Below the pieces are notes generated by a model, which ran no database searches, was not told the origin of the DNA, and saw nothing but the letters and a program-made list of their open reading frames with translations. From Phytoactinopolyspora mesophila (lineage in GTDB: Bacteria; Actinomycetota; Actinomycetes; Jiangellales; Jiangellaceae), in assembly GCF_010122465.1 (NCBI RefSeq), contig NZ_WLZY01000007.1, forward strand, positions 100,934 to 164,933: DNA of 64,000 bases. The letters run 5' to 3'. A program made the position numbers and the translations under genes. Positions 1-64,000 of the stretch are shown here, piece after piece (positions within the stretch are counted from its first letter, which is position 1; the number at the start of each line of letters is the position of its first letter).

Positions 1-1
1 C

Positions 2-433
2 CGGCCCCGCAGGGACCCCCCGACCACGGCGGGGGCGGGGTCCCAGGACGACGGCGCCGTCGTCCTCGCCGCGACCGACCCCGCCAACCCTTATGGTGCG
101 GCGCTACCCTGGCCCGATCGCGAAGCCCTCGGGCCCGCGACCGAGACCGGGCACCGTCCCGGCCGCAAGGCCGGTGCCATGGTGGTTCTCGTCGACGGCG
201 AACTCACGCTGTACGTGGAGCGAGGTGGTCGCACCCTGCTGTCCTGGACCGAGGAGCCGCGGTCTCTGAAGCTCGCCGCCGAGGCGCTGGCCGGCACGGT
301 CCAGCGCGGCGGCCTCGGCGGTCTGCGGGTGGAGCGCGCCGACGGCGAGAACATCACCTCCACCCCTCTCGGTGATGCCCTGACCAACGCCGGCTTCTAT
401 GCAACCCCACGTGGGCTCCGGCTGCGCGCCTGA
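2..433 (+). CDS. lhr: Lhr-type ATP-dependent helicase, C-terminal part
   Basis: This is the 3' end of a long gene that begins before the window; the frame is open from base 2, giving about 143 residues and a stop. The phrase VVLAATDPANPYGAALPWP followed by RKAGAMVVLVDGELTLYVERGG is typical of the far C-terminal domain of Lhr-family superfamily 2 helicases (large DNA-repair helicases). The last part, with an LRVERADGENI stretch and a short glycine/arginine tail, matches the usual end of these proteins. The helicase motifs themselves lie outside the window. An ATG at 179 exists but is internal, since the homology continues upstream of it. Confidence 0.85.
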   Translation, partial: RPRRDPPTTAGAGSQDDGAVVLAATDPANPYGAALPWPDREALGPATETGHRPGRKAGAMVVLVDGELTLYVERGGRTLLSWTEEPRSLKLAAEALAGTVQRGGLGGLRVERADGENITSTPLGDALTNAGFYATPRGLRLRA

Positions 434-465
434 CCCGGCATCGCCCGTTTCCCGGCGAGAACACC

Positions 466-1368
466 TCATGGTTCGGGTAGAGCCCAGTAGCGTACATAGT
501 CAATGAGGAAGTCGGCCGGCATAACCGAGTGAGGGTTCCCCGGCACCGGATCAGGTGTCCAGTACGGATCGCCCATTGCCAGGTTCAGCCGCATGTACCA
601 CGGGCTGTCGAAGGTCTCGCCCCACACCCATGGCAGCGCGGTCGTGCCATCGGCGCCGTCGGGCGTGGCATGCGCCACCAGCACGCCGTCGAAGAACGCT
701 TTGAACTCAGCAGGCGTGTACTCGATGGTCCATGTGTGGAATCCGGAGGCGGTCGTGTAAGGCGCGGACAGCTCAGCGACGCCGTGCTCATACGTCCAGG
801 CCGCACGCTCACCGTGCGGCGCGACGGTGCGCTCGTGCAGCGTCAAGGTGGACGTCTCGGTGAGGTCAGGGCTTCGGGGGCGCTGTGGCGGGTCTCCCCA
901 GGACTCCAAGATGTCGATCTCGCCGAGCGCGGGCGCGTTCCGGAGCCAGAATGCCGGCCACACACCACTGCTGTCACCTGCGGTCGTGGGGATCTTCGCA
1001 CGGATCTCCCAGCGACCCCAGCGCTCGTTGTGGGTGGCCTGGGTGTCCAACGCTCCGGTGCGCCACCCGCGCTCCCGCCCACCCGAGTAGACCGGCGTGT
1101 CCAACTGGCTCAACCGGATGCGCAACATCCCGTCCTGAACCGATACCGCCTGCTCAGATAGGTCGCCCCAGTCGAACGAGAAGTTGCCGTGGGTGGATCG
1201 ATCCCACACGGTCCACTTCTCCGGGTCGACAGAGTCGCCCGAGAACTCGTCGCGCCAGGCCGGTAGGCCCCAGCCAGGAACGTCAGCGGGATCGTCATGA
1301 GGCGCCGACGCGGGCACCGTCAACAGGGCGAACAACATTGCCGCCACCGCTATCACGGCACTCTTCAT
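466..1368 (-). CDS. Secreted glycoside hydrolase family 16 (beta-glucanase-like)
   Basis: This is a 300-residue enzyme of the GH16 family (laminarinase/lichenase type), expected to cut beta-1,3 or mixed beta-glucans outside the cell. The ATG at 1368 gives a clean signal peptide (MKSAVIAVAAMLFALLTVPASA). The mature part starts WRDEFSGDSVDPEKWTV, a typical GH16 opening, and the catalytic signature E-I-D-I-L-E occurs in ALGEIDILESWGD, with the two glutamates as nucleophile and acid/base. An in-frame ATG 12 codons upstream would spoil the signal peptide. It diverges from the LacI-type regulator gene at 1590, which is therefore its likely controller. Exact substrate is not certain. Confidence 0.88.
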   Translation of the reverse strand: MKSAVIAVAAMLFALLTVPASAPHDDPADVPGWGLPAWRDEFSGDSVDPEKWTVWDRSTHGNFSFDWGDLSEQAVSVQDGMLRIRLSQLDTPVYSGGRERGWRTGALDTQATHNERWGRWEIRAKIPTTAGDSSGVWPAFWLRNAPALGEIDILESWGDPPQRPRSPDLTETSTLTLHERTVAPHGERAAWTYEHGVAELSAPYTTASGFHTWTIEYTPAEFKAFFDGVLVAHATPDGADGTTALPWVWGETFDSPWYMRLNLAMGDPYWTPDPVPGNPHSVMPADFLIDYVRYWALPEP

Positions 1369-1482
1369 GTGCCACGCCCCCGAGTCGTCGCTGCAACTGA
1401 CCATATCCCAGCGTGGTACCGATCACGGAACACATCCGGACAACCCGATGATGAACCAGGTTCACGCCGGGCCGCGGAACTC

Positions 1483-1512
1483 TTGACGACAGCCGAAATC
1501 TGCCGTTAATGT
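1483..1512 (+). promoter_or_regulatory. Candidate promoter of the LacI-type gene
   Basis: TTGACG at 1483-1488 and TAATGT at 1507-1512 are separated by 18 bp, a good match to a housekeeping-sigma promoter. It points to the regulator gene at 1590. Seen directly in the sequence; no transcript data. Confidence 0.5.
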
Positions 1513-1529
1513 GATGCGAACTTCATTTC

Positions 1530-1543
1530 ATACGTATTAATAC
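1530..1543. promoter_or_regulatory. Palindromic candidate operator for the LacI-type regulator
   Basis: Two overlapping perfect palindromes, ATACGTAT (1530-1537, central CG as in LacI-family operators) and GTATTAATAC (1534-1543), form an AT-rich island just after the candidate -10 and between the divergent GH16 and regulator genes. Auto-control and control of the GH16 gene are inferred from position. Confidence 0.4.
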
Positions 1544-1589
1544 TCCGTTCTTCTTCTCGGCTCGCCCACCGATCGACGGGACCTCCAAC

Positions 1590-2669
1590 ATGACTCCTGC
1601 ACGCCGGCGTCGCCCCACCCAGGTGGACATCGCACGCCGGGCCGGCGTCTCTCAGGCGACGGTCTCCCTGGTCATCAGCGGTGGCGCCGCCAGCGAGCAC
1701 GTGGCCGAATCGACGCGGCAGGCGGTGCTCGGTGCCGCCGCCGAGCTCGGCTATTCGGCCAACGCGGCGGCACGCAGCCTCAAGGGCGGACGCAACCACC
1801 TGCTCGGCCTTTACACGTTCGAGCCGGTGTTTCCCGTGGACCAGCGCGACTTCTACTTTCCGTTCCTCCTCGGCGTCGAGGAGGAGACCGCGGCCCAGGG
1901 CTACGATCTGCTCCTCTTCAGCTCCGCCGGGTCCGGAGGCGACCGCCGGATCTATGCCCGCGGGGCCAACCGGTTGAAAGTGGCGGACGGATGTGTGCTT
2001 CTCGGCCGTCACCTGCATCGCGAAGATCTCGCGCACCTGGTGCAAGAAGACTTCCCATTCGTCTTCATCGGACGGCGTGAGGTGCCCGGCGCGGAACTGT
2101 CGTATGTGGCCGTGGACTACACCGCGGCGACCCGCGACATCGTGACGACTCTGATCGGCCTCGGACACCGCAAGATGCTCTATCTGCAGGTGACCGACGG
2201 CGAAGAACCCACCCGCGATCGCGCTGCCGGGTATCGTCAAGGTCTGGCCGAGGCCGGGATCCCGATAGACGAGTCACTCATCCACCTGGTTCACGATCCG
2301 GACGACATCACCCCCGCGATGCTTCAGCGGTGGGTTGCCAGCGGGATCACCGCTCTGCTGGTCGAGCCCACTGAGGACGACGCCACCATCACCGCGGTCG
2401 AAACAGCCGCCAGCCGGGCCGGCCTGCGGGTGCCGGGCGACTGCTCGGTAGCGCTGCTTGGTGATCCGGCCCTGGTGCACGCCTCCGGCCGCGACTGGAC
2501 GCGGTTCACACTCCCCCGGACTCACATGGGCCGCCAAGCCGTACGGGTGCTGCTCGACCTCCTCGACGACCAGACCGGGCAACCCCGCCAGATCTCCCTG
2601 CCCGCCACGTTCGTCCCCGGCGACACCATCGCTCAACCACCGCCGGTCGGCTCCGGACGGTCGGCATGA
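1590..2669 (+). CDS. LacI-family transcriptional regulator
   Basis: This 359-residue protein has the LacI helix-turn-helix at its N terminus (residues about 11-32, TQVDIARRAGVSQATVSLV) with the hinge helix around AARSLKGG, then a periplasmic-binding-like effector domain (GLYTFEPVF to the C terminus). Such proteins usually respond to a sugar. It diverges from the GH16 gene and overlaps by 4 nt (ATGA) a downstream transporter reading frame that is broken. This suggests it once controlled uptake of beta-glucan fragments and may still control the GH16 gene. The effector sugar cannot be read from the sequence. Confidence 0.9.
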   Translation: MTPARRRRPTQVDIARRAGVSQATVSLVISGGAASEHVAESTRQAVLGAAAELGYSANAAARSLKGGRNHLLGLYTFEPVFPVDQRDFYFPFLLGVEEETAAQGYDLLLFSSAGSGGDRRIYARGANRLKVADGCVLLGRHLHREDLAHLVQEDFPFVFIGRREVPGAELSYVAVDYTAATRDIVTTLIGLGHRKMLYLQVTDGEEPTRDRAAGYRQGLAEAGIPIDESLIHLVHDPDDITPAMLQRWVASGITALLVEPTEDDATITAVETAASRAGLRVPGDCSVALLGDPALVHASGRDWTRFTLPRTHMGRQAVRVLLDLLDDQTGQPRQISLPATFVPGDTIAQPPPVGSGRSA

Positions 2670-2839
2670 CACAGATGATCGCCCGGCGCCTTGCCCTCGG
2701 TGTGTTCGTGATGTGGGGCTGCGTCACGCTGATCTTCGTCATCGTCGGGCGCACGTGCCGGCATTCACATCGGGCAGCAGCCGGACGGGGCCGATCCGTT
2801 CAATGGCGCGGTCGACGAGATACTTCCCTAGCGAGCTGA
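2666..2839 (+). pseudogene. Remnant of an ABC transporter permease (DppB-like N terminus)
   Basis: The ATG at 2666 overlaps the stop of the regulator gene. The first 28 residues (MTQMIARRLALGVFVMWGCV, then TLIFVIVG) are a good copy of the first membrane helix of dipeptide/oligosaccharide-type ABC permeases. The frame then turns into unrelated arginine/serine-rich sequence and stops after 57 residues, where about 300 residues are expected. I read it as a deleted transporter gene whose start and coupling to the regulator survive. The similarity is short, so a small membrane peptide cannot be excluded. Confidence 0.55.
2763..2831 (+). pseudogene. Possible LamG-like domain remnant
   Basis: In the +1 frame relative to the permease remnant, codons 2763-2828 read I-H-I-G-Q-Q-P-D-G-A-D-P-F-N-G-A-V-D-E-I-L-P and then a stop. 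The pattern IG..PDG...F.G.VDEI is how LamG/concanavalin-like domains of secreted glycosidases end. It may be the 3' scrap of a second carbohydrate-active gene joined to the permease scrap by deletion. The match is only 22 residues, so this is tentative. Confidence 0.3.
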
Positions 2840-2958
2840 GCACCGGATCAGACGGACAGCGCACGCTGGACGTCAGTGGTTCATCCTTGGCGAGGGGCCG
2901 GTGGCCTGGGCCGCACGTGGAGTGCAGGCTTGTAGGCTCCGGCCCCGTGGGAGCGGGG

Positions 2959-3555
2959 CTATGCCAGTGGGGTACCAGGCGCGAAGTAAGCGCGATCGCC
3001 ATGGATCAGCGGTGTCTCACCGGTCATGTGCTCCGGAATGTGCACTACCCGGCCGATGGCAACGCTGTGGTCGCCGGCATCGACCATCTCGTGCGGCACA
3101 CAGGTGACGGCGGCCATTCCACCGGTCAGGATCAGCTCACCCGAATCGGCTCTGCTGGTGCGCCACGGGCTGAAGTCGTCCCGGTCGCCCGGGTATCGGT
3201 GCCGGGCGAAGTAATGAGCCGCGTCGAGTTGGTCGGCGGCCAGGAATGTGATCGACCAGCCGTCGGCCACGAACAGCGCGTCGTGGATGAAGCCGTCCTT
3301 CTTCACGCAGACCAGCACCAGCGGCGGCTCGAGTGACACCGACGAAACCGCCGTGACTGTGAGCCCACATGCCCGCCCGATCGGATCCAGGGTGCTGAGC
3401 ACGCCCACACCTGCGGCTAGGCGGGCCATGGCGTTGCGGAACTCGCGCTCGACATCCGGCCTGGGGTCGTTGCCGGGGTCGTCGCCGCGCATCGCTACGG
3501 CATGCAGCCTCGACCGCGCCGGGCGTTCATCGTCCGGAACCGGATGAGTACTCAT
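2959..3555 (-). CDS. Flavin reductase domain protein
   Basis: This 198-residue protein belongs to the FMN-binding flavin reductase family (HpaC/ActVB-like split barrel), which supplies reduced flavin to a monooxygenase or itself acts as an oxidoreductase. Typical family segments are FRNAMARLAAGVGVLST, GLTVTAVSSVSLEPPLVLVCV, FAVxxL-type WSITFLAADQ and the C-terminal DHSVAIGRVVHI. The ATG at 3555 starts MSTHPVP. No monooxygenase partner lies next to it, so the physiological substrate is unknown. It is transcribed alone, towards the broken transporter region. Confidence 0.85.
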   Translation of the reverse strand: MSTHPVPDDERPARSRLHAVAMRGDDPGNDPRPDVEREFRNAMARLAAGVGVLSTLDPIGRACGLTVTAVSSVSLEPPLVLVCVKKDGFIHDALFVADGWSITFLAADQLDAAHYFARHRYPGDRDDFSPWRTSRADSGELILTGGMAAVTCVPHEMVDAGDHSVAIGRVVHIPEHMTGETPLIHGDRAYFAPGTPLA

Positions 3556-3658
3556 ACTGATGTAGCACCACTGGGGAACCACGCATTCCCTGAGCCAGGG
3601 CCGCGGGCATGTATCGGCACGCTAGTTGAACCGGGTAGTTCTGTCCCGCGCACCTCAA

Positions 3659-3970
3659 TCAGCCGACGGCGACTACATCGCGCTTGCGGGCGTCGGTACG
3701 TGGGCGAAGCTCGGTGAGCGCTCCCACTGCCGCCGCCTCGACCCGCATCATCTCGTCACTGACCTCGCGGAGAATCTCCGACATCGGCAAGTCGAGTGCC
3801 TGGCATATCGCGGCAAGAAGCTCCGACGAAGCTTCTTTGCGGCCACGCTCCACTTCCGACAGATAACCGAGACTGACTCGTGCGGCTGCTGAGATCTCGC
3901 GCAGGGTACGGCCCTGAGCGACCCGACGGCGTCGGATAACGTCACCGATGAGGCGCCTGACGAGTACCAT
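3659..3970 (-). CDS. clgR: ClgR, XRE-family activator of protease genes
   Basis: This 103-residue protein has one Cro/C1-type helix-turn-helix (about residues 20-55, [20 protein letters not shown]) followed by [29 protein letters not shown], a hallmark of ClgR. In actinobacteria ClgR activates clp protease and stress genes and is itself a Clp substrate. The position downstream of pgsA and pncC is the conserved actinobacterial context. A ribosome binding site (AAAGGGG) precedes the ATG. The protein ends in VVAVG instead of the alanine-rich C terminus seen in some ClgR degradation tags, so turnover may differ. Confidence 0.9.
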
Positions 3971-4050
3971 GGGCCACCCCTTTCAAGGTCGGTCTCGACA
4001 CTTGCTTTGTACCACCGTACCTCCCGATCGTAAGAACGCATCCCGGAGGC

Positions 4051-4066
4051 ATGTTCACGAGAACAT
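4051..4066. promoter_or_regulatory. Perfect palindrome upstream of clgR
   Basis: ATGTTC-ACGA-GAACAT is a perfect 6+4+6 inverted repeat 81-96 bp upstream of the clgR start. It is the reverse arrangement (GTTC-N4-GAAC) of the actinobacterial LexA box (GAAC-N4-GTTC) and does not resemble the published CGC...GCG type ClgR site as I recall it. It is a plausible operator for an unidentified stress regulator. Confidence 0.4.
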
Positions 4067-4162
4067 AACGTGTCGCAGCTCTCCTGCATTCCCGCATTTG
4101 CCACCTCGCCGATCCGTCGAGGGGAAACGCCGATCGCTCCCCGTCACCCGGACTGCTAGCCC

Positions 4163-4262
4163 TCACCTAAATGATCATGTTTGGTGGGTTTTCCCGTGCG
4201 TCACCATGGCTACAGACCTGTCGACGCACGAGAAAACCCACCAAACATGATCATTTAGGTGA
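4163..4262. repeat. Long inverted repeat, family A copy 1 (40-bp arms)
   Basis: Arms 4163-4202 and 4223-4262 pair over 40 bp with one mismatch and enclose a 20-nt loop (accatggctacagacctgtc). The arms contain ATGATCATGTTTGG. Copies 2 and 3 are at 8368 and 14505. The pncC stop codon and its last codons lie in the right arm. There is no uridine tract. Loop and TGATCATG core are conserved, while stem bases differ from copy 3 by compensated pairs. Confidence 0.92.
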
Positions 4263-4742
4263 GGCACGAAGCGCGGCGGAAAGTAGCATCTCCAGCGCCA
4301 CGGACACAGTGCGCTCCCGCACGGCCGCGCGATCACCACGCAAGCACTCGCCACCGGTGAACGACCGCACGTCCGTGCCATCAGGCGCCGCCGCGGCGAC
4401 GTGCACGGTGCCAGGGGGATGCCCGTCCTGCTCCGTGGGACCAGCTACACCGGTGGTGGCCAGCGAAATCCCCGCCCCCAGCAGTTCCCGCACCCCTTGA
4501 GCCATGGCGGCGGCGGTCTCCGCCGCCACCGGCCCGTGCTCGGCCAGGACGGCATGATCGACACCGGCGATGCGCTCTTTGGCTTCGTTCGCGTAAGCCA
4601 CGACCCCGCCGACGACCACCACTGATGCTCCGGGTACGGCGGTCAGCCGGGCGCACACGAGACCGCCGGTCAGCGACTCAGCCGTGGCCACCGTCAGCCC
4701 CCGCTCGCGCAGCGCCTCGACCACGCCTTCCGCGCTTGCCAT
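4251..4742 (-). CDS. pncC: CinA C-terminal domain protein, nicotinamide-nucleotide amidase
   Basis: This 163-residue, PncC-only form of CinA deamidates nicotinamide mononucleotide to nicotinic acid mononucleotide in NAD recycling. Family segments are TVATAESLTGGLVCARLT, VVGGVVAYANEAKERIAGV, HGPVAAETAAAMA, ATTGVAGPTEQDGHPPGTV. The N-terminal CinA (MoaB-like) domain is absent, as is usual in actinobacteria. It follows pgsA by 46 nt in the same direction, and a hairpin occupies that space. Its final codons (SPK-stop) are encoded inside the long repeat at 4163-4262. An ATG two codons upstream (4748) is possible. Confidence 0.9.
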   Translation of the reverse strand: MASAEGVVEALRERGLTVATAESLTGGLVCARLTAVPGASVVVVGGVVAYANEAKERIAGVDHAVLAEHGPVAAETAAAMAQGVRELLGAGISLATTGVAGPTEQDGHPPGTVHVAAAAPDGTDVRSFTGGECLRGDRAAVRERTVSVALEMLLSAALRASPK

Positions 4743-4791
4743 GATCATGAACCTTTCCCCTGACTGTCACCCGGGCAGGTGTTCATGATCA
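4742..4791. repeat. Inverted repeat, family E copy 1, between pgsA and pncC
   Basis: Arms TGATCATGAAC (4742-4752) and GTTCATGATCA (4781-4791) are perfect 11-bp complements with a 28-nt loop. One end provides the pgsA TGA stop and the other overlaps the pncC ATG. The GGGGAAAGG ribosome binding site of pncC lies in the loop. The same arm sequence recurs at 15522-15578. Confidence 0.85.
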
Positions 4792-5373
4792 CGTGCGGTT
4801 CTTGCCGCGGAGCCGGATGGCCTGCAAGACGTAATCGGCCCCCGTGATCAGCGTCACAGCTACGGCCAAGGCCATCGCGGCCATTTGCAGCGGCTCGAAC
4901 GCCGCGGCCAGCGGCAGCACGTACAACCCAAGAGCGACGGCCTGTAGAGCGGTCTTCACCTTGCCGCCCCGCCCCGCCGGCATCACGCCATAGCGGATCA
5001 CGACGAAGCGCATGGCGGTAATCCCCCACTCCCGCAGGAGCACCAACCCCGTGACCCACCAGGGCAGCTCGCCAAGAATGGACAAGCCGACGAAGGCCAT
5101 GCCGGTAAGCGCCTTGTCCGCGATCGGATCAGCGATCTTCCCGAAATCGGTGATGAGCCCACGCCGGCGGGCAAGCTCGCCGTCGGCTCGGTCCGTGGCC
5201 ATCGCCAGCACGAACGTCACGAAGGCGGCGATCCGGGAGGCGTCGTCGGCGCCGCCCGCGCGGAGCAACAGCCAGCCGAAGAGCGGAACCAGCAGGAACC
5301 GAACAACCGTGACCGCGTTCGCCAGATTCCACACGCTGGGTGGCTGCGGCTTAGGACGGTGAAGTTCGGGCAC
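4789..5373 (-). CDS. pgsA: CDP-diacylglycerol-glycerol-3-phosphate 3-phosphatidyltransferase
   Basis: This is a 194-residue integral membrane enzyme of the CDP-alcohol phosphatidyltransferase family, making phosphatidylglycerol phosphate from CDP-diacylglycerol. The full signature D-x2-D-G-x2-A-R-x8-G-x3-D-x3-D is present at residues 61-86 (DRADGELARR to ADPIAD). About five membrane segments are visible. It starts with GTG (5373), 6 nt after a TAGGCT hexamer, so it is probably leaderless. Its TGA stop is the first codon of the hairpin that leads into pncC. Its place beside pncC and clgR is conserved in actinobacteria. Confidence 0.92.
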   Translation of the reverse strand: MPELHRPKPQPPSVWNLANAVTVVRFLLVPLFGWLLLRAGGADDASRIAAFVTFVLAMATDRADGELARRRGLITDFGKIADPIADKALTGMAFVGLSILGELPWWVTGLVLLREWGITAMRFVVIRYGVMPAGRGGKVKTALQAVALGLYVLPLAAAFEPLQMAAMALAVAVTLITGADYVLQAIRLRGKNRT

Positions 5374-5379
5374 GCCGCC

Positions 5380-5385
5380 AGCCTA
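5380..5385 (-). promoter_or_regulatory. -10 hexamer of pgsA (leaderless arrangement)
   Basis: TAGGCT on the minus strand, 6 nt before the pgsA GTG, fits TANNNT and would start transcription at or next to the start codon. Confidence 0.55.
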
Positions 5386-5440
5386 GTGCCTCGTCGTCCC
5401 GGTTCCGGCGATCGGTGTTCGCGCCACGTTCGCGGCAGAA

Positions 5441-5446
5441 TAGTGT
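5441..5446 (+). promoter_or_regulatory. -10 hexamer of the ABC exporter operon
   Basis: TAGTGT lies 7 nt before the GTG at 5454; this is the basis for choosing that start over upstream in-frame codons. Confidence 0.55.
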
Positions 5447-5453
5447 GATCTGG

Positions 5454-6284
5454 GTGAACACCGATTCGGCTCCAGGCACACAGCACGCCAAACGCCCGGA
5501 CGCATCTGCCGGGACAGCCGGCCCACCGGCACTGGCGCTACGCGGTCTGGTCAAGCGGTTCGACCAGACCGTCGCCGTGGCCGGCTTGGATCTCGATGTT
5601 CCCACCGGCTCGTTCTTCGGCCTGGTAGGTCCGAACGGTGCAGGCAAGACCACGACCCTGTCGATGGCCACCGGGTTGATGCGCCCGGACGCGGGCACCG
5701 CATTCGTTCTGGGGCACGACGTCTGGTCCGATCCAGTCGCAGCCAAGCGGCTGCTCGGCGTGCTGCCCGACGGCCTCGCCCTGTTCGACCGGCTCACCGG
5801 GGCTCAGCTGCTGGAGTACATCGGCAGGCTGCACAGTCTCGACCGGGAGCTGGCCCAGCAACGCGCCGCCGAACTGCTCGACGTCCTCGACCTGGCCGAC
5901 GCGGGTGACACGCTCGTCGTCGACTACAGCGCCGGTATGACCAAGAAGATCGGGCTCGCCTGTGCGCTCATCCACGGGCCGCGCATCCTGACTCTGGACG
6001 AGCCGTTCGAGTCGGTGGACCCAGTCTCGGCCGCCACCATCCGCAGTATCCTGCGCTCGTTCGCCGCGAACGGCGGCACCGTCGTCGTGTCGAGTCACGT
6101 CATGGCGCTCGTCGAGCAACTGTGCGATCACGTCGCCATCATCGCCGGCGGTCAGGTTCTTTCCTCCGGCGCCCTGGACGACGTGCGCGGCACGGGGTCG
6201 CTCGAGGACAGATTCGTCAGCCTCGTCGGCGGACACCGAGAGCTCGGAGAAGGTCTGGCATGGCTGCGCCAATCGCCGGGCTGA
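5454..6284 (+). CDS. ABC transporter ATP-binding protein
   Basis: This 276-residue ATPase subunit belongs to the ABC-2/exporter-type families. Walker A is GPNGAGKTT, the signature is a variant (YSAGMTKKIGLA), Walker B is ILTLDEPFESVD, and the switch histidine is in VVVSSHVM. It ends 25 bp inside the next gene, which encodes a large membrane protein, so the two form one exporter. The GTG at 5454 is chosen because of the TAGTGT hexamer 7 nt before it. The transported compound cannot be read from the sequence. Confidence 0.88.
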   Translation: MNTDSAPGTQHAKRPDASAGTAGPPALALRGLVKRFDQTVAVAGLDLDVPTGSFFGLVGPNGAGKTTTLSMATGLMRPDAGTAFVLGHDVWSDPVAAKRLLGVLPDGLALFDRLTGAQLLEYIGRLHSLDRELAQQRAAELLDVLDLADAGDTLVVDYSAGMTKKIGLACALIHGPRILTLDEPFESVDPVSAATIRSILRSFAANGGTVVVSSHVMALVEQLCDHVAIIAGGQVLSSGALDDVRGTGSLEDRFVSLVGGHRELGEGLAWLRQSPG

Positions 6285-7942
6285 CAGCTGGCCGTCCCGC
6301 GCACAGCAGCGGCCCAGCCGGTACGGCCGCCGTCGTAGCACTATTCGTCGGACTCAAACTGCGCCTGATCGGCAACAGCCTCAAAGGCTCCAATGCCCGG
6401 CTCATCGCCGGCCTCATCGGCAGCGCGGCCGGCATCGGCATAACGGTCACCGGTGGTTACCTCGTCGCGCAGCTACGCAACGCCGCGGCAGCCGATGCTT
6501 ATTTGGTACTCGTCTGTGGCGGCAGCATCGTCCTGATCGGCTGGGTGCTTCTGCCGGTGCTCATCTTCGGCATCGACGAATCGATCGACCCACTGCGCTT
6601 CACTCTGCTACCGCTGTCCCGGAAGAAGCTGCTGGCCGGCATGCTCGCGGCCGGCTTCATCGGCATCCCGGCCGCGGCTACCTTGCTCGTCTCTACCGCG
6701 ACCGTCGTCACCTGGTCCCGGGGCGTGCTTCCCGTGCTCTACGCGGCTGCAGGCGCACTCCTGGCCACCGTCTTCTGCGTGGTCGTCAGCCGGGCGGTCA
6801 CCACCGCGCTGTCGGGAGTGTTCCGGTCGCGGCGGGTACGCGATCTCGTGTCGATGGCAGGCATGCTTCTGGTCGGCTCTGTCGTGCTGCTCCAGTTCGG
6901 GCTCCCCTCCATGGCACAGCTGGCCACCCGCGAGGTCGTCGAGCAGATTGCCGGTGTGCTCGCGTGGACCCCGCTGGGAGCCGCCTGGGCAGCGCCGCAC
7001 GACGCAGTCGAGGGCTCTGCCGGCCTTGGCTTCATCCGGCTGCTGATCATGGCGGCCGCGGTCGTCATCCTGCTGGTTGCGTGGAACGAAGCGATGCGTC
7101 GCTCGCTCGAAAGCGGTGGCGCCGCGGCCGGTTCAGGTACCCGGAGGCCGCATGGAAAGGAACCGGGCAGCAACCGGCTGACGCCGGCGTGGGCACGCTG
7201 GTTCTTGCCACCGACGGTCACCGGCGCCGTAGCGGAGCGCATCCTGCGTCTGTGGTGGCGAGACCCTCGCCAGCGAGTGAGCTTGCTGATCATCCCGGTG
7301 ATCCTGGCCGGCGTCGTGGCCGGGCCGTCGATCGCCGGTTTCCGGGACGAGGTTCTGGTGATGGCCGGGCCCGGTGTCGGCACGCTCATCGGACTGATGA
7401 TGCTCAATCACACCGCCTACGACGGCAGTGCCCTGTGGACCCATCTCGCCGTATCACTGCCCGGACAGGTGGACCGCGCGGGCCGGGCACTCGGCACGGC
7501 GGTGTGGGCGCTGCCGGTCGTCGGGCTTGCCGCAGGCGCCACCTGCATGGTGGTTCAGCGCCCTGACCTGTTCCCCGCGGCTTTCGGCGCGTCGGTGGCA
7601 ACGGTTCTCGTCGGTCTTGCCTTTGCCTCCGTGACCAGCGTCGTCATCGCGTTTCCGGCCCCGCCGGCCAGCGCGAATCCGTTCATCACGCCAGGTGGCG
7701 GGAACGTCGTCGTGGTCATGCAGCAATTCGTCGGCGGACTGACCGTGGGACTGTTGTCCCTGCCGGTCTACTTGCTGTTGGGCTTCGCACTGTGGTGGCG
7801 CGCAGAGTTCGGTTGGGCGCTGTTGATCGCCGGCCCGGTGTACGGACTGTTGTTGCTCCGGCTCGGCTGCCGAATCGGCGGCAAGTACCTCGACGAGCAC
7901 GGCCCAGAACTGCTGCGCCGGATCACACCGACACGAACCTGA
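6260..7942 (+). CDS. Large ABC exporter membrane protein
   Basis: This 560-residue polytopic membrane protein overlaps the preceding ATPase gene by 25 bp and is its likely membrane partner. About 12 hydrophobic segments are visible in two blocks, separated by a hydrophilic stretch near the middle (RRPHGKEPGSNRLTPAWARWF). This resembles actinobacterial ABC-2-like transporter proteins in which two permease halves are fused. The start ATG at 6260 is preferred over the longer frame, which would overlap the ATPase by more than 150 bp. Substrate is unknown; export of a lipid, peptide or drug is possible. Confidence 0.75.
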   Translation: MAAPIAGLTAGRPAHSSGPAGTAAVVALFVGLKLRLIGNSLKGSNARLIAGLIGSAAGIGITVTGGYLVAQLRNAAAADAYLVLVCGGSIVLIGWVLLPVLIFGIDESIDPLRFTLLPLSRKKLLAGMLAAGFIGIPAAATLLVSTATVVTWSRGVLPVLYAAAGALLATVFCVVVSRAVTTALSGVFRSRRVRDLVSMAGMLLVGSVVLLQFGLPSMAQLATREVVEQIAGVLAWTPLGAAWAAPHDAVEGSAGLGFIRLLIMAAAVVILLVAWNEAMRRSLESGGAAAGSGTRRPHGKEPGSNRLTPAWARWFLPPTVTGAVAERILRLWWRDPRQRVSLLIIPVILAGVVAGPSIAGFRDEVLVMAGPGVGTLIGLMMLNHTAYDGSALWTHLAVSLPGQVDRAGRALGTAVWALPVVGLAAGATCMVVQRPDLFPAAFGASVATVLVGLAFASVTSVVIAFPAPPASANPFITPGGGNVVVVMQQFVGGLTVGLLSLPVYLLLGFALWWRAEFGWALLIAGPVYGLLLLRLGCRIGGKYLDEHGPELLRRITPTRT

Positions 7943-8127
7943 GGCCGAACAGGTACGGACCACCCCGCCACGCAAGTCGGCCTTCAGCCTGCTTCGCGGA
8001 ACGGGTGGCAACGGCGTGCGCACGTTTGACCAGGATGAATCACCGCGAAACGGACCCCGATGATCGGCCAGAAACTATTGGCCACTCACCCGATGCCGTT
8101 CGTAGTGCGCGCCCGGCGCGGCGACCC

Positions 8128-8133
8128 TAGTGT
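8128..8133 (+). promoter_or_regulatory. -10 hexamer of the small zinc-ribbon gene
   Basis: TAGTGT ends 7 nt before the GTG at 8141, fitting a leaderless transcript. Confidence 0.5.
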
Positions 8134-8140
8134 TGGCCCC

Positions 8141-8341
8141 GTGAACGCCCAACCCGCTCAATCGCTTCCGCCGGTGTCCTGCTCGAGCTGTGGCCGGATC
8201 ATGAACGACGACTCCCCGTCCGAGGCCCTGGCGTGGGCCGCAGAGCTTCGGGCCGGGCGCCGGATTTGGCTCTGCCCCAGCTGCGCACGCGCTCATGTGC
8301 GCGACATCGAGAGCAAGCTGCCCGCCGAGCACTGGATGTAG
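8141..8341 (+). CDS. Small zinc-ribbon-like protein
   Basis: This 66-residue hypothetical protein has two Cys-x-x-Cys pairs (CSSCGRI and CPSCARAH) about 30 residues apart, so it probably binds one zinc ion. The C-terminal part (RDIESKLPAEHWM) is charged. The GTG at 8141 is chosen because of the TAGTGT hexamer 7 nt before it; the in-frame ATG at 8060 would add 27 non-conserved-looking residues. It converges on rimO, with the long repeat at 8368-8461 in between. Function is unknown; related short proteins occur widely in actinobacteria as far as I recall. Confidence 0.65.
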   Translation: MNAQPAQSLPPVSCSSCGRIMNDDSPSEALAWAAELRAGRRIWLCPSCARAHVRDIESKLPAEHWM

Positions 8342-8367
8342 CCCACACCACCCAGCCCACCGCGCTC

Positions 8368-8461
8368 CCTAGATGATCATGTTTGGTGGGTTTTCTCGGG
8401 CCCCAATAGGGCTCCAGGCATGGTGACGCACGGGATAACCTACCGAACATGATCATCTAGG
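8368..8461. repeat. Long inverted repeat, family A copy 2 (degenerate, inverted)
   Basis: Left arm CCTAGATGATCATGTTTGG and right arm ending CCGAACATGATCATCTAGG pair with several mismatches further in. The conserved loop (accatgcctggagccctatt) is found on the minus strand, so this copy is inverted relative to copies 1 and 3. It lies between the convergent zinc-ribbon gene and rimO. Confidence 0.85.
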
Positions 8462-8492
8462 CGGAGTGAGAAGTACAGCGCGCCCGCCCGCT

Positions 8493-9929
8493 TCATCCCG
8501 TGACGGGGGCGGCGGTCAAATCGGCGCCGCTGCTGCCCGTGACGACGGCCCGCACGATGTCACCCACCTGCGCGCTGATACCTGTCAGAGTTGTCGAGCC
8601 ATCGACCTCTGGCCCCTGGTGCGCGGCTCGGCCCTCCACGATCTCCCCGTCGACCGACTCGACAAGGACGTCGACGGTGGTGCCGACCCGATCCTCGGCG
8701 CGCTGGGCCACAAGATCGTCGATCAGGGCGCTGACCCGTTCCACCCGGGCCGCGACCTCGTCCTCGTCGACCTTTCCGTCCAGCCCAGCCGCTTCCGTTC
8801 CGTCCTCGTCCGAGTAGCCGAACACCCCGACTACATCGAGCCGAGCCCGCGAGAGGAAGTCCTCCAGCTCGGCGACATCGTCCTCGGTCTCACCGGGGAA
8901 ACCGACGATGACGTTCGAGCGGATTCCCGCTTCGGGAACTATCTGACGGATCGACTCGATCAGCTCGAGGAATGGCTCGGTGGATCCGAAACGTCGCATT
9001 CGGCGTAGCACCGAGGAGCTGGCGTGCTGGAAAGACAGATCGAAGTACGGCGCCACACCGACCGTCGTCGCCATGGCCTCGATGAGCGTCGGACGCATCT
9101 CGGCCGGTTGCAAGTAGGAAACCCGGACCAGTTCGATCCCGTCGACGGCAGCCAGCTCCGGCAGTAACGTCTCCAGCAACCGGATGTCGCCGAGGTCCTT
9201 GCCGTACGACGTCGAGTTCTCGCTGACGAGGAACAGTTCCTTGGCCCCCTGAGCAGCCAGCCAGCGAGCCTCGTCCAGCAGGTCGGTCGGGCGTCGTGAC
9301 AAGAACGACCCGCGGAACATCGGGATGGCGCAGAAAGAGCAGACCCGGTCACAGCCACTGGCCAGTTTCAGCGGCGCCATCGGCCCGTCGCCCAGGCGCC
9401 GCCGCACCGCCCGTGGACCGGATGCGGGCGCGACGTCGTCCGGAAGGTCCGGGGCCGCCACCGCCGTGCCATGCCCCGGCACCGAGCCTGCCGCGTCTTG
9501 CCGCTCAACCGGGGCGACCGGCAGCAACTTGCGGCGGTCCCGGGGAGCATGGGGCACGTGCTGGTTGCCGTCGAGGATGCCGCGCAGGCGCTCCCCGATC
9601 TGTGTGTAGTCGTCGAATCCGAGAACGGCGTCGGCCTCGGGCAGCTCATCGGCGAGTTCCTTGCCGTAGCGCTCGGCCATGCAGCCAACGGCGACGACAG
9701 CCTTGGTAGCTGCTTCGCCCTTCAGATCGGCGGCCGCCAACAGAGAATCGACCGAGTCCTTCTTCGCCTGCTCCACGAAGCCGCAGGTGTTGACCAGCAC
9801 GGTTTCGGCTTCGGCGGGATCGTCGACGAGGGTGAAACCACCGGCGTCGAGGCGACCAGCCAGCTCCTCGGAGTCGACCTCGTTACGAGTGCAGCCCAAA
9901 GTGACGATTGCGACAGAGTGTTCGCTCAT
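8493..9929 (-). CDS. rimO: Ribosomal protein S12 methylthiotransferase
   Basis: This is a 478-residue radical-SAM enzyme that methylthiolates an aspartate of ribosomal protein S12. The N-terminal domain carries the three cluster cysteines (C13 in [12 protein letters not shown]49 in [14 protein letters not shown]83 in [10 protein letters not shown]). The radical-SAM cluster is C193-x3-C197-x2-C200 (GCDRVCSFC). A TRAM domain ends the protein. The [18 protein letters not shown] wording is RimO, not MiaB. A linker of about 50 residues before the SAM motif (near residues 125-180) is longer than usual. A TAGCCT hexamer lies 9 nt before the ATG. Confidence 0.93.
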
Positions 9930-9967
9930 TTGGCACCAAGGCTACCCGAGGGCTATTCACAGGGAGC

Positions 9968-10033
9968 ATGGCACGCTGAATACACGTTGGAAAGCGCAAT
10001 CCGGCCTGGAACAACGTGTTCTCAACGTGCCAT
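9968..10033. repeat. Inverted repeat, family H copy 1
   Basis: A 66-bp element with imperfect 22-bp arms (ATGGCACGCTGAATACACG... and ...CAACGTGCCAT) and a 22-nt loop. It is nearly identical, in the same orientation, to 11078-11143, and the two flank the AbiEi-like gene. This copy is 11 bp after that gene's stop and upstream of rimO. Confidence 0.9.
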
Positions 10034-10044
10034 CCCGCCCGGCT

Positions 10045-11001
10045 TCACGGCATTGAGATGCAAGGGACCCCGAACATCCGCGCCGCGATCGTGGACTGCC
10101 GCACGATGCGGTGGAGCACGGCACCGGGCTCGTTCACCGCTTCCGCCGGTGTCCATCGCACGACGACGAACCCCGCCTCCTCGATGCGCATCTGGCGCTT
10201 CTTCTCATCGAGCAACACTCGCTCCGGCGGGCCCCACAGCGGGTCGCGATACTTGAGATGTCCGTCCACTTCGCCAACGAGGCGGTGCCGTCGCCACAGA
10301 AAATCCGACCGCACGCCCCCGTGTCCCTCACCGACGACCCACGCGTTGCATTCCGGAAGCGGAAACTCGGCGATCACGAAGACGGCGTACGAGAAAGACT
10401 CGCCGGGCGACTCACGCGTGCGCGATGCGTGCTCTGCCACCAGCCTCATCTGACTGCTTTTGCGCCATCCCTTCATGCCCTCGACCATCTCGTCGAGCTC
10501 CCCCGGCCGGACAACGTCGTTGCGAAGCGCCGCGTCAGCGACGATGAGACCAGCGGGAAAGCCGTGGTTGCGGGTGATGTCCAATGAAGTACGGGCCGGC
10601 ACCGTCATCGGAACGCCCCGAAGGACGAACACGTCCCCCTTCGCTACGGACGCGGTCCGCACTCGCATTCCGCGGTAGCCGCGCCGGCCGTGGAAGCGTT
10701 GTGGCAAGGAGATCTCGACGCCCTCAGGCTGGCCCTTGGGCACCGGAAGCCCGAGGAGCAAGGCCGCGGAGTAGCCGCTAGCCCACCCCCGCCTGCCCAG
10801 CGCCAGTATCGCCGCCCATACCTCGATCGCATGGCGGAGCGCTGACGACGACGCACTCGCCTCCCATGCCGCGCGCTCGCAGTACACACCGCGTCGAACC
10901 CTAACGATCCGCCCCGTGCGGCACGCGTGCTCAATGGCGCTTCTCGACATGCCGCGCGAATACAGGTCCGCGACCGTATGGACCCCTGGCACCCCCGTCA
11001 T
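10045..11001 (-). CDS. AbiEi-like / DUF559-type protein
   Basis: This 318-residue protein has an N-terminal winged-helix region resembling AbiEi antitoxin domains (VADLYSRGMSRSAIEHACRTGRIVRVRRGVY), a middle region (AALLLGLPVP, SLPQRFHGRRGYRGMRVR), and a C-terminal Vsr/DUF559-like nuclease fold (FLWRRHRLVGEVDGHLKYRD, ending FVVVRWTPAEAV). The EVDG...K arrangement could be a degenerate PD-(D/E)xK site. Such solitary proteins are common in actinobacteria and their role is unsettled. The gene is bracketed by two copies of the 66-bp family H repeat. The ATG at 11001 is favoured; upstream residues run into the repeat. Confidence 0.7.
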   Translation of the reverse strand: MTGVPGVHTVADLYSRGMSRSAIEHACRTGRIVRVRRGVYCERAAWEASASSSALRHAIEVWAAILALGRRGWASGYSAALLLGLPVPKGQPEGVEISLPQRFHGRRGYRGMRVRTASVAKGDVFVLRGVPMTVPARTSLDITRNHGFPAGLIVADAALRNDVVRPGELDEMVEGMKGWRKSSQMRLVAEHASRTRESPGESFSYAVFVIAEFPLPECNAWVVGEGHGGVRSDFLWRRHRLVGEVDGHLKYRDPLWGPPERVLLDEKKRQMRIEEAGFVVVRWTPAEAVNEPGAVLHRIVRQSTIAARMFGVPCISMP

Positions 11002-11077
11002 GCGAGCCGATCTTTCCCTGGAGGCTGTCGGCTGGCAAACCGCTGCCCACAGCTTTTCCACAAGCCAGCCGGCCGAC

Positions 11078-11143
11078 ATGGCACGCTGAATACACGTTGG
11101 AAAGCGCAATCCGGCCTAAAGCAACGTGTACTCGGCGTGCCAT
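11078..11143. repeat. Inverted repeat, family H copy 2
   Basis: Second copy of the 66-bp element, same orientation as 9968-10033; the first 40 bases are identical. It lies between the AbiEi-like gene start and the end of the next minus-strand gene. Differences between copies are concentrated in the right arm. Confidence 0.9.
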
Positions 11144-11206
11144 CCCCCAAGGCTGAGTACCCGGCGACGCACCCGTACCTCGCATCGGTGGGCCGCTCGT
11201 CGCCTG

Positions 11207-11815
11207 TCACTCAGCCCGCTGGCCACCGTCCACGGCATCGAGCAGATCGAAATAGCCATCCACGGCGTTCCACATATGGTGTTCCGGGTACGTGCCCCTG
11301 CCTTTGTGCTGGGAACGCCATTCCCTGCCCCAGTAGTGCTCTCGCACGTGACGAAGGTGAGCCCGGCTTGCCGCCAGTTCTTCGTGAAGCTGTTCGGCTT
11401 CGGCTTCCGGCGATGGCGCGGGGAGCCGATAGGCTTCGGCATCGCCGCCGGCGAGGGCGTCCAACGCCTCGGACTCGGCACCGTCGATCGACCATATACG
11501 CAATGGACGTTTGATGTAGTGGTTCCACACCGGCCACACCGAGGGCCGCCAGAACCATGCGACCGACGTCTTGTGCAGTTCGAGCATGTGCTCTAGCCAG
11601 CCATAGGACTGCGGCCTCGAGCACCAGGTCAGCTCTCCCGCGGGGGCGTCGAGCACGAACGCCATCCGGAGGAAATCCACATCCGACGACGTGTCCAGGA
11701 GTTCTCCGAAGACGTACGCACCGATCAACACCGGCTCGTCGTCCGGAAAGCGGTTGACGTTGTCACAATGCTCAGCGATGGTCCGTAGGCGACGAACCGC
11801 GGTCTTCCGATGCAC
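11207..11815 (-). CDS. Nucleotidyltransferase-like protein of unknown function
   Basis: This 202-residue protein is not confidently assigned. The segment VLIGAYVFGELLDTSSDVDFLRMAFVLD resembles the G-[GS]-x9-D-x-D core of nucleotidyltransferases, though the second glycine-serine is replaced. A tryptophan-rich middle (WFWRPSVWPVWNHYIKRPLRIW) and a glutamate/alanine-rich helix (PEAEAEQLHEELAASRAHL) follow, and the C terminus ends VDGYFDLLDAVDG. Actinobacterial proteins of this kind carry a DUF name (I think DUF7711). A GTG at 11815 with AGGATGG before it is the most likely start. It lies just upstream of the AbiEi-like gene in the same direction. Confidence 0.6.
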   Translation of the reverse strand: MHRKTAVRRLRTIAEHCDNVNRFPDDEPVLIGAYVFGELLDTSSDVDFLRMAFVLDAPAGELTWCSRPQSYGWLEHMLELHKTSVAWFWRPSVWPVWNHYIKRPLRIWSIDGAESEALDALAGGDAEAYRLPAPSPEAEAEQLHEELAASRAHLRHVREHYWGREWRSQHKGRGTYPEHHMWNAVDGYFDLLDAVDGGQRAE

Positions 11816-11871
11816 GGCACCATCCTGCACCAACCGCTCCAGCGAGTATTCCGCCGGGCGCGTGAGCCCAA

Positions 11872-11885
11872 GGGGCCGAGGCCCC
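11872..11885 (-). terminator. Short GC hairpin after ftsK
   Basis: GGGGCC-GA-GGCCCC (best folded as a 5-bp stem with a 4-nt loop) begins 20 nt after the ftsK stop. It could end the ftsK transcript, but no uridine tract follows. Confidence 0.35.
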
Positions 11886-11904
11886 CAACGCGGGCGGAAC
11901 GTAT

Positions 11905-14430
11905 TTACTCGCCCCGGAGCGTGCCCAGCACCTCTTCGAGGTCGTCCGGCTTGATCAGCACGTCACGGGCCTTCGATCCTTCCGAGGGCCCGACGATGCC
12001 GCGGCTCTCCATCAGGTCCATCAGCCGGCCCGCCTTGGCAAATCCCACCCGCAGCTTGCGCTGCAACATCGAGGTCGAGCCGAATTGCGTGTTGATGACC
12101 AGTTCCGCCGCCTGGCACAGCAGATCGAGATCGTCACCGATGTCTTCGTCGATCTCCCGCTTGGCAGTGGCCGGTGCCGTCACGTCTTCGCGGTAGGTCG
12201 GCTGCAACTGCTCCTTGCAGTGGTTGACGACTGCCGCGACTTCGCTCTCGGTGACCCACGAGCCCTGGACCCGGATCGGCTTGCTCGCGCCCATCGGAAG
12301 GAACAGCCCATCGCCCTGTCCGACCAGCTTTTCCGCACCCGGCTGGTCGAGGATGACGCGCGAATCGGCGAGCGACGACGTCGCAAACGCCAGCCGCGAC
12401 GGCACGTTAGCCTTGATCAACCCGGTCACCACGTCCACCGACGGGCGCTGGGTGGCCAGCACTAGATGGATTCCGGCCGCACGCGCCAGCTGGGTGATCC
12501 GCACCACGGAGTCTTCGACGTCACGCGGCGCCACCATCATCAAATCGGCCAACTCGTCAACGATCACCAGCAGGTACGGGTACGGCGTGAGCACCCGTTC
12601 GCTGCCCTCGGGCACCTTGACCTTGCCCGCCCGAACGGCCTTGTTGAAGTCGTCGACGTGCCGGAACCCGAACTCGGCGAGGTCGTCGTAGCGCATGTCC
12701 ATCTCACGGACGACCCACTGCAGCGCCTCTGCCGCCTTCTTCGGGTTGGTGATGATCTGCGTGATCAGATGTGGAACGCCCTCATAAGCGGAGAGCTCCA
12801 CCCGCTTGGGGTCTACCATGATCAACCGGACCTCGTCCGGGGTGGCGCGCATCAGCACCGACGTGATCATGGAGTTGATGAAGCTCGACTTACCGGACCC
12901 GGTCGCTCCGGCCACCAGCAGGTGAGGCATCTTCGCGAGGTTCGCCACGACGAACCCACCCTCGACGTCCTTGCCCAGGCCAGCCACCATCGGATGGTGA
13001 TCTTTACGGGCGACCGCCGAGCGCAGGACATCGCCCAGGCTGACGATCTCTTTGTCGCTGTTCGGGATCTCGATGCCGATCGCCGACTTCCCCGGGATCG
13101 GCGACAGAATACGGACGTCAGCGCTGGCCACGGCGTAGGAGATGTTCTTCGACAGCGCGGTGACCTTCTCGACCTTGACCGCCGACCCGAGCTCCACTTC
13201 GTAGCGGGTGACGGTGGGGCCGCGCGTGTAGCCGGTGACCTCGGCATCGATGTTGAACTGCTCGAAGACCCCCATGAGTGAATCGACCACCGCGTCCGAG
13301 GCGGGTGTGCGCGCCTTGTGTGTACTGCCTTGCCGCAATACATCGCCGGAGGGCAGCGTGTAGGTGATGTCCCCGGACAGAGCGAGCTGTTCGACGCGCT
13401 GCGGAACCGGAGAGTGCGGGGGTGGTTCCTCGATCGCCGTTTCCGTCGTGGCTTCGGTGGTGGTCTCTTCGTCGGTCGTGGGCGGCGGCGGAACCGGCTG
13501 TGTCTCCGCGTCGTTGGCCTTCTTCAGCCCTTTCCTGGTCTTCGGCTTCTCACGGATCACCGGGGAGTCGTACGGCTCGTCGTCGGTGGGCTCTAGACCG
13601 GCTTCCTTACGACGACGCGGGCTGATCGGGCGGGCCTCGTCTTCGCCTTCGAGCCTGCGGAAGCCGAGTACGACCGAGACCCGGTCCCACACCGCCATGG
13701 CGTATCCGGGTACCTCGTACAGAGGAATTCCGGTGACGACGAGCACGCCGAACAAGGTCAGCAGAATGAGCAACGGAACGGCGACCCACACCGTCAGCAA
13801 GTCGGCCAGAACCGTGGAGGCGATATACCCGACCGCGCCACCAGATCTCTGCAGTGCCTCGGCGCCGTCCACCGGCCTGGGCATTCCGCCGGCGATATGC
13901 GCGAGCCCAAGTGCCCCCAAGGACAGGAACGTCCAGCCGACCACCTGCTGGCTGGTGGGGCGGTTCGCATCGGGTCGACGGAGCAGCCGCCAGGCTGCCA
14001 TGACCAACAGCACGGGGACGACGTGGCCGGCCGTACCCACTGCCCCGGTGACCACGTCGTGAATGATCCCGACGATCATGCCGTCAACGGACCACCACAT
14101 GACGGCGGCGATCACCACGGCCACACCGATCAGCGCCAGCCCGGCGCCGTCGCGGCGTTGTTCGGTCGGGATCTCGCGGGCGGTCGAGCCGACCTTCCTC
14201 GCGGATCCACCGATCAGGTGTGCGAGCCCCATCCAGATCGCGCCGATCGCCCGGCCGATGGCGCGGAACAAGCGGATTCCCGCGCCTGGGCGGGCCGGCT
14301 TGCGGGGCGGGCGGCGGGCAGGCTGACGCCGGGTGGAGCCGCGTGCTGCCGCGGGGCGCTTTTTCGGGGCGCCCGACGTGCTACGCGACCGCGACGAGGC
14401 AGCAGGAGCGTTGGTCGTGCGGGTCACCAT
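11905..14430 (-). CDS. ftsK: DNA translocase FtsK/SpoIIIE
   Basis: This 841-residue ATPase moves chromosomal DNA through the closing septum. A basic N-terminal region is followed by about four membrane helices (residues 100-240), a proline/threonine/glutamate-rich linker (about 270-345), and the motor domain with Walker [10 protein letters not shown] (about 508-516) and Walker [14 protein letters not shown]. The C-terminal winged-helix gamma domain ([40 protein letters not shown]) reads the orienting sequences. The linker is short for the family. A TAGCCT hexamer 7 nt before the ATG suggests leaderless transcription from the intergenic region that also holds family A repeat copy 3. Confidence 0.95.
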
Positions 14431-14437
14431 GAAGATC

Positions 14438-14443
14438 AGGCTA
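14438..14443 (-). promoter_or_regulatory. -10 hexamer of ftsK
   Basis: TAGCCT on the minus strand, 7 nt before the ftsK ATG. Confidence 0.5.
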
Positions 14444-14504
14444 CACGCGACACACTCGCATCTTCAGTCACACACGCCCCGGCGTGCCCCTTTTTCCGCC
14501 GTCT

Positions 14505-14596
14505 CCGAATGATCATGTTTGGTAGGTCTTCTCGCGCGTCACCATGCCTACAGCCCTGTTGACGCGCGAGAAGACCTACCAAACATGATCATTCGG
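14505..14596. repeat. Long inverted repeat, family A copy 3 (36-bp perfect arms)
   Basis: Arms 14505-14540 and 14561-14596 are perfect 36-bp complements around the 20-nt loop accatgcctacagccctgtt. It sits between the divergent ftsK and hydrolase promoters, not at a gene end, so it is unlikely to be only a terminator. Compared with copy 1, three stem base pairs are changed on both arms. Confidence 0.95.
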
Positions 14597-14649
14597 CAGG
14601 GGTGCGCAGCTGAGCGCGAACATCCGGAGCCTGCGCCGTGCGGAGAACC

Positions 14650-14655
14650 TAAAGT
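14650..14655 (+). promoter_or_regulatory. -10 hexamer of the hydrolase gene
   Basis: TAAAGT ends 6 nt before the ATG at 14662. Confidence 0.5.
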
Positions 14656-14661
14656 CTCAAC

Positions 14662-15528
14662 ATGGCGAGTATCGAGATCAACGGAAGCCACCTGGCCTAC
14701 GACGAGGCCGGGGCCGGCTCTACGGTCATCTTCATTCATGCCGGCGTCGCCGACCGCCGGATGTGGGACCACCAGTTCACGGCGCTGTCGGCGACGCATC
14801 ACGTCATCCGCTACGACTGGCGCGGCTACGGTGAATCCGGCGAGCCTCACGGAGAGGTCGCCCACCACGAGGACGTGCTGGCGCAGATGGACGCGCTCGG
14901 TATCGAGCAGGCCGCCCTGGTGGGCTCCTCCTACGGCGGGGCGTACGCCGTAGACACCGCGCTGGCCGCCCCCGACAGGATCACTGCCCTGACGCTGATC
15001 TGCGCGGGTTTGTCCGGCCACGTCTGGCCACAGGGAATGCTCGAACTGGCTCGCCAGCGCGTGCACAACGCGGTGCCCGCCGACCGGCTAGAACGCTACC
15101 AAGCCGGTACGGCAGCACATGTGGATCCGGCGGACGTCCAGGCGATGGCCGAAGCTCAGGTCGACTTCATGGTGGTGGGACCCGACCGAGACGTCCGCGA
15201 CTTCCCGGCACGAACCCGCGAGAAGGCGATCGAGATGTGCCGTGGCGTCTTTCTGCGGACCTGGAGTCGCAGTGTTCCCCTCGCCCAGCGTTGGATTGAC
15301 CCTCCGGCCATCACGCGACTGGCCGAGATCAGCGCACCCACGCTCGTGGTCAACGGCCTCGCCGACGTCAGCTACATCCAGGCAGTCTCGGACCTACTCG
15401 CCGACGGAATCACCGGCTCCACGCGCGTCGACCTGCCCGATACCGGCCATTTGCCGCCGCTCGAACGCCCGGCCGAGGTGACCCGCCTGCTCATCGAGCA
15501 CCTTGAGCGACCACTTCGCCTCCCATGA
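14662..15528 (+). CDS. Alpha/beta-hydrolase fold protein
   Basis: This 288-residue serine hydrolase has a nucleophile elbow G-S-S-Y-G-G (ALVGSSYGGAYAVD), an oxyanion segment FIHAGVADRRMWD, an acid in NGLADVSY and the catalytic histidine in DTGHLPPLERP. The arrangement is that of the 3-oxoadipate-enol-lactonase/esterase-like group, but the substrate is not deducible. The ATG is 6 nt after a TAAAGT hexamer. Its TGA stop lies inside the hairpin at 15522-15578, which it shares with the convergent rnj gene. Confidence 0.88.
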   Translation: MASIEINGSHLAYDEAGAGSTVIFIHAGVADRRMWDHQFTALSATHHVIRYDWRGYGESGEPHGEVAHHEDVLAQMDALGIEQAALVGSSYGGAYAVDTALAAPDRITALTLICAGLSGHVWPQGMLELARQRVHNAVPADRLERYQAGTAAHVDPADVQAMAEAQVDFMVVGPDRDVRDFPARTREKAIEMCRGVFLRTWSRSVPLAQRWIDPPAITRLAEISAPTLVVNGLADVSYIQAVSDLLADGITGSTRVDLPDTGHLPPLERPAEVTRLLIEHLERPLRLP

Positions 15529-15578
15529 TCATGAACGATCGTTGACGAATATGGTCAAGAAGTGTTCATGATCATGGG
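15522..15578. terminator. Inverted repeat, family E copy 2, between convergent genes
   Basis: CCCATGATCATGAAC (15522-15536) and GTTCATGATCATGGG (15564-15578) are perfect 15-bp complements with a 27-nt loop. It contains the hydrolase TGA stop and abuts the rnj stop (15579-15581), so it is probably a bidirectional terminator or transcript end protector. The arm sequence is shared with 4742-4791. Confidence 0.75.
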
Positions 15579-17267
15579 TCAGGATTCGACGACCACCGGG
15601 ATGATCATCGGGCGACGACGCAGCCTGCCGCCAACCCACCGGCCGATCGTGCGCCGGATGGTCTGCTGCAGCTGGTAAGTGTCGGCGTTGCCGCCCACGG
15701 CAGCCTGCTCCACGGCCTTGACGAGTTCCGGCCGGATCTCGTCGAAGACGCTGTCGTCTTCGGCGAACCCGCGCGCGTGGATCTCCGGGCCTCCGGTCAC
15801 CTTGCCGGTCACCGAGTCGACGACCACAACAACCGAGATGAAGCCTTCTTCACCGAGAATCCGTCGATCCTTCAGCGACGCCTCGGCCACCCCGCCGACG
15901 TTGGATCCGTCGACGTACACGTAGCCGCACGGCACCGCGCCGACCACCCGGGCTTTGCCCTCGATGAGGTCGACGACGACGCCGTCCTCGGCCAGCGCTA
16001 CCCGCTCTCGGGGTACCCCGGAGCGGATGGCGACCTCGGCGTTGGCGGTCAGGTGGCGTGCCTCCCCGTGAATCGGCATCACGTTGCGCGGCTTGACGAT
16101 GTTGTACGCGTAGAGGAGCTCGCCCGCGGCAGCGTGCCCTGAGGTGTGCACCATGGCATTGCCCTTGTGGACCACGGTGGCTCCGGCGCGGGTCAGGCCG
16201 TTGATGACGCGGGACACCGCGTTCTCGTTGCCCGGGATCAGGGACGAGGCGAGGATGACGACGTCGTCCTGTGCGATGCGGATGGCAGGGTGGTCGCGAT
16301 TGGCTATGCGCGACAGCGCGGCCATCGGCTCCCCCTGTGAACCGGTGGACATCAGGACGATCTCATTCGGCGGGATGTCGCCGATGCTCTTGAGATCGAC
16401 GAGCGTGCCGCCGGGCACCGTCAGATAGCCAAGATCGCGGGCGATACCCATGTTGCGCACCATGGACCGTCCGACGAAAGCAACCTTCCGTCCGTGCTGG
16501 ACCGCGACATCCAGCACCTGCTGCACCCGATGAACGTGGCTGGCGAACGATGCGACGATGATCCGGCCCGGCGACGCCGCGAAGGTGCGGTCGAGCACGG
16601 CGGCGATATCGCGCTCGTAGGGTGTGAATCCCGGCACCTCGGCGTTGGTGGAGTCGACAAGAAAGAGGTCGACCCCGGCATCACCCAGGCGGGCGAAGCC
16701 GTTGAGGTCGGTCAGCCGGCCGTCGAGAGGCAACTGATCCATCTTGAAGTCGCCGGTGTGCAGCACCACGCCGGCCGGAGTTCGGATCGCCATCGCCAGG
16801 CCGTCCGGAATGGAGTGGTTGACAGCGAGAAACTCGACATCGAACGGGCCGAACTGCTCCTGCTGCCCCTCCTTGACTTCGAGCTGGTAGGCGTTGATCC
16901 GGTGCTCCTTGAGCTTCGCCTCCACCAGGGCGAGCGTCAGACGGGAGCCGACCACCGGTATGTCGGCCTTCTCCCGCAGCAGGAATGGCACGGCACCGAT
17001 GTGGTCCTCATGGCCGTGCGTGAGCAGGATGGCCTCGACGTCGTCGAGGCGGTCCCGGATGTAGTCGAAGTCCGGCAGGATGAGATCCACGCCCGGCTGG
17101 TGGTCTTCAGGGAACAGGACCCCGCAATCCACGATCAGCAACCGGCCGGCATGCTCGAACACCATCATGTTCCGGCCGACTTCGCCGAGGCCGCCCAACG
17201 GGACAAGCCTCAGCGCATTCGGTGCTAGAGGATGTGGTTCGGGTAGTTCGGGATGCGGATGGCTCAC
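15579..17267 (-). CDS. rnj: Ribonuclease J
   Basis: This 562-residue metallo-beta-lactamase/beta-CASP RNase has 5'-3' exonuclease and endonuclease activity in mRNA decay and rRNA maturation. The zinc-binding motif H84-x-H86-x-D88-H89 (LTHGHEDHIGAVPFLL) is intact, and the beta-CASP motifs FASHVHRVQQ and HTSGHAAAGEL are present, as is MPIHGEARHL. Its start overlaps the dapA stop by 4 nt, the usual actinobacterial dapA-rnj operon. The gene ends directly at a 15-bp hairpin shared with the convergent hydrolase. Confidence 0.95.
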   Translation of the reverse strand: MSHPHPELPEPHPLAPNALRLVPLGGLGEVGRNMMVFEHAGRLLIVDCGVLFPEDHQPGVDLILPDFDYIRDRLDDVEAILLTHGHEDHIGAVPFLLREKADIPVVGSRLTLALVEAKLKEHRINAYQLEVKEGQQEQFGPFDVEFLAVNHSIPDGLAMAIRTPAGVVLHTGDFKMDQLPLDGRLTDLNGFARLGDAGVDLFLVDSTNAEVPGFTPYERDIAAVLDRTFAASPGRIIVASFASHVHRVQQVLDVAVQHGRKVAFVGRSMVRNMGIARDLGYLTVPGGTLVDLKSIGDIPPNEIVLMSTGSQGEPMAALSRIANRDHPAIRIAQDDVVILASSLIPGNENAVSRVINGLTRAGATVVHKGNAMVHTSGHAAAGELLYAYNIVKPRNVMPIHGEARHLTANAEVAIRSGVPRERVALAEDGVVVDLIEGKARVVGAVPCGYVYVDGSNVGGVAEASLKDRRILGEEGFISVVVVVDSVTGKVTGGPEIHARGFAEDDSVFDEIRPELVKAVEQAAVGGNADTYQLQQTIRRTIGRWVGGRLRRRPMIIPVVVES

Positions 17268-18196
17268 AGCACTCCCGCCTCGGAGAGGTCAGCACGCAAC
17301 TGCTCGACCTGCTCGTCGGTGGCGGGGAGAAGGGGCGAGCGCATCTGGCGGCTCGGGATGACCCCGAGTGCCTGGACAGCCGCTTTGGCCATTATTGCTC
17401 CTTGTGTTCGGGTCATGATGGCGCGCACCGCCGGTATGAGCTGCCGATGCAGCCGGAGTGCCCGGGCGAGGTCACCGGAGTCGACGGCGCGGGTCATCTG
17501 TGCGTATTCGCGGGCGGCGACGTGGGCGACTACGCTCACCACACCCACCGCCCCGTGGGTGAGCAGTGCCAGATTGAGTGCGTCCTCGCCTGAGTAATAC
17601 GCCAAGCCGGTCCGGGCCATGACCTCGGAGGAGGCGAAAATGTCACCCTTGGCGTCCTTGACGGCGACGATGCGGTCGTGTTCGGCCAGCCGGTAAAGAG
17701 TCTCGTTGGCGATCTCGACACCTGATCTGCCCGGGATGTCGTAGAGCATGACCGGCAGGCCGGTGGCGTCTGCTACGGCGCTGAAATGCCGCACCAAGCC
17801 CTCTTGCGGCGGCTTGTTGTAATAAGGCGTGACGACGAGCAGGCCGTCGGCCCCGGCTTTCTCGGCCGAGCGCGCCAGATCGACCGAGTGGTGGGTGTCG
17901 TAGGTGCCCACGCCGGCGACGACCTTGATCCGGCCCTTGGCGGTATCGACCACCGCGCGCAACAGCGCGTCCTTCTCCGCGTCGGAGGTGGTGGGACTCT
18001 CGCCAGTGGTACCGCTGAGCACCAGACCGTCGCAGCCGCGCTCGATCAGATGCTCGGTCAGTGCCGCGGCACCATCGAGGTCGAGACCGCCGTCGTCGTC
18101 GAACGGGGTGACCATCGCCGTCGTGACGCGACCGAACGGCGCCGACGCAGGCATGCCGGTGGTCGCCGCAGCGAGGGTGAAGAGCTCGTCGGCCAT
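17264..18196 (-). CDS. dapA: 4-hydroxy-tetrahydrodipicolinate synthase
   Basis: This 310-residue aldolase-type lyase condenses pyruvate with aspartate semialdehyde, the first step committed to diaminopimelate and lysine. The Schiff-base lysine is K180 (RIVAVKDAKGD), with GTTGES (about 62-67), TPYYNKPPQEG and LYDIPGRSG. It has a short N-terminal extension before FGRVTTAMVTPF. A TAACCT hexamer lies 7 nt before the ATG, suggesting a leaderless transcript. It is cotranscribed with rnj and diverges from thyA-folA; dapB is about 12 kb away. Confidence 0.95.
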   Translation of the reverse strand: MADELFTLAAATTGMPASAPFGRVTTAMVTPFDDDGGLDLDGAAALTEHLIERGCDGLVLSGTTGESPTTSDAEKDALLRAVVDTAKGRIKVVAGVGTYDTHHSVDLARSAEKAGADGLLVVTPYYNKPPQEGLVRHFSAVADATGLPVMLYDIPGRSGVEIANETLYRLAEHDRIVAVKDAKGDIFASSEVMARTGLAYYSGEDALNLALLTHGAVGVVSVVAHVAAREYAQMTRAVDSGDLARALRLHRQLIPAVRAIMTRTQGAIMAKAAVQALGVIPSRQMRSPLLPATDEQVEQLRADLSEAGVL

Positions 18197-18203
18197 GCAC
18201 CGA

Positions 18204-18209
18204 AGGTTA
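18204..18209 (-). promoter_or_regulatory. -10 hexamer of dapA-rnj
   Basis: TAACCT on the minus strand, 7 nt before the dapA ATG. Confidence 0.5.
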
Positions 18210-18286
18210 CCGCGTCACCGGCCCGGACTTGCATTCCGGCATGCCAATTACGGCACGGCGGCCGCTGACGGTTGGCCGGGCGGTGC

Positions 18287-18292
18287 TAAATT
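18287..18292 (+). promoter_or_regulatory. -10 hexamer of thyA-folA
   Basis: TAAATT ends 6 nt before the thyA GTG. The start codon also lies in the loop of a small inverted repeat (ATTGCC at 18290, GGCAAT at 18303). Confidence 0.5.
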
Positions 18293-18298
18293 GCCACG

Positions 18299-19093
18299 GT
18301 GCGGCAATACCTCGACCTTCTCGACCACGTGATGTCCCACGGCACCAGCAAGTCTGACCGCACGGGCACCGGCACCCTCAGCGTGTTCGGTCACCAGATG
18401 CGCTTCGACCTCAACGCCGGATTCCCGGCTGTCACGACGAAGAAGCTGCACATGAAGTCCGTGGTCCTGGAACTGCTCTGGTTCCTGCGCGGCTCCACCA
18501 GCGCATCCTGGTTGCAGGAGCGCGGCGTGACCATCTGGGACGAATGGGCGGGCCCCGACGGTGACCTCGGTCCCGTCTACGGCTACCAATGGCGTTCGTG
18601 GCCGGCGCCGGACGGCCGGCACATCGACCAGATCGCCCAGGTCATCGAGGCGATCCGGACCAATCCGGACTCCCGTCGGCACATCGTCAGCGCATGGAAC
18701 GTCGCTGACATCGACGACATGGCGTTGCCGCCCTGCCACACCTTGTTTCAGTTCTACGTGGCCGACGGACGGCTGTCCTGCCAGCTGTACCAGCGCTCGG
18801 CCGACATCTTCCTCGGTGTCCCGTTCAACATCGCCTCGTACGCGCTCTTGACGCACATGATCGCCCAGGTGTGTGATCTCGAACCCGGCGACTTCGTCCA
18901 CACTCTCGGAGACGCCCATATCTACCGCAATCACCTCGACCAAGCCCGCACGCAGCTCGAACGCGAGCCCCGCAGGTTGCCGACATTGCAGCTGAACCCG
19001 GCCCGGCGCTCGATCGACGAGTTCACTTACGACGACGTCGAGTTGGTCGGCTACGACCCGCATCCCTCGATCAAGGCGCCCATCGCGGTATGA
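18299..19093 (+). CDS. thyA: Thymidylate synthase
   Basis: This 264-residue folate-dependent enzyme methylates dUMP to dTMP and produces dihydrofolate. It has the full length of the E. coli enzyme, with the nucleophile C146 in [13 protein letters not shown] and the conserved [30 protein letters not shown] and GDAHIYRNH segments. The start is GTG, 6 nt after TAAATT. It overlaps folA by 4 nt, so dihydrofolate is recycled by its neighbour. Confidence 0.97.
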
Positions 19094-19590
19094 ACACATC
19101 GGTGCCGTCCGGCCGTGCCACAGTGACGCTGCTCGCGGCCGTCGCCCGCAACGGCGTCATTGGCGTCGACGGCGGTCTGCCGTGGCGGCTGCCCGGTGAC
19201 CTGCCCAGGGTCAAGGCGCTCACGACCGGGCATGTGCTGGTCATGGGGCGCAAGACCTTCGACTCCATCGGCCGCGCGCTTCCGGGCCGCACAACCGTGG
19301 TGGTGACCCGACAAGCGGGATGGTCGGCCGCCGATGTTCAGGTAGCCTCGTCGGTCGCTGCGGCACTGGAGCTAGCCGCCGCCGTCGACGACCACATTTT
19401 CGTGTTCGGCGGCGCCGAAATCTACGCGCAAACTCTTGCGCGGGCCGATCGCCTGGAACTCACCGAAGTGCACGCCGAGCCGGCCGGTGACACCTACTTC
19501 CCCGCCGTTGACTGGTCCGAATGGGTGGAAGTAGCCCGGGAACGCAAGGACGGCTTCGACTTCGTCACCTACGAGCGCGCGGCTCGGTAA
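19090..19590 (+). CDS. folA: Dihydrofolate reductase
   Basis: This 166-residue NADPH-dependent enzyme regenerates tetrahydrofolate consumed by ThyA. Typical segments are [63 protein letters not shown] and [15 protein letters not shown]. It overlaps thyA by the ATGA junction and is translationally coupled. It converges on the dipeptide transporter operon, 62 bp from dppF. Confidence 0.95.
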
Positions 19591-19652
19591 GCCCAGGGAG
19601 CGGGCCGGACGCGCCCGCAGATCCGGACGCGTCCTCAGATTCGCATGCGCCG

Positions 19653-20660
19653 TCAGATGGCGGCCTGGCGCACCTCTGCGTAGTGACACGCGGACGGGTG
19701 ACCGTGGTTGAACCGGTCGAGCAGATCCGGGTCTTCCTCGGCACAACGCTCGTCGGCCTTCCAGCACCGAGTACGGAAGTTGCACCCTGACGGCGGATTG
19801 ACCGGGCTCGGGACATCGCCCTCCAGGACGATGCGGTTGGCCTTCGACGCGGCGGACTCGTCCGGATCCGGGTTGGGCACCGCCGACAGCAACGCCTGGG
19901 TGTACGGGTGGGTGGCGTTTTCGTAGATGGAGTCCTCGTTGCCGAGCTCGACGATCCGGCCGAGATACATGACGCCCACCCGGTCGGAGATATGTCGGAC
20001 CACGGACAGGTCGTGGGCGATGAAGATGTAGGAGAGCCCGAAATCGTCCTGGATCTCCTCGAGCAGGTTCATCACCTGTGCCTGGACGGAGACGTCGAGC
20101 GCGGAGACCGGCTCGTCGCAGATGATGATCTTCGGTTGGAGAGTCAGGGCCCGGGCGATGCCGACCCGCTGCCGCTGACCGCCGGAGAACTGGTGCGGAT
20201 AGCGATTCACCATCCCCGGATCCAGGCCCACCCGTTCCAGCAGGTCCTGTGCGCGCTTCTTGCGCTCACGGCGGGTGACGACGTCGCGGTGGATCTCCCA
20301 CGCCTCGGTGATGATGTCGCCGACCGTCATCCGCGGATTCAGTGAGCCGTAGGGATCCTGGAAGATGATCTGGACCTCACGGCGCAGCTTGCGCATCCGC
20401 TTGGCGGACATCGAGAAGATGTCCTCACCTTCGAACATGGCGGTGCCGGCGGTGGGTTCCTCGAGCCGGACGAGTGTCTTGGCCACCGTGGACTTGCCAC
20501 ATCCGGACTCACCGACGATACCGAGGGTCTCCCCACGCGCCAGGTCGAACGACACGCCGTCGACGGCTTTCACGGTGTCGATGGACCCTGCCCCCAGCAG
20601 TTTCCGGCCGATGGGGAACTGCTTCACCAAGCCCTCGACCTTGAGCAGCGGCTCGCTCAT
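19653..20660 (-). CDS. dppF: Dipeptide-type ABC transporter ATPase (DppF-like)
   Basis: This 335-residue ATPase is one of a pair that powers uptake. Walker A is GESGCGKST, signature FSGGQRQRVGIARAL, Walker B IICDEPVSALD. The C-terminal oligopeptide-transporter tail with cysteines (PSGCNFRTRCWKADERCAEEDPD) is present; in this family it can bind an iron-sulfur cluster. The ATG at 20660 overlaps the dppD stop by 1 nt; a longer frame reaching 20786 would run into dppD. It is the last gene of the operon. Confidence 0.92.
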   Translation of the reverse strand: MSEPLLKVEGLVKQFPIGRKLLGAGSIDTVKAVDGVSFDLARGETLGIVGESGCGKSTVAKTLVRLEEPTAGTAMFEGEDIFSMSAKRMRKLRREVQIIFQDPYGSLNPRMTVGDIITEAWEIHRDVVTRRERKKRAQDLLERVGLDPGMVNRYPHQFSGGQRQRVGIARALTLQPKIIICDEPVSALDVSVQAQVMNLLEEIQDDFGLSYIFIAHDLSVVRHISDRVGVMYLGRIVELGNEDSIYENATHPYTQALLSAVPNPDPDESAASKANRIVLEGDVPSPVNPPSGCNFRTRCWKADERCAEEDPDLLDRFNHGHPSACHYAEVRQAAI

Positions 20661-21679
20661 CACGAAAGCACCTCCTCGGCGAAGTGGCACGCACTCCGGC
20701 GGCCCGGAAGCACCGGCCGCAGCGGCGGCGGATCCACGTCGCAGGTACCGGGCCGCATGTACGGGCACCGCGGATGGAACGGACAACCAGCTGGAATGCG
20801 CGACAGGCTGGGCGGAGCGCCCTTGATGGGAATCAGCTGCTGGCCCTTCTGGGTCACCCGCGGCATCGACGTCATGAGGCCCTCGGTGTACGGGTGGGCC
20901 GGGTTCTTGAAGACGCTGGCGACGTCACCTTGTTCGATGACCCGCCCGGCGTACATGACCGCCACCCGATGCGCCACATCAGTGACCACGCCGAGGTCAT
21001 GGGTGATCAGGATCAGGGCCATACCCAAATCCCGCTGCAGTTCCTCCAGCAGATCCATCACCTGCGCCTGGACCGTCACGTCCAGCGCGGTGGTGGGCTC
21101 GTCGGCGATGAGAATCTCCGGATCGAGCGCCAGTGCCATGGCGATCATCGCCCGCTGCCGCATCCCGCCCGAGAACTGGTGAGGGTAGTCGTCCACCCTG
21201 GCCGCCGAGTTGGGGATCTTGACCAGGTCCATCAGCTCGATAGCCCGGGCCCGGCTCTCACGGCGGGACATCTTCCGATGCACCCGAAGCTGTTCGGCGA
21301 TCTGCCAGCCGACGGTGAACACCGGGTTCAGCGCCGAGAGCGCGTCCTGGAAGATCATCGTCATCGACTGGCCGCGTACCCGTTTCTGGAGTTGCTGGTC
21401 GGCCAGCAGATCGGCACCGTGAAACCGGATCTCGCCACCGGTCACGAACCCCGGTGGGCTGTCGATGATCCCCATCAGCGCCTGCGCGGTGACACTCTTG
21501 CCCGAGCCTGATTCACCCAGAATCGCCAGCGTCTCGCCGCGGCCGAGCGTGAAGCTCACCCCGTTGACGGCGTTGACGACTCCGTGGGTGGTCCTGAACT
21601 CCACGGAAAGGTCACGCACCTCGAGCAGCTCACTCTCCGGCGCGAGCACCACGTCAGGCTCCACCGCGGGTCCGGTCAT
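20660..21679 (-). CDS. dppD: Dipeptide-type ABC transporter ATPase (DppD-like)
   Basis: This 339-residue ATPase is the DppF partner. Walker A is GESGSGKSV, signature FSGGMRQRAMIAMAL, Walker B ILIADEPTTALD, and the cysteine-bearing C terminus is FHPRCPYMRPGTCD. It begins 13 nt after the permease gene stop and ends at the dppF start (TGATG). The two ATPases, two permeases and one lipoprotein form a complete importer for di/oligopeptides or a similar solute. Confidence 0.92.
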   Translation of the reverse strand: MTGPAVEPDVVLAPESELLEVRDLSVEFRTTHGVVNAVNGVSFTLGRGETLAILGESGSGKSVTAQALMGIIDSPPGFVTGGEIRFHGADLLADQQLQKRVRGQSMTMIFQDALSALNPVFTVGWQIAEQLRVHRKMSRRESRARAIELMDLVKIPNSAARVDDYPHQFSGGMRQRAMIAMALALDPEILIADEPTTALDVTVQAQVMDLLEELQRDLGMALILITHDLGVVTDVAHRVAVMYAGRVIEQGDVASVFKNPAHPYTEGLMTSMPRVTQKGQQLIPIKGAPPSLSRIPAGCPFHPRCPYMRPGTCDVDPPPLRPVLPGRRSACHFAEEVLS

Positions 21680-21692
21680 AAAGGTTCGATCC

Positions 21693-22607
21693 TTACCGTA
21701 GCTTGGGGTCGAGTGCGTCGCGCAGCGCGTCGCCCATGAGGACGAACGCGAACACCGTCAGCGCGACGAAGACGCCTGGGAAGAACAACAGATGCGGGTC
21801 GGTCATGATCCTGGCCCGAGCTCCGGCCAGCTGGAGCCCCCAGGAGATGGACGGCAGCTGCAATCCTACGCCCAGGAACGTCAATGACGCCTCGGCGGCG
21901 ATGATCAAGCCGACGAACACCGTGGAGTAGACCACCAACGGCGCCAGCGAGTTGGGCAGGATGTGTTTACGCATGATCCGGTAGTCACTGCCGCCGAGCA
22001 CCTTTGCCGCCGAAACGTAGTCGGCGTTCTTCGCCGACATCACCGAGGAACGCATGATCCTGGTCATGATCGGCCAGCTGAACACAATCAGTACACCGGC
22101 CACCTGGGGAATCGCTCGACGCTCGATCACCGACAGGAAGACGATCGCACCCAGCAGGAACGGCAACGCGAACACCAGATCGGCGAAGCGCGAGATGATC
22201 GCGTCCTGGACCTTCCCGTAGTAACCGGCCACCAACCCGAGCACGACGGCGACGAAGGCTGACAGGAACATCACGGCCAGACCGATCGCGATCGACGCAC
22301 GGGCACCGTAGATCACCCGGGCGTAGTAGTCACAGCCCTGCAGATCGAATCCGAACCAATGGTCGGCGCTCGGCCGCTCCAGCGACCGGGAAAGGTCGCA
22401 TGAGCGTGGATCCGTACCGGTGAACAGCTGTGGGGCGATCGCCATCACGACGAACAGAACGACCAGCAAGGCCGAGATCACGAAGAACGGGTTGCGCCGC
22501 AACTGCTTCCAGGCGTCACCCCAGAGGCTGGCCGAGTCGATGTGGCCGCCACCGGTCTGCGCCGTTTCCTGCGAGGCGGCCCGGTCTTGGCTTTGCGCCT
22601 CAGTCAT
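21693..22607 (-). CDS. dppC: Dipeptide-type ABC permease (DppC-like)
   Basis: This 304-residue inner-membrane subunit has a cytoplasmic N terminus (about 35 residues), a first helix FFVISALLVVLFVVMAIAPQLF, a periplasmic loop with two cysteines (RSCDLSR, QGCDYYAR), then the permease core. The EAA loop that contacts the ATPases is DYVSAAKVLGGSDYRIMRKHILPN. It overlaps the dppB gene by 8 nt. Confidence 0.93.
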   Translation of the reverse strand: MTEAQSQDRAASQETAQTGGGHIDSASLWGDAWKQLRRNPFFVISALLVVLFVVMAIAPQLFTGTDPRSCDLSRSLERPSADHWFGFDLQGCDYYARVIYGARASIAIGLAVMFLSAFVAVVLGLVAGYYGKVQDAIISRFADLVFALPFLLGAIVFLSVIERRAIPQVAGVLIVFSWPIMTRIMRSSVMSAKNADYVSAAKVLGGSDYRIMRKHILPNSLAPLVVYSTVFVGLIIAAEASLTFLGVGLQLPSISWGLQLAGARARIMTDPHLLFFPGVFVALTVFAFVLMGDALRDALDPKLR

Positions 22608-23523
22608 ATCGAATCCGTGGGTCTAGATAGGCGTACAGGACGTCGACGATCAGGCTGAGCGTCACGAAGATCAGTACGAACAATGTCACGATTCCGACGA
22701 CGACGGTGCCCTCCTGGGCGCCGATCGCCCGGAACACCTCGCCGCCCAATCCTGGCAAGTTGAAGATGCCCTCGATGATGACGGTGCCGCTCAACATCGC
22801 TCCAAGGTCGGCGCCGAGGAACGTCACCACCGGAATCATTGAGTTGCGCAGGGCATGCCGACCGACCACCCGTGATCGGCTCAGCCCCTTGGCTGTCGCA
22901 GTGCGCACGTAGTCGGCCCGCAGATTCTCCAGTAATGACGTCCGGAGCAGCCGCGCGATCAGCGCCATCGATGTGGAGGCAAGCATGGCGCCCGGCAAGA
23001 CATAGCTGTACCAGCCTTGTCCTGTCCCGGCGATGGGAAACCAGCCGAGGTGTAAGCCGAACACCACTTGGCCGATCATGGCCAGGACCAGAGTCGGGAT
23101 CGCGACCAGGACGGTGGTGGACACCTGCACCAGGGAGTCGAGGAAACCCTGCCGGCGCAATGCCGCCAGGATGCCCGCGATGCCGCCGATGACGGCCTGG
23201 ATGACAAACGCCGTCAGCGCCAGCTGCGCCGTCACTGGCGCCCGTTGACCGATAATGTCGCTGACCGGCCGCCCGGTGAAGGTCATCCCGAAGTCCCCCT
23301 GAACCAGAGCCAGCATGTATTTGCCGTACTGGATCAGGAGCGGGTCGTCGAGGTTGTAGCGGTCGCGCAGAGTCGCCTGCACGGCCTCGCTCATCGGCCG
23401 ATCCCCGGACAGGGCCCGGATCGGATCGCCTGGAATGGCGAAGACCAGAGCGAAGATGATGAACGTCGCCCCGATGACCACCGGGATGAACTGCAGCAAC
23501 CGCCGAATCAGGTAACCCCTCAT
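22600..23523 (-). CDS. dppB: Dipeptide-type ABC permease (DppB-like)
   Basis: This 307-residue membrane subunit has the family start MRGYLIRRLLQFIPVVIGAT, the AIPGDPIRALSGDR segment after helix 1, and the EAA loop DYVRTATAKGLSRSRVVGRHALRNS. It pairs with the DppC-like protein. It is separated from the binding-protein gene by 70 bp holding a strong hairpin (23547-23577), so expression may be lower than that of the binding protein. Confidence 0.93.
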   Translation of the reverse strand: MRGYLIRRLLQFIPVVIGATFIIFALVFAIPGDPIRALSGDRPMSEAVQATLRDRYNLDDPLLIQYGKYMLALVQGDFGMTFTGRPVSDIIGQRAPVTAQLALTAFVIQAVIGGIAGILAALRRQGFLDSLVQVSTTVLVAIPTLVLAMIGQVVFGLHLGWFPIAGTGQGWYSYVLPGAMLASTSMALIARLLRTSLLENLRADYVRTATAKGLSRSRVVGRHALRNSMIPVVTFLGADLGAMLSGTVIIEGIFNLPGLGGEVFRAIGAQEGTVVVGIVTLFVLIFVTLSLIVDVLYAYLDPRIRYD

Positions 23524-23546
23524 CGCGCGCTACCACCACTCTCGCG

Positions 23547-23577
23547 AAGGGCCGCCCAGACGTGCTGGGCGGCCCTT
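23547..23577 (-). terminator. Hairpin between the binding-protein and permease genes
   Basis: AAGGGCCGCCCAG and CTGGGCGGCCCTT are perfect 13-bp complements with a 5-nt loop, 17 nt after the binding-protein stop. No uridine tract follows. Such a hairpin would stop part of transcription or protect the upstream mRNA, giving more binding protein than permease. Confidence 0.65.
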
Positions 23578-23593
23578 ACTGGCGATATCTGGG

Positions 23594-25204
23594 TCACTCC
23601 GTGACCTGAACCTGCTCGACTCGGGGGAAGGTCCGCGGGTCGATCTCGACGTTGCTCACGCGGTCGCTGAACACGACAGTACGGGTCTCGTACCACATCG
23701 GGATCACCGGCATGTCCTCCAGCAGGATGTCTTCAGCCTGCTGATAAAGGGCATCGGCTTCCTCCGGCGACGGCGCGCCGTTGGCCTCCCGGATCAGGTT
23801 GTCGAACTCGTCGTTCGCATAACCCGTGTAGTTCGAGCTCTGTCCGGTCGTGTAGATCGGCTCCATCGCGTACTGCGGGCTCGGGTACGAGAGCACCCAG
23901 CCGAGCCGGAACGGGCCGGTGACCTCTTCGTTGTCGTGCAGGTCGAGGTACTGGGCGAACTCGAGGCTCTCGAACGTGACGTCGGTGACGCCCAGGTTCT
24001 GCTGCCATTGGTTGGCGACAGCCTCGGTCCAGTCTTCGTGCCCCGCACCAGAGTTGAAGTAGACCGTCAGCTCTTCAGGACCACCGGCTGCCTCGTACAT
24101 GTCGGCGGCGGTGTCGGGGTCGTACTGGCAGTAGTTGCAGGCGTCTTCCCGGTGCTGGGCCAGCACCGGCGGGATGACGGCTGTGGCCGGGGTGCGCGCA
24201 CCGCTGAAGATGGCGTCGATGATCGCCTGGCGGTCGATCGCCATCGACATCGCGTGCCGGATGTCCGGGTCCTGGAACTCGTCCTGGTACAGCGGCAGAC
24301 CCATGTAGGTGAACGACGACGTGTCCGCCCGGAAGATGTTGTCACCGAAGTCGGATTCCACCGTCGTTTCCCGCTCCGGCGGGATGCTGTAGAGAACGTC
24401 CAGGTTTCCGGCCTGCACATCCAGGTACGCGGTGTTGATGTCGTCGTAGATGCGCCACACGATGCGGTCCGCGAGGCCCGGGTTGTCGGCCGGCCAGTCC
24501 TCGTACCGGTCCATGGCGATCTGGACGTCGTGCTCCCAGGAGCCGTCGATCTCGTACCGGCCGTTGCCGACGGGAGCCTGCTCGAAGGCTTCGATGTCCT
24601 CGTAGGCCTCGTCCGGCAGCGGGTAGAAGGCGGTGTAGCTCAGCATGATGGGCAGCGGGGAGAACGGCACCGTGAGCTCGATCTCGAGCGTGGTGTCGTC
24701 GATGACCCGGACGCCCTCCATCTCATCGGCGTTGCCTTCGACGACGTCCGCATAACCCACGAAGTTGTCGAAGAAGTTGGAGTTCTGCTGGGCGTTGTCC
24801 GGGTCGACGACCCAGTTCCAGGTGTCAGCGAACGTCTGCGCCGTCACCGGGTCACCATTGTGGAAGGTGAAGTCGTCACGCAGGTTGAACGTCCAGGTGA
24901 CGTTGTCGTCGGTGTCCCAGTCGGTGGCGACGACGCCATAGGCCTCGCTCGTCTCATAGTTGACCGCGGTGAGCCCGCTGAACAGCTGCTCCAGCACCAT
25001 ACTTCCACACACCTCGGTGGAGTTGCCAGGTACCAGGAACTGGGGCTCACAGGTATAGGCGGTGAACTCGCCGCCAGCCTCTGCGGCTTCGTCCGGCGCG
25101 TCGGCGCCGGGTTCACCGTCGTCATCACTGCCACATGCGGCAGCCAAGAGCGCCACAGCCGCGGCGAGGGCTGCAACTCTCGTTGCGTGTTGCTTGATCA
25201 TCAC
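23594..25204 (-). CDS. Peptide-type ABC transporter binding lipoprotein
   Basis: This 536-residue extracytoplasmic solute-binding protein belongs to family 5 (DppA/OppA). It has a lipoprotein signal ending LLAAACGSDDDGE, so the cysteine is lipidated, followed by an acidic linker. Family features include DDNVTWTFNLRDDFTFHNGDPVTAQ, QAPVGNGRYEI and DIRHAMSMAIDRQAI. The first codon is GTG with AGGAG 8 nt before it; the next codon ATG is also possible. It is the first gene of the five-gene operon, with a palindrome (25307-25321) in its promoter region. Confidence 0.92.
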   Translation of the reverse strand: MMIKQHATRVAALAAAVALLAAACGSDDDGEPGADAPDEAAEAGGEFTAYTCEPQFLVPGNSTEVCGSMVLEQLFSGLTAVNYETSEAYGVVATDWDTDDNVTWTFNLRDDFTFHNGDPVTAQTFADTWNWVVDPDNAQQNSNFFDNFVGYADVVEGNADEMEGVRVIDDTTLEIELTVPFSPLPIMLSYTAFYPLPDEAYEDIEAFEQAPVGNGRYEIDGSWEHDVQIAMDRYEDWPADNPGLADRIVWRIYDDINTAYLDVQAGNLDVLYSIPPERETTVESDFGDNIFRADTSSFTYMGLPLYQDEFQDPDIRHAMSMAIDRQAIIDAIFSGARTPATAVIPPVLAQHREDACNYCQYDPDTAADMYEAAGGPEELTVYFNSGAGHEDWTEAVANQWQQNLGVTDVTFESLEFAQYLDLHDNEEVTGPFRLGWVLSYPSPQYAMEPIYTTGQSSNYTGYANDEFDNLIREANGAPSPEEADALYQQAEDILLEDMPVIPMWYETRTVVFSDRVSNVEIDPRTFPRVEQVQVTE

Positions 25205-25306
25205 TGCGAATACTCCTCATAGGTGGAGCAGGGGTGCTGGAGGCTCCGAACATACCCACGAAAGGCCAACCAGATCAAAATGAGAGACGGGTAATGCGCA
25301 GGTGTT

Positions 25307-25321
25307 ACATATCTGATATGT
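25307..25321. promoter_or_regulatory. Palindromic operator candidate of the dipeptide operon
   Basis: ACATATC-T-GATATGT is a perfect 7+1+7 palindrome about 105 bp upstream of the binding-protein start, in the only AT-rich stretch of the 174-bp gap. Its form is like GntR- or TetR-type operators. No regulator gene is adjacent. Confidence 0.45.
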
Positions 25322-25378
25322 TCGCGCGCCGCACATCGGCACGACCTCACCGGCAGCAGGGAAGGATCACCCCCAGCT

Positions 25379-26521
25379 TCACGAGCGGACCGGCCGCGGC
25401 GCATTGGCGCTGAACGCACGCGAGCGCGCGTCGGCCAGTTCGTGCATCACCTCAGCATGCCAACGAGGCGCGTCGTGACCCACCAGGCCACGGACGATCC
25501 TGTCGGACAAGAACGCGAGTTCGGTGATCACCGTTTGATATTCGGCGACGGCACGCGCCGCCTTCGAACCACCCGAACGGGCCGCTGTGCGCCGCCACCG
25601 CCGTCGGGCCCGCATCGACGTCAGCCACGGGACTTCGTCCTTCCCGATCCAGCCGGCGGCGGCGAACCTGGGCAACTGCTCGGCGATGATGCGGCGTTCG
25701 CGCCTGCGTTGCCAGAGCGCGAGACCTGCCATCCCGGCGAAGAGTGGCACCATCACCATCAAGTAGACGGAGAAGAACGCGCTTCCGTCGTTCCACACGG
25801 CCGCACCGTTCCAGAGCGCATGTAGAGCGACAGCCACGACATAACCCAACGCGGGAAGCAGCAGCCGGGCGCCAACACGGCGCCGCCGGGCCGCCAGGCC
25901 CACCGCCACCCCGATGAAGACCGTGAACAGCGGATGGGCGAACGGCGTCACCACCCCGCGCAAGACGAAGGTCAGCCACCCTTCGGACATATCGATGTCG
26001 AAGGCCCGGCCCAAGTACAGGATGTTCTCGACGAAGGCGAAGCCGGCCGCCGTCATTCCCGCGTAGACCACGCCGTCGACGACACCGTCCAGTTGCCTCC
26101 GGTTGAAGAACAACATGCCTAGCAGAAACAGCCCCTTGAGGGCTTCTTCCACCACAGGCGCCGAGATCACGGCAGAGGCGTTGGGACCGTAGGTCACCCC
26201 GACTGCCGAGTTGATCAGCAGCGCGCCGAGAGTGGCCACACCCGCGCCCCAGAGAAAGGCGAACAGCAGATTGTGGCCGGGTTCAGGCTCCCATCGGTCA
26301 AGCCACAGGAAAGTGCTCACCAGCACCATCACCGGCAGCAGCGCGAGAACCGCAGCCACGATGACCGCCTCGCGAGACACCTCCGTCACCGCGATCCCGA
26401 TGACAGCAACGCAGCAGACAGCGGCAAGAACAGCACCCAGAACCGGCCACAGCACCCAGCGCCGCTGTTGCACGACGAACGGCTGGTGATGCGGCTGAAG
26501 AACTACCCCCGAATCAACCAC
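25379..26521 (-). CDS. PrsW-family intramembrane metalloprotease
   Basis: This 380-residue membrane protein has about eight helices and the PrsW motifs: E125-E126-x2-K (VVEEALKGLF), F-x3-E (AGFAFVENILYLG), H (VTPFAHPLFTVF) and the last H (VALHALWNGAAVW). PrsW in Bacillus cleaves an anti-sigma factor; the client here is unknown and no anti-sigma gene is nearby. It starts with GTG, 6 nt after TACGCT. A basic C-terminal cytoplasmic region of about 100 residues follows the last helix. Confidence 0.9.
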   Translation of the reverse strand: MVDSGVVLQPHHQPFVVQQRRWVLWPVLGAVLAAVCCVAVIGIAVTEVSREAVIVAAVLALLPVMVLVSTFLWLDRWEPEPGHNLLFAFLWGAGVATLGALLINSAVGVTYGPNASAVISAPVVEEALKGLFLLGMLFFNRRQLDGVVDGVVYAGMTAAGFAFVENILYLGRAFDIDMSEGWLTFVLRGVVTPFAHPLFTVFIGVAVGLAARRRRVGARLLLPALGYVVAVALHALWNGAAVWNDGSAFFSVYLMVMVPLFAGMAGLALWQRRRERRIIAEQLPRFAAAGWIGKDEVPWLTSMRARRRWRRTAARSGGSKAARAVAEYQTVITELAFLSDRIVRGLVGHDAPRWHAEVMHELADARSRAFSANAPRPVRS

Positions 26522-26527
26522 CCGCTG

Positions 26528-26533
26528 AGCGTA
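26528..26533 (-). promoter_or_regulatory. -10 hexamer of the PrsW-type gene
   Basis: TACGCT on the minus strand, 6 nt before the GTG at 26521. Confidence 0.5.
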
Positions 26534-26717
26534 TAGGAATCACCCGATCCTCGTGACCAGGGCTTCGGCATGATCCACGGGCCGGCACCGCATCCTGCCC
26601 ACGCGCACCGGCCGCCCGGCTTGTCGCGTCGTGCCGGACACGCGACATGACGCCCGCAACGTATTTCAACCCACATTAGGTGCGGATTACTCATCCGTTT
26701 ACCCGATGGGACTCCGG

Positions 26718-26746
26718 TTACGGATCTGGATAATTCGTGGCATAGT
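26718..26746 (+). promoter_or_regulatory. Candidate promoter of nos
   Basis: TTACGG (26718-26723) and CATAGT (26741-26746) with a 17-bp spacer. It implies a leader of about 80 nt before the GTG at 26832. Confidence 0.35.
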
Positions 26747-26831
26747 GATCATGGGCGGAGGGGAGAGTCGCTTCCGGGGGTTCTATTCAGACTCGACCTT
26801 CACTGTGCGCGCGCTGCGAAGGGAGAGCCCT

Positions 26832-28058
26832 GTGACAACAGACGGCCGACAACGCGGACTTCCCGTCCCACCTGATCAACCGGTCGATCTCGACGAAGCA
26901 GAAGCGTTCTTCCAGCTCAGGGCCGCTGAGGATCCCTCAGCTCCGGACCCATTCACCCGACTCGCCGCAGCCGTACGAGAACACAACGAACGTGGAGTAT
27001 TCACCCACACAACCGCGGAACTCGAGTTCGGTGCCCGAGTCGCATGGAGAAATGCGAATCGATGCATTGGACGGTTGTACTGGCGGAGCCTGGTAGTCCG
27101 TGACCGCCGTCACGTGCGCTATCCCGATTCCATCGCCAATGAGTGCATCGAGCATCTCCGGCTGGCCACCAACGGCGGCCGGATTCGACCGGTCATCACC
27201 ATTTTCGCGCCGGACGAGCCTGGGCGCGCGGCGCCCCGTATCCGCAACGAGCAGCTCGTGCGCTACGCCGGATATCGCAAGGGCGACGTGATCATGGGTG
27301 ACCCACATTTCGAATCGTTCACCCGTTGGGTCGAAAGCCTCGGCTGGGCCGGGAAGGGCACCGCCTTCGATGTGCTGCCGCTGGTGATTGAGACCGCCAA
27401 AGAGGGCGTGACCTTGTTCGACATTCCCGAGGACGCCATCCTCGAAGTCGAGCTCAGCCATCCGGATCTACCCTGGTTCGCCGACCTCGGGCTGAAATGG
27501 CACGCGGTGCCCGCCATCTCGGCGATGCCACTTCGCGTTGGCGGGGTGACATATCCGACGGCCCCCTTCAACGGCTGGTACATGGGCACCGAGATCGGCT
27601 CTCGCAATCTCGTCGACCCCGACCGCTACGACATGCTCGAGACCGTCGGCCGTCGGCTGGGATTCGACGTCAGCGACACCCGTTCCCTGTGGAAGGACCG
27701 CGCACTGGTGGAGATCAACCGGGCGGTGATTTCTTCGTTCGACCAAGCCGGTGTGAAGCTCGCCGACCACCACGCCGAATCCGAACGTTTCATGGCGTTC
27801 GTGGCGAAGGAGCAGAAGGCCGGCCGCACACCCACCGCCGAATGGTCCTGGGTGGTACCGCCTATGTCCGGCGCGTCGTTGCCGATCTATCACCAGTACT
27901 ACGACGAGTCGCTTCACCTCCCCGGATTCCTGCCTTCGGTCGAATGGTCGCCACCATCCACCGACTGGGGTGGTGGCTGCCCGCACAAGCCGGACCCGTC
28001 GAGCGCCGCCGGCACGGGTGGGCCGTCCGGCCCGGCGCAGCCCGCCGGCACCAGTTGA
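26832..28058 (+). CDS. nos: Nitric oxide synthase oxygenase
   Basis: This 408-residue bacterial NOS oxygenase is a haem-thiolate enzyme oxidising arginine to citrulline and nitric oxide. The haem-binding cysteine is C78 in AWRNANRCIGRLYW; the arginine-binding region has FNGWYMGTEIGSRN, and the pterin/dimer region has SGASLPIYHQYYDES. There is no reductase domain, as in other bacterial NOS. The GTG at 26832 follows AAGGGAGAG. A glycine/proline/serine-rich tail with GGGCPHKP extends beyond the core. No biosynthetic partner (such as a P450 nitrating enzyme) is adjacent, so a signalling or stress role is more likely. Confidence 0.93.
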   Translation: MTTDGRQRGLPVPPDQPVDLDEAEAFFQLRAAEDPSAPDPFTRLAAAVREHNERGVFTHTTAELEFGARVAWRNANRCIGRLYWRSLVVRDRRHVRYPDSIANECIEHLRLATNGGRIRPVITIFAPDEPGRAAPRIRNEQLVRYAGYRKGDVIMGDPHFESFTRWVESLGWAGKGTAFDVLPLVIETAKEGVTLFDIPEDAILEVELSHPDLPWFADLGLKWHAVPAISAMPLRVGGVTYPTAPFNGWYMGTEIGSRNLVDPDRYDMLETVGRRLGFDVSDTRSLWKDRALVEINRAVISSFDQAGVKLADHHAESERFMAFVAKEQKAGRTPTAEWSWVVPPMSGASLPIYHQYYDESLHLPGFLPSVEWSPPSTDWGGGCPHKPDPSSAAGTGGPSGPAQPAGTS

Positions 28059-28093
28059 CCGGGCCCGCCGTTCTCCGGTGCCGACGGCCTCTC

Positions 28094-28099
28094 TAGGGT
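28094..28099 (+). promoter_or_regulatory. -10 hexamer of the GNAT gene
   Basis: TAGGGT ends 7 nt before the GTG at 28107, in the 48-bp gap after nos. Confidence 0.55.
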
Positions 28100-28106
28100 T
28101 GGAGGC

Positions 28107-28664
28107 GTGGCTGACTCCGAGCATCCCGTCGCCGACAAGAGCGTGCGCATCGCCTGGGCGGCGGACGCCGAGGCGATCGGCCGCGTACAAGCCCGCGCGT
28201 GGATGCGTTCCTACGCCGAACTGCTTCCCCAGGCGGTGCTGAACCAGATCGACGCATCGACGTTCGGTGAATCCTGGCGGCACGCCGTCACTCGCCCCCC
28301 GTCGGCCCGGCACCGGGTGCTGGTCGCCCTCGACCATGGCGACGTTTCCGGATTCGCCGCCACCGCGCCGTCGGAGGATCCGGACGCCGCGCCTGACGAC
28401 GGCGAGATCGTCGCCTTTCACGTCGATCCTGACGCGCAGCGCTCGGGCCACGGGTCACGGTTGATCGCCGCGGCTGCCGACACCTTGCGGGCCGATGGGT
28501 TCCACCGGGCTCACATGTGGCTCGTGGTGGGCGACGACGGCCTGCGCACCTTCCTGGAGTCGGCCGGCTGGGCACCCGACTCCGCACACCGCACACTCGA
28601 TCTCACCGGCGACGGCAGCGCCACACTCCGCCAGATTCGGCTGCACACCGATCTGGGAACCTGA
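28107..28664 (+). CDS. GNAT-family acetyltransferase
   Basis: This 185-residue N-acetyltransferase has the acetyl-CoA loop Q-R-S-G-H-G-S-R-L after the strand GEIVAFHVDPDA, and the C-terminal fold FLESAGWAPDSAHRTLDL. The substrate is unknown. It starts with GTG, 7 nt after TAGGGT, so it can be transcribed separately from nos. It converges on the gene at 28718, with the hairpin at 28679-28724 between them. Confidence 0.85.
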   Translation: MADSEHPVADKSVRIAWAADAEAIGRVQARAWMRSYAELLPQAVLNQIDASTFGESWRHAVTRPPSARHRVLVALDHGDVSGFAATAPSEDPDAAPDDGEIVAFHVDPDAQRSGHGSRLIAAAADTLRADGFHRAHMWLVVGDDGLRTFLESAGWAPDSAHRTLDLTGDGSATLRQIRLHTDLGT

Positions 28665-28678
28665 CCGCTCGTCGTGAG

Positions 28679-28724
28679 TGGTTGAGGGATAGGTGTAGCT
28701 GGGGCGACACCTATCCCTCAACCA
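28679..28724. terminator. Inverted repeat, family G copy 1, between convergent genes
   Basis: TGGTTGAGGGATAGGTGT and ACACCTATCCCTCAACCA are perfect 18-bp complements with a 10-nt loop. The right arm contains the TGA stop of the minus-strand gene at 28718. Nearly the same element occurs at 49903-49950. Confidence 0.75.
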
Positions 28725-29314
28725 TTCTCGCCGCTGCCAGCCCTGGCGAGATACGCCATCCCACGCGGTGAAAGGCGGTAGCCCACGGACAAGCTCTCCG
28801 TCAGCCCGAGATTCTTCAGCTTGCGTACGTCTAGCTTGAAGTCCGCCCGCTCGCGGTTCATCATCTCCGCCAGGTCACCCGCGCGTCGTTCCGGATGCTG
28901 GGCGATCAGCCGCATGGTCGGGCGAGTCCACGCCCCATGTTTGGACGCTCGATCCAGCCGGTCGAGCCGGCGATCGATCTCGGCGACATCTGATTCGTCG
29001 AGTTCGGCGTCGGCAGCGAGCTCGGCCCGGGGATCTGGTCGCTCGGCCAGCCGGAACCGGATCCGGTACACCGGCTGGCCGGCTTCGCCCCTGAGATCGG
29101 CGACGAGGGCCGCGGCATCCGGGTAACCCGCGGCGACGGCGTCGTCGTCACTGATCGAGGTGGTGTCGACGACATCAACGGCGACGACGTCGAGCATCCC
29201 AGCCGCGGACCGGTATGACCGCCCCGCCAACACCTGCGCCCGCTTCCAGCGGCGGAACGTCACGGTGACAGATCCGTCGGCTATTCCGGCCCAGAACCGT
29301 TTCTCGAACAGCAT
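28718..29314 (-). CDS. ASCH-like domain plus winged-helix protein, function unknown
   Basis: This 198-residue protein begins MLFEKRFWAGIADGSVTVTFRRWKR, which looks like an ASCH/PUA-type fold (RNA-related), with AGRSYRSAAGMLDVVAVDVVD completing the barrel. After a linker, residues about 120-195 (TRPTMRLIAQHPERRAGDLAEMM, then LDVRKLKNLGLTESLSVGYRLSPRG) look like a winged helix. The ATG at 29314 lies 6 nt after TACGCT. The stop codon is inside the hairpin arm. It could be an RNA- or DNA-binding regulator; I do not assign a function. Confidence 0.65.
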   Translation of the reverse strand: MLFEKRFWAGIADGSVTVTFRRWKRAQVLAGRSYRSAAGMLDVVAVDVVDTTSISDDDAVAAGYPDAAALVADLRGEAGQPVYRIRFRLAERPDPRAELAADAELDESDVAEIDRRLDRLDRASKHGAWTRPTMRLIAQHPERRAGDLAEMMNRERADFKLDVRKLKNLGLTESLSVGYRLSPRGMAYLARAGSGENG

Positions 29315-29320
29315 GCCCTG

Positions 29321-29326
29321 AGCGTA
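29321..29326 (-). promoter_or_regulatory. -10 hexamer of the ASCH-like gene
   Basis: TACGCT on the minus strand, 6 nt before the ATG at 29314. Confidence 0.5.
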
Positions 29327-29494
29327 GTGGCCAGCCGCGGGCCCCGGCCCCTCACGCAAATTGACCGTGGGCGAATCCGTGTCGGTGTTGCAACATCCGG
29401 CTATGGCCGACACGGTGGATGTAGTGGTGACACTCACCGTGAGATCGAGCGTCCCACAGACATGGATAGCAAGACGACGCCCTGGGGGCAACGT

Positions 29495-29788
29495 ATGTTG
29501 GCACTGACCGAGCAAGCCGCAACCGCGATCCGGAACCTGAGCACACAAGCCGGCGACACCGAGGAAATGGGGCTGCGGATCGCGGCGACCACCACCGACG
29601 ACGGCAGCCGGACGTTCGCGTTGTCGATGACTGACCAGCCGGAGGCTCAGGATCAGGTCATCGAGGCAGGCGGCGCCCGGGTCATCATGGACGCTGGAGC
29701 GGCGCAGGAACTGAACGACAAAGCGCTGGACGCCGAGATCGGCCAGCAAGGCGAGGTGCAGTTCGTCCTCGCCGAACAAAGCGCCTGA
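29495..29788 (+). CDS. HesB/IscA-like protein without cysteines
   Basis: This 97-residue protein has the A-type scaffold fold pattern (MLALTEQAATAIRNL, MGLRIAAT, QVIEAGGARVIMD, ELNDKALDAEI). However, it contains no cysteine at all, so the three cluster ligands of IscA/HesB are missing. It cannot assemble an iron-sulfur cluster in the usual way. Actinobacteria often carry such short cysteine-less relatives of unknown role. The ATG at 29495 follows GGGGGC; an upstream in-frame ATG at 29462 is an alternative. Confidence 0.75.
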   Translation: MLALTEQAATAIRNLSTQAGDTEEMGLRIAATTTDDGSRTFALSMTDQPEAQDQVIEAGGARVIMDAGAAQELNDKALDAEIGQQGEVQFVLAEQSA

Positions 29789-29799
29789 TCTATCTTGCC

Positions 29800-29845
29800 G
29801 TGAAGGACTGTCGGTCCTGGCCAGCCAGTACAGACAGTCCTTCAC
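29800..29845. terminator. Hairpin between convergent genes
   Basis: GTGAAGGACTGTC (29800-29812) and GACAGTCCTTCAC (29833-29845) are perfect 13-bp complements, 12 nt after the stop of the HesB-like gene and before the end of the convergent gene at 29902. It is probably a bidirectional terminator. Confidence 0.65.
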
Positions 29846-29901
29846 CGGTAGGACACCGAGCGGGTAGTGGTTGAGTCTGGCTGAGGGCCAGACCCGATGC
29901 C

Positions 29902-31257
<1,356 letters not shown>

Positions 31258-31331
31258 AGGAGGCAGCGAGATGGCGCCCCGCCCTCGGCGGGTTGGGTGA
31301 GGGTTGGGGGTGTGGGTGTGGGTTGGGGCGG

Positions 31332-32339
31332 TCAGGGCCAGAGCTGCTCGTTGAGGTACTCCGCCAGCGGCCAGACGCCGTCGCTGGTGTTGGAGATGAC
31401 GGTGAAGGTGAGCATCGACGATGGATCGTGTGCGCTCTGGAACGAGACACCCGCGTCGCACCCTTCCAAGATCACGACATCCTTCGACTCATGCAGCCAG
31501 AAGCCGAGGCCGTAGCGCTTTGACTCCTCAGGAACGTCGCTTCGCGGTCGAACCATCTCGGCGACCCACTCCGGCGACACGATGTCTCCTGCCACAAACG
31601 CGGGCCAGAACGATCGGAAATCCGCGACGGTGGAGAACACCCCGCCGTCACCAGAGCCACGAACCGGAAGATGAAAAATGTTGGTGCGGGACACGTCCTC
31701 GAATGGCAAGTAGCCAACCGCTACTCGACCGGGCAGCTCGTCGCTGCGGAGGAACTCGGTATCGCGCATTCCGGCCGGCGCGCAGACGAGTTCCCGCACC
31801 AGCTGGTGGAAGGGGCGGCCGCCGACTCGCTGGGCGATCAGGGCCAGCACGACGTAGCCGCTGTTGCAGTAGGCGAAGCGTGCTCCCGGAGAGAATTTGG
31901 CCGGGAAGCCGTCCAGCACCGCGAGGTAATCCTCAGTGTCCACGAGCCGGTGTACCGGTATCGGAAGCACGTAGTCCGTGATCTCGAGATCGGACTCCTC
32001 GTCCACGTAGTCGCCGATGCCCGAGTGGTGTGCCAGCAGGTGTTCGACGGTGACCGCGTCGTCGATCAGCGGGAGGTCCGTACCGAGCACCGAGCGAGCG
32101 GAGGTAGTCAGGTCGAGCGATCCCTGTTCGATCAGCTTGACCACCGTCAGGGCGGTCAGGCCCTTGGTGCCACTCGCTATGCCGAACCTGGTGTCCATCG
32201 TGTTCGGGATCGCATATCCGCGGTGAGCGAGTCCGTAGGCGTTCTCGAAACGGCTGTCATCACCTTGGTGTACCGCCACGACGCCGGAGAAACCGGTGTT
32301 ATGCGCCATTGCGTCGAGTTCACGCTCCCAGGAGGACAT
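31332..32339 (-). CDS. Serine hydrolase of the beta-lactamase/penicillin-binding family
   Basis: This 335-residue protein has the class C-type motifs S-x-x-K (FGIASGTKGLTA) and Y-x-N (FAYCNSGYVVLAL). No signal peptide is visible, so it probably acts in the cytoplasm as an esterase or peptidase and not as a cell-wall enzyme. A TAGGGT hexamer 6 nt before the ATG suggests leaderless transcription. It lies between dapB and trmL, where the usual housekeeping cluster is interrupted. Confidence 0.85.
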   Translation of the reverse strand: MSSWERELDAMAHNTGFSGVVAVHQGDDSRFENAYGLAHRGYAIPNTMDTRFGIASGTKGLTALTVVKLIEQGSLDLTTSARSVLGTDLPLIDDAVTVEHLLAHHSGIGDYVDEESDLEITDYVLPIPVHRLVDTEDYLAVLDGFPAKFSPGARFAYCNSGYVVLALIAQRVGGRPFHQLVRELVCAPAGMRDTEFLRSDELPGRVAVGYLPFEDVSRTNIFHLPVRGSGDGGVFSTVADFRSFWPAFVAGDIVSPEWVAEMVRPRSDVPEESKRYGLGFWLHESKDVVILEGCDAGVSFQSAHDPSSMLTFTVISNTSDGVWPLAEYLNEQLWP

Positions 32340-32345
32340 CGGCCA

Positions 32346-32351
32346 ACCCTA
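32346..32351 (-). promoter_or_regulatory. -10 hexamer of the serine hydrolase gene
   Basis: TAGGGT on the minus strand, 6 nt before the ATG at 32339. Confidence 0.55.
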
Positions 32352-32449
32352 CTGGAGCACCGTGCCAGCGGGCTTCGGAGCGGAGCCAACACAGGGCAGC
32401 GTAAGGTGCATCTCATCAACTTGCCGTCCGACATGGAAGTAGCACCGCG

Positions 32450-32911
32450 GTGTTCAACATCGTCTTCTACGAGCCGAGAATCCCGCCGAACACGGGCAAC
32501 GCCATCCGCATGGTGGCTGCCACCGGCGCTCATCTGCATTTGATCGAACCGCTCGGCTTCGACCTGGACGATGCCAAACTACGCCGTGCCGGTCTGGACT
32601 ATCACGACCTCGCCAACGTCACCGTCCATGCCGACCTGGCGACGGCGTGGAAAACGCTCCTGCCGGCCAACGTCTACGCGTTCACCACCGACGGGTCTAC
32701 TCGTTTCACCGACATCGCCTACGCGGCAGGCGACGTCCTGCTGTTCGGACCGGAACCAACGGGTCTGCCCGCCGATGTGCTCACCGATCCGGTGATCACC
32801 GCTCGAGCACGCATCCCGATGCTGCCCGGCCGCCGGTCGCTCAACCTGTCCAACACGGCCGCCGTCGCCGCCTACGAGGCATGGCGCCAGCATGGATACG
32901 CCGGCTCCTGA
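32450..32911 (+). CDS. trmL: tRNA (cytidine/uridine(34)-2'-O)-methyltransferase
   Basis: This 153-residue SPOUT-class methyltransferase modifies the ribose of the wobble base in leucine tRNAs. The knot motifs are EPRIPPNTGNAIRM, LLFGPEPTGLP and IPMLPGRRSLNLSNTAAVAAYE, all characteristic of TrmL. It starts with GTG. It diverges from the serine hydrolase. A 20-bp stem hairpin follows 48 nt after the stop. Confidence 0.93.
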   Translation: MFNIVFYEPRIPPNTGNAIRMVAATGAHLHLIEPLGFDLDDAKLRRAGLDYHDLANVTVHADLATAWKTLLPANVYAFTTDGSTRFTDIAYAAGDVLLFGPEPTGLPADVLTDPVITARARIPMLPGRRSLNLSNTAAVAAYEAWRQHGYAGS

Positions 32912-32958
32912 ACGCGGTCTGCGCTCCCCTATGTGGTGTGCGCCACGCCTCGCCTGAG

Positions 32959-33024
32959 CTTCGTGGCCTCATGTAACGTCAAGCGCGGTTCCAGGCGGCT
33001 CAAGCGTTACGTGAGGCCACGAAG
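32959..33024. terminator. Long hairpin after trmL
   Basis: CTTCGTGGCCTCATGTAACG (32959-32978) and CGTTACGTGAGGCCACGAAG (33005-33024) pair over 20 bp with one G-T/A-C type mismatch and a 26-nt loop. It separates trmL from the next plus-strand gene (start 33056). Confidence 0.65.
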
Positions 33025-33055
33025 CCCTGGATGCCAGCTGTGAGATGATCAGCCG

Positions 33056-33454
33056 GTGCACATCAGGCTTCCGCAATGGTTGGCGCGGTTCAATCGGGTC
33101 GGCACCAACCGCGTCATGGGCCTGTGGGCTCCGTACTTGCCGCCATGGGCGGTGATCGGCCACCGCGGCCGGCGATCCGGGAAGGCGTATCGCACCGTCG
33201 TGTTCGCTTTCGTCCGCGGACGTACCGTCGTGATCGCGATGACCTACGGGCCCGCCGACTGGCAGCGCAATCTTGAATCCGCCGGCCACGGCGAGATCAC
33301 CCGGCTCGGCACGACGCGGCCCATGACCAATCCGCGCGTCGTTGCCGGTGACGCCGCCGCGGAGCTTCCGCGGGGAACCCGGTGGACCGCACGCGTCTTC
33401 GGATCGGCGTTCGTCGCCGACCTCACGGGCCCTCAAGCCGAACCCGGCGAATGA
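33056..33454 (+). CDS. Deazaflavin-dependent oxidoreductase (nitroreductase/DDN-like)
   Basis: This 132-residue protein belongs to the F420H2-dependent split-barrel family typified by mycobacterial Ddn. Family segments are IGHRGRRSGKAYRTVVFAF and the strand TVVIAMTYGPADWQRNLESAG. Its presence implies that the organism makes coenzyme F420, as many actinobacteria do. It starts with GTG, 6 nt after GATGAT. Its substrate is unknown. It is followed 62 nt later by a hydrolase gene in the same direction. Confidence 0.85.
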   Translation: MHIRLPQWLARFNRVGTNRVMGLWAPYLPPWAVIGHRGRRSGKAYRTVVFAFVRGRTVVIAMTYGPADWQRNLESAGHGEITRLGTTRPMTNPRVVAGDAAAELPRGTRWTARVFGSAFVADLTGPQAEPGE

Positions 33455-33515
33455 ACTGTGGGCACCGATATGCCGAGTTCGCCCTCCAGAAGGCTCCCCG
33501 AAAGGCCTCGACACT

Positions 33516-34247
33516 ATGCGCTTCACTTCTGAAGAGTCATCCGCCGGTGTCTGCGAACAGCTCTTTACCCTTGACGAGATTCCCGGCGTGCTGTGGACGC
33601 CCGAAGGCGCTGCGGGTACTCGCCCCCTGATCTTGATGGGACACGGCGGCGGTGAGCACAAGAAGGCGCCCGGCATCGTCTCCCACGCACACCGATTCGT
33701 AGCCGAATATGGTTTCGCGGTGGCAGCGGTCGACGTGCCCGGTCATGGCGACCGGCCAACGGAAGAGGAGTACAACCGAATCGCGGCGGAAAACCGGGCT
33801 CGGGTCGAGGCCGGAGAAGAGTTGGCTCCCCTGGTCGCCGGTTTCCAGGCGCTCGTCGCGCGTCAGACCGTCCCGGAATGGCAGGCGGTGCTGGACGCCA
33901 TCCAGCGACTCGAACATGTCGGCGCCGGCCCGGTGGGGTACTGGGGTGTCTCGCTGGGCTGCGGACTGGGCGTCCCGTTCGTTGCCACGGAACGCCGGGT
34001 CCGCGCCGCGGTGCTGGGTCTGGGCGGGGCACTGGCATCGGCGAGCGCCGCGGCGAAGATCAGCGTTCCGGTGGAATTCTTGCTCCAGTGGGACGATGAA
34101 CGGGTGCCGCGTGCCCAGGGCTTGGCGCTGTTCGACGCCATCGCTTCAGCCGAGAAGACGCTCCATGCCAATCCCGGCAAGCATGACGAGATCCCGGCGT
34201 TCGAGATCGACAGCACGCTGCGATTCTTCGCCCGTCATCTGAGCTGA
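33516..34247 (+). CDS. Alpha/beta-hydrolase (dienelactone-hydrolase-like)
   Basis: This 243-residue hydrolase has a nucleophile elbow G-V-S-L-G-C-G (GYWGVSLGCGLGVP), MGHGGGEHKK as the oxyanion loop, an acid in LLQWDDERVP and the histidine in NPGKHDEIP. The family includes esterases and dienelactone hydrolase-like enzymes; the substrate is not known. The ATG at 33516 follows GAAAGG. It converges on the M16 protease gene. Confidence 0.85.
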   Translation: MRFTSEESSAGVCEQLFTLDEIPGVLWTPEGAAGTRPLILMGHGGGEHKKAPGIVSHAHRFVAEYGFAVAAVDVPGHGDRPTEEEYNRIAAENRARVEAGEELAPLVAGFQALVARQTVPEWQAVLDAIQRLEHVGAGPVGYWGVSLGCGLGVPFVATERRVRAAVLGLGGALASASAAAKISVPVEFLLQWDDERVPRAQGLALFDAIASAEKTLHANPGKHDEIPAFEIDSTLRFFARHLS

Positions 34248-34272
34248 TGCCGCCACTTGCCGTGGGTGCGGT

Positions 34273-35592
34273 TCAGCTGAGCGCGGCCTCGAAACGTCCG
34301 GCGTCGTCGAACGGCCCGACGACGGCCAGCGCCGGCGCACCCGTCAGCACCTGAGCGGCCAACTGCCGCACGTCGTCCATGGTGACCGACTCGATGTGAG
34401 CCAAGAGCTCGTCGACGCTCAGCAACTCGCCGTAGACGAGCTCAGCTTTCGCCAATCGGCTCATCCGGGCGCTCGTGTCTTCGAGCCCCAGCACCAGGCC
34501 ACCACGCGCCTGGCCTTTACCGCGCGCCAGTTCCTCGTCGGTGATACCCGATGACGCCACCTCCGCCAGCACCGAACGAGTCAGCTCCAGCACCTGGTCA
34601 GCCTTCTTCGGCTGGCAGCCCACGTACACGCCGAACATGCCGGCGGGCGCGTGCTGGGCGGCGAAGGAATAGACCGCGTAGGCCAAGCCACGCGACTCCC
34701 GGATCTCCTGGAACAGCCGCGAGGACATCCCGCCGCCCAAGGCGGCGTTCAGCACGCCCAGGGCGAACCGGCGTTCGTCGTTCCTGGTCAGCCCGGGGAC
34801 GCAGAGCAGCAGATTGGCTTGTTCGGTGGGCCGGTGTAGTAACGCCACACCGGTATCGGTGGGTGGCGGTGAACCCCCGATGCGCGGCGGCGCCGGAGGG
34901 TCGTCGCCCGTCAGCACATCACCCACAGAGAACGCGTCGGAGACGAGTTTGACCACGTGATCGTGCTGGATGTTTCCGGCCACCGATACGACGATGTTAG
35001 GCGCCCGGTAATGCCGGCGGTAGTAGCTGTGCACGGTGTCACGCTGCATTCCGCTGATGCTCTCGACCGTGCCGAGGATCGAGCGCCCCAGCGGCGTGTC
35101 ACCCCACATCCGCGCCGCCACGAGGTCGTGGACAGCGTCCGAAGGGTCGTCGTCGCGCATCGCGATCTCATCGAGGACGACGTCTCGTTCGTTGTCGACT
35201 TCGGCCGGCTCGACCAGCGACGACGTCACCATGTCCGCCAGCACGTCAACGGCCAGCGGCAGGTCAGAGTCGAGCACCCGCGCGTAGTAGCAGGTGAACT
35301 CCTTGGCCGTGAACGCGTTGATGTCACCGCCGACGGACTCGATCGCCGAGGAAATGTCCAGCGCGTTGCGCCGAAGAGTCCCCTTGAACAGCAGGTGCTC
35401 CAGATAGTGCGTGGAGCCGGCTTCGTCGGGCAACTCGTCGACAGACCCGATGCCCACCCAGATGCCCACGGCCGCAGAGCGAACCGTAGGCACCGCCTCG
35501 GTCACTACACGCAAACCGCCGGAGAGGACACTGCGACGCACTAGCGCGCCGGTGTCCTCCCCCAGCAGGGTCTGAACGGTTCCCGAGCTCAC
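34273..35592 (-). CDS. M16-family zinc peptidase
   Basis: This 439-residue peptidase of the pitrilysin/processing-peptidase family has the inverted zinc motif H62-x-x-E65-H66 ([13 protein letters not shown]) and the downstream acidic ligand in [16 protein letters not shown]. The C-terminal half carries the R/Y region ([17 protein letters not shown]). It begins with GTG overlapping the pnp stop by 4 nt; the pnp-M16 pair is conserved in actinobacteria. Confidence 0.92.
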
Positions 35593-37799
35593 TCCGCTCC
35601 CGGTGCCGCCTCGGCTGCTTCCTCCACCACCGGCGAGAGGGACAGCTTGCCGCGGTCGTCGATCTCGGTGATCTCGACCTGGAGTTTCTGGCCGACCTCG
35701 ACGACATCGTCGACGCTCTCGACCCGCTTGCCACCGGCAAGCGAGCGCAGCTTCGAGATGTGGACGAGTCCGTCCTTGCCAGGCAGCAGCGAGACGAACG
35801 CACCGAAGCTCGTCGTCTTGACGACGGTACCCAGGTAGCGCTCGCCGACCTCCGGCATGGTCGGGTTGGCGATGTCGTTGATCGCCTTGCGGGCGGCCTC
35901 GGCTGCCGGGCCGTCGGCCGCGCCGATGAAGATCGTGCCGTCGTCCTCGATGGCGATCTCGGCACCGGTGTCGTCCTGGATCTGATTGATGATCTTGCCC
36001 TTGGGGCCGATCACGGCACCGATCTGGTCGACCGGGATGTTGACCGTGATGATGCGCGGCGCGTACGGGCTCATCTCGTCCGGATCGGCGATCGCCTCGG
36101 CCATCACATCGAGAATGGTCAACCGGGCGTCGCGAGCCTGGTCCAGCGCGCTGACCAGGACCGAGGCGGGGATGCCGTCGAGTTTGGTGTCGAGCTGCAG
36201 CGCCGTGACGAACTCCCGGGTGCCGGCCACCTTGAAGTCCATGTCACCGAAGGCGTCTTCGGCACCGAGGATGTCGGTCAGCGTGACGTAACGGGTCTCG
36301 CCGTCGACCTCGCCGGAGATGAGGCCCATGGCGATACCCGCCACCGGCGCCCGCAGCGGCACACCGGCGTTGAGCAACGACATCGTCGACGCACAGACCG
36401 AGCCCATGGAGGTGGAGCCATTGGAACCCAGCGCCTCCGACACCTGCCGGATGGCGTACGGGAATTCCTCGCGGCTGGGCAGCACGGGAAGGATCGCCCG
36501 CTCAGCCAGCGCGCCGTGCCCGATCTCGCGGCGCTTCGGGGTGCCGACGCGCCCGGTCTCACCGGTCGAATACGGCGGGAAGTTGTAGTTGTGCATGTAC
36601 CGCTTGGACTTCTCCGGCGCGAGCGTGTCCAGCTTCTGTTCGAGGCTGAGCATGTTCAGCGTGCTGACGCCCAGGATCTGGGTCTCGCCACGCTCGAAGA
36701 GCGCGGAGCCGTGCGCCCGCGGGATGGGGCCGACTTCGGCGGACAGGGTCCGGATGTCGGTGAGCCCGCGACCGTCGATGCGCACCTGGTCCCGCAGCAC
36801 GCGGTCCCGGACGACGCTCTTGGTCAGTGATCTGAAGGCAGCGCTGATTTCCTTCTCGCGTCCTTCGAACTGCTCCGCCAGCGACGCTTTGAGCTCACCC
36901 TTGATGGTGTCGAGGCGGGCCTCGCGCTCGGCCTTGGAGACGATCGATAGCGCCTCGCCCAGCTGGCTGCGAGCCGCCGATTCGACAGCGGCGAAGACGT
37001 CGTCGGAGTAGTCGAGGAAGATCGGGAACTCGCCGGTCTCCTTGGCCGCCTGCTTCGCGAGGTTCTGCTGGGCGGTGATCAGCGACATGATGAACGGCTT
37101 CGACGCCTCGAGGCCTGCGGCGACGATCTCCTCGGTCGGGGCGGTGCGCCCGTTCTGGACGTGCTGCCAGGTGTCAGCCGTTGCCTCGGCCTCGACCATC
37201 ATGATGGCGACGTCGCCGTCAGGCAGCGCCCGGCCGGCCACAACCATGTCGAATACGGCTTCCGACAGCTGCGAGTGCTGCGGGAATGCCACCCACTGGT
37301 CGTCGATGAGGGCCACCCGGACCGCACCGATGGGACCGGAGAACGGCAATCCGGCCAGCTGAGTGGACGCCGACGCCGCGTTGATGGCCACGACGTCGTA
37401 CAGGTGGTCCGGGTGCAGCGACATCACCGTGATGACGACCTGGACCTCGTTGCGCAAACCGTGCGCGAACGTGGGTCGCAGCGGCCGGTCGGTCAACCGG
37501 CAGGTGAGGATGGCTTCCTCACTCGGCCGGCCCTCCCGGCGGAAGAACGAGCCCGGAATCCGGCCGGCAGCGTACATGCGCTCTTCGACGTCCACCGTGA
37601 GCGGGAAGAAGTCGAGGTGTTCCTTCGGCTGGCTCGAGGCCGTGGTGGCCGACAGCAGCATGGTTTCCTCGTCGAGGTACGCGGCGACCGAACCGGCTGC
37701 CAGCCGGGCCAGACTGCCCGTCTCGAAACGGACTGTGCGAGTGCCGAAGCGGCCGTTGTCGATCACTGCTTCGGTGGAATGAATCTGTGGACCCGTCAC
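35589..37799 (-). CDS. pnp: Polyribonucleotide nucleotidyltransferase
   Basis: This 736-residue phosphorolytic 3'-5' exoribonuclease also acts as a (p)ppGpp-linked polymerase in some actinomycetes. It has two RNase PH domains (first with [20 protein letters not shown]-type text, second with [14 protein letters not shown]), a KH domain ([19 protein letters not shown]) and a C-terminal S1 domain ([26 protein letters not shown]). The GTG at 37799 follows a perfect GGAGGAG site, so the upstream ATG at 37820 is rejected. It lies downstream of rpsO, the classical rpsO-pnp operon. Confidence 0.96.
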
Positions 37800-38006
37800 G
37801 GGTCTCCTCCTGTGGATCACGGGAAGCCGTGTCCGCGGCCGGCGGCGTCCGCGTCACTTCGCCGGTCTTCGATGGAGGCGCCCGGCCACACGTGTGCCCG
37901 AGAGCCACAACCGAGGACCGGCCCTACGTGCGACGGCACGTCCGTGCCTGAACCGGCGACCCTGAAGTTGGGACTGCGGTATTCAGTTGTGTTCAGAAAC
38001 AGCAAA

Positions 38007-38034
38007 GGAGCGGCTCCCCGTGGGATACCGCTCC
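38007..38034 (-). terminator. Terminator-like hairpin after rpsO
   Basis: GGAGCGG and CCGCTCC pair around a 14-nt loop, and on the minus strand the stem is followed by TTTGCTGTTTC. It starts 13 nt after the rpsO stop and would partly separate rpsO from pnp. It is one of the few hairpins here with a uridine-rich tail. Confidence 0.6.
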
Positions 38035-38047
38035 CATGCGTATCAGT

Positions 38048-38317
38048 TCATCGCCGCAAACCGAGCTTTTCGATCAGTGCTCGGTAGCGGGAGATGTCCG
38101 ACTTGCTCAGGTAGTTGAGCAACCGGCGACGCTGCCCAACAAGCAGCAGCAATCCACGCCGGCTGTGGTGGTCGTGTTTGTGGACCTTCACGTGCTCGGT
38201 CAGGTGGTTGATCCGGTGCGTCAGCAGCGCGACCTGGACCTCAGGCGAGCCGGTGTCGCCCTCGCTACGCGCGTGTTCGGAGATGATCTTCTGCTTCGTG
38301 GCAGTGTCTGTCGACAC
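38048..38317 (-). CDS. rpsO: Ribosomal protein S15
   Basis: This is the 89-residue small-subunit protein S15, full length, with [48 protein letters not shown]. The GTG at 38317 follows GAGGGAGT. An upstream in-frame ATG would add 26 residues foreign to the family. It precedes pnp. Confidence 0.97.
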
Positions 38318-38472
38318 GTGACTCCCTCTCGTCAGGTCGTTGCGCGGCGCATCCGGGCTTGTCCACCGGAGCACTCTTGATCCGCGGCCGTTCATACGGC
38401 AGGGCCAAGAGTACCAGCGAGTGGCTGTCCAGGACTAATCTCGCGCTTCCACTCCCTCGGATGCGCGGCGCG

Positions 38473-39408
38473 CTAACTGTTCAAGCGCTCGCGCACCGCG
38501 GCCACGTCGGCGTTCATGGCGGTGATGAGGTCGTCCACCGACTCGAACCGCTTCTGGCCGCGGATCCGGTCGGTGAACTGGACACTCACCTCGGTGCCGT
38601 AGAGATCCAGGTCGGTGCGGTCGAGCACGTAGGCCTCGACCCGGTGGCTCACACCGTCGAACGTCGGGTTACTGCCGACCGAGATGGCCGCGGGCAGCTT
38701 CGGCGCGCCGGGCGCCTCGAGCCAGCCCGCGTACACACCGTCGGCAGGAACGGCCAGGCCGTCCGGTGTGGGCACGTTGGCCGTGGGAAACCCCAGCTCC
38801 CGGCCTCGCTGATCGCCACGGACGACGATGCCAGTCACCGCCCACTCCCGGCCAAGAGCCTCAGCCACACCGCTGACGTCGCCCTGCGCGAGCATCGCCC
38901 GCACAGCCGTCGACGACCATCGTTGAGTGGCGTCATCTCCCATCGGGGGCAACGCCTCGACCTCGAACCCGCGTGCGGCGCCCAGGTCTCGCAGCAGCGG
39001 CACGTCGCCCTTGGCGCGGTAGCCGAACCGGAAATCCTCACCGACGATGACAGCCCGCGCACCCAGCACGGACACGAGAACGTCGTCGACGAAATCTTCG
39101 GCCCATTGCTCGGAACGGTCCCTGGTGAACGGGAGTACGAGTATGTGGTCGGCGCCCGCTTCGGACAGCAGCCGGGCGCGGTCCGCAATCACGGTGAGTG
39201 GCGCCGGCGCGTGATCCGGGCGGATCACCGCGATTGGCATGGGATCGAAGGTCACCACCACAACCGGCAAACCCAGGCGGGCGCCGTGCCGGACCGCGGC
39301 GGCGATCACTGCCTGATGGCCCCTGTGTACGGCGTCGAACACGCCGATAGTGACCACGCTGCCGCCGAGGTCACCCGGGACCTCGCTTGGTGAAAACCAG
39401 ACGGCCAC
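38473..39408 (-). CDS. ribF: Bifunctional riboflavin kinase/FAD synthetase
   Basis: This 311-residue enzyme makes FMN and then FAD. The N-terminal nucleotidyltransferase domain has VVTIGVFDAVHRGHQAV (HxGH-type) and FRFGYRAKGD; the C-terminal kinase domain has GRELGFPTANV and VYAGWL. The GTG at 39408 follows GAGAGGAA; longer starts exist but are non-conserved. It lies between truB/MarR and rpsO on the same strand. Confidence 0.95.
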   Translation of the reverse strand: MAVWFSPSEVPGDLGGSVVTIGVFDAVHRGHQAVIAAAVRHGARLGLPVVVVTFDPMPIAVIRPDHAPAPLTVIADRARLLSEAGADHILVLPFTRDRSEQWAEDFVDDVLVSVLGARAVIVGEDFRFGYRAKGDVPLLRDLGAARGFEVEALPPMGDDATQRWSSTAVRAMLAQGDVSGVAEALGREWAVTGIVVRGDQRGRELGFPTANVPTPDGLAVPADGVYAGWLEAPGAPKLPAAISVGSNPTFDGVSHRVEAYVLDRTDLDLYGTEVSVQFTDRIRGQKRFESVDDLITAMNADVAAVRERLNS

Positions 39409-39545
39409 CGCCGATTCCTCTCTTCCGGTTCGCTCCTGTCGTGCACGCTCGATGGTACGTTCCCGTCGGTCAGCGTGCTCAGCGTGTGCGCCCACAAGGT
39501 CCTCGGCCTGCCCCTGCCGGATTCATGGCCCTGTCGCACGGGACA

Positions 39546-39800
39546 CTAGCCGGTCGAGCTTCTCGGATCTGGCGAATCGGTACCGCGAACACGTCCGGGC
39601 AGTAGCAGATTGAGCGAGACGGCAAGAAGGCCGGCCGGCACGATCCCGGTCTCCAGCAAGACCCGCAACTGCTCCGGCGCCCCGGCAACCAGTTCCGGCA
39701 CCCCCGCCATTCCCGGGCCTACGCCCAACGCGACAGCGACGATCAGCAGGTCGCGGCGGTCCAAGCTGGCCCCGGCCAGCAGCCCGACGCCTGCGGCGGA
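39546..39800 (-). pseudogene. C-terminal remnant of an NCS2 nucleobase permease
   Basis: About 80 codons read AAGVGLLAGASLDRRDLLIV, then ALGVGPGMAGVPELVAG and ETGIVPAGLLAVSLNLLLPGR, which is the last part of a uracil/xanthine-type cation symporter (NCS2), normally about 430 residues. Upstream, the frame runs straight into the 3' end of the MarR-type gene, so at least 80% of the permease is missing. The MarR gene may therefore be a regulator whose target has been deleted. Confidence 0.65.
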
Positions 39801-39819
39801 CAGGCCCGTTCCCGGACTC

Positions 39820-40302
39820 TTATCCGGCGGGCGGACCGGCGCGGTGTTTGGCTAGTTCGGCCCCGAGTGAGGCGTTCAGCTGTGCGAGGAGATCCCCGAG
39901 CCGGTCCACGTCACCGGCGGACCACGGCTGCAGTGCCGCCATGATCCAGCGGGCCCGGGCCGCGCGTAAGCGATTGACCCGCTCGCGGCCGGTCTCGGTG
40001 ATTCGGATCAGCCGGGCACGTTTGTCCGCAGGATCGGTCACCCGCTCTACCAAACCGAGGCTCTCCAGCTGGGCGACCTGACGACTCACCGTGGATTTGT
40101 CAAGGCCGAACTGCTCAGCGAGATCGCCCGCGCGCACGTCGCCGGCGTCGAGAAAGGCGCCGAGCAGTCCGTACGTGGCGGCCTCCAGGCTGTCGTCGAT
40201 CTGGCGGGTCAGCACGATAGCCATGCTGCGCAGCCGTCGCCATAGAACGATGAGCTCGGACTCAAGCCGTTCGTGAACCAGCTGACGATCCGACTCCGTC
40301 AT
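39820..40302 (-). CDS. MarR-family transcriptional regulator
   Basis: This 160-residue regulator has the MarR winged helix: DVRAGDLAEQFGLDKSTVSRQVAQLESLGLVERVTDPADKRARLIRIT, with the beta-wing RXXDPXDKR. The ATG at 40302 follows GGGGGAAG and lies 14 nt after the truB stop, so it is probably in the truB transcript. Downstream is only a scrap of a nucleobase permease. The ligand is unknown. Confidence 0.9.
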   Translation of the reverse strand: MTESDRQLVHERLESELIVLWRRLRSMAIVLTRQIDDSLEAATYGLLGAFLDAGDVRAGDLAEQFGLDKSTVSRQVAQLESLGLVERVTDPADKRARLIRITETGRERVNRLRAARARWIMAALQPWSAGDVDRLGDLLAQLNASLGAELAKHRAGPPAG

Positions 40303-40315
40303 CTTCCCCCGTCCC

Positions 40316-41194
40316 TCAACCGACGAAAACGGCCAGGTACTTGGCTCTTGGTCCGCGGTCCTCAACCAGCGAGAGCAGCGTACCGTCCGGGCCGAACAAT
40401 GCCACCGGGCCAGGCCCGGCGCCAGTACGCGGCAATGGTGCTCCATGGGCGACGTGGCGAGCGGTATCGGCGTCGACGTCGAGCCGCGGAAATACCGCCG
40501 CGGCGGCTACGTCCAGCGGCGTCAGCTCGAATTTCTCCTGCAGCTCTTCCAGCGTGCGGGCTTGGTCGGCGGTGTACGGGCCGACCCGGGTGCGGCGCAA
40601 CGCCGTGAGATGCCCACCCACGCCAAGCGCGGCACCAACATCGCGAGCGAGCGCCCGGATGTAGGTCCCGGAAGAACACTCCACCACAACGTCGACGTCA
40701 ATAAAGGTTCCCGCCGGGCGCACATCCAGGGCGTCGAAGCGACTGACGGTCACCTCTCGAGCCTTGAGTTCGACTTCCTCACCTGAGCGGACCCGATGAT
40801 ACGACCGGACGCCGTCCACCTTGATCGCTGACACAGCACTCGGCACCTGCCGGATCTCACCGGTCAGCGCCGCCATCTCACCTCGAATCGACGCCTCGTC
40901 GACATTCGAGGCGTCCGCTTGACTGGTCACCTCGCCCTCCGAATCGTCGGTGACCGTGCTGGCGCCCAGCCGGATCGTGGCTTCGTAGACCTTCTCGGTC
41001 AACGCAAGATGGCCGAGAAGTCGCGTCGCACGCCCGACCCCGACAACGAGCACGCCGGTGGCGAGAGGATCGAGAGTGCCGGCGTGTCCAACTCGCCGGG
41101 TACCGGCCAGCCGCCGGATACGCCCGACGACGCCGTGTGACGTCATACCCGCCGGTTTGTCGGCGATCACCAAGCCGTCACCGTGTCCAGACAT
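40316..41194 (-). CDS. truB: tRNA pseudouridine(55) synthase
   Basis: This 292-residue enzyme makes pseudouridine 55 in the T-loop of tRNA. The catalytic aspartate lies in RVGHAGTLDPLATGVL, with KPAGMTSH at the N terminus and SGTYIRALARDVG. A C-terminal extension of about 60 residues contains a PUA-like end (DGTLLSLVEDRGPRAKYLAVFV). It follows rbfA, from which a hairpin separates it. Confidence 0.95.
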   Translation of the reverse strand: MSGHGDGLVIADKPAGMTSHGVVGRIRRLAGTRRVGHAGTLDPLATGVLVVGVGRATRLLGHLALTEKVYEATIRLGASTVTDDSEGEVTSQADASNVDEASIRGEMAALTGEIRQVPSAVSAIKVDGVRSYHRVRSGEEVELKAREVTVSRFDALDVRPAGTFIDVDVVVECSSGTYIRALARDVGAALGVGGHLTALRRTRVGPYTADQARTLEELQEKFELTPLDVAAAAVFPRLDVDADTARHVAHGAPLPRTGAGPGPVALFGPDGTLLSLVEDRGPRAKYLAVFVG

Positions 41195-41242
41195 ACCTCA
41201 CGCCTGACCTCCTTGTGTTGCTCCGCCCGGAGCCACCAACAC

Positions 41243-41314
41243 CGTTCATCCGCCGGATCCGGCAATGCGAACGCTATCCGCTACCGAACGCTACCGGTTA
41301 CCGGCGGATGAACG
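41243..41314. terminator. Hairpin between rbfA and truB
   Basis: CGTTCATCCGCCGG (41243-41256) and CCGGCGGATGAACG (41301-41314) are perfect 14-bp complements with a 44-nt loop. It begins 21 nt after the rbfA stop. It could lower truB relative to rbfA. Confidence 0.6.
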
Positions 41315-41335
41315 CAGCACACAGCCCCAACAGTG

Positions 41336-41788
41336 TCACACCGACGGGCGCGGCTCGTCGTCCTCGTCTTCGTCGTCGGCACGGTACGGATCGGGGTCGC
41401 CGGCGTACTGAGCCCCCGCCGCTGCCTGGGCCACCTGTTGGTCAGACTCGCGGGCAGTTCGGAGCAGGTCCTCGATGTGCGCGGCGTTCTCCGGGATGGC
41501 ATCGGCGACGAAGTCGATCGTCGGGGTGAACCTCACGCCGGTCTGCCGACCGACCTCGGAGCGCACCAGGCCTTTGGCCTTCTCCAATGCGGTGGCCGTG
41601 GCGGCACGTTCGGTTTCGTCGCCGTAGACCGTGTAGAAGACCGTGGCCTCGCGAAGGTCACCGGTGATGCGCGCGTCCGTGACCGTGACGAATCCCAGGC
41701 GCGGGTCCTTCACCCGGCGCTCGAGTGTCTCGGCAGCGATCTCGCGAATCCGGTCGGCCAGCTTGCGCGCACGTGCCGGGTCAGCCAT
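41336..41788 (-). CDS. rbfA: Ribosome-binding factor A
   Basis: This 150-residue KH-fold protein is needed for 16S rRNA 5'-end maturation. Typical segments are MADPARARKLADRIREIAAE, DPRLGFVTVTDARITGDLREATVFYTVYG and RFTPTIDFVADAIPENAAHIEDLL. An acidic tail (DPYRADDEDEDDEPR) is added. A strong AAGGAGG site precedes the ATG. Confidence 0.95.
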   Translation of the reverse strand: MADPARARKLADRIREIAAETLERRVKDPRLGFVTVTDARITGDLREATVFYTVYGDETERAATATALEKAKGLVRSEVGRQTGVRFTPTIDFVADAIPENAAHIEDLLRTARESDQQVAQAAAGAQYAGDPDPYRADDEDEDDEPRPSV

Positions 41789-41819
41789 CTCGTCCTCCTT
41801 GTTTTCTTCTTACTCTCCC

Positions 41820-41881
41820 CTTGATGATCAAGGCAGTGTTGCCGTCGCAACGCGGGCTGGCACGCGTCATGATCATTCAAG
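41820..41881. repeat. TGATCA-ended inverted repeat between ylxP and rbfA
   Basis: CTTGATGATCA (41820-41830) and TGATCATTCAAG (41870-41881) pair with one bulged base. The TGATCA core is shared with families A, E and F. It follows the ylxP stop by 24 nt and precedes rbfA. Confidence 0.6.
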
Positions 41882-41905
41882 GCACAACAGTGATCTGCGC
41901 ACCGG

Positions 41906-42220
41906 TCACCGCGCTGAGGGCAGTGAATCGTCCTCGTCCGAACGCAACCGATGGCGCGCGGACAGCACATCGATCTCCGGGCGGGCCACGACGAGGCGTT
42001 CAACAGCCTCGAGCACCAACCGGCAGTGACCAGCGTCGGCGGAAACCACCGCCACGCCGATCTCAGCCCGGCGGTAGAGGTCAAGATGGCCGACCTCGGC
42101 CACGGCGACCTCGTGCCGCCGCCGGACCTCGGCCAGAATCGGCCGGACGACGCTGCGCTTTTGCTTCAGGGAGCGGACGTCACCGAGGAGCAGATCCAGA
42201 TTCAATGTCCCGATGAACAC
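41906..42220 (-). CDS. ylxP: YlxP/DUF503 family protein
   Basis: This 104-residue protein of the DUF503 family (YlxP) usually lies between infB and rbfA, as here. Family features are MFIGTLNLDLLLGDVRSLKQKRSVVRPILAEVRRRHEVAVAEV and AGHCRLVLEAVERLV. It starts with GTG after TAAGGAG. YlxP/Rv2839-type neighbours are thought to assist ribosome assembly, but the role is not firmly established. Confidence 0.9.
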   Translation of the reverse strand: MFIGTLNLDLLLGDVRSLKQKRSVVRPILAEVRRRHEVAVAEVGHLDLYRRAEIGVAVVSADAGHCRLVLEAVERLVVARPEIDVLSARHRLRSDEDDSLPSAR

Positions 42221-42277
42221 CAGGGCTTGTCTCCTTAGTGGCCCGGAGTTTGGGCCTTCCTAGTGGCCACCGCTTGG

Positions 42278-42338
42278 TGATTGCGCGACGACGGATCAGG
42301 CCGTCCCTGACGGAGCCACAATCCCCGTCGCGCAATCA
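42278..42338. terminator. Hairpin between infB and ylxP
   Basis: TGATTGCGCGACG (42278-42290) and CGTCGCGCAATCA (42326-42338) are perfect 13-bp complements with a 35-nt loop. It lies downstream of a second hairpin at 42359-42382 in the same 169-bp gap. Confidence 0.6.
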
Positions 42339-42358
42339 CAGTAGCTGTCGAGCGTGGG

Positions 42359-42382
42359 CCCCGCCAGCCAGAGCTGGCGGGG
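42359..42382 (-). terminator. Hairpin directly after infB
   Basis: CCCCGCCAGC and GCTGGCGGGG are perfect 10-bp complements with a 4-nt loop, 7 nt after the infB stop. No uridine tract follows. It is the best terminator candidate of the nusA-infB operon. Confidence 0.65.
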
Positions 42383-42389
42383 ATCACCT

Positions 42390-45300
42390 CTAGCCGCGCG
42401 GCTTCTCCTTCATCTCGAAGGTCTCGATGACGTCGCCGACATGGATGTCGTTGTAAGACCCGAGGCTGATACCGCACTCGAACCCGTCACGGACCTCGGT
42501 GACGTCGTCCTTGACCCGCCGGAGCGAATCGATGGACAGCTTCTCCGCCACGACGACGCCGTCCCGGATAAGCCGAGCCGAGGCGTTGCGGCGCATGATA
42601 CCGCTGGTCACCATGCAACCAGCGATGCTTCCGACGCGCGAAGAGCGGAACACTTCCCGGATCTCCGCGGTGCCGAGCTGCGATTCCTCGTACTCCGGAC
42701 GCAGCATGCCCTTGAGCGCTGCCTCGATCTCCTCGATGGCCGAGTAGATGACCGAGTAGTACCTGATGTCGACGCCTTCGCGGTCGGCCAGGTCTTCGAC
42801 CATCCGGTTCTGCGGCCGGACGTTGAAGCCGATGATGATGCCCTCGTCGATAGAGGCGAGGTTGACGTCGTTGGCCGTGATCGCACCAACCCCCCGGTGG
42901 ATGATCCGGAGGTTGACCTCGTCGCCGACATCGATCTTGGACATCGCGTCCTCGAGCGCCTCGACCGAACCGGACACATCACCCTTCAGGATCAGGTTGA
43001 GTGTCTGGACCTTGCTCTCAGCCAGGAAGCTCTCCAACGTGACGCGCTTGCGTGCCTTCGCCAGCGCGGCGTTGCGTTCCATGGCTTCACGCTTCTCAGC
43101 GATCTGGCGGGCCGTGCGATCGTCGTCGGCGACCAGGAACTTGTCTCCTGCGCCTGGCACCGCCGTCAGACCGAGGACCAGCACCGGACGCGACGGACCG
43201 GCTTCCTCGACCTGCTGGCCGTACTCGTCCAGCATGGCGCGCACCCGGCCGTACGACTGACCGGTGACGATGGCGTCACCGGGCCTTAGCGTGCCGCGCT
43301 GCACCAAAACGGTGGCAACCGGGCCCCGACCCTTGTCCAGGTGTCCTTCAATAGCCACACCGCGTGCGGCCATCTCGGGATTGGCCTGGAGCTCGAGCGC
43401 GGCATCCGCGGTCAGCAGGACGGCTTCGAGCAGCTTGTCGATGCCCTCGCGCTTCAGCGCCGAGATGTTGACGAACATGGTCTCGCCGCCGTACTCCTCG
43501 GCCACGAGGTTGTACTCGGTCAGCTGCTGCCGGATCTTGTCCGGGTTGGCGCCTTCCTTGTCGACCTTGTTGACCGCGACCACGATCGGGACGTTGGCCG
43601 CTTGAGCGTGGTTGAGCGCCTCGATGGTTTGCGGCATGACGCCGTCGTCGGCAGCCACCACGAGGATGGCGATGTCGGTCACCTGAGCACCGCGGGCACG
43701 CATGGCGGTGAAGGCCTCGTGACCCGGGGTGTCGATGAACGTGATGGCCCGGTCGACGTCGTCGTGTTGGACGTGTGCCTGGTAGGCACCGATGTGCTGG
43801 GTGATACCACCGGACTCGCCGCTGACGACGTTGGCGTTGCGGATCGCGTCGAGCAGCTTCGTCTTTCCGTGGTCGACGTGACCCATGACGGTGACAACCG
43901 GCGGCCGTGGTGTGTGGACGCTGTCGTCGCCTTCGTCGGCGAAGTCGATGTCGAACGACTCGAGCAGCTCGCGGTCCTCGTCCTCAGGCGAGACCAGCTG
44001 GATGTCGAAACCGAGCTCGCCACCGAGAAGCTGGAAGGTGTCCTCGTCGACGGACTGGGTCGCCGTGACCATCTCACCGAGGCCGAAGAGCACCTGGACG
44101 AGCTGCGCGGGATCGACGTCGATCCGCTCGGCGAAGTCCGCCAGCGACGCGCCACGGGGTAGCCGGATGACCTGGCCGTTTCCGCGGGGCAGCCGCACAC
44201 CACCGATGGTGGGCGCCTGCATGTTGTCGAGTTCTTGACGCTTCTGGCGCTTGCTCTTCCGGCTCCTGGCGGGCTTGCCACCCGGACGGCCGAACGCACC
44301 AGCCGTACCGCCGCGGCCACGACCGCCGGGGCCTGGACGTCCTCCGGGACCGCCTGGGCCGCCACCGGGACGACCACCGCCGCCACCGAAACCGCCACCA
44401 GGACGACCCGCGCCGGGAGCACCGCCGCCGCCGCCACCGGGACGACCGCCACCGCCGCCACCGCCACCGGGACGACCGCCACCGCCGCCACCGCCACCGG
44501 GACGACCGCCACCGCCGCCGCCACCACCGGGACGACCGCCACCGCCGCCGCCACCACCGGGCGTGCGGGTAGGCCGGGTGGGCATCATGCCCGGGTTAGG
44601 ACGGGGTCCCCCACTGCCAGGACCCGGACGGGGGCCGCCGGGGCCAGGACCACCGGAGCCGCCGGAGCCACCCGAGCCGCCGCTGTCTCGGCGCCCGCTG
44701 GGCCGCTGCTGCATTCCGGTGGAGCCACCCGATGTGTAGGGGTTGTTCCCGGGACGCGGGCCGGACTGGGGACGCTGGGGGCCCGGACGCTGTCCCATGC
44801 CGGTGCTCTCGCCACCGAACGGGTTGTTGCCAGGACGTGGCCCGGTCTGCCGGGGCGCCGCCGGGCCTGGTTTCGGACCGCTGGTGCCGGCCGAGCCGCT
44901 TGGCTTGCCCGCCGGGGAATCCGGCTTGCTCTTCGGACGTTCCTTGCCGGGAGCGGGCGTCGGACGGGCTGCCGGGCCCGGCTTCGGGGCGGGACCAGGC
45001 CGCGGCCCGGGCCTCGGCCCAGCCGGCCGCTCAGCAGTGTCCGGCGTACCGGCCTCGGCTGGGGGCTCTGCCACTGGGGCCGCCGCTTCTGCGGCTGCCG
45101 ATTCTTGTTTGACCTCTGGCTCAGCCGCCGGTTTGGCAACCGGGGTGGGTGCCGCGTCCGCGGGCGTGGGAGCCGCCGAAGCGCTCTCCGCCTTCTTCGC
45201 GGGACTGGCCCCACTAGATTTGCCGGCCGCCTTGTTTCCGGCCGCCGGCTGACTGTCGAACGACTCTCTCAGCTTACGTACAACCGGTGCCTCAACCGTC

Positions 45301-45407
45301 GAGGATGCCGACTTGACGTATTCGCCGAGGGCGCTCAGCTTACCGAGGACTTCTTTACTCGAAACGCCGAGCTCCTTGGCAAGCTCGTGTACCCGGACCT
45401 TTGCCAC
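42390..45407 (-). CDS. infB: Translation initiation factor IF-2
   Basis: This 1005-residue GTPase brings initiator tRNA to the ribosome. The N-terminal helical domain ([24 protein letters not shown]) is followed by a very long, proline/glycine/alanine-rich linker (about residues 60-390) and then the GTPase core with [19 protein letters not shown] and NKVDKEGA, plus domains II-IV. The linker includes perfect 10-residue RPG(8) units encoded by 30-bp direct repeats. The start is GTG after AAGGAGAG. It follows ylxR. Confidence 0.97.
44434..44553. repeat. 30-bp tandem repeats inside infB
   Basis: Four units of 30 bp, starting at 44434, 44464, 44494 and 44524, each read CCACCGGGACGACCGCCACC and then a variable CCGCC tail. 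On the coding strand they give arginine-proline-glycine-rich units in the IF-2 linker. A fifth degenerate unit follows. Copy number is likely to vary between strains. Confidence 0.85.
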
Positions 45408-45496
45408 TGCTCTCCTTCTCGGTCCGGGCGCCAGGCTCGGACCGGCTAGCTGGGTTGCGTGCTCATCGTTGCGTGCTCATCGAACGCTCGTGAGAG

Positions 45497-45862
45497 TCAC
45501 GTCGTGTCTCCTTCTTCCTGGCCAATCAGCCGGGGCCGACGGGTGTCGGTCCGACCGGGAGAGGCCCCGTTCGGGGTCTCGCTTTCGAGCCACCGACGCA
45601 CCACACTAGCGTCAAGCGGTCCGGCACGGCGAAATGCCCGTGCGAACGCCCGACGCCGGACGGCGACGTCCAGGCACCCTGGGTTGACGTGAATGTACGC
45701 GCCTCGCCCTGGGAGCAGGCCGTCGGGGTCAGGCACCAGCTCCGAAACCGGACCCGGGCCGTCGGCGACGACACGCAGCAGCTCGTTCTTTTCCGCACGG
45801 GAACGGCAACCTACACAGGTTCGGATAGGCACCCGCCCGGCCGTACGGCCTTGCGACACCAT
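45497..45862 (-). CDS. ylxR: YlxR/DUF448 family protein
   Basis: This 121-residue protein belongs to the YlxR family, found between nusA and infB. The motif RTCVGCRSRAEKNELLRVV and the GRGAYIHVNPGCLDVAVRRRAFARAFRR segment are complete. YlxR binds RNA and has been reported to affect RNase P in Bacillus. The C-terminal tail of about 35 residues is charged and not conserved. Confidence 0.92.
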   Translation of the reverse strand: MVSQGRTAGRVPIRTCVGCRSRAEKNELLRVVADGPGPVSELVPDPDGLLPGRGAYIHVNPGCLDVAVRRRAFARAFRRAGPLDASVVRRWLESETPNGASPGRTDTRRPRLIGQEEGDTT

Positions 45863-45934
45863 AGTTTACCGTCTCTTTCGCCCTTGACCCGAATGACGAG
45901 TGGTCCGGCACGTTTACCGGCGTGCCGCGCGGCA

Positions 45935-46942
45935 CTAGCCGGCGTCGCCTGGGCGAACTGCCGTGACCGATTCCTCGGGCTGGGTGTCCGGGCGGATGTC
46001 GATTCGCCAGCCGGTCAGGCGGGCCGCCAGCCGCGCGTTCTGCCCCTCGCGGCCGATGGCCAGCGACAGCTGGAAGTCCGGCACGATGACCCGAGCGGCC
46101 CTGGCCACGGGGTCGACGACTTCAACGCTTTGAACCCGCGCGGGAGAAAGCGCGTGCGCGACGAGTTCGGCAGGGTCCTCCGACCAATCGACGATGTCGA
46201 TCTTCTCACCGTTCAACTCGGTCATCACGGCTCGCACTCGGGAGCCCATCGGACCGATGCACGCGCCCTTGGCATTCACACCCGCGACGGTGGAATGGAC
46301 CGCGATCTTGGTGCGGTGTCCGGCCTCACGGGCGATCGCGGCGATTTCGACGGTGCCGTCGGCGATCTCGGGCACCTCGAGTGAGAACAGCTTCTTCACC
46401 AGGTTGGGGTGGCTGCGTGACAACGTGACGACCGGGCCACGGAGTCCTTTGCGGACTTGAACGACGTAACAACGGATTCGGCTGCCGTGCTCGTAGCGTT
46501 CGCCCGGCACCTGCTCAGCACTGGGCAAGGTCGCCTCGATCCGGCCGAGGTCGACCTGAACCGAGCGGGGGTCGCTGCCCTGCTGGATGGTGCCGGAGAC
46601 GATGTCGCCTTCCTTGCCGAGAAACTCACCGAAGTTGGCTTCGTCTTCGGCATCGCGGAAGCGCTGCAGGATCTCCTGCTTGGCAGTGGTGGCCGCAATT
46701 CGCCCGAATCCAGCCGGGGTGTCGTCCCATTCCCGGACAACGGCTCCGTCTTCGCCGGTTTCTTGAGCCCAGACCGTCACGTGGCCGGTCTTGCGATCGA
46801 GTACGACCCGGGCCTGCGGCTGCGCGACCTCGGAGCGCTGATAAGCGAGCAGCAAGGCTCGCTCGATGGCCTCGACGACGCGGTCGAACGGGATGTCTTT
46901 CTCCCGCTCCAGAGCCCGAAGAAGGGCTAGGTCAATGTCCAC
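45935..46942 (-). CDS. nusA: Transcription termination/antitermination factor NusA
   Basis: This 335-residue RNA polymerase-binding factor has an N-terminal domain ([36 protein letters not shown]), an S1 domain ([23 protein letters not shown]) and two KH domains ([10 protein letters not shown]-like text at [44 protein letters not shown]). Like other actinobacterial NusA it lacks the C-terminal acidic repeats of E. coli. It starts 7 nt after the rimP stop. Confidence 0.96.
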
Positions 46943-46949
46943 GTCAAGC

Positions 46950-47432
46950 TCACCCCGTTTCGGCGTCGGTGTCGGCGACGCGGTTGAACTCGACCTGCAC
47001 GCGTGCTTTGGTCACTTCACCGTACATGATTTTCCGGGTGGAACCCTCGATATCCAGCACGGCAGCCGCGTCGTCCGCCGCCTCCACTCGCCCCGTGACA
47101 TCGCTTCCGTCGGCGAGTTCGACCCGTACCAGCCGCCCGGTGGCGCGGGACCAGTGTCGCGGCTGCGTGAGCGGGCGCGAGATGCCCGGCGAACTCACCT
47201 CGAGGGTGTACGGGGCCTCGCCCATGGCGTTGGTCTCGTCGAGCACCCGGGAGATCTCCCGGGACACTTCGGCGCAGCGGTCGAGGTCGACGCCGCCGTC
47301 GGCATCGACGATGATCTGAAGCCGGCTCCGGCGCCCCGCTTGGGACACCTTGAGGTCTTCGAGATCCAGCCCTTCGCCTTCGACGACCGGCCCGACAATC
47401 TTGTGCAGGAGGTCACGATCAGCCGGACTCAC
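46950..47432 (-). CDS. rimP: Ribosome maturation factor RimP
   Basis: This 160-residue protein assists 30S subunit assembly. Family segments are [44 protein letters not shown] and [15 protein letters not shown]. The GTG at 47432 is preceded by AGGAGGG with 6-nt spacing, which excludes longer in-frame starts. It is the first gene of the rimP-nusA-ylxR-infB operon and diverges from the lipoprotein gene at 47630. Confidence 0.93.
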
Positions 47433-47532
47433 ACGTACCCTCCTCACTGTCGAGTTGTCCGGCGCAACCCAGCCGGTCATGGACTCCACCTTAGCGGACG
47501 GCAAGCACGCGGAGCGCACGCAGCGCCAGTGT

Positions 47533-47580
47533 CGCGGACCACCTCGGCCACACTCGAGCACCGCTTCGCGGTGGTCCGCG
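47533..47580. repeat. Hairpin in the rimP divergent region
   Basis: CGCGGACCACC (47533-47543) and GGTGGTCCGCG (47570-47580) are perfect 11-bp complements with a 26-nt loop. It lies upstream of both rimP and the gene at 47630, where a terminator is not needed. Confidence 0.6.
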
Positions 47581-47617
47581 CCCTCCAGGGCAGATGCCGT
47601 CCACGATCGCGGGCAGA

Positions 47618-47623
47618 TACTGT
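47618..47623 (+). promoter_or_regulatory. -10 hexamer of the lipoprotein gene
   Basis: TACTGT ends 6 nt before the GTG at 47630. Confidence 0.5.
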
Positions 47624-47629
47624 TACTCG

Positions 47630-48199
47630 GTGAACGACAGGCCAGCGGTAGACGCGCAGCGAAGACGCCTTCTCCTGGCGTTGGTCGGAACTCCGGCACT
47701 GGGGATGAGCCTCGCCGCCTGCACGCAGGGCCCGTCGTCCAAACATGCTCCACCGGGCGTCGCACCCGATGCCGACACCCGGGTGCGATGGCGGGCGGTC
47801 CGGGCCGAACAGGAGCTGTTGATCCGGCATGCCGCGACTCTCGACCAGCATGCCGAACTCAGCGACCACCTCGCCCCGCTCACATCTCACCATTGGCAGC
47901 ACCTGGCGGCGCTGCTCGACGAAGGCCCGCTCCCCCGGCTGGCCACCCTGAGCGTGGAGCTGCCGTCCGGCGCGGAATCCGGTGGCGACGCTTCGGCCAT
48001 CGACCTCGACCTTGTCGATGCACCCGAGATTCCGGACGACGCCGACGCCGCGCTGGAGGCACTCAGGGAGGCCGAACGTGACGCCGCGGAGGCACAAACG
48101 GCCGAATCCCTGCGCGCCGCCGCTCCCCGGCTGGCCACCCTGCTGGCATCGATCGCCGCAGCCGAGGCCGTACATCACGCCAGCCTGGAGGACACATGA
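47630..48199 (+). CDS. Putative lipoprotein paired with a ferritin-like protein
   Basis: This 189-residue protein has a signal RRRLLLALVGTPALGMSLAAC with a lipobox-like end, so it is probably a membrane-anchored lipoprotein (the leading arginines could also suit Tat export). The rest is helical and alanine/glutamate-rich with no known domain. It overlaps by 4 nt the next gene, a ferritin-like DUF4439 protein. The pair beside rimP is common in actinobacteria; the role is unknown. Confidence 0.7.
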   Translation: MNDRPAVDAQRRRLLLALVGTPALGMSLAACTQGPSSKHAPPGVAPDADTRVRWRAVRAEQELLIRHAATLDQHAELSDHLAPLTSHHWQHLAALLDEGPLPRLATLSVELPSGAESGGDASAIDLDLVDAPEIPDDADAALEALREAERDAAEAQTAESLRAAAPRLATLLASIAAAEAVHHASLEDT

Positions 48200-48690
48200 G
48201 TGCCGCCCCGGCCACCTCCGGCGCGGTCTCGTCCGATGCGGTGATCGACGCGCTCCAGTCCGCACTCGCCGGCGAGCATGCCTGCGTGTACGGGTATGGA
48301 GTGGTCGGCTCGTATCTGAGCGACGATGCCCAAGCAGGTGCCCGCCGTGCCCTTGAGATCCACGAGCGCCGGCGAGACGACCTGCGTGCTCGCCTGCTGG
48401 CGCTCGACGCGGAACCGGTCGCCGCTCTAGCCGCGTACACCCTGCCGTTTGCCGTGGACGACGGTAGCTCCGCCCGTGAGCTGGCCGGCGTGCTCGAGGA
48501 GCGCCTTGGCGCTTTGTACGCCGATCTGATCGGCGTCGGCGCCGAAGGTGACCTACGCGAGTTCGCCACCGGCGCCATGGCTGACACTGCCGTGCGGGCC
48601 GTTCGATGGGGCGCCGAGCCGACGGCATTTCCCGGCTTACAAGGCCGGCCGGGAATGCCGGTGCCGGAAGACGAATCCGGTCAGGACTGA
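48196..48690 (+). CDS. Ferritin-like domain protein (DUF4439)
   Basis: This 164-residue protein is almost all helical, with DALQSALAGEHACVYGYGVVG and a later EIHERRRDDLRARLLAL, matching the ferritin-like DUF4439 family. The E-x-x-H pattern could bind metal, but iron storage is not shown. It is translationally coupled to the lipoprotein gene. Its 3' end overlaps the EamA gene by 10 bp in convergent orientation. Confidence 0.85.
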   Translation: MSAAPATSGAVSSDAVIDALQSALAGEHACVYGYGVVGSYLSDDAQAGARRALEIHERRRDDLRARLLALDAEPVAALAAYTLPFAVDDGSSARELAGVLEERLGALYADLIGVGAEGDLREFATGAMADTAVRAVRWGAEPTAFPGLQGRPGMPVPEDESGQD

Positions 48691-49649
48691 CGTCTCGCCG
48701 CGGCGACCCGCCGGCGTCGCGTGCGCCCGCTCGTCGTGGACTCGCCATTGGACACAAGAATCACGGCCACCCCTACCAGCACAGCTCCGCTGATACCCAC
48801 CGGCCCCAGCCGGTCACCGAGCACGAGAGCACCCAGTACCGCGGCGGTCAGCGGTTCGAGCAACGCGATCAGCGAAGCCACACCGGTCGGCACGCTGCGC
48901 AGACCGGCGAAGTACAGGGTGTAGGCCAGCGCGGTGGGAACCAGGCCGAGGTACACGAGCAACGCGATATTCACCGGCTGGAGTTCGACAGCCGCGTTGC
49001 CGGCTACGATTCCGGCCGGCAGCACTACCAGGCCGCCGAGACAGAACGCCAAGCCGGTCATCGGCAGGACCGGCAGCCCGGCCACCGGCCGGGCAGCGAG
49101 CATCGTCATCACCGCGAAACCGCCGCCCGACACCAAGGCGAGCGCGGCGCCGGCCGCAACGCTGCCCGAGGACGTGTCACCCGGACCTCCCACGAGCAAG
49201 GTGAGTCCAGCCAGCGCGACGCCAGCTGCCGCCGTCATCCGGCCCGCGGGCCGCCGCCGGCCGATCATGCTCTCGCCGACGATGACAAGCAGTGGTGCCG
49301 AGCCGAGCGTGACCAGGGTGGCCAGGCTGACCGAGATCAGCTCGACCGCCGCGAAATAGCAGGCTTGGAACACCGCGGCGACCACGCCGATCACCAGCAG
49401 GCGGCGGCGTCCGGCTGGGCCCGTCCGCAGCGCCCGGAGCCCACCGCTGAAGACCAGCCAGGCGGTGATCAGCCCACCGCCGATCAGCAGCCGGTATCCG
49501 GCCACTGCCAGCGCTTCGATACCGGACCGCTCGGCCAGCAACGCGCCAGCCAGCCCGCCGGTCCCCCAGAACAGCCCGGCGGCCATGACGCTGAGTAGGC
49601 CTACCCGAGCCGAGCTGGGCGCGGTCACGTGCACGTGATTGTTTTCCAT
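48681..49649 (-). CDS. EamA/DMT-family exporter
   Basis: This 322-residue protein has ten membrane helices in two EamA halves (VMAAGLFWGTGGLAGALLAE at the start of the first, IALLVYLGLVPTALAYTLYFAGLRSVP in the second). The family exports amino acids, nucleotide precursors or drugs. The ATG at 49649 follows CAGGAG. Its end overlaps the convergent ferritin-like gene. The substrate is unknown. Confidence 0.88.
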   Translation of the reverse strand: MENNHVHVTAPSSARVGLLSVMAAGLFWGTGGLAGALLAERSGIEALAVAGYRLLIGGGLITAWLVFSGGLRALRTGPAGRRRLLVIGVVAAVFQACYFAAVELISVSLATLVTLGSAPLLVIVGESMIGRRRPAGRMTAAAGVALAGLTLLVGGPGDTSSGSVAAGAALALVSGGGFAVMTMLAARPVAGLPVLPMTGLAFCLGGLVVLPAGIVAGNAAVELQPVNIALLVYLGLVPTALAYTLYFAGLRSVPTGVASLIALLEPLTAAVLGALVLGDRLGPVGISGAVLVGVAVILVSNGESTTSGRTRRRRVAAARRQS

Positions 49650-49968
49650 GAAGAAGCTCCTGCGAATGACAGACGAATGAAGGACGATTCGCTGGAGCGG
49701 GGACGCCGGAAGGTGCCGGAGCACACGACGGCTCAGCCGTACGGCGTCGCTGACCTTCCGGCCGGCGACACTAGATCAAGAACGCACAAATACCGGCCAC
49801 CCTAAGGATGGCCGGCGCGGCTCGGGCGCGCCCCGCTCAGAGAGCGTGGGGCGGCGGGGTGATCGGAAAGCACCGGTGCATATGACGATGATACGCATGC
49901 GGATGGTTGAGGGATAAGTGCAGCCCTGGCAGCACCTATCCCTCAACCATCGGCGCGACGGAGAAGTG
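49650..49968. other. Gene-free region between proS and the EamA gene
   Basis: 319 bp without a supported gene. It holds a small hairpin CCGGCCA/TGGCCGG (49793-49815), the family G inverted repeat (49903-49950) after proS, and an AT-richer stretch (49883-49900). No clear promoter of the EamA gene was found beyond its ribosome binding site. Confidence 0.6.
49903..49950. terminator. Inverted repeat, family G copy 2, after proS
   Basis: ATGGTTGAGGGATAAGTGC and GCACCTATCCCTCAACCAT pair over 19 bp with one mismatch; the loop is 10 nt. It begins 19 nt after the proS stop. The arms match copy 1 at 28679-28724 except for a few bases. Confidence 0.75.
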
Positions 49969-51723
49969 TCAGGAGCGCAGAAGCGAGCGAAGGTGGGCGA
50001 CCGCGTCGGACAGAGGGACCTCGGTACGCTCGCCACTGCGGCGATCCTTCACCTCGATGAGTCCGTCGACCAGGCCGCGGCCGACAACAACGATGGTGGG
50101 CACCCCCACCAGCTCGGAGTCCTTGAACTTCACCCCCGGGCTGACGCCCCGGCGATCGTCGTACAGCACACTGACGCCCGAAGCTTCGAGATCCGCGGCG
50201 AGCTGGCCCGCGGCGTCGAACACGGCGTCGTCCTTGCCGGTGGCGACCAGGTGGATGTCGGCCGGCGACACCTCGCGAGGCCAGATGATCCCGGCGTCGT
50301 CGTGCGAGTTCTCCACGATCGCCGCCACGGCACGGGAGACCCCCACGCCATATGAGCCCATGGTCACCGTGACGAGTTTGCCGTTCTCGTCCAGCACCTG
50401 CAGCCCCAGCGCTTCGGAGTACTTGCGGCCGAGCTGGAAGATGTGCCCCATCTCGATCCCCCGGGCCAGTTCCAGCGGGCCGGAACCGTCCGGCGCGGGG
50501 TCGCCCTCCCGGACCTCTGCGGCCTCGATGGTGCCGTCCGGGGTGAAATCGCGCCCGGCCACCAGGTCGAGCACGTGTTTGCCGGGCGCGTCGGCACCGG
50601 TGACCCACCGGGTACCTTCAACCACGCGTGGATCGACCAGGAACCGGATGCCCGAAGCGTTCTTCTCGCCCAGTACACCCGGACCGATGTAACCCTTGGC
50701 CAGCGTCGGGTATGCCGCGAAATCGTCCTCGGTGAACACATCCAGAGCAGCCGGTTCCACCTGCGCGCCGAGGCGTTTCTCGTCGACGTCGCGGTCGCCG
50801 GGTACCCCGATGGCCAACGGTTCGCGGCTGCCGTCGGGATGCTTGAGCATGACCAGGACGTTCTTCAGCGTATCGGCAGCCGACCAGGGCCGATCGGTGC
50901 GCGGGAAACGCTCGTTCAGGTGATCGACCAGCGTCTCGATGGTCGGTGTGTCCGGGGTGTCCTCGACATGTGCGGCGGGCGCGTCGTCGTATGGCACCGG
51001 CGGCGGCACCACCGTGTGAACCGCCTCCACGTTGGCGGCGTAACCACCGGGCGAGCGCACATAGGTGTCCTCGCCACTGGCCGCGTTGGCCAGGAACTCT
51101 TCGCTGGCCGAGCCGCCCATGGCACCCGACATCGCGTCGACGATGACGTAATCCAGCCCGAGCCGGTCGAAGATCTTGATGTAGGCCTCGCGATGCGCCT
51201 GATAGGAGCGCATGAACGACTCGTCGCTGACGTCGAACGAGTAAGAGTCCTTCATAACGAACTCGCGCCCGCGCAGAATCCCCGCCCGGGGACGCGCCTC
51301 GTCGCGGTATTTGGTCTGGATCTGGTACAGCGACAGCGGCAGGTCCTTGTACGACGAGTACAGGTCCTTGACCAGCAGGGTGAACATTTCCTCGTGCGTG
51401 GGGCCGAGGAGGTAATCCGCCTTCTTGCGGTCCTGAAGCCGGAAGACGCTGTCTCCGTACTCCTCCCACCGGTTGCTGGCCTCGTACGGCTCCTTCGGCA
51501 GCAGCGCCGGGAAATGCACTTCCTGAGCGCCGATGGCGTCCATCTCTTCGCGGACGATCGCCTCCACGTTGCGCAGCACCCGATAACCCAGCGGCAGCCA
51601 GCTGTAGATCCCCGGAGCGGCGCGCCGGACGTACCCCGCACGGACGAGAAGTTTGTGGCTGACCACCTCAGCGTCGACAGGGTCTTCCCGCAGGGTCCGC
51701 AGGAACAGGGTCGACATGCGCAT
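49969..51723 (-). CDS. proS: Prolyl-tRNA synthetase
   Basis: This 584-residue class II synthetase is of the bacterial type with an inserted editing domain. Motif 2/3 segments are seen as [25 protein letters not shown] and [16 protein letters not shown], motif 1 in [26 protein letters not shown]; the editing insert is the region with [22 protein letters not shown]. The ATG at 51723 ([10 protein letters not shown]) is used; 51717 is equally possible. It ends at the family G hairpin. Confidence 0.95.
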
Positions 51724-51834
51724 GACCACGGGCGTACTCCCAGTAGGCGTTGTGTCTGTACAGATAGTGCGGGACGACGACGAGAATAGCCGTCCTCGTG
51801 CCCGCCGCGACAACCGATATCGGCCGAAGCCGTC

Positions 51835-53055
51835 TCAGTCGGCGTCGATCATGGTCAGACCGCGGTCCGCACCGTCCCGGCTCTCGACCACGGACACGGT
51901 CCGCTCGAGGGCCTCCTCGAGTCGCGCCTCGCCGGCGGTGCCGTAGTCGCCGCTGGCCAGCGCACCAGGCACATGCAAAACCTCTACTGGAGGCTCGTAC
52001 GTCTGGTACAGGGGCAGGTACTCGGCCGCCGAGGTCTCGAATCCGCCGTCCTCGAGATTCTCGGTGAAAGTCAACCTTGCCAGCAGGCCCTCTGATCGGG
52101 GCCCTTCCGGCTGCGCGTGGTTGGCCATCAGATTGCCCAAGCCGTACACGACCCACTGGCCGTCGAAACTCTCCATCGGCTGGACGACGTGCGCGTGGTG
52201 CCCCAGGATCAAGTCGACGTCCGGGGATTCGATCAGCGACGGTGCGAGCTCGAGTTGCTGAGCGTTGGGCTCGTGCACATACTCGTCACCCCAGTGCATC
52301 GACACGACGACGACCTCAGCGCCTTCGTCCCGCGCGGCTTCGGCATCGGCGAGGATTTCGTCCTCGTCGATCAGGTTGCTTCGCCACTCCTCACCGTTCG
52401 GATAAGGGATGCCGTTGAACCCGTACGTGTACGAGATCAGCCCGACGTCGACGGGGCCTTCCTCGGTCTCCACCGAAATGATGGTCTGCTCCTCGGCTTC
52501 TTCCTCAGTGCGCGCTGATCCGGCGTGCGCGAGACCGGCGTCGTCGAGGGCGTCGAGGGTGCGATCGACGCCACCGGCACCCTGATCGAAGGTGTGGTTC
52601 GACGCGGTGGTACAGGCGTCGTATCCCGTCTCGGCCAGGGCCGGCACGATCTGCGGTGGGCCCGAGAACGTCGGGTATCCCTCGAACGGGCCGTCTTCCG
52701 GGGCGATCGGCACTTCGAGGTGGCAAATCGCGAGATCAGCCCCGCTGACGACCGGCTCCACATGCCGGAGCTGCGGCGCGAAGTTCCACGTTCCGTCCGG
52801 ATCGGCGTCTCGCCGCGCCTGGCTCCATAGCCGTTCGTGCAGGAGGACATCACCGGTGCCCACCACACTGAATTCCCGCGGGTTCGGCTCAGGTGTGGGT
52901 GTCGGGGTGGGTGTGGGCGACGTTTCCTCAGGCGCGGTTGTCCTGGCCGGAGGGCTCGCTTCGGCGGCGTCGGGCTGCTCACCGCCGTCGCAGCCTGCCA
53001 GGAACACCGCTGCGCCGCCAAGTATGACCACCAGGGAAGTTCGCGCAAAGTTCAC
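51835..53055 (-). CDS. CapA-family lipoprotein (metallophosphatase fold)
   Basis: This 406-residue protein has a lipoprotein signal (SLVVILGGAAVFLAGCDGGEQ), a threonine/proline linker (TPTPTPTPEPNP), and a CapA/PgsA-type metallophosphatase domain: FSVVGTGDVLLHER, ADLAICHLEVPI, TASNHTFD, VVVSMHWGDEY and ILGHHAHVVQP. CapA proteins act in poly-glutamate or capsule synthesis, but no capB/capC genes are present, so the role is unclear. The GTG at 53055 lies 6 nt after CAGACT, making a leaderless transcript likely. Confidence 0.88.
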   Translation of the reverse strand: MNFARTSLVVILGGAAVFLAGCDGGEQPDAAEASPPARTTAPEETSPTPTPTPTPEPNPREFSVVGTGDVLLHERLWSQARRDADPDGTWNFAPQLRHVEPVVSGADLAICHLEVPIAPEDGPFEGYPTFSGPPQIVPALAETGYDACTTASNHTFDQGAGGVDRTLDALDDAGLAHAGSARTEEEAEEQTIISVETEEGPVDVGLISYTYGFNGIPYPNGEEWRSNLIDEDEILADAEAARDEGAEVVVVSMHWGDEYVHEPNAQQLELAPSLIESPDVDLILGHHAHVVQPMESFDGQWVVYGLGNLMANHAQPEGPRSEGLLARLTFTENLEDGGFETSAAEYLPLYQTYEPPVEVLHVPGALASGDYGTAGEARLEEALERTVSVVESRDGADRGLTMIDAD

Positions 53056-53105
53056 GCCGCCAGTCTGCACGTGATCAACGGCACGTTTCCACCAGCACGA
53101 TGACA

Positions 53106-53951
53106 CTAGAACATTACGGTTGCGAAACACCCGACCTCGCGGAAACCGACTCGCCGGTACGTCCCCAGGGCGGCATGGTTGTAGTCGTTCACGTAGAGCG
53201 ACACGGCGGGGGCGATGTCGCGAAGCGCATGAGCCACGACGGCGGCCATTCCGCCGGCGGCGAGTCCGCGCCCGCGCCGGTCGGGCCGCACCCATACCCC
53301 TTGTACCTGACAAGCGCGAGGAGTGACGGCCCCGATCTCGGCCTTGAACACGACCTCGCCGTCCTCGAACCGGGCGAACGAACGCCCGGCGCGGATCAGC
53401 TCTACCAACCGGGCCCGGTAGTAGGCACCACCGTCGCTGCCGTTGGGCGAGATCCCGACCTCTTCGGTGAACATCGCCACCGCCGCTGGGTGCAGCACGT
53501 CGATCTCGTCCGGCTCGACGCGCCGGACCTCTGGGTCGGGCGGGACGTCTGGTCCGCTAGTCAGAGCCATCACCGGCTGAGACGCCCGGACTTCTCGAGC
53601 AGGCCCCCACTCCGGACGCAGCAGATCCCACATGGTCATGACGGCATCGGCCGGTCCAACCAGCGATGAACAGCGCCGCCCACGGCGCGCGGCCATGTCC
53701 GCGAAGGTCCGCGCCGCCGCGGGCGTGGCCTGCACCGGCACGAGATTGGCGCCGGCGTAACACGCCGACACCAGCTCGGCGCGCTCGTAGAATCCCCACA
53801 GCTCGCCACCAAGGCGCCCCGAGGCCAGCTTGGACGCGTGGACTCGTGCGCCGACGAAGACATCCACCACTGGGTCTCGGTCGAGCAACCCGGCCACGGC
53901 CGGAAAATCTTGCGGGCTGAGCACCCGCATCGAGGTCAAACTGCCCAGCAC
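53106..53951 (-). CDS. GNAT-family acetyltransferase with N-terminal DUF4081-like domain
   Basis: This 281-residue protein has an N-terminal domain (DVFVGARVHASKLASGRLGGELWGFYERAELVSACYAGANLVP) typical of DUF4081 proteins, followed by a GNAT domain with VQGVWVRPDRRGRGLAAGGMAAVV and LYVNDYNHAALGTYRRVGFREVG. In actinobacteria a gene of this type often lies next to ispG, as here. The substrate is unknown. The GTG at 53951 follows GGAAGGAGG. Confidence 0.9.
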   Translation of the reverse strand: MLGSLTSMRVLSPQDFPAVAGLLDRDPVVDVFVGARVHASKLASGRLGGELWGFYERAELVSACYAGANLVPVQATPAAARTFADMAARRGRRCSSLVGPADAVMTMWDLLRPEWGPAREVRASQPVMALTSGPDVPPDPEVRRVEPDEIDVLHPAAVAMFTEEVGISPNGSDGGAYYRARLVELIRAGRSFARFEDGEVVFKAEIGAVTPRACQVQGVWVRPDRRGRGLAAGGMAAVVAHALRDIAPAVSLYVNDYNHAALGTYRRVGFREVGCFATVMF

Positions 53952-54127
53952 GGCGCCGACCTCCTTCCCCCCGACTCCCCTGGGCCACTCAGGTCATGAG
54001 CTGCTCTTCTCAAGTCAAGCAGGTAAGGACCGTTCTTGCACGGCATGCGCGGCACGAAGTCCGGTTTCCGCCCAAATGGATGATGCTCCGCACTAACACC
54101 GCAAGTGCCCCCGCGAGCACGCGAGCG

Positions 54128-55282
54128 CTAACCGACGGTGACGGTTGGTTCACCGGACGGCACGGCGTCGGACTCCATCGACTCCGCGATCCGCATGGCC
54201 TCTTCGATCAGCGTCTCGACGATCTGCGACTCAGGCACGGTCTTGATGACCTCACCTTTGACGAAGATCTGCCCTTTGCCGTTGCCTGAGGCCACCCCCA
54301 GGTCGGCTTCCCGGGCCTCACCCGGCCCATTGACCACGCAGCCCATGACGGCTACCCGGAGCGGCACCTCCATGCCTTCCAGCCCGGCGGTGACCCGGTC
54401 TGCGAGCGTGTAGACGTCGACCTGCGCCCGGCCGCACGACGGGCACGAGACGATCTCCAGCTTCCGCTCACGCAGGTTCAGCGACTGCAGGATCTGCAGC
54501 CCGACCTTCACTTCCTCAACCGGAGGCGCGGACAGCGAGACCCGGATCGTGTCGCCGATGCCGCGCGACAGCAATGCGCCGAAGGCCACCGAAGACTTGA
54601 TGGTGCCTTGGAAAGCCGGCCCGGCCTCGGTGACGCCGAGATGCAGCGGCCAGTCGCCACGCTCGGCCAACAGCTCGTAGGCACGCACCATCACGACGGG
54701 ATCGTTGTGCTTCACCGATATCTTGAAGTCGTGGAAGTCGTGCTCCTCGAACAGCGACGCTTCCCAGACCGCGGACTCCACCAGCGCCTCAGCGGTCGGC
54801 TTACCGTACTTCTCCAGCAGCCGCGGGTCGAGGGAGCCGGCGTTGACACCAATACGCAACGAGACGCCGGCGTCCTTGGCCGCCTTGGCGATCTCGCCGA
54901 CCTTGTCATCGAACTTCTTGATGTTGCCCGGGTTGACCCGCACCGCCGCACAGCCCGCGTCGATAGCGGCGAAGACATACTTCGGCTGGAAATGGATGTC
55001 CGCGATCACCGGGATCTGTGACTTCTTGGCGATGGCCGGGAGCGCTTCGGCGTCGTCGGCGCTCGGCACCGCTACCCGGACGATGTCGCAGCCCGAAGCG
55101 GTGAGCTCCGCGATCTGCTGCAGAGTCGCATTGATGTCCGTGGTGGGCGTCGTCGTCATCGACTGCACGCTGACCGGCGCGTCGCCGCCGACGTCGACCT
55201 TGCCTACCTTGATCCGCCGCGACTTCCGCCGCTCGGCCAGGACCGGGGCGGGCATCCCGGGCATCCCCAACGCAACACTCAT
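54128..55282 (-). CDS. ispG: 4-hydroxy-3-methylbut-2-enyl diphosphate synthase
   Basis: This 384-residue iron-sulfur enzyme catalyses the sixth step of the MEP isoprenoid pathway. The [4Fe-4S] cysteines are C280 and C283 ([11 protein letters not shown]) and C315 ([11 protein letters not shown]). [18 protein letters not shown] and the (beta/alpha)8 barrel segments are complete. It is followed on the strand order by rseP and dxr upstream, giving the conserved dxr-rseP-ispG order. Confidence 0.96.
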
Positions 55283-55609
55283 ACCCTCATCTTCCCCTAC
55301 ATCGTCTCCGTCAGCGAAACCGTTCCGTTACCTGCCGGCCCGCCGTTGCGTGAACGCACCCAAGGGCCACCCGCACGGCACGGGCGACCGAGGCGGTGCG
55401 GAGAATCTCCAGCCGGGTTCGGACGGGCATCGGCGAGCGAGGCACGAGCGAGTCCGCCGGCGCGGCACGGCGACCGAGGCGGTGCGGAGAATCTCCATCC
55501 GGGTTCGGACGGGCATCGGCGAGCGAGGCACGAGCGAGTCCGCGGGCGGGGATGGAGATTCTCCGCACCGCCGTCCGCCCCCAATCGGGCCTCGCACGCC
55601 TGAGCCGGC
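55283..55609. other. Gene-free region between rseP and ispG, holding repeats
   Basis: 327 bp without a supported gene. Most of it is the tandem/inverted repeat at 55384-55573. Short frames crossing it on both strands give the same arginine-rich peptide twice only because the DNA is repeated, and the 86-bp unit is not a multiple of three. Confidence 0.7.
55384..55573. repeat. 86-bp tandem repeat with an inverted partial copy
   Basis: GCGACCGAGGCGGTGCGGAG... starts at 55384 and again at 55470, two units of 86 bp with few differences (for example AGCC/ATCC before GGGTTCGGACGGG). At 55549-55573 the reverse complement of the unit's start (GATGGAGATTCTCCGCACCG) follows, so either unit can pair with it to form a stem of about 23 bp. 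Confidence 0.9.
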
Positions 55610-56926
55610 TCAACCGAACAACCGGATCGGGTTGACGATGTCGGCGTAGATGAGCAGCACCGCCATGCCGATCAGCACGAACGCCACGCCATAGGCGATC
55701 GGTAAGCCTTTCGCGACGTCGACCGGCCGGGGCGCCGGCCGCCTTGCCACCCGCGCGAACCCGCGCTTGATCCCTTCCCAGATCGCTCCGGCGGCGTGGC
55801 CTCCGTCGAGCGGCAGCAGCGGGATCAGGTTGAAGATGGCGATCGCCATGTTGAACGTCGCCAGCAGCATGATGAACGTCACGACACGATGCGCGCCTTC
55901 GAGCTCGGAGACGATCTCGCCGCCGATCCGGCCGGCACCGACAATGCTCACCGGCGTGTCCGGGTCGCGCTCGGCGCCACCGAACGACGCGTCCCAGACG
56001 TTGCCCATCCGCTCGGGGATACCGGCCATCGCCTCGCCTACGCGGACGATGAAGTTGCCGCTCCAAGCCAGGACTCCGCCGACGTCTTCCTTCTCGTAAC
56101 CGCTGACGATCGGCATCACGCCGAGGAATCCGACCTCGCTGTACTGGGGGTCGTCAACCGTGCTGTCCAAAGTGGGCCGCTCGGCGAGGGCGAGGTCCGG
56201 GGTGAGGGTGATCTGTTGACCGTCGCGTTCGACGCCGACGCGCGCGGTGCCTGCCCCGGCGGCGCGGATCTCGGCCGAGACCTGTTCCCATGAGGTGACC
56301 GGCTGGCCGTTGAACGAGACGATTTGGTCGCCCGGCTGGAATCCGGCTTCGGCGGCGGGTGCTGGAACGTCTGTCGGCTCACACGTTGCCCGCTCTTCGG
56401 ACGCGGGGATCACACATTCGCTGACCTGGCTGACCGTTGGCGCCAGCACCGGCCGCTCCGGGTTGCCGAACGTCATCAGCACCCCGGCGGCCAGCATCAA
56501 GGCCAGGATGACGTTCATCGCCGGGCCACCGAGCATCACGATCAGCTTCTTCCACCACGCTTTGCGGTAGAAGACGCGACCTTCGTCGCCGGGCTGGATC
56601 TCCTCGCTCGCGGCGCGCCGGGCATCTTCGACGAGAGCCTGAATGGGCCCGGTGCTGGCCTTGCGCAGCCGATTCGGGTCGCCGCCGGGTTCCGGTGGGA
56701 ACATGCCGATCATCCGGATGAAACCACCGAGTGGCACCGCCTTGATGCCGTACTCGGTGTCTCCGCGCCGGCGCGACCAGACGGTGCGCCCGAAGCCCAC
56801 CATGTATTGGGTGACCTTGATGCCGAACAGCTTCGCGGGCACCAAGTGACCGATCTCGTGGAGCGCGATGGACAGCATCAGGCCCACGAAGAACAGCAGG
56901 ATCCCGACGACGACGAGCCAGTCCAC
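55610..56926 (-). CDS. rseP: Site-2 protease (RseP-like, M50)
   Basis: This 438-residue intramembrane metalloprotease has the zinc motif H23-E24-x-x-H27 (IALHEIGHLVPAK) in the first helix, a PDZ domain in the middle (GDQIVSFNGQPVTSWEQVSAEIR), and the third metal ligand motif PLLPLDGGHAAGAIWEG. Such proteins cleave anti-sigma factors; client proteins are not in this window. It lies between dxr and ispG, a common actinobacterial arrangement. Confidence 0.94.
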   Translation of the reverse strand: MDWLVVVGILLFFVGLMLSIALHEIGHLVPAKLFGIKVTQYMVGFGRTVWSRRRGDTEYGIKAVPLGGFIRMIGMFPPEPGGDPNRLRKASTGPIQALVEDARRAASEEIQPGDEGRVFYRKAWWKKLIVMLGGPAMNVILALMLAAGVLMTFGNPERPVLAPTVSQVSECVIPASEERATCEPTDVPAPAAEAGFQPGDQIVSFNGQPVTSWEQVSAEIRAAGAGTARVGVERDGQQITLTPDLALAERPTLDSTVDDPQYSEVGFLGVMPIVSGYEKEDVGGVLAWSGNFIVRVGEAMAGIPERMGNVWDASFGGAERDPDTPVSIVGAGRIGGEIVSELEGAHRVVTFIMLLATFNMAIAIFNLIPLLPLDGGHAAGAIWEGIKRGFARVARRPAPRPVDVAKGLPIAYGVAFVLIGMAVLLIYADIVNPIRLFG

Positions 56927-56985
56927 CTAGCGTCCTTCTTTCACAGTCCGATTACCCAGCGGCTCGACGCGACGCTCGCGGCCCA

Positions 56986-58188
56986 CTAGTGTCCTTCTTC
57001 CGATGCGATGATTTCGCGGGCGCGTGTCCGGGCCCATCCTTCCGCCGCTAGAACGTCTTCGACACTCGTGGCGTTCCCACCAGGATACTCTCCGAGCACC
57101 TGTCCGATGATGTCCACGATGCCGGTGAAGGAAAGCCGGTGGTCGTGAAAGGCGTCCACGCATTCCTCGTTGGCGGCGTTGTACACAGCGGGGGCGGTGC
57201 CGCCCCGTTGCCCTGCCTCCCGGGCCAGCGACACCGATGGGAACGCGTCGTTGTCGAGCGGAAAAAACTCCCAGTTCGACGCCTTGGTCCAGTCGCACGC
57301 AGGCGCGACGTCGGGTACGCGGTCCGGCCAGGCCAGAGCTAGTGCGATCGCCAGGCGCATGTCCGGCGGGCTGGCCTTGGCCAGGGTGGAGCCGTCGACG
57401 AACTCGACCATCGAGTGCACGATCGATTGCGGATGTACCACGACCTCGATGTCGTCGAACGGGATGTCGAACAGCAGATGCGCTTCGACGACTTCGAGCC
57501 CCTTGTTGACCAGCGTCGCCGAATTGGTGGTGACCACTCGTCCCATGTCCCAGGTGGGGTGCGCCAGCGCTTGCTCCGGTGTCACCCCCGCGAGTTCGTC
57601 ACGAGCGCGGCCACGGAACGGCCCGCCACTCGCGGTCACGATCAGCCGGCGGACCTCATCGGCACTGCCGCCGCGCAGACACTGGGCGAGCGCGCTGTGT
57701 TCGCTGTCGACGGGGACGATCTGACCAGGAGCCGCGGCGGCCTTCACCAACGGCCCGCCCGCGATGAGCGACTCTTTGTTGGCCAATGCCAATGTGCGGC
57801 CCGCGTGCAGCGCGGCGAGTGTGGGCGCGAGTCCGATGGAACCGGTGATGCCGTTGAGCACGACATCACACTGCCGCGCCGCTAGCTCGGCGACAGCGTC
57901 CGGACCCGCGAGAATCTTCGGCAGCGCGTACTCCCCGGCGCTGTAGCCGTGCTCGCGGGCCTGGGCGTAGAAGGCCAGCAGGATGTCTTCCGCGGCACCG
58001 GAGCGTGCCACGGCGACGGTGTCTACGCCGAGTTCCAGCGCCTGCGCCGCGAGCGTGGCCGGGTCCGAGCCGCCCGCCGCCAGGCCAGACACCCGGAACC
58101 GGTCCGGGTTGCGCTTGATCACATCGATCGCCTGCGTGCCGATGGAGCCGGTGGAGCCGAGGATGATCACGTCGCGCATGGAGGTCAC
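56986..58188 (-). CDS. dxr: 1-deoxy-D-xylulose 5-phosphate reductoisomerase
   Basis: This 400-residue NADPH enzyme makes methylerythritol phosphate, the committed MEP-pathway product. Features are [18 protein letters not shown] (NADPH fold), [23 protein letters not shown] and SGGPFRGR. The GTG at 58188 follows GGTGGAG with good spacing; ATGs at 58203 and 58179 are alternatives. The family F repeat lies 79-167 bp upstream. Confidence 0.95.
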
Positions 58189-58266
58189 GTGCCCATTCTC
58201 CACCGCTGCTTCTCCCGCCCGTCGCCGCCGTCACCGCTGCGCGCGCCCGACGCGCGGCACCACCCC

Positions 58267-58355
58267 GGTGATCATCAGTACGTTCTGGTCGCCCTGAGGT
58301 GATCAACAGTGGGTTGTGGCTGCCATGCTACGACCACAACCCACTGACGATCACC
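58267..58355. repeat. 89-bp multi-stem repeat, family F copy 2
   Basis: Reverse-oriented copy of 31169-31257, also 89 bp. Three TGATC-type ends are present: GGTGATCATCAGTACGTT at the left, GGTGATCAACAGTGGG in the middle (58298) and CCACTGACGATCACC at the right. The middle and right ends pair over 22 bp with one mismatch. The MFS gene's TGA stop lies in the right arm. Confidence 0.88.
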
Positions 58356-59697
58356 GGGAAACGGCCGGAACGGACGTCTCACTGGTGGTCTCGCCGGGTG
58401 TGGGGGCGGCTGGTGTGGGGTCGGCCGGGGTTGGGGTCTCTCCGGAGGCCGGGCCGGCTGGTGTGGGGGCGGCTGGTGTGAACCGGCGGGGCCGGACGAC
58501 GGCGAAGACCGCCACCACGGCCAGCGCCGTCGTCCCCGCCATGACGCCGGCCATCGGCACAGCGGTGTTCGTCCCGAACGCGCCCACGAGCGGAGCCACC
58601 GCCGCGCCGACCGCGAAGTTCATGGCGCCGAGCAACGACGCTGCCGTACCGGCGGACGTGCCGTGTTCGGCCAGCGCCAGAGCGGGGACGTTCGGCAACG
58701 TGAAGCCGATGGTGGACAGCATGAAGAACAGTGGCACGGCGAGGCCGTACATACCGAAGGCGCCGGTCACCGCCATCACGAGCATCACCAGACAGGTCAG
58801 CGCGGCAGCCACCACCGCGACGCTGAGCACCCAGTGGGCACCGTAGCGGCGCACCACCTTGGGGTTGATCTGAGTCGCGATGATCAACCCGGCCGAATTG
58901 ATGCCGAACATCAGCGCGTACTGCTGTTCGGATAACCCGTACATGCCCTGGAAGACGAAGGACGATCCGGCGATGTAGCCGAACAGGCCGGCCATCATCA
59001 GGCCGCCGGTGAACATCAGGCCGACGAATCTGCGGTCTTTGAGAATCGGCCGGTAGGCGCGCAGAGTCTCGCCGATCCCTCCCGTTCTGCGGTTCTCAGG
59101 CGGCAGCGTCTCCCGCAGCCCGGACACAACGACGACGACGAGGGCCGCACCAAGCAGTGCCAACACCCAGAAGACACCGCGCCAGTCGGTGAATCTCAGG
59201 ACCTGCCCACCGAGGGTCGGGGCGAGAATCGGCGCCACGCCGGTCACCAGCATCAGCCGTGAGAGCAGCCTGACCGCGGGTAATCCGGTGTACATGTCCC
59301 GGACCACAGCCATGGAGACGACCGCGCCAGCGGCGGCGGTCATACCCTGCAGGACTCGGAACGCGCCGAGGGTGGCGATGTTCGGCGCCAGGGCACACAA
59401 CACCGATGCCAGCACGTGAACTACCACGGCCACGATCAGCGGCCGGCGCCGGCCGAGGCGATCGGACATCGGCCCGATGATGAGCTGCCCCAGGGCGATG
59501 CCGAACAACGTGCCGGTCAAGGTGAGCTGGACCAGCGACTCCGCTGCCCGCAGGTCCTCGGAGATCGCCGGAAATGCCGGCAGATACATATCGATGGTGA
59601 GCGGGCCCAGCGCTGTCAGAGAGCCGAGGACGAGCACGGTGCGGATCATGGAGCGGCGGTCGGGCGTCGAGACCGATCCGCGGGCCGATGATGGCAT
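58351..59697 (-). CDS. Bcr/CflA-family drug resistance transporter
   Basis: This 448-residue major facilitator protein has 12 membrane helices, the motif DRLGRRRPLIVAV between helices 2 and 3, and the Bcr/CflA wording LTALGPLTIDMYLPAFPAI. It exports drugs or dipeptides by proton antiport. A low-complexity tail of about 45 residues rich in threonine, proline and alanine follows the last helix. The stop codon lies inside the family F repeat. AAGGAAGGG precedes the ATG. Confidence 0.92.
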   Translation of the reverse strand: MPSSARGSVSTPDRRSMIRTVLVLGSLTALGPLTIDMYLPAFPAISEDLRAAESLVQLTLTGTLFGIALGQLIIGPMSDRLGRRRPLIVAVVVHVLASVLCALAPNIATLGAFRVLQGMTAAAGAVVSMAVVRDMYTGLPAVRLLSRLMLVTGVAPILAPTLGGQVLRFTDWRGVFWVLALLGAALVVVVVSGLRETLPPENRRTGGIGETLRAYRPILKDRRFVGLMFTGGLMMAGLFGYIAGSSFVFQGMYGLSEQQYALMFGINSAGLIIATQINPKVVRRYGAHWVLSVAVVAAALTCLVMLVMAVTGAFGMYGLAVPLFFMLSTIGFTLPNVPALALAEHGTSAGTAASLLGAMNFAVGAAVAPLVGAFGTNTAVPMAGVMAGTTALAVVAVFAVVRPRRFTPAAPTPAGPASGETPTPADPTPAAPTPGETTSETSVPAVSR

Positions 59698-60212
59698 GAA
59701 AGCTGCCCTTCCTTACACGGTGAGCGGCGCAACCTCAGGAGTACGCGAACCGAGACGATCAGTTCGGAGTCCGTGACGGCGCTGACACGGTCCGCATTTT
59801 CAACGACCGGGGAGGCCTCCGCATTCCCTGACCCAAGGAAGAACGATGCTCGGGCGGAGCACTCAGCAACGGCGTCCGCACGCCGCTCTCAATCAGTGCG
59901 AACTGAACTCGATCATGGCCGGCATTCGGCACATGCACCCTTTGCCAGGAGATCGTCCTCCGGTATGCATTTGTTACAGAAATATTTCCGTGATTATCTC
60001 GATTTGGTATAGACCACTGGGAGTTCAAGCTACCACGGGGGCTGCGGCATTGACGCACCGTCACCACGGTGGTAGACCAACCGGTCAACAGGTCCACACA
60101 ATGGCCCTGCGCCAGACCTAGCCGCACTCCGACCGGGAGCCCAAAAAATATTACCGGGAGGGAGGCGGCCCCGCATGTGTTCTCGACTGGATTGCGAGGT
60201 ACTCGCATCATC
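59698..60212. other. Gene-free divergent region before the second ABC operon
   Basis: 515 bp with no supported gene. It is markedly AT-richer around 59960-60015, where a promoter-like TATAGA (60008-60013) and the palindrome GAAATATTTC (59979-59988) occur. The 200 bp before the binding-protein start show no strong hairpin; GGGAGGGAGG (60158-60167) is too far from the ATG to be its ribosome binding site. Confidence 0.6.
59979..59988. promoter_or_regulatory. AT-rich palindrome upstream of the second ABC operon
   Basis: GAAATATTTC is a perfect 10-bp palindrome in the AT-rich stretch of the gap, followed 20 bp later by TATAGA. It may be an operator or simply part of a promoter. Confidence 0.3.
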
Positions 60213-62102
60213 ATGACAACCACAACCAACATGCGGCGGCCGATGCGGCTCGCCGCCGTCACGGTGGCCCTAGCGCTTCCCGCGAGCGCGGTCGCTGCAC
60301 CCGCCGCCCAGGCCGCCGACGACGAATCCCACACCCTGATCGTGGGCACCTCCGGGCTCGACAACATCCCCCACATGAACCCGCTGGACTCCGGCTGGCT
60401 GATCCAGGGCGAGCTCAACAACCTCATGTACGATCCGTTGATCCGCTGGAGCCAGGACGACTACAGTCCGTCGCCCGGCCTCGCCACGGATTGGGAGGTC
60501 TCGGACGACGAGCTCACCTGGACCTACTACATGAACCCGGACGCCACCTGGTCCGACGGCGAGCCAATCACCGCACACGACGCCGCGTTCACCTTCAACC
60601 TGCTCATCGAGAACCCGGTCTTCAACGGCCGCCACGGTGAGCTGGTCAACAACTTCACCTCCGTCGAGGCGACCGACGACCACACGCTCGTCATCGAGAT
60701 CGAAGAGCCGAGCGCGCTGATGGCGCACCTCAACGGCGTGTCGATCATGATCATGCCGGAGCATGTGTGGGGCGACATCGAGAACCCCGACGAATATCAC
60801 GGTGAGCCGGGCCAGCCCACATCCGGCGCCTTCGAGCTCGCCGAGTGGCGCGAGGGCGAGCAGGTCCGCTTGACCGCCGTCGAAGACTACTGGGCCGGAC
60901 CCGTCGCCTACGACGAGTTCATCCTGCAGAACTTCCAGACCCCCGAGGCGATGGTGCAGGCCCTGCAGGCCGGCGAGGTGGACCTCATCGGCGGGCTCAA
61001 CCCGCAACAGTACGAGGCGCTGGAGGCGGCCGACCACATCACCACGAGCACCGGGCCCGGCCGACGGCTGCAGTCGCTCAACTTCAACACCGGCGCGCAG
61101 ACCCAGGACGGCGAGGAGATCGGCGACGGCCACCCGGCCCTGCGCGATCCGGCGGTCCGGCAAGCCATCCATCACGTCATCGACAAGGAGCAGCTGATCC
61201 AGGTCGCCATGGACGGGCACGCCATCGCCGGCGTGAGCCTGGTGCCGCCGATCTTCAGCGACTACTACTGGGAGCCGGGCGACGAGCTCGTCGAGGTCAG
61301 CGCTGACATCGGTAACCAGATCCTGGACGACGCCGGCTACGACGAGCGCGACGAGAACGGTGTGCGGATCGACCCGGAGAGTGGCGAATCTCTCGTCTTC
61401 CGGCTGCACTACCACTCCGACCGCCCCACCTACGCGATCATCAAGGACTTCATCGTCGACTGGGTCGCGGAGCTCGACATCGTCCTCGAAGACATCGCGA
61501 TGGACACCACACCGCTCAACGAGGAAGGCGACGCCGGCCGGTACGACATCGAGTTCGGCACCTGGAACCCCGGCCCGGAGGCCACCGGCACACTCGTCTA
61601 CCACACGTGTGATCGCCTTCCGGCGGAACCGGAGCCGACCGACCTGACCTTCGCGTTCTACTGCAACGAGGAGTATGACGCCTTGTTCGAGGCCCAACTG
61701 GCCGAGTCGGACCTCGAAGCCCGCTCCGAGATCCTCCGGGAGATGCAGCAGCTGCTGTACCTGGAGGCGCCCAGCATCCAGATGTACTACGAGAACCAGC
61801 TCGAGGCATACAATTCGGACCGCTGGGGCAACTTCGGCACCCAGCCCTCCGCGGGCGGGATGATCCGGGAGCAGCAAGGGGCATTCGGCTACGAAGCCGC
61901 CCTCCCGGCCGGTGCGGCAGACGAGGCCGGCGGCGATGACGACGGTGCGGCCGGCGATGAGGGCGACACCGAGGCTGCCGCAGCTGACGACGACGGCGCG
62001 GGAGCCACGCCGTGGATCATCGCGGCCGTCGTCATCCTCGTGGTCGCCGCCGCGGTGGTGCTGCTGATGCGCCGGCGCAGCGCAGCCGACAATCGGGAGT
62101 AG
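60213..62102 (+). CDS. Family 5 ABC binding protein with C-terminal membrane anchor
   Basis: This 629-residue solute-binding protein has a cleavable signal peptide (MRLAAVTVALALPASAVAAPAAQA) without a lipobox cysteine. The family 5 body (DPLIRWSQDDYSPSPGLATDW, DPAVRQAIHHVIDKEQLI) follows. After it come an acidic glycine/alanine linker (about residues 570-600), one membrane helix (PWIIAAVVILVVAAAVVLLM) and an arginine-rich end. It is thus anchored by its C terminus, unlike the lipoprotein at 23594. It is the first gene of an ABC operon with permeases after it. Substrate unknown; peptides or oligosaccharides fit. Confidence 0.88.
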   Translation: MTTTTNMRRPMRLAAVTVALALPASAVAAPAAQAADDESHTLIVGTSGLDNIPHMNPLDSGWLIQGELNNLMYDPLIRWSQDDYSPSPGLATDWEVSDDELTWTYYMNPDATWSDGEPITAHDAAFTFNLLIENPVFNGRHGELVNNFTSVEATDDHTLVIEIEEPSALMAHLNGVSIMIMPEHVWGDIENPDEYHGEPGQPTSGAFELAEWREGEQVRLTAVEDYWAGPVAYDEFILQNFQTPEAMVQALQAGEVDLIGGLNPQQYEALEAADHITTSTGPGRRLQSLNFNTGAQTQDGEEIGDGHPALRDPAVRQAIHHVIDKEQLIQVAMDGHAIAGVSLVPPIFSDYYWEPGDELVEVSADIGNQILDDAGYDERDENGVRIDPESGESLVFRLHYHSDRPTYAIIKDFIVDWVAELDIVLEDIAMDTTPLNEEGDAGRYDIEFGTWNPGPEATGTLVYHTCDRLPAEPEPTDLTFAFYCNEEYDALFEAQLAESDLEARSEILREMQQLLYLEAPSIQMYYENQLEAYNSDRWGNFGTQPSAGGMIREQQGAFGYEAALPAGAADEAGGDDDGAAGDEGDTEAAAADDDGAGATPWIIAAVVILVVAAAVVLLMRRRSAADNRE

Positions 62103-62135
62103 ACGAACCGGGAGTTAGGAACACACGGGCCACCT

Positions 62136-63224
62136 ATGGGAATCAACCCCAGCGCCCACGTGCCGGCGGCACCCTCTGGTGCCGCCGGCCCGTCCGGCGC
62201 CGACCAACACCACGCCGACCAGGACAATCTCGGCAACACCGCACGCACCGACTTCTGGCGCTTCCTCGGTATCAAGGTGTCCGGCGCCGCCGTGTCCCTC
62301 GTGCTGGTGCTGTTCAGTGCCTTCTTCATCTTCCGCATCATCGGCGGCGACCCCGTACGGGCCATCGGCGGCGACGGTGCGATGACGCCGGAACAACGTG
62401 CTGAGATCGAGGAACGGCTGGGTCTCAACGAGCCACTCACGGTTCAGTTCTGGGAATACGTCAGATCGTTGTTCAGCCTCGACTGGGGCACGTCCTACGT
62501 CAACAACCAGCAGGTCACGACCCTGATGTGGGATCGGCTGCCCAACACGCTGCTGCTGACCGGCACAGCGCTCGTGCTGGCCGCCGGTTTCGGCGTCTGG
62601 GCCGGTGCGCGTGCCGGCTGGAAGCCGGGCAGCCTCTTCGAGAAGAGCCAGGTCGGCATCTCGCTGGCGCTCTGGTCGGCGCCGACGTTCTGGCTGGGCA
62701 TGATCGTCATCATCGTGTTCTCCGTACAGCTGGGGCTCTTCCCGGTGAACGGCATGCGCTCCGGGCGCGGTGTCGGGGACGGATTCGTACCCCAGTTCCT
62801 GGACGTGGCTCACCACCTCGTCCTACCCGCGTTCACCATGGCAGCGGTGATCTACGCCCAATACGTGCTGATCATGCGCTCTTCGATCCTGGAAGAACGC
62901 GGCAACGACTACCTGATGGTCGCCAAGGCCAAAGGGCTGCGCGATGACCTGGTCCGGCGCCGGCACGCGGTACCCAATGCCATGCTGCCCACCGTCACTC
63001 TCATCGCGCTGCAGTTCGGCGCGATCTTCAACGGCGCGCTGCTCACCGAGACGATATTCAGCTGGCCGGGCCTCGGACTGCTCTTCTATCAGGCGATCCG
63101 GGTACCCGACATCCCATTGCTGCAACTGCTGTTCGTCTTCTTCGCGGGAACGACGATTCTCGCCAACCTCTTCGCCGACATCATCTACCGGTTCCTCGAC
63201 CCGAGAGTCCGAGGTACATCATGA
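62136..63224 (+). CDS. Dipeptide-type ABC permease (DppB-like)
   Basis: This 362-residue membrane subunit has an unusually long cytoplasmic N terminus (about 45 residues rich in alanine, proline and serine) before the first helix VSLVLVLFSAFFIFRIIGGDPV. The EAA loop is DYLMVAKAKGLRDDLVRRRHAVPNAMLPTV. It lies 33 bp after the binding-protein gene and overlaps the next permease by the ATGA junction. Confidence 0.92.
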   Translation: MGINPSAHVPAAPSGAAGPSGADQHHADQDNLGNTARTDFWRFLGIKVSGAAVSLVLVLFSAFFIFRIIGGDPVRAIGGDGAMTPEQRAEIEERLGLNEPLTVQFWEYVRSLFSLDWGTSYVNNQQVTTLMWDRLPNTLLLTGTALVLAAGFGVWAGARAGWKPGSLFEKSQVGISLALWSAPTFWLGMIVIIVFSVQLGLFPVNGMRSGRGVGDGFVPQFLDVAHHLVLPAFTMAAVIYAQYVLIMRSSILEERGNDYLMVAKAKGLRDDLVRRRHAVPNAMLPTVTLIALQFGAIFNGALLTETIFSWPGLGLLFYQAIRVPDIPLLQLLFVFFAGTTILANLFADIIYRFLDPRVRGTS

Positions 63225-64000
63225 GTAGCGATGTGAAGAACGAGTCCAACGGCGCACGCGCCACCCTGACATCGGCCCGGGCCATCGCCTGGGCGCGGCG
63301 CCGGGCAGCGCTGGCGAACTTCGTGCGGCTTTACAGCAAGCAGCGAGCTGGCGTAGTCGGCTTGGTCATTCTGCTCGTGATCGCGGCGGCCACCCTGTTG
63401 GCCCCGTTCTACACCGACGAATCCGAACTACGTTCGGTGAATGCACCTGGTGAGCGCCTCGAGTCTCCGAACAGCACGTTCTGGTTCGGCACCGACGAGG
63501 TCGGTCGGTCGATCTTGTTGCAGGTCATCTGGGGCGCGCGGGTCTCTTTGCAGATCGGCATCGTGGCGGCCGTGCTGGCGGTGGGCCTCGGCACCCTGAT
63601 CGGCATGACAGCCGCCCATTTCGGTGGGTGGGCGTCATGGTTCCTGATGCGGCTGACCGACTGGTTCATCGTGCTGCCCAACCTGGTCTTGGCGATCGCG
63701 CTCGTCGTCGCTCTGGGCGCCAGCCGCTGGACCATCATCATCGCCATCGCCCTCACGTCGTGGGCGGGCACCGCACGACTCGTGCGGGCACAGACGATGG
63801 CCATCGAAGGCCGGCCGTACCTGGAACGGGCCAAGGCGCTCGGCGCCGGGCATTGGCACCAGATGTCGCGTCATGTGTTGCCGAACCTGATGCCGCTCAT
63901 CCTGGCGGCCGCGACCTTGCAGGTCTCCAGTGCGATCCTGTCCGAGGCGGCGTTGTCCTTCCTCGGACTCGGCGACCCGAGCCAGATCTCCTGGGGAACT
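63221..64000 (+). CDS. Dipeptide-type ABC permease (DppC-like), partial
   Basis: The frame is open from ATG 63221 to the window edge (260 codons). It begins MSSDVKNESNGARATLTSAR, has a first helix AGVVGLVILLVIAAATLLAPF, then FGTDEVGRSILLQVIWGARVSL, and the EAA loop ERAKALGAGHWHQMSRHVLPN. The last visible residues SEAALSFLGLGDPSQISWGT are close to the end of such proteins, so only about 30 residues are missing. ATPase genes are expected downstream. Confidence 0.92.
   Translation, partial: MSSDVKNESNGARATLTSARAIAWARRRAALANFVRLYSKQRAGVVGLVILLVIAAATLLAPFYTDESELRSVNAPGERLESPNSTFWFGTDEVGRSILLQVIWGARVSLQIGIVAAVLAVGLGTLIGMTAAHFGGWASWFLMRLTDWFIVLPNLVLAIALVVALGASRWTIIIAIALTSWAGTARLVRAQTMAIEGRPYLERAKALGAGHWHQMSRHVLPNLMPLILAAATLQVSSAILSEAALSFLGLGDPSQISWGT

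Follow-up and report, generated by a model that had tools for sequence, protein, structure and literature searches.

What keeps the two arms of a long DNA palindrome matched while its sequence changes from one copy to the next? The question is raised by three hairpins in a 64,000-nucleotide stretch of the Phytoactinopolyspora mesophila genome (the window). A preliminary description had located all three, the second of them inverted, and they are found where it placed them. Copy 1 (4167..4258, + strand; core 4171-4254) has flanks that pair out to approximately 4161-4264, and its ATGATCAT provides the TGA stop codon (4251-4253, - strand) of a cinA-like gene. Copy 2 (8369..8460, - strand; core 8373-8456) is internally inverted and degenerate, with pairing out to approximately 8368-8461. 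Its setting is convergent: a small + strand open reading frame stops at 8342 on one side, and rimO has its 3' end at 8493 on the other. Copy 3 (14505..14596, + strand; core 14509-14592) lies between the divergent ftsK and an alpha/beta-hydrolase-type gene. Its stem is perfect, as had been reported, but runs to 37 contiguous base pairs rather than 36. RNA folding energies for copies 1, 2, and 3 are -79.6, -52.0, and -83.1 kcal/mol, with z values of -12.9, -4.8, and -14.5 relative to shuffled sequence. The differences between copies 1 and 3 in which both pairing partners had been said to change are genuine, and the stem base adds two more (CTAA/TTAG versus CCGA/TCGG). This hairpin family is not the product of chance.

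The family (family A) extends far beyond three copies. In the 6.5-Mb genome, ATGATCATGTTTGG occurs 125 times with at most one mismatch, and the reversed-pattern control does not occur at all. There are 43 exact symmetric elements and at least 26 one-ended copies. Overall, the family numbers about 60-80 palindromes of 84 bases, almost identical to one another and directly behind genes genome-wide. A covariance model search detected elements in 10 of 13 Jiangellaceae genomes, the present one (G000) included. End-to-end pattern counts are 78 in G001, 57 in G004, 24 in G005, 78 in G020, and 27-30 in G014, whereas by the same pattern the family is scarce or absent in G003 (2-3), G017, and G018. All of these are draft assemblies, which hairpins can interrupt. 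A phage or plasmid source was dropped as a candidate: neither IMG/VR nor collections of 50,697 phage records and 72,556 plasmid records gave a match. No Rfam family matches the elements, the only Rfam hit in the window being Actino-pnp, which lies elsewhere.

The unit is an 84-nt palindrome, ATGATCATG...CATGATCAT, or 92 nt with its paired CTAR/YTAG flanks. The ends ATGATCAYG...CRTGATCAT are shared and the length is almost always exactly 84 across genomes, while the interior varies. The base just outside the tag is paired (A-T or G-C) in 36 of 38 copies; shuffling of the right flanks leads one to expect 20. One-ended copies consist of the tag, the arm, and the inner hairpin, followed by a different end, ..GAAGTCCTGGTAACGC. 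Positions 11-18 form an 8-nt species block that is mirrored in the opposite arm: TTGGTGGG in G000, GAAGTGGG in G001, AAACCATG in G004, and TTGGTACG in G005. Jiangella-like genomes have other blocks, likewise mirrored. Both arms have the same block in 32 of 41 copies in G000 and in 39 of 46 in G004. Mosaic copies with two unlike arms are found in G001 (for example, GAAG-type/TTTGG-type) and G004.

Are the arms more complementary than a shared sequence would make them? In a set of 37 elements drawn from 12 genomes, pairing holds in 92.7% of cells (78.8% after shuffling), both sides have changed in 149 cells (50.8 after shuffling) and covariation is 0.393 versus 0.144, a value reached in none of 500 shuffles. 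The signal is lost when partner columns are shifted by 1-3. Within the genome there are 37 cells with both partners changed compared to 18 when shuffled, again reached in none of 500. The proposal that the folded form is maintained, whether through selection or because copying converts one arm to match the other, is well supported. The suggestion of a stable RNA hairpin is not clearly supported. When co-directional copies are read on the transcribed strand, the ratio of G.U to A.C is 14:11 in G000 and 9:10 in G004, the two best-sampled species. A mixed set gave 18:7 (p 0.04). Therefore, selection at the RNA level is not demonstrated. Matching arms fit better as both ends of one DNA element, or as one arm replicated from the other. 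Complementarity also continues into the non-shared flanks (run of at least 8) in 11 of 118 cases, with 0.8 expected, which is what template switching, or insertion of an element into a hairpin, would produce.

With genes called by a simple codon-usage caller, none of 69 copies in G000 lies within a gene. Symmetric copies there occupy 19 convergent, 18 co-directional, and 5 divergent gaps, compared to 10, 52, and 23 among element-free gaps, so that convergent gaps are over-represented (odds ratio 6.2, p 7e-5). In several genomes, 115 symmetric elements present 165 ends to a gene 3' end, at a median of 13 nt from the stop codon; 124 of the 165 are within 30 nt, and at 45 the stop codon is inside or against the tag. 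The 65 ends that face a gene 5' end lie at a median of 104 nt from the gene start and only 9 are within 30 nt. One-ended copies turn the tag end toward the gene 3' end in 22 of 27 cases (p 0.0015; the 22 were counted by hand from the table). The preliminary description had noted that one copy sits in a divergent promoter region. This is true of copy 3, but divergent copies are a minority (5 of 42) and most tagged ends abut 3' ends.

The same gaps can be compared between species. In the clgR-cinA gap, copy 1 is missing from six relatives and the gap is 281 nt in G000 compared to 160-197 nt in the others; therefore, copy 1 looks like a gain. At the 3' end of rimO, the site of copy 2, no element was seen in six relatives. 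At the site of copy 3, G004 has an element with different arms and G003, G002, and G010 are empty. The site before sufS has symmetric elements in G000, G004, and G005, one-ended elements in G001 and G002, and none in G003. Elements are thus polymorphic for presence at orthologous sites. Neither an insertion nor an excision was observed directly. However, at least 11 of 46 G004 element sites are also occupied in G000, where approximately one would be shared by chance (an estimate from about 85 elements over about 3,000 candidate gene-end gaps). At several shared sites the flanks align right up to the element and the register to the stop codon or flank is kept (L218/L158, L201/L034, and L199/L031; at the first the distance to the stop codon is identical).

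Despite this, elements at shared sites bear the arms of their own genome. Their inner 48 nt are no closer than those of random pairs (similarity 0.757 versus 0.767), which rules out the idea that orthologous elements keep a common inner sequence. Therefore, copies seem to be homogenized within genomes. At one orthologous site (L126/L127), G002 has TTTGG/TTTGG arms and G001 has GAAG/TTTGG. The pattern of same site but different arms reflects either rewriting in place or masters that re-insert precisely at favored gene ends.

What might move the elements? It had been suggested that they are substrates of a transposase, as REP elements are for RAYT proteins. However, a Y1/RAYT domain (PF01797) was not found in the Jiangellaceae genomes tested, although controls were positive, and in G235, which belongs to another family and is the only distant carrier with Y1 genes, neither of two such genes is adjoined by a tagged palindrome. 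On these results, RAYT/Y1 was rejected as the mobilizer of family A. In G000, the space between one-ended copies was inspected for an autonomous parent at four inverted pairs, and no transposase gene was seen. The contents (a GAP-type membrane protein with a TetR regulator, and an inositol monophosphatase) led to rejection of a cargo transposon. The outer flanks are CTAR/YTAG in most G000 copies, CCGA/TCGG in G005 and CCAA/TTGG elsewhere, and the empty G003 site has CTAG. A simple TA target duplication is not proven by these flanks because they are complementary and not direct repeats (CCAA..TTGG, for example).

On balance, the probable explanation is that family A elements are non-autonomous REP/MITE-like palindromes of an ATGATCA-tagged superfamily in Actinomycetes, without a RAYT, which insert at gene ends and are kept uniform by conversion or re-insertion. 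The starting points are the copy number, the fixed length, the 3'-end placement, the compensated arms, the orthologous dialects and the lack of copy 1 in six relatives. The element would consist of two opposed ends joined in the 84-nt palindrome. Each end would carry ATGATCAY-GT, then a block of about 8 nt particular to the lineage, then an inner arm. New copies would arise between genes, nearly always directly after a stop codon and with the tag end toward the gene 3' end, presumably mobilized in trans by an enzyme other than Y1/RAYT. Once settled, they would be passed down vertically for long times, and their sequence would be overwritten by other copies in the same genome, which would give each species its own arm dialect. 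Arm-to-arm copying would make the two arms match, and a presumed copy-to-copy conversion, or re-insertion, would make all copies in one genome alike. A bolder form can be offered only tentatively. It holds that the superfamily across Actinomycetes is not RAYT-mobilized and that each dispersed copy is rewritten where it stands, arm by arm. A new dialect sweeping the genome in this way would point to a previously unknown homogenizing or copying system at gene 3' ends.

What if nothing is rewritten in place? The shared sites could be independent insertions at hot spots, with the active master of each lineage hitting the same gene ends, perhaps at the loops of pre-existing hairpins. This is the favored explanation minus its conversion step, and its probability overlaps with that of the whole; taken by itself it is rather doubtful. 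It would fit the observation that an orthologous gap can hold family A in one species and a shorter relative, family D, in another, as well as the complementarity that runs beyond the element into the flanks. However, it does not sit easily with the register kept at several shared sites or with the difference in a single arm at L126/L127, and no consensus for a hot spot was found.

A different proposal, and an unlikely one, is that the elements are bidirectional terminators or stabilizers of RNA 3' ends, maintained by selection, and that families spread since every added copy brings transcription to a clean stop. A median distance of 13 nt from stop codons, the enrichment in convergent gaps, and the very stable hairpins would all suit such a role, and it predicts strict intergenic 3' placement equally well. 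Moreover, some element-free orthologous gaps hold family D (G003 and G005) or hairpins (G001, G002, and G003). What does not suit it is the structure itself: no U-tract follows the stem, and an invariant tag makes its base A/T-rich where a terminator would be G/C-rich. The excess of G.U over A.C is absent in both well-sampled species and appears only in the mixed set, some copies are in divergent gaps, and the sibling species G003 is nearly devoid of family A. Least probable of all is that the palindromes are binding sites of a protein (for example, one that organizes the chromosome) whose specificity shifts from lineage to lineage and pulls the arms with it: dyad symmetry, the invariant tag, the fixed length per family and the species-specific block are compatible with this, but copy number differs strongly among sibling species, a new specificity alone would not swap the inner 48 nt together with both arms in nearly every copy, and a candidate protein was not found.

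How does the favored palindromic, non-autonomous element compare with known systems? Integron attC sites are palindromic, oriented, and lineage-specific and are found at gene 3' ends, but they sit in cassette arrays. Family A shares all four of the former properties; its copies, however, are single and dispersed beside housekeeping genes, and the attC core-site motif was not seen in them. MITEs such as ERIC and Correia are palindromic, intergenic elements of approximately 80-160 nt with fixed ends. Family A resembles them in palindromy, intergenic location, size, and fixed ends, and its CTA..TAG flanks recall MITEs that target TA. It differs in that the flanks are complementary rather than direct repeats and that a cognate IS was not found. 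Repeat units of this type in enterobacteria have been described (PMC2759123).

The closest parallel is with REPs and REPINs that have a RAYT and a GTAG tag. These are also short palindromes present in tens to hundreds of copies in convergent and co-directional gaps, with termini that give stop codons, species-specific stems, and two inverted units per element (PMC3733652, PMC3116915, PMC3686654). In REP-rich genomes they lie between convergent or unidirectional open reading frames and their termini give stop codons there too (PMC3733652). However, the REP tag is an unpaired GTAG at one end of a unit of 20-40 nt, whereas family A is a continuous 84-nt palindrome (about 51 nt in family D) with ATGATCAY within the stem base at both ends, and a Y1 transposase was not found in the family. 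There is a precedent for tagged palindromes that lack a transposase of their own in the CGTC super-family of REPs, reported from five phyla but mostly alpha-Proteobacteria, although stems there are only 8-9 bp with loops of 4-5 nt (PMC3733652). Syntenic RAYT genes of related strains can be flanked by different REP classes (PMC3686654), which parallels the arm dialects described here. A search of the open-access literature for an earlier account of the ATGATCA tag returned REP reviews only. Family A has the dispersed intergenic 3'-end copies and compensated stem of REP-like palindromic repeats in the broad sense, and that reading, made earlier, is well supported; taken whole, the preliminary interpretation is partly supported. 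The name REP-like, and not REP, is used because tag, length, and symmetry differ and a RAYT is lacking.

REP-like repeats are well known, but which force or enzyme makes their stems and copies match is an open question, usually answered with RAYT transposases. Family A offers a large and clean natural series, in which the same sites have different dialects, arms are mosaic, siblings occur with and without the element, and Y1 was not found. With such a series conversion can be tested against transposition, and a new mobilizing or recombining enzyme may come to light.

The ATGATCA tag is not confined to family A. Beyond the Jiangellaceae, in other actinobacterial families, tagged palindromes of fixed length occur in G029 and G133 (84 nt) and in G235, G065, and G034 (58-59 nt), several of them again behind genes. 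They may be related to family A by descent or by the tag alone. Lone matches in G117 and G145 in the same scan look like chance. Family D is a palindrome, TGATCATGAAC...GTTCATGATCA, of approximately 51 nt with its outer bases. Its pattern counts are 46 in G000, 107 in G001, 93 in G003, 133 in G005, and none in G004, and it fills some orthologous gaps of family A (in G003 and G005). It also covaries within genomes, with pair 13/37 paired in 48 of 57 cases compared to 21.6 when shuffled. Two relatives of family D lie in the window. One is a shorter ATGATCATGAAC...GTTCATGATCAC palindrome (4741..4792; DNA fold z -3.0), which spans the pgsA-cinA gap and overlaps both gene ends. The other (15522..15578; DNA fold z -6.8) lies between a convergent hydrolase gene, whose stop codon is within the tag, and the gene for ribonuclease J.

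One-ended copies of family A, in which the tag, arm and inner hairpin are followed by a different end, also occur in pairs. At each of two loci (L032:1982-2262 and L033:2029-2253) two such copies lie mutually inverted with about 110-130 nt between them, making up elements of 225-281 nt that resemble a REP pair with its spacer. At a third locus (L031:3056-4667) one-ended copies enclose a gene for a membrane protein of the GAP family, together with a TetR regulator gene, and this bracketed segment sits between spoIIM-like and DUF58-like genes.

In the Jiangellaceae relatives G004 (C2, C3, C5, C13, and C23) and G020 (C8, C56, and C70), a contig end lies 27-200 nt away from the element. Therefore, short-read assemblies may break at family A hairpins, and copy counts may in consequence be too low.

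The window holds other repeats. A further inverted-repeat family with GGTGATCATCAGTACGTT (31169-31257 and 58264-58319) also has TGATCA close to its ends. Both window copies of a 47-nt palindrome family, TGGTTGAGGGATAGGTG...CACCTATCCCTCAACCA (28679-28725 and 49903-49949), lie 15-20 nt 3' of a gene. An AbiEi-like gene (10045-11109) is flanked on each side by a 78-nt direct repeat (9967-10044 and 11077-11154; copies 88% alike), as if marking a mobile insertion. An 83-nt unit is present as two tandem copies, 96% alike (55383-55551), and an Actino-pnp RNA is matched in Rfam (60.2 bits) at 37861-37922 on the minus strand.
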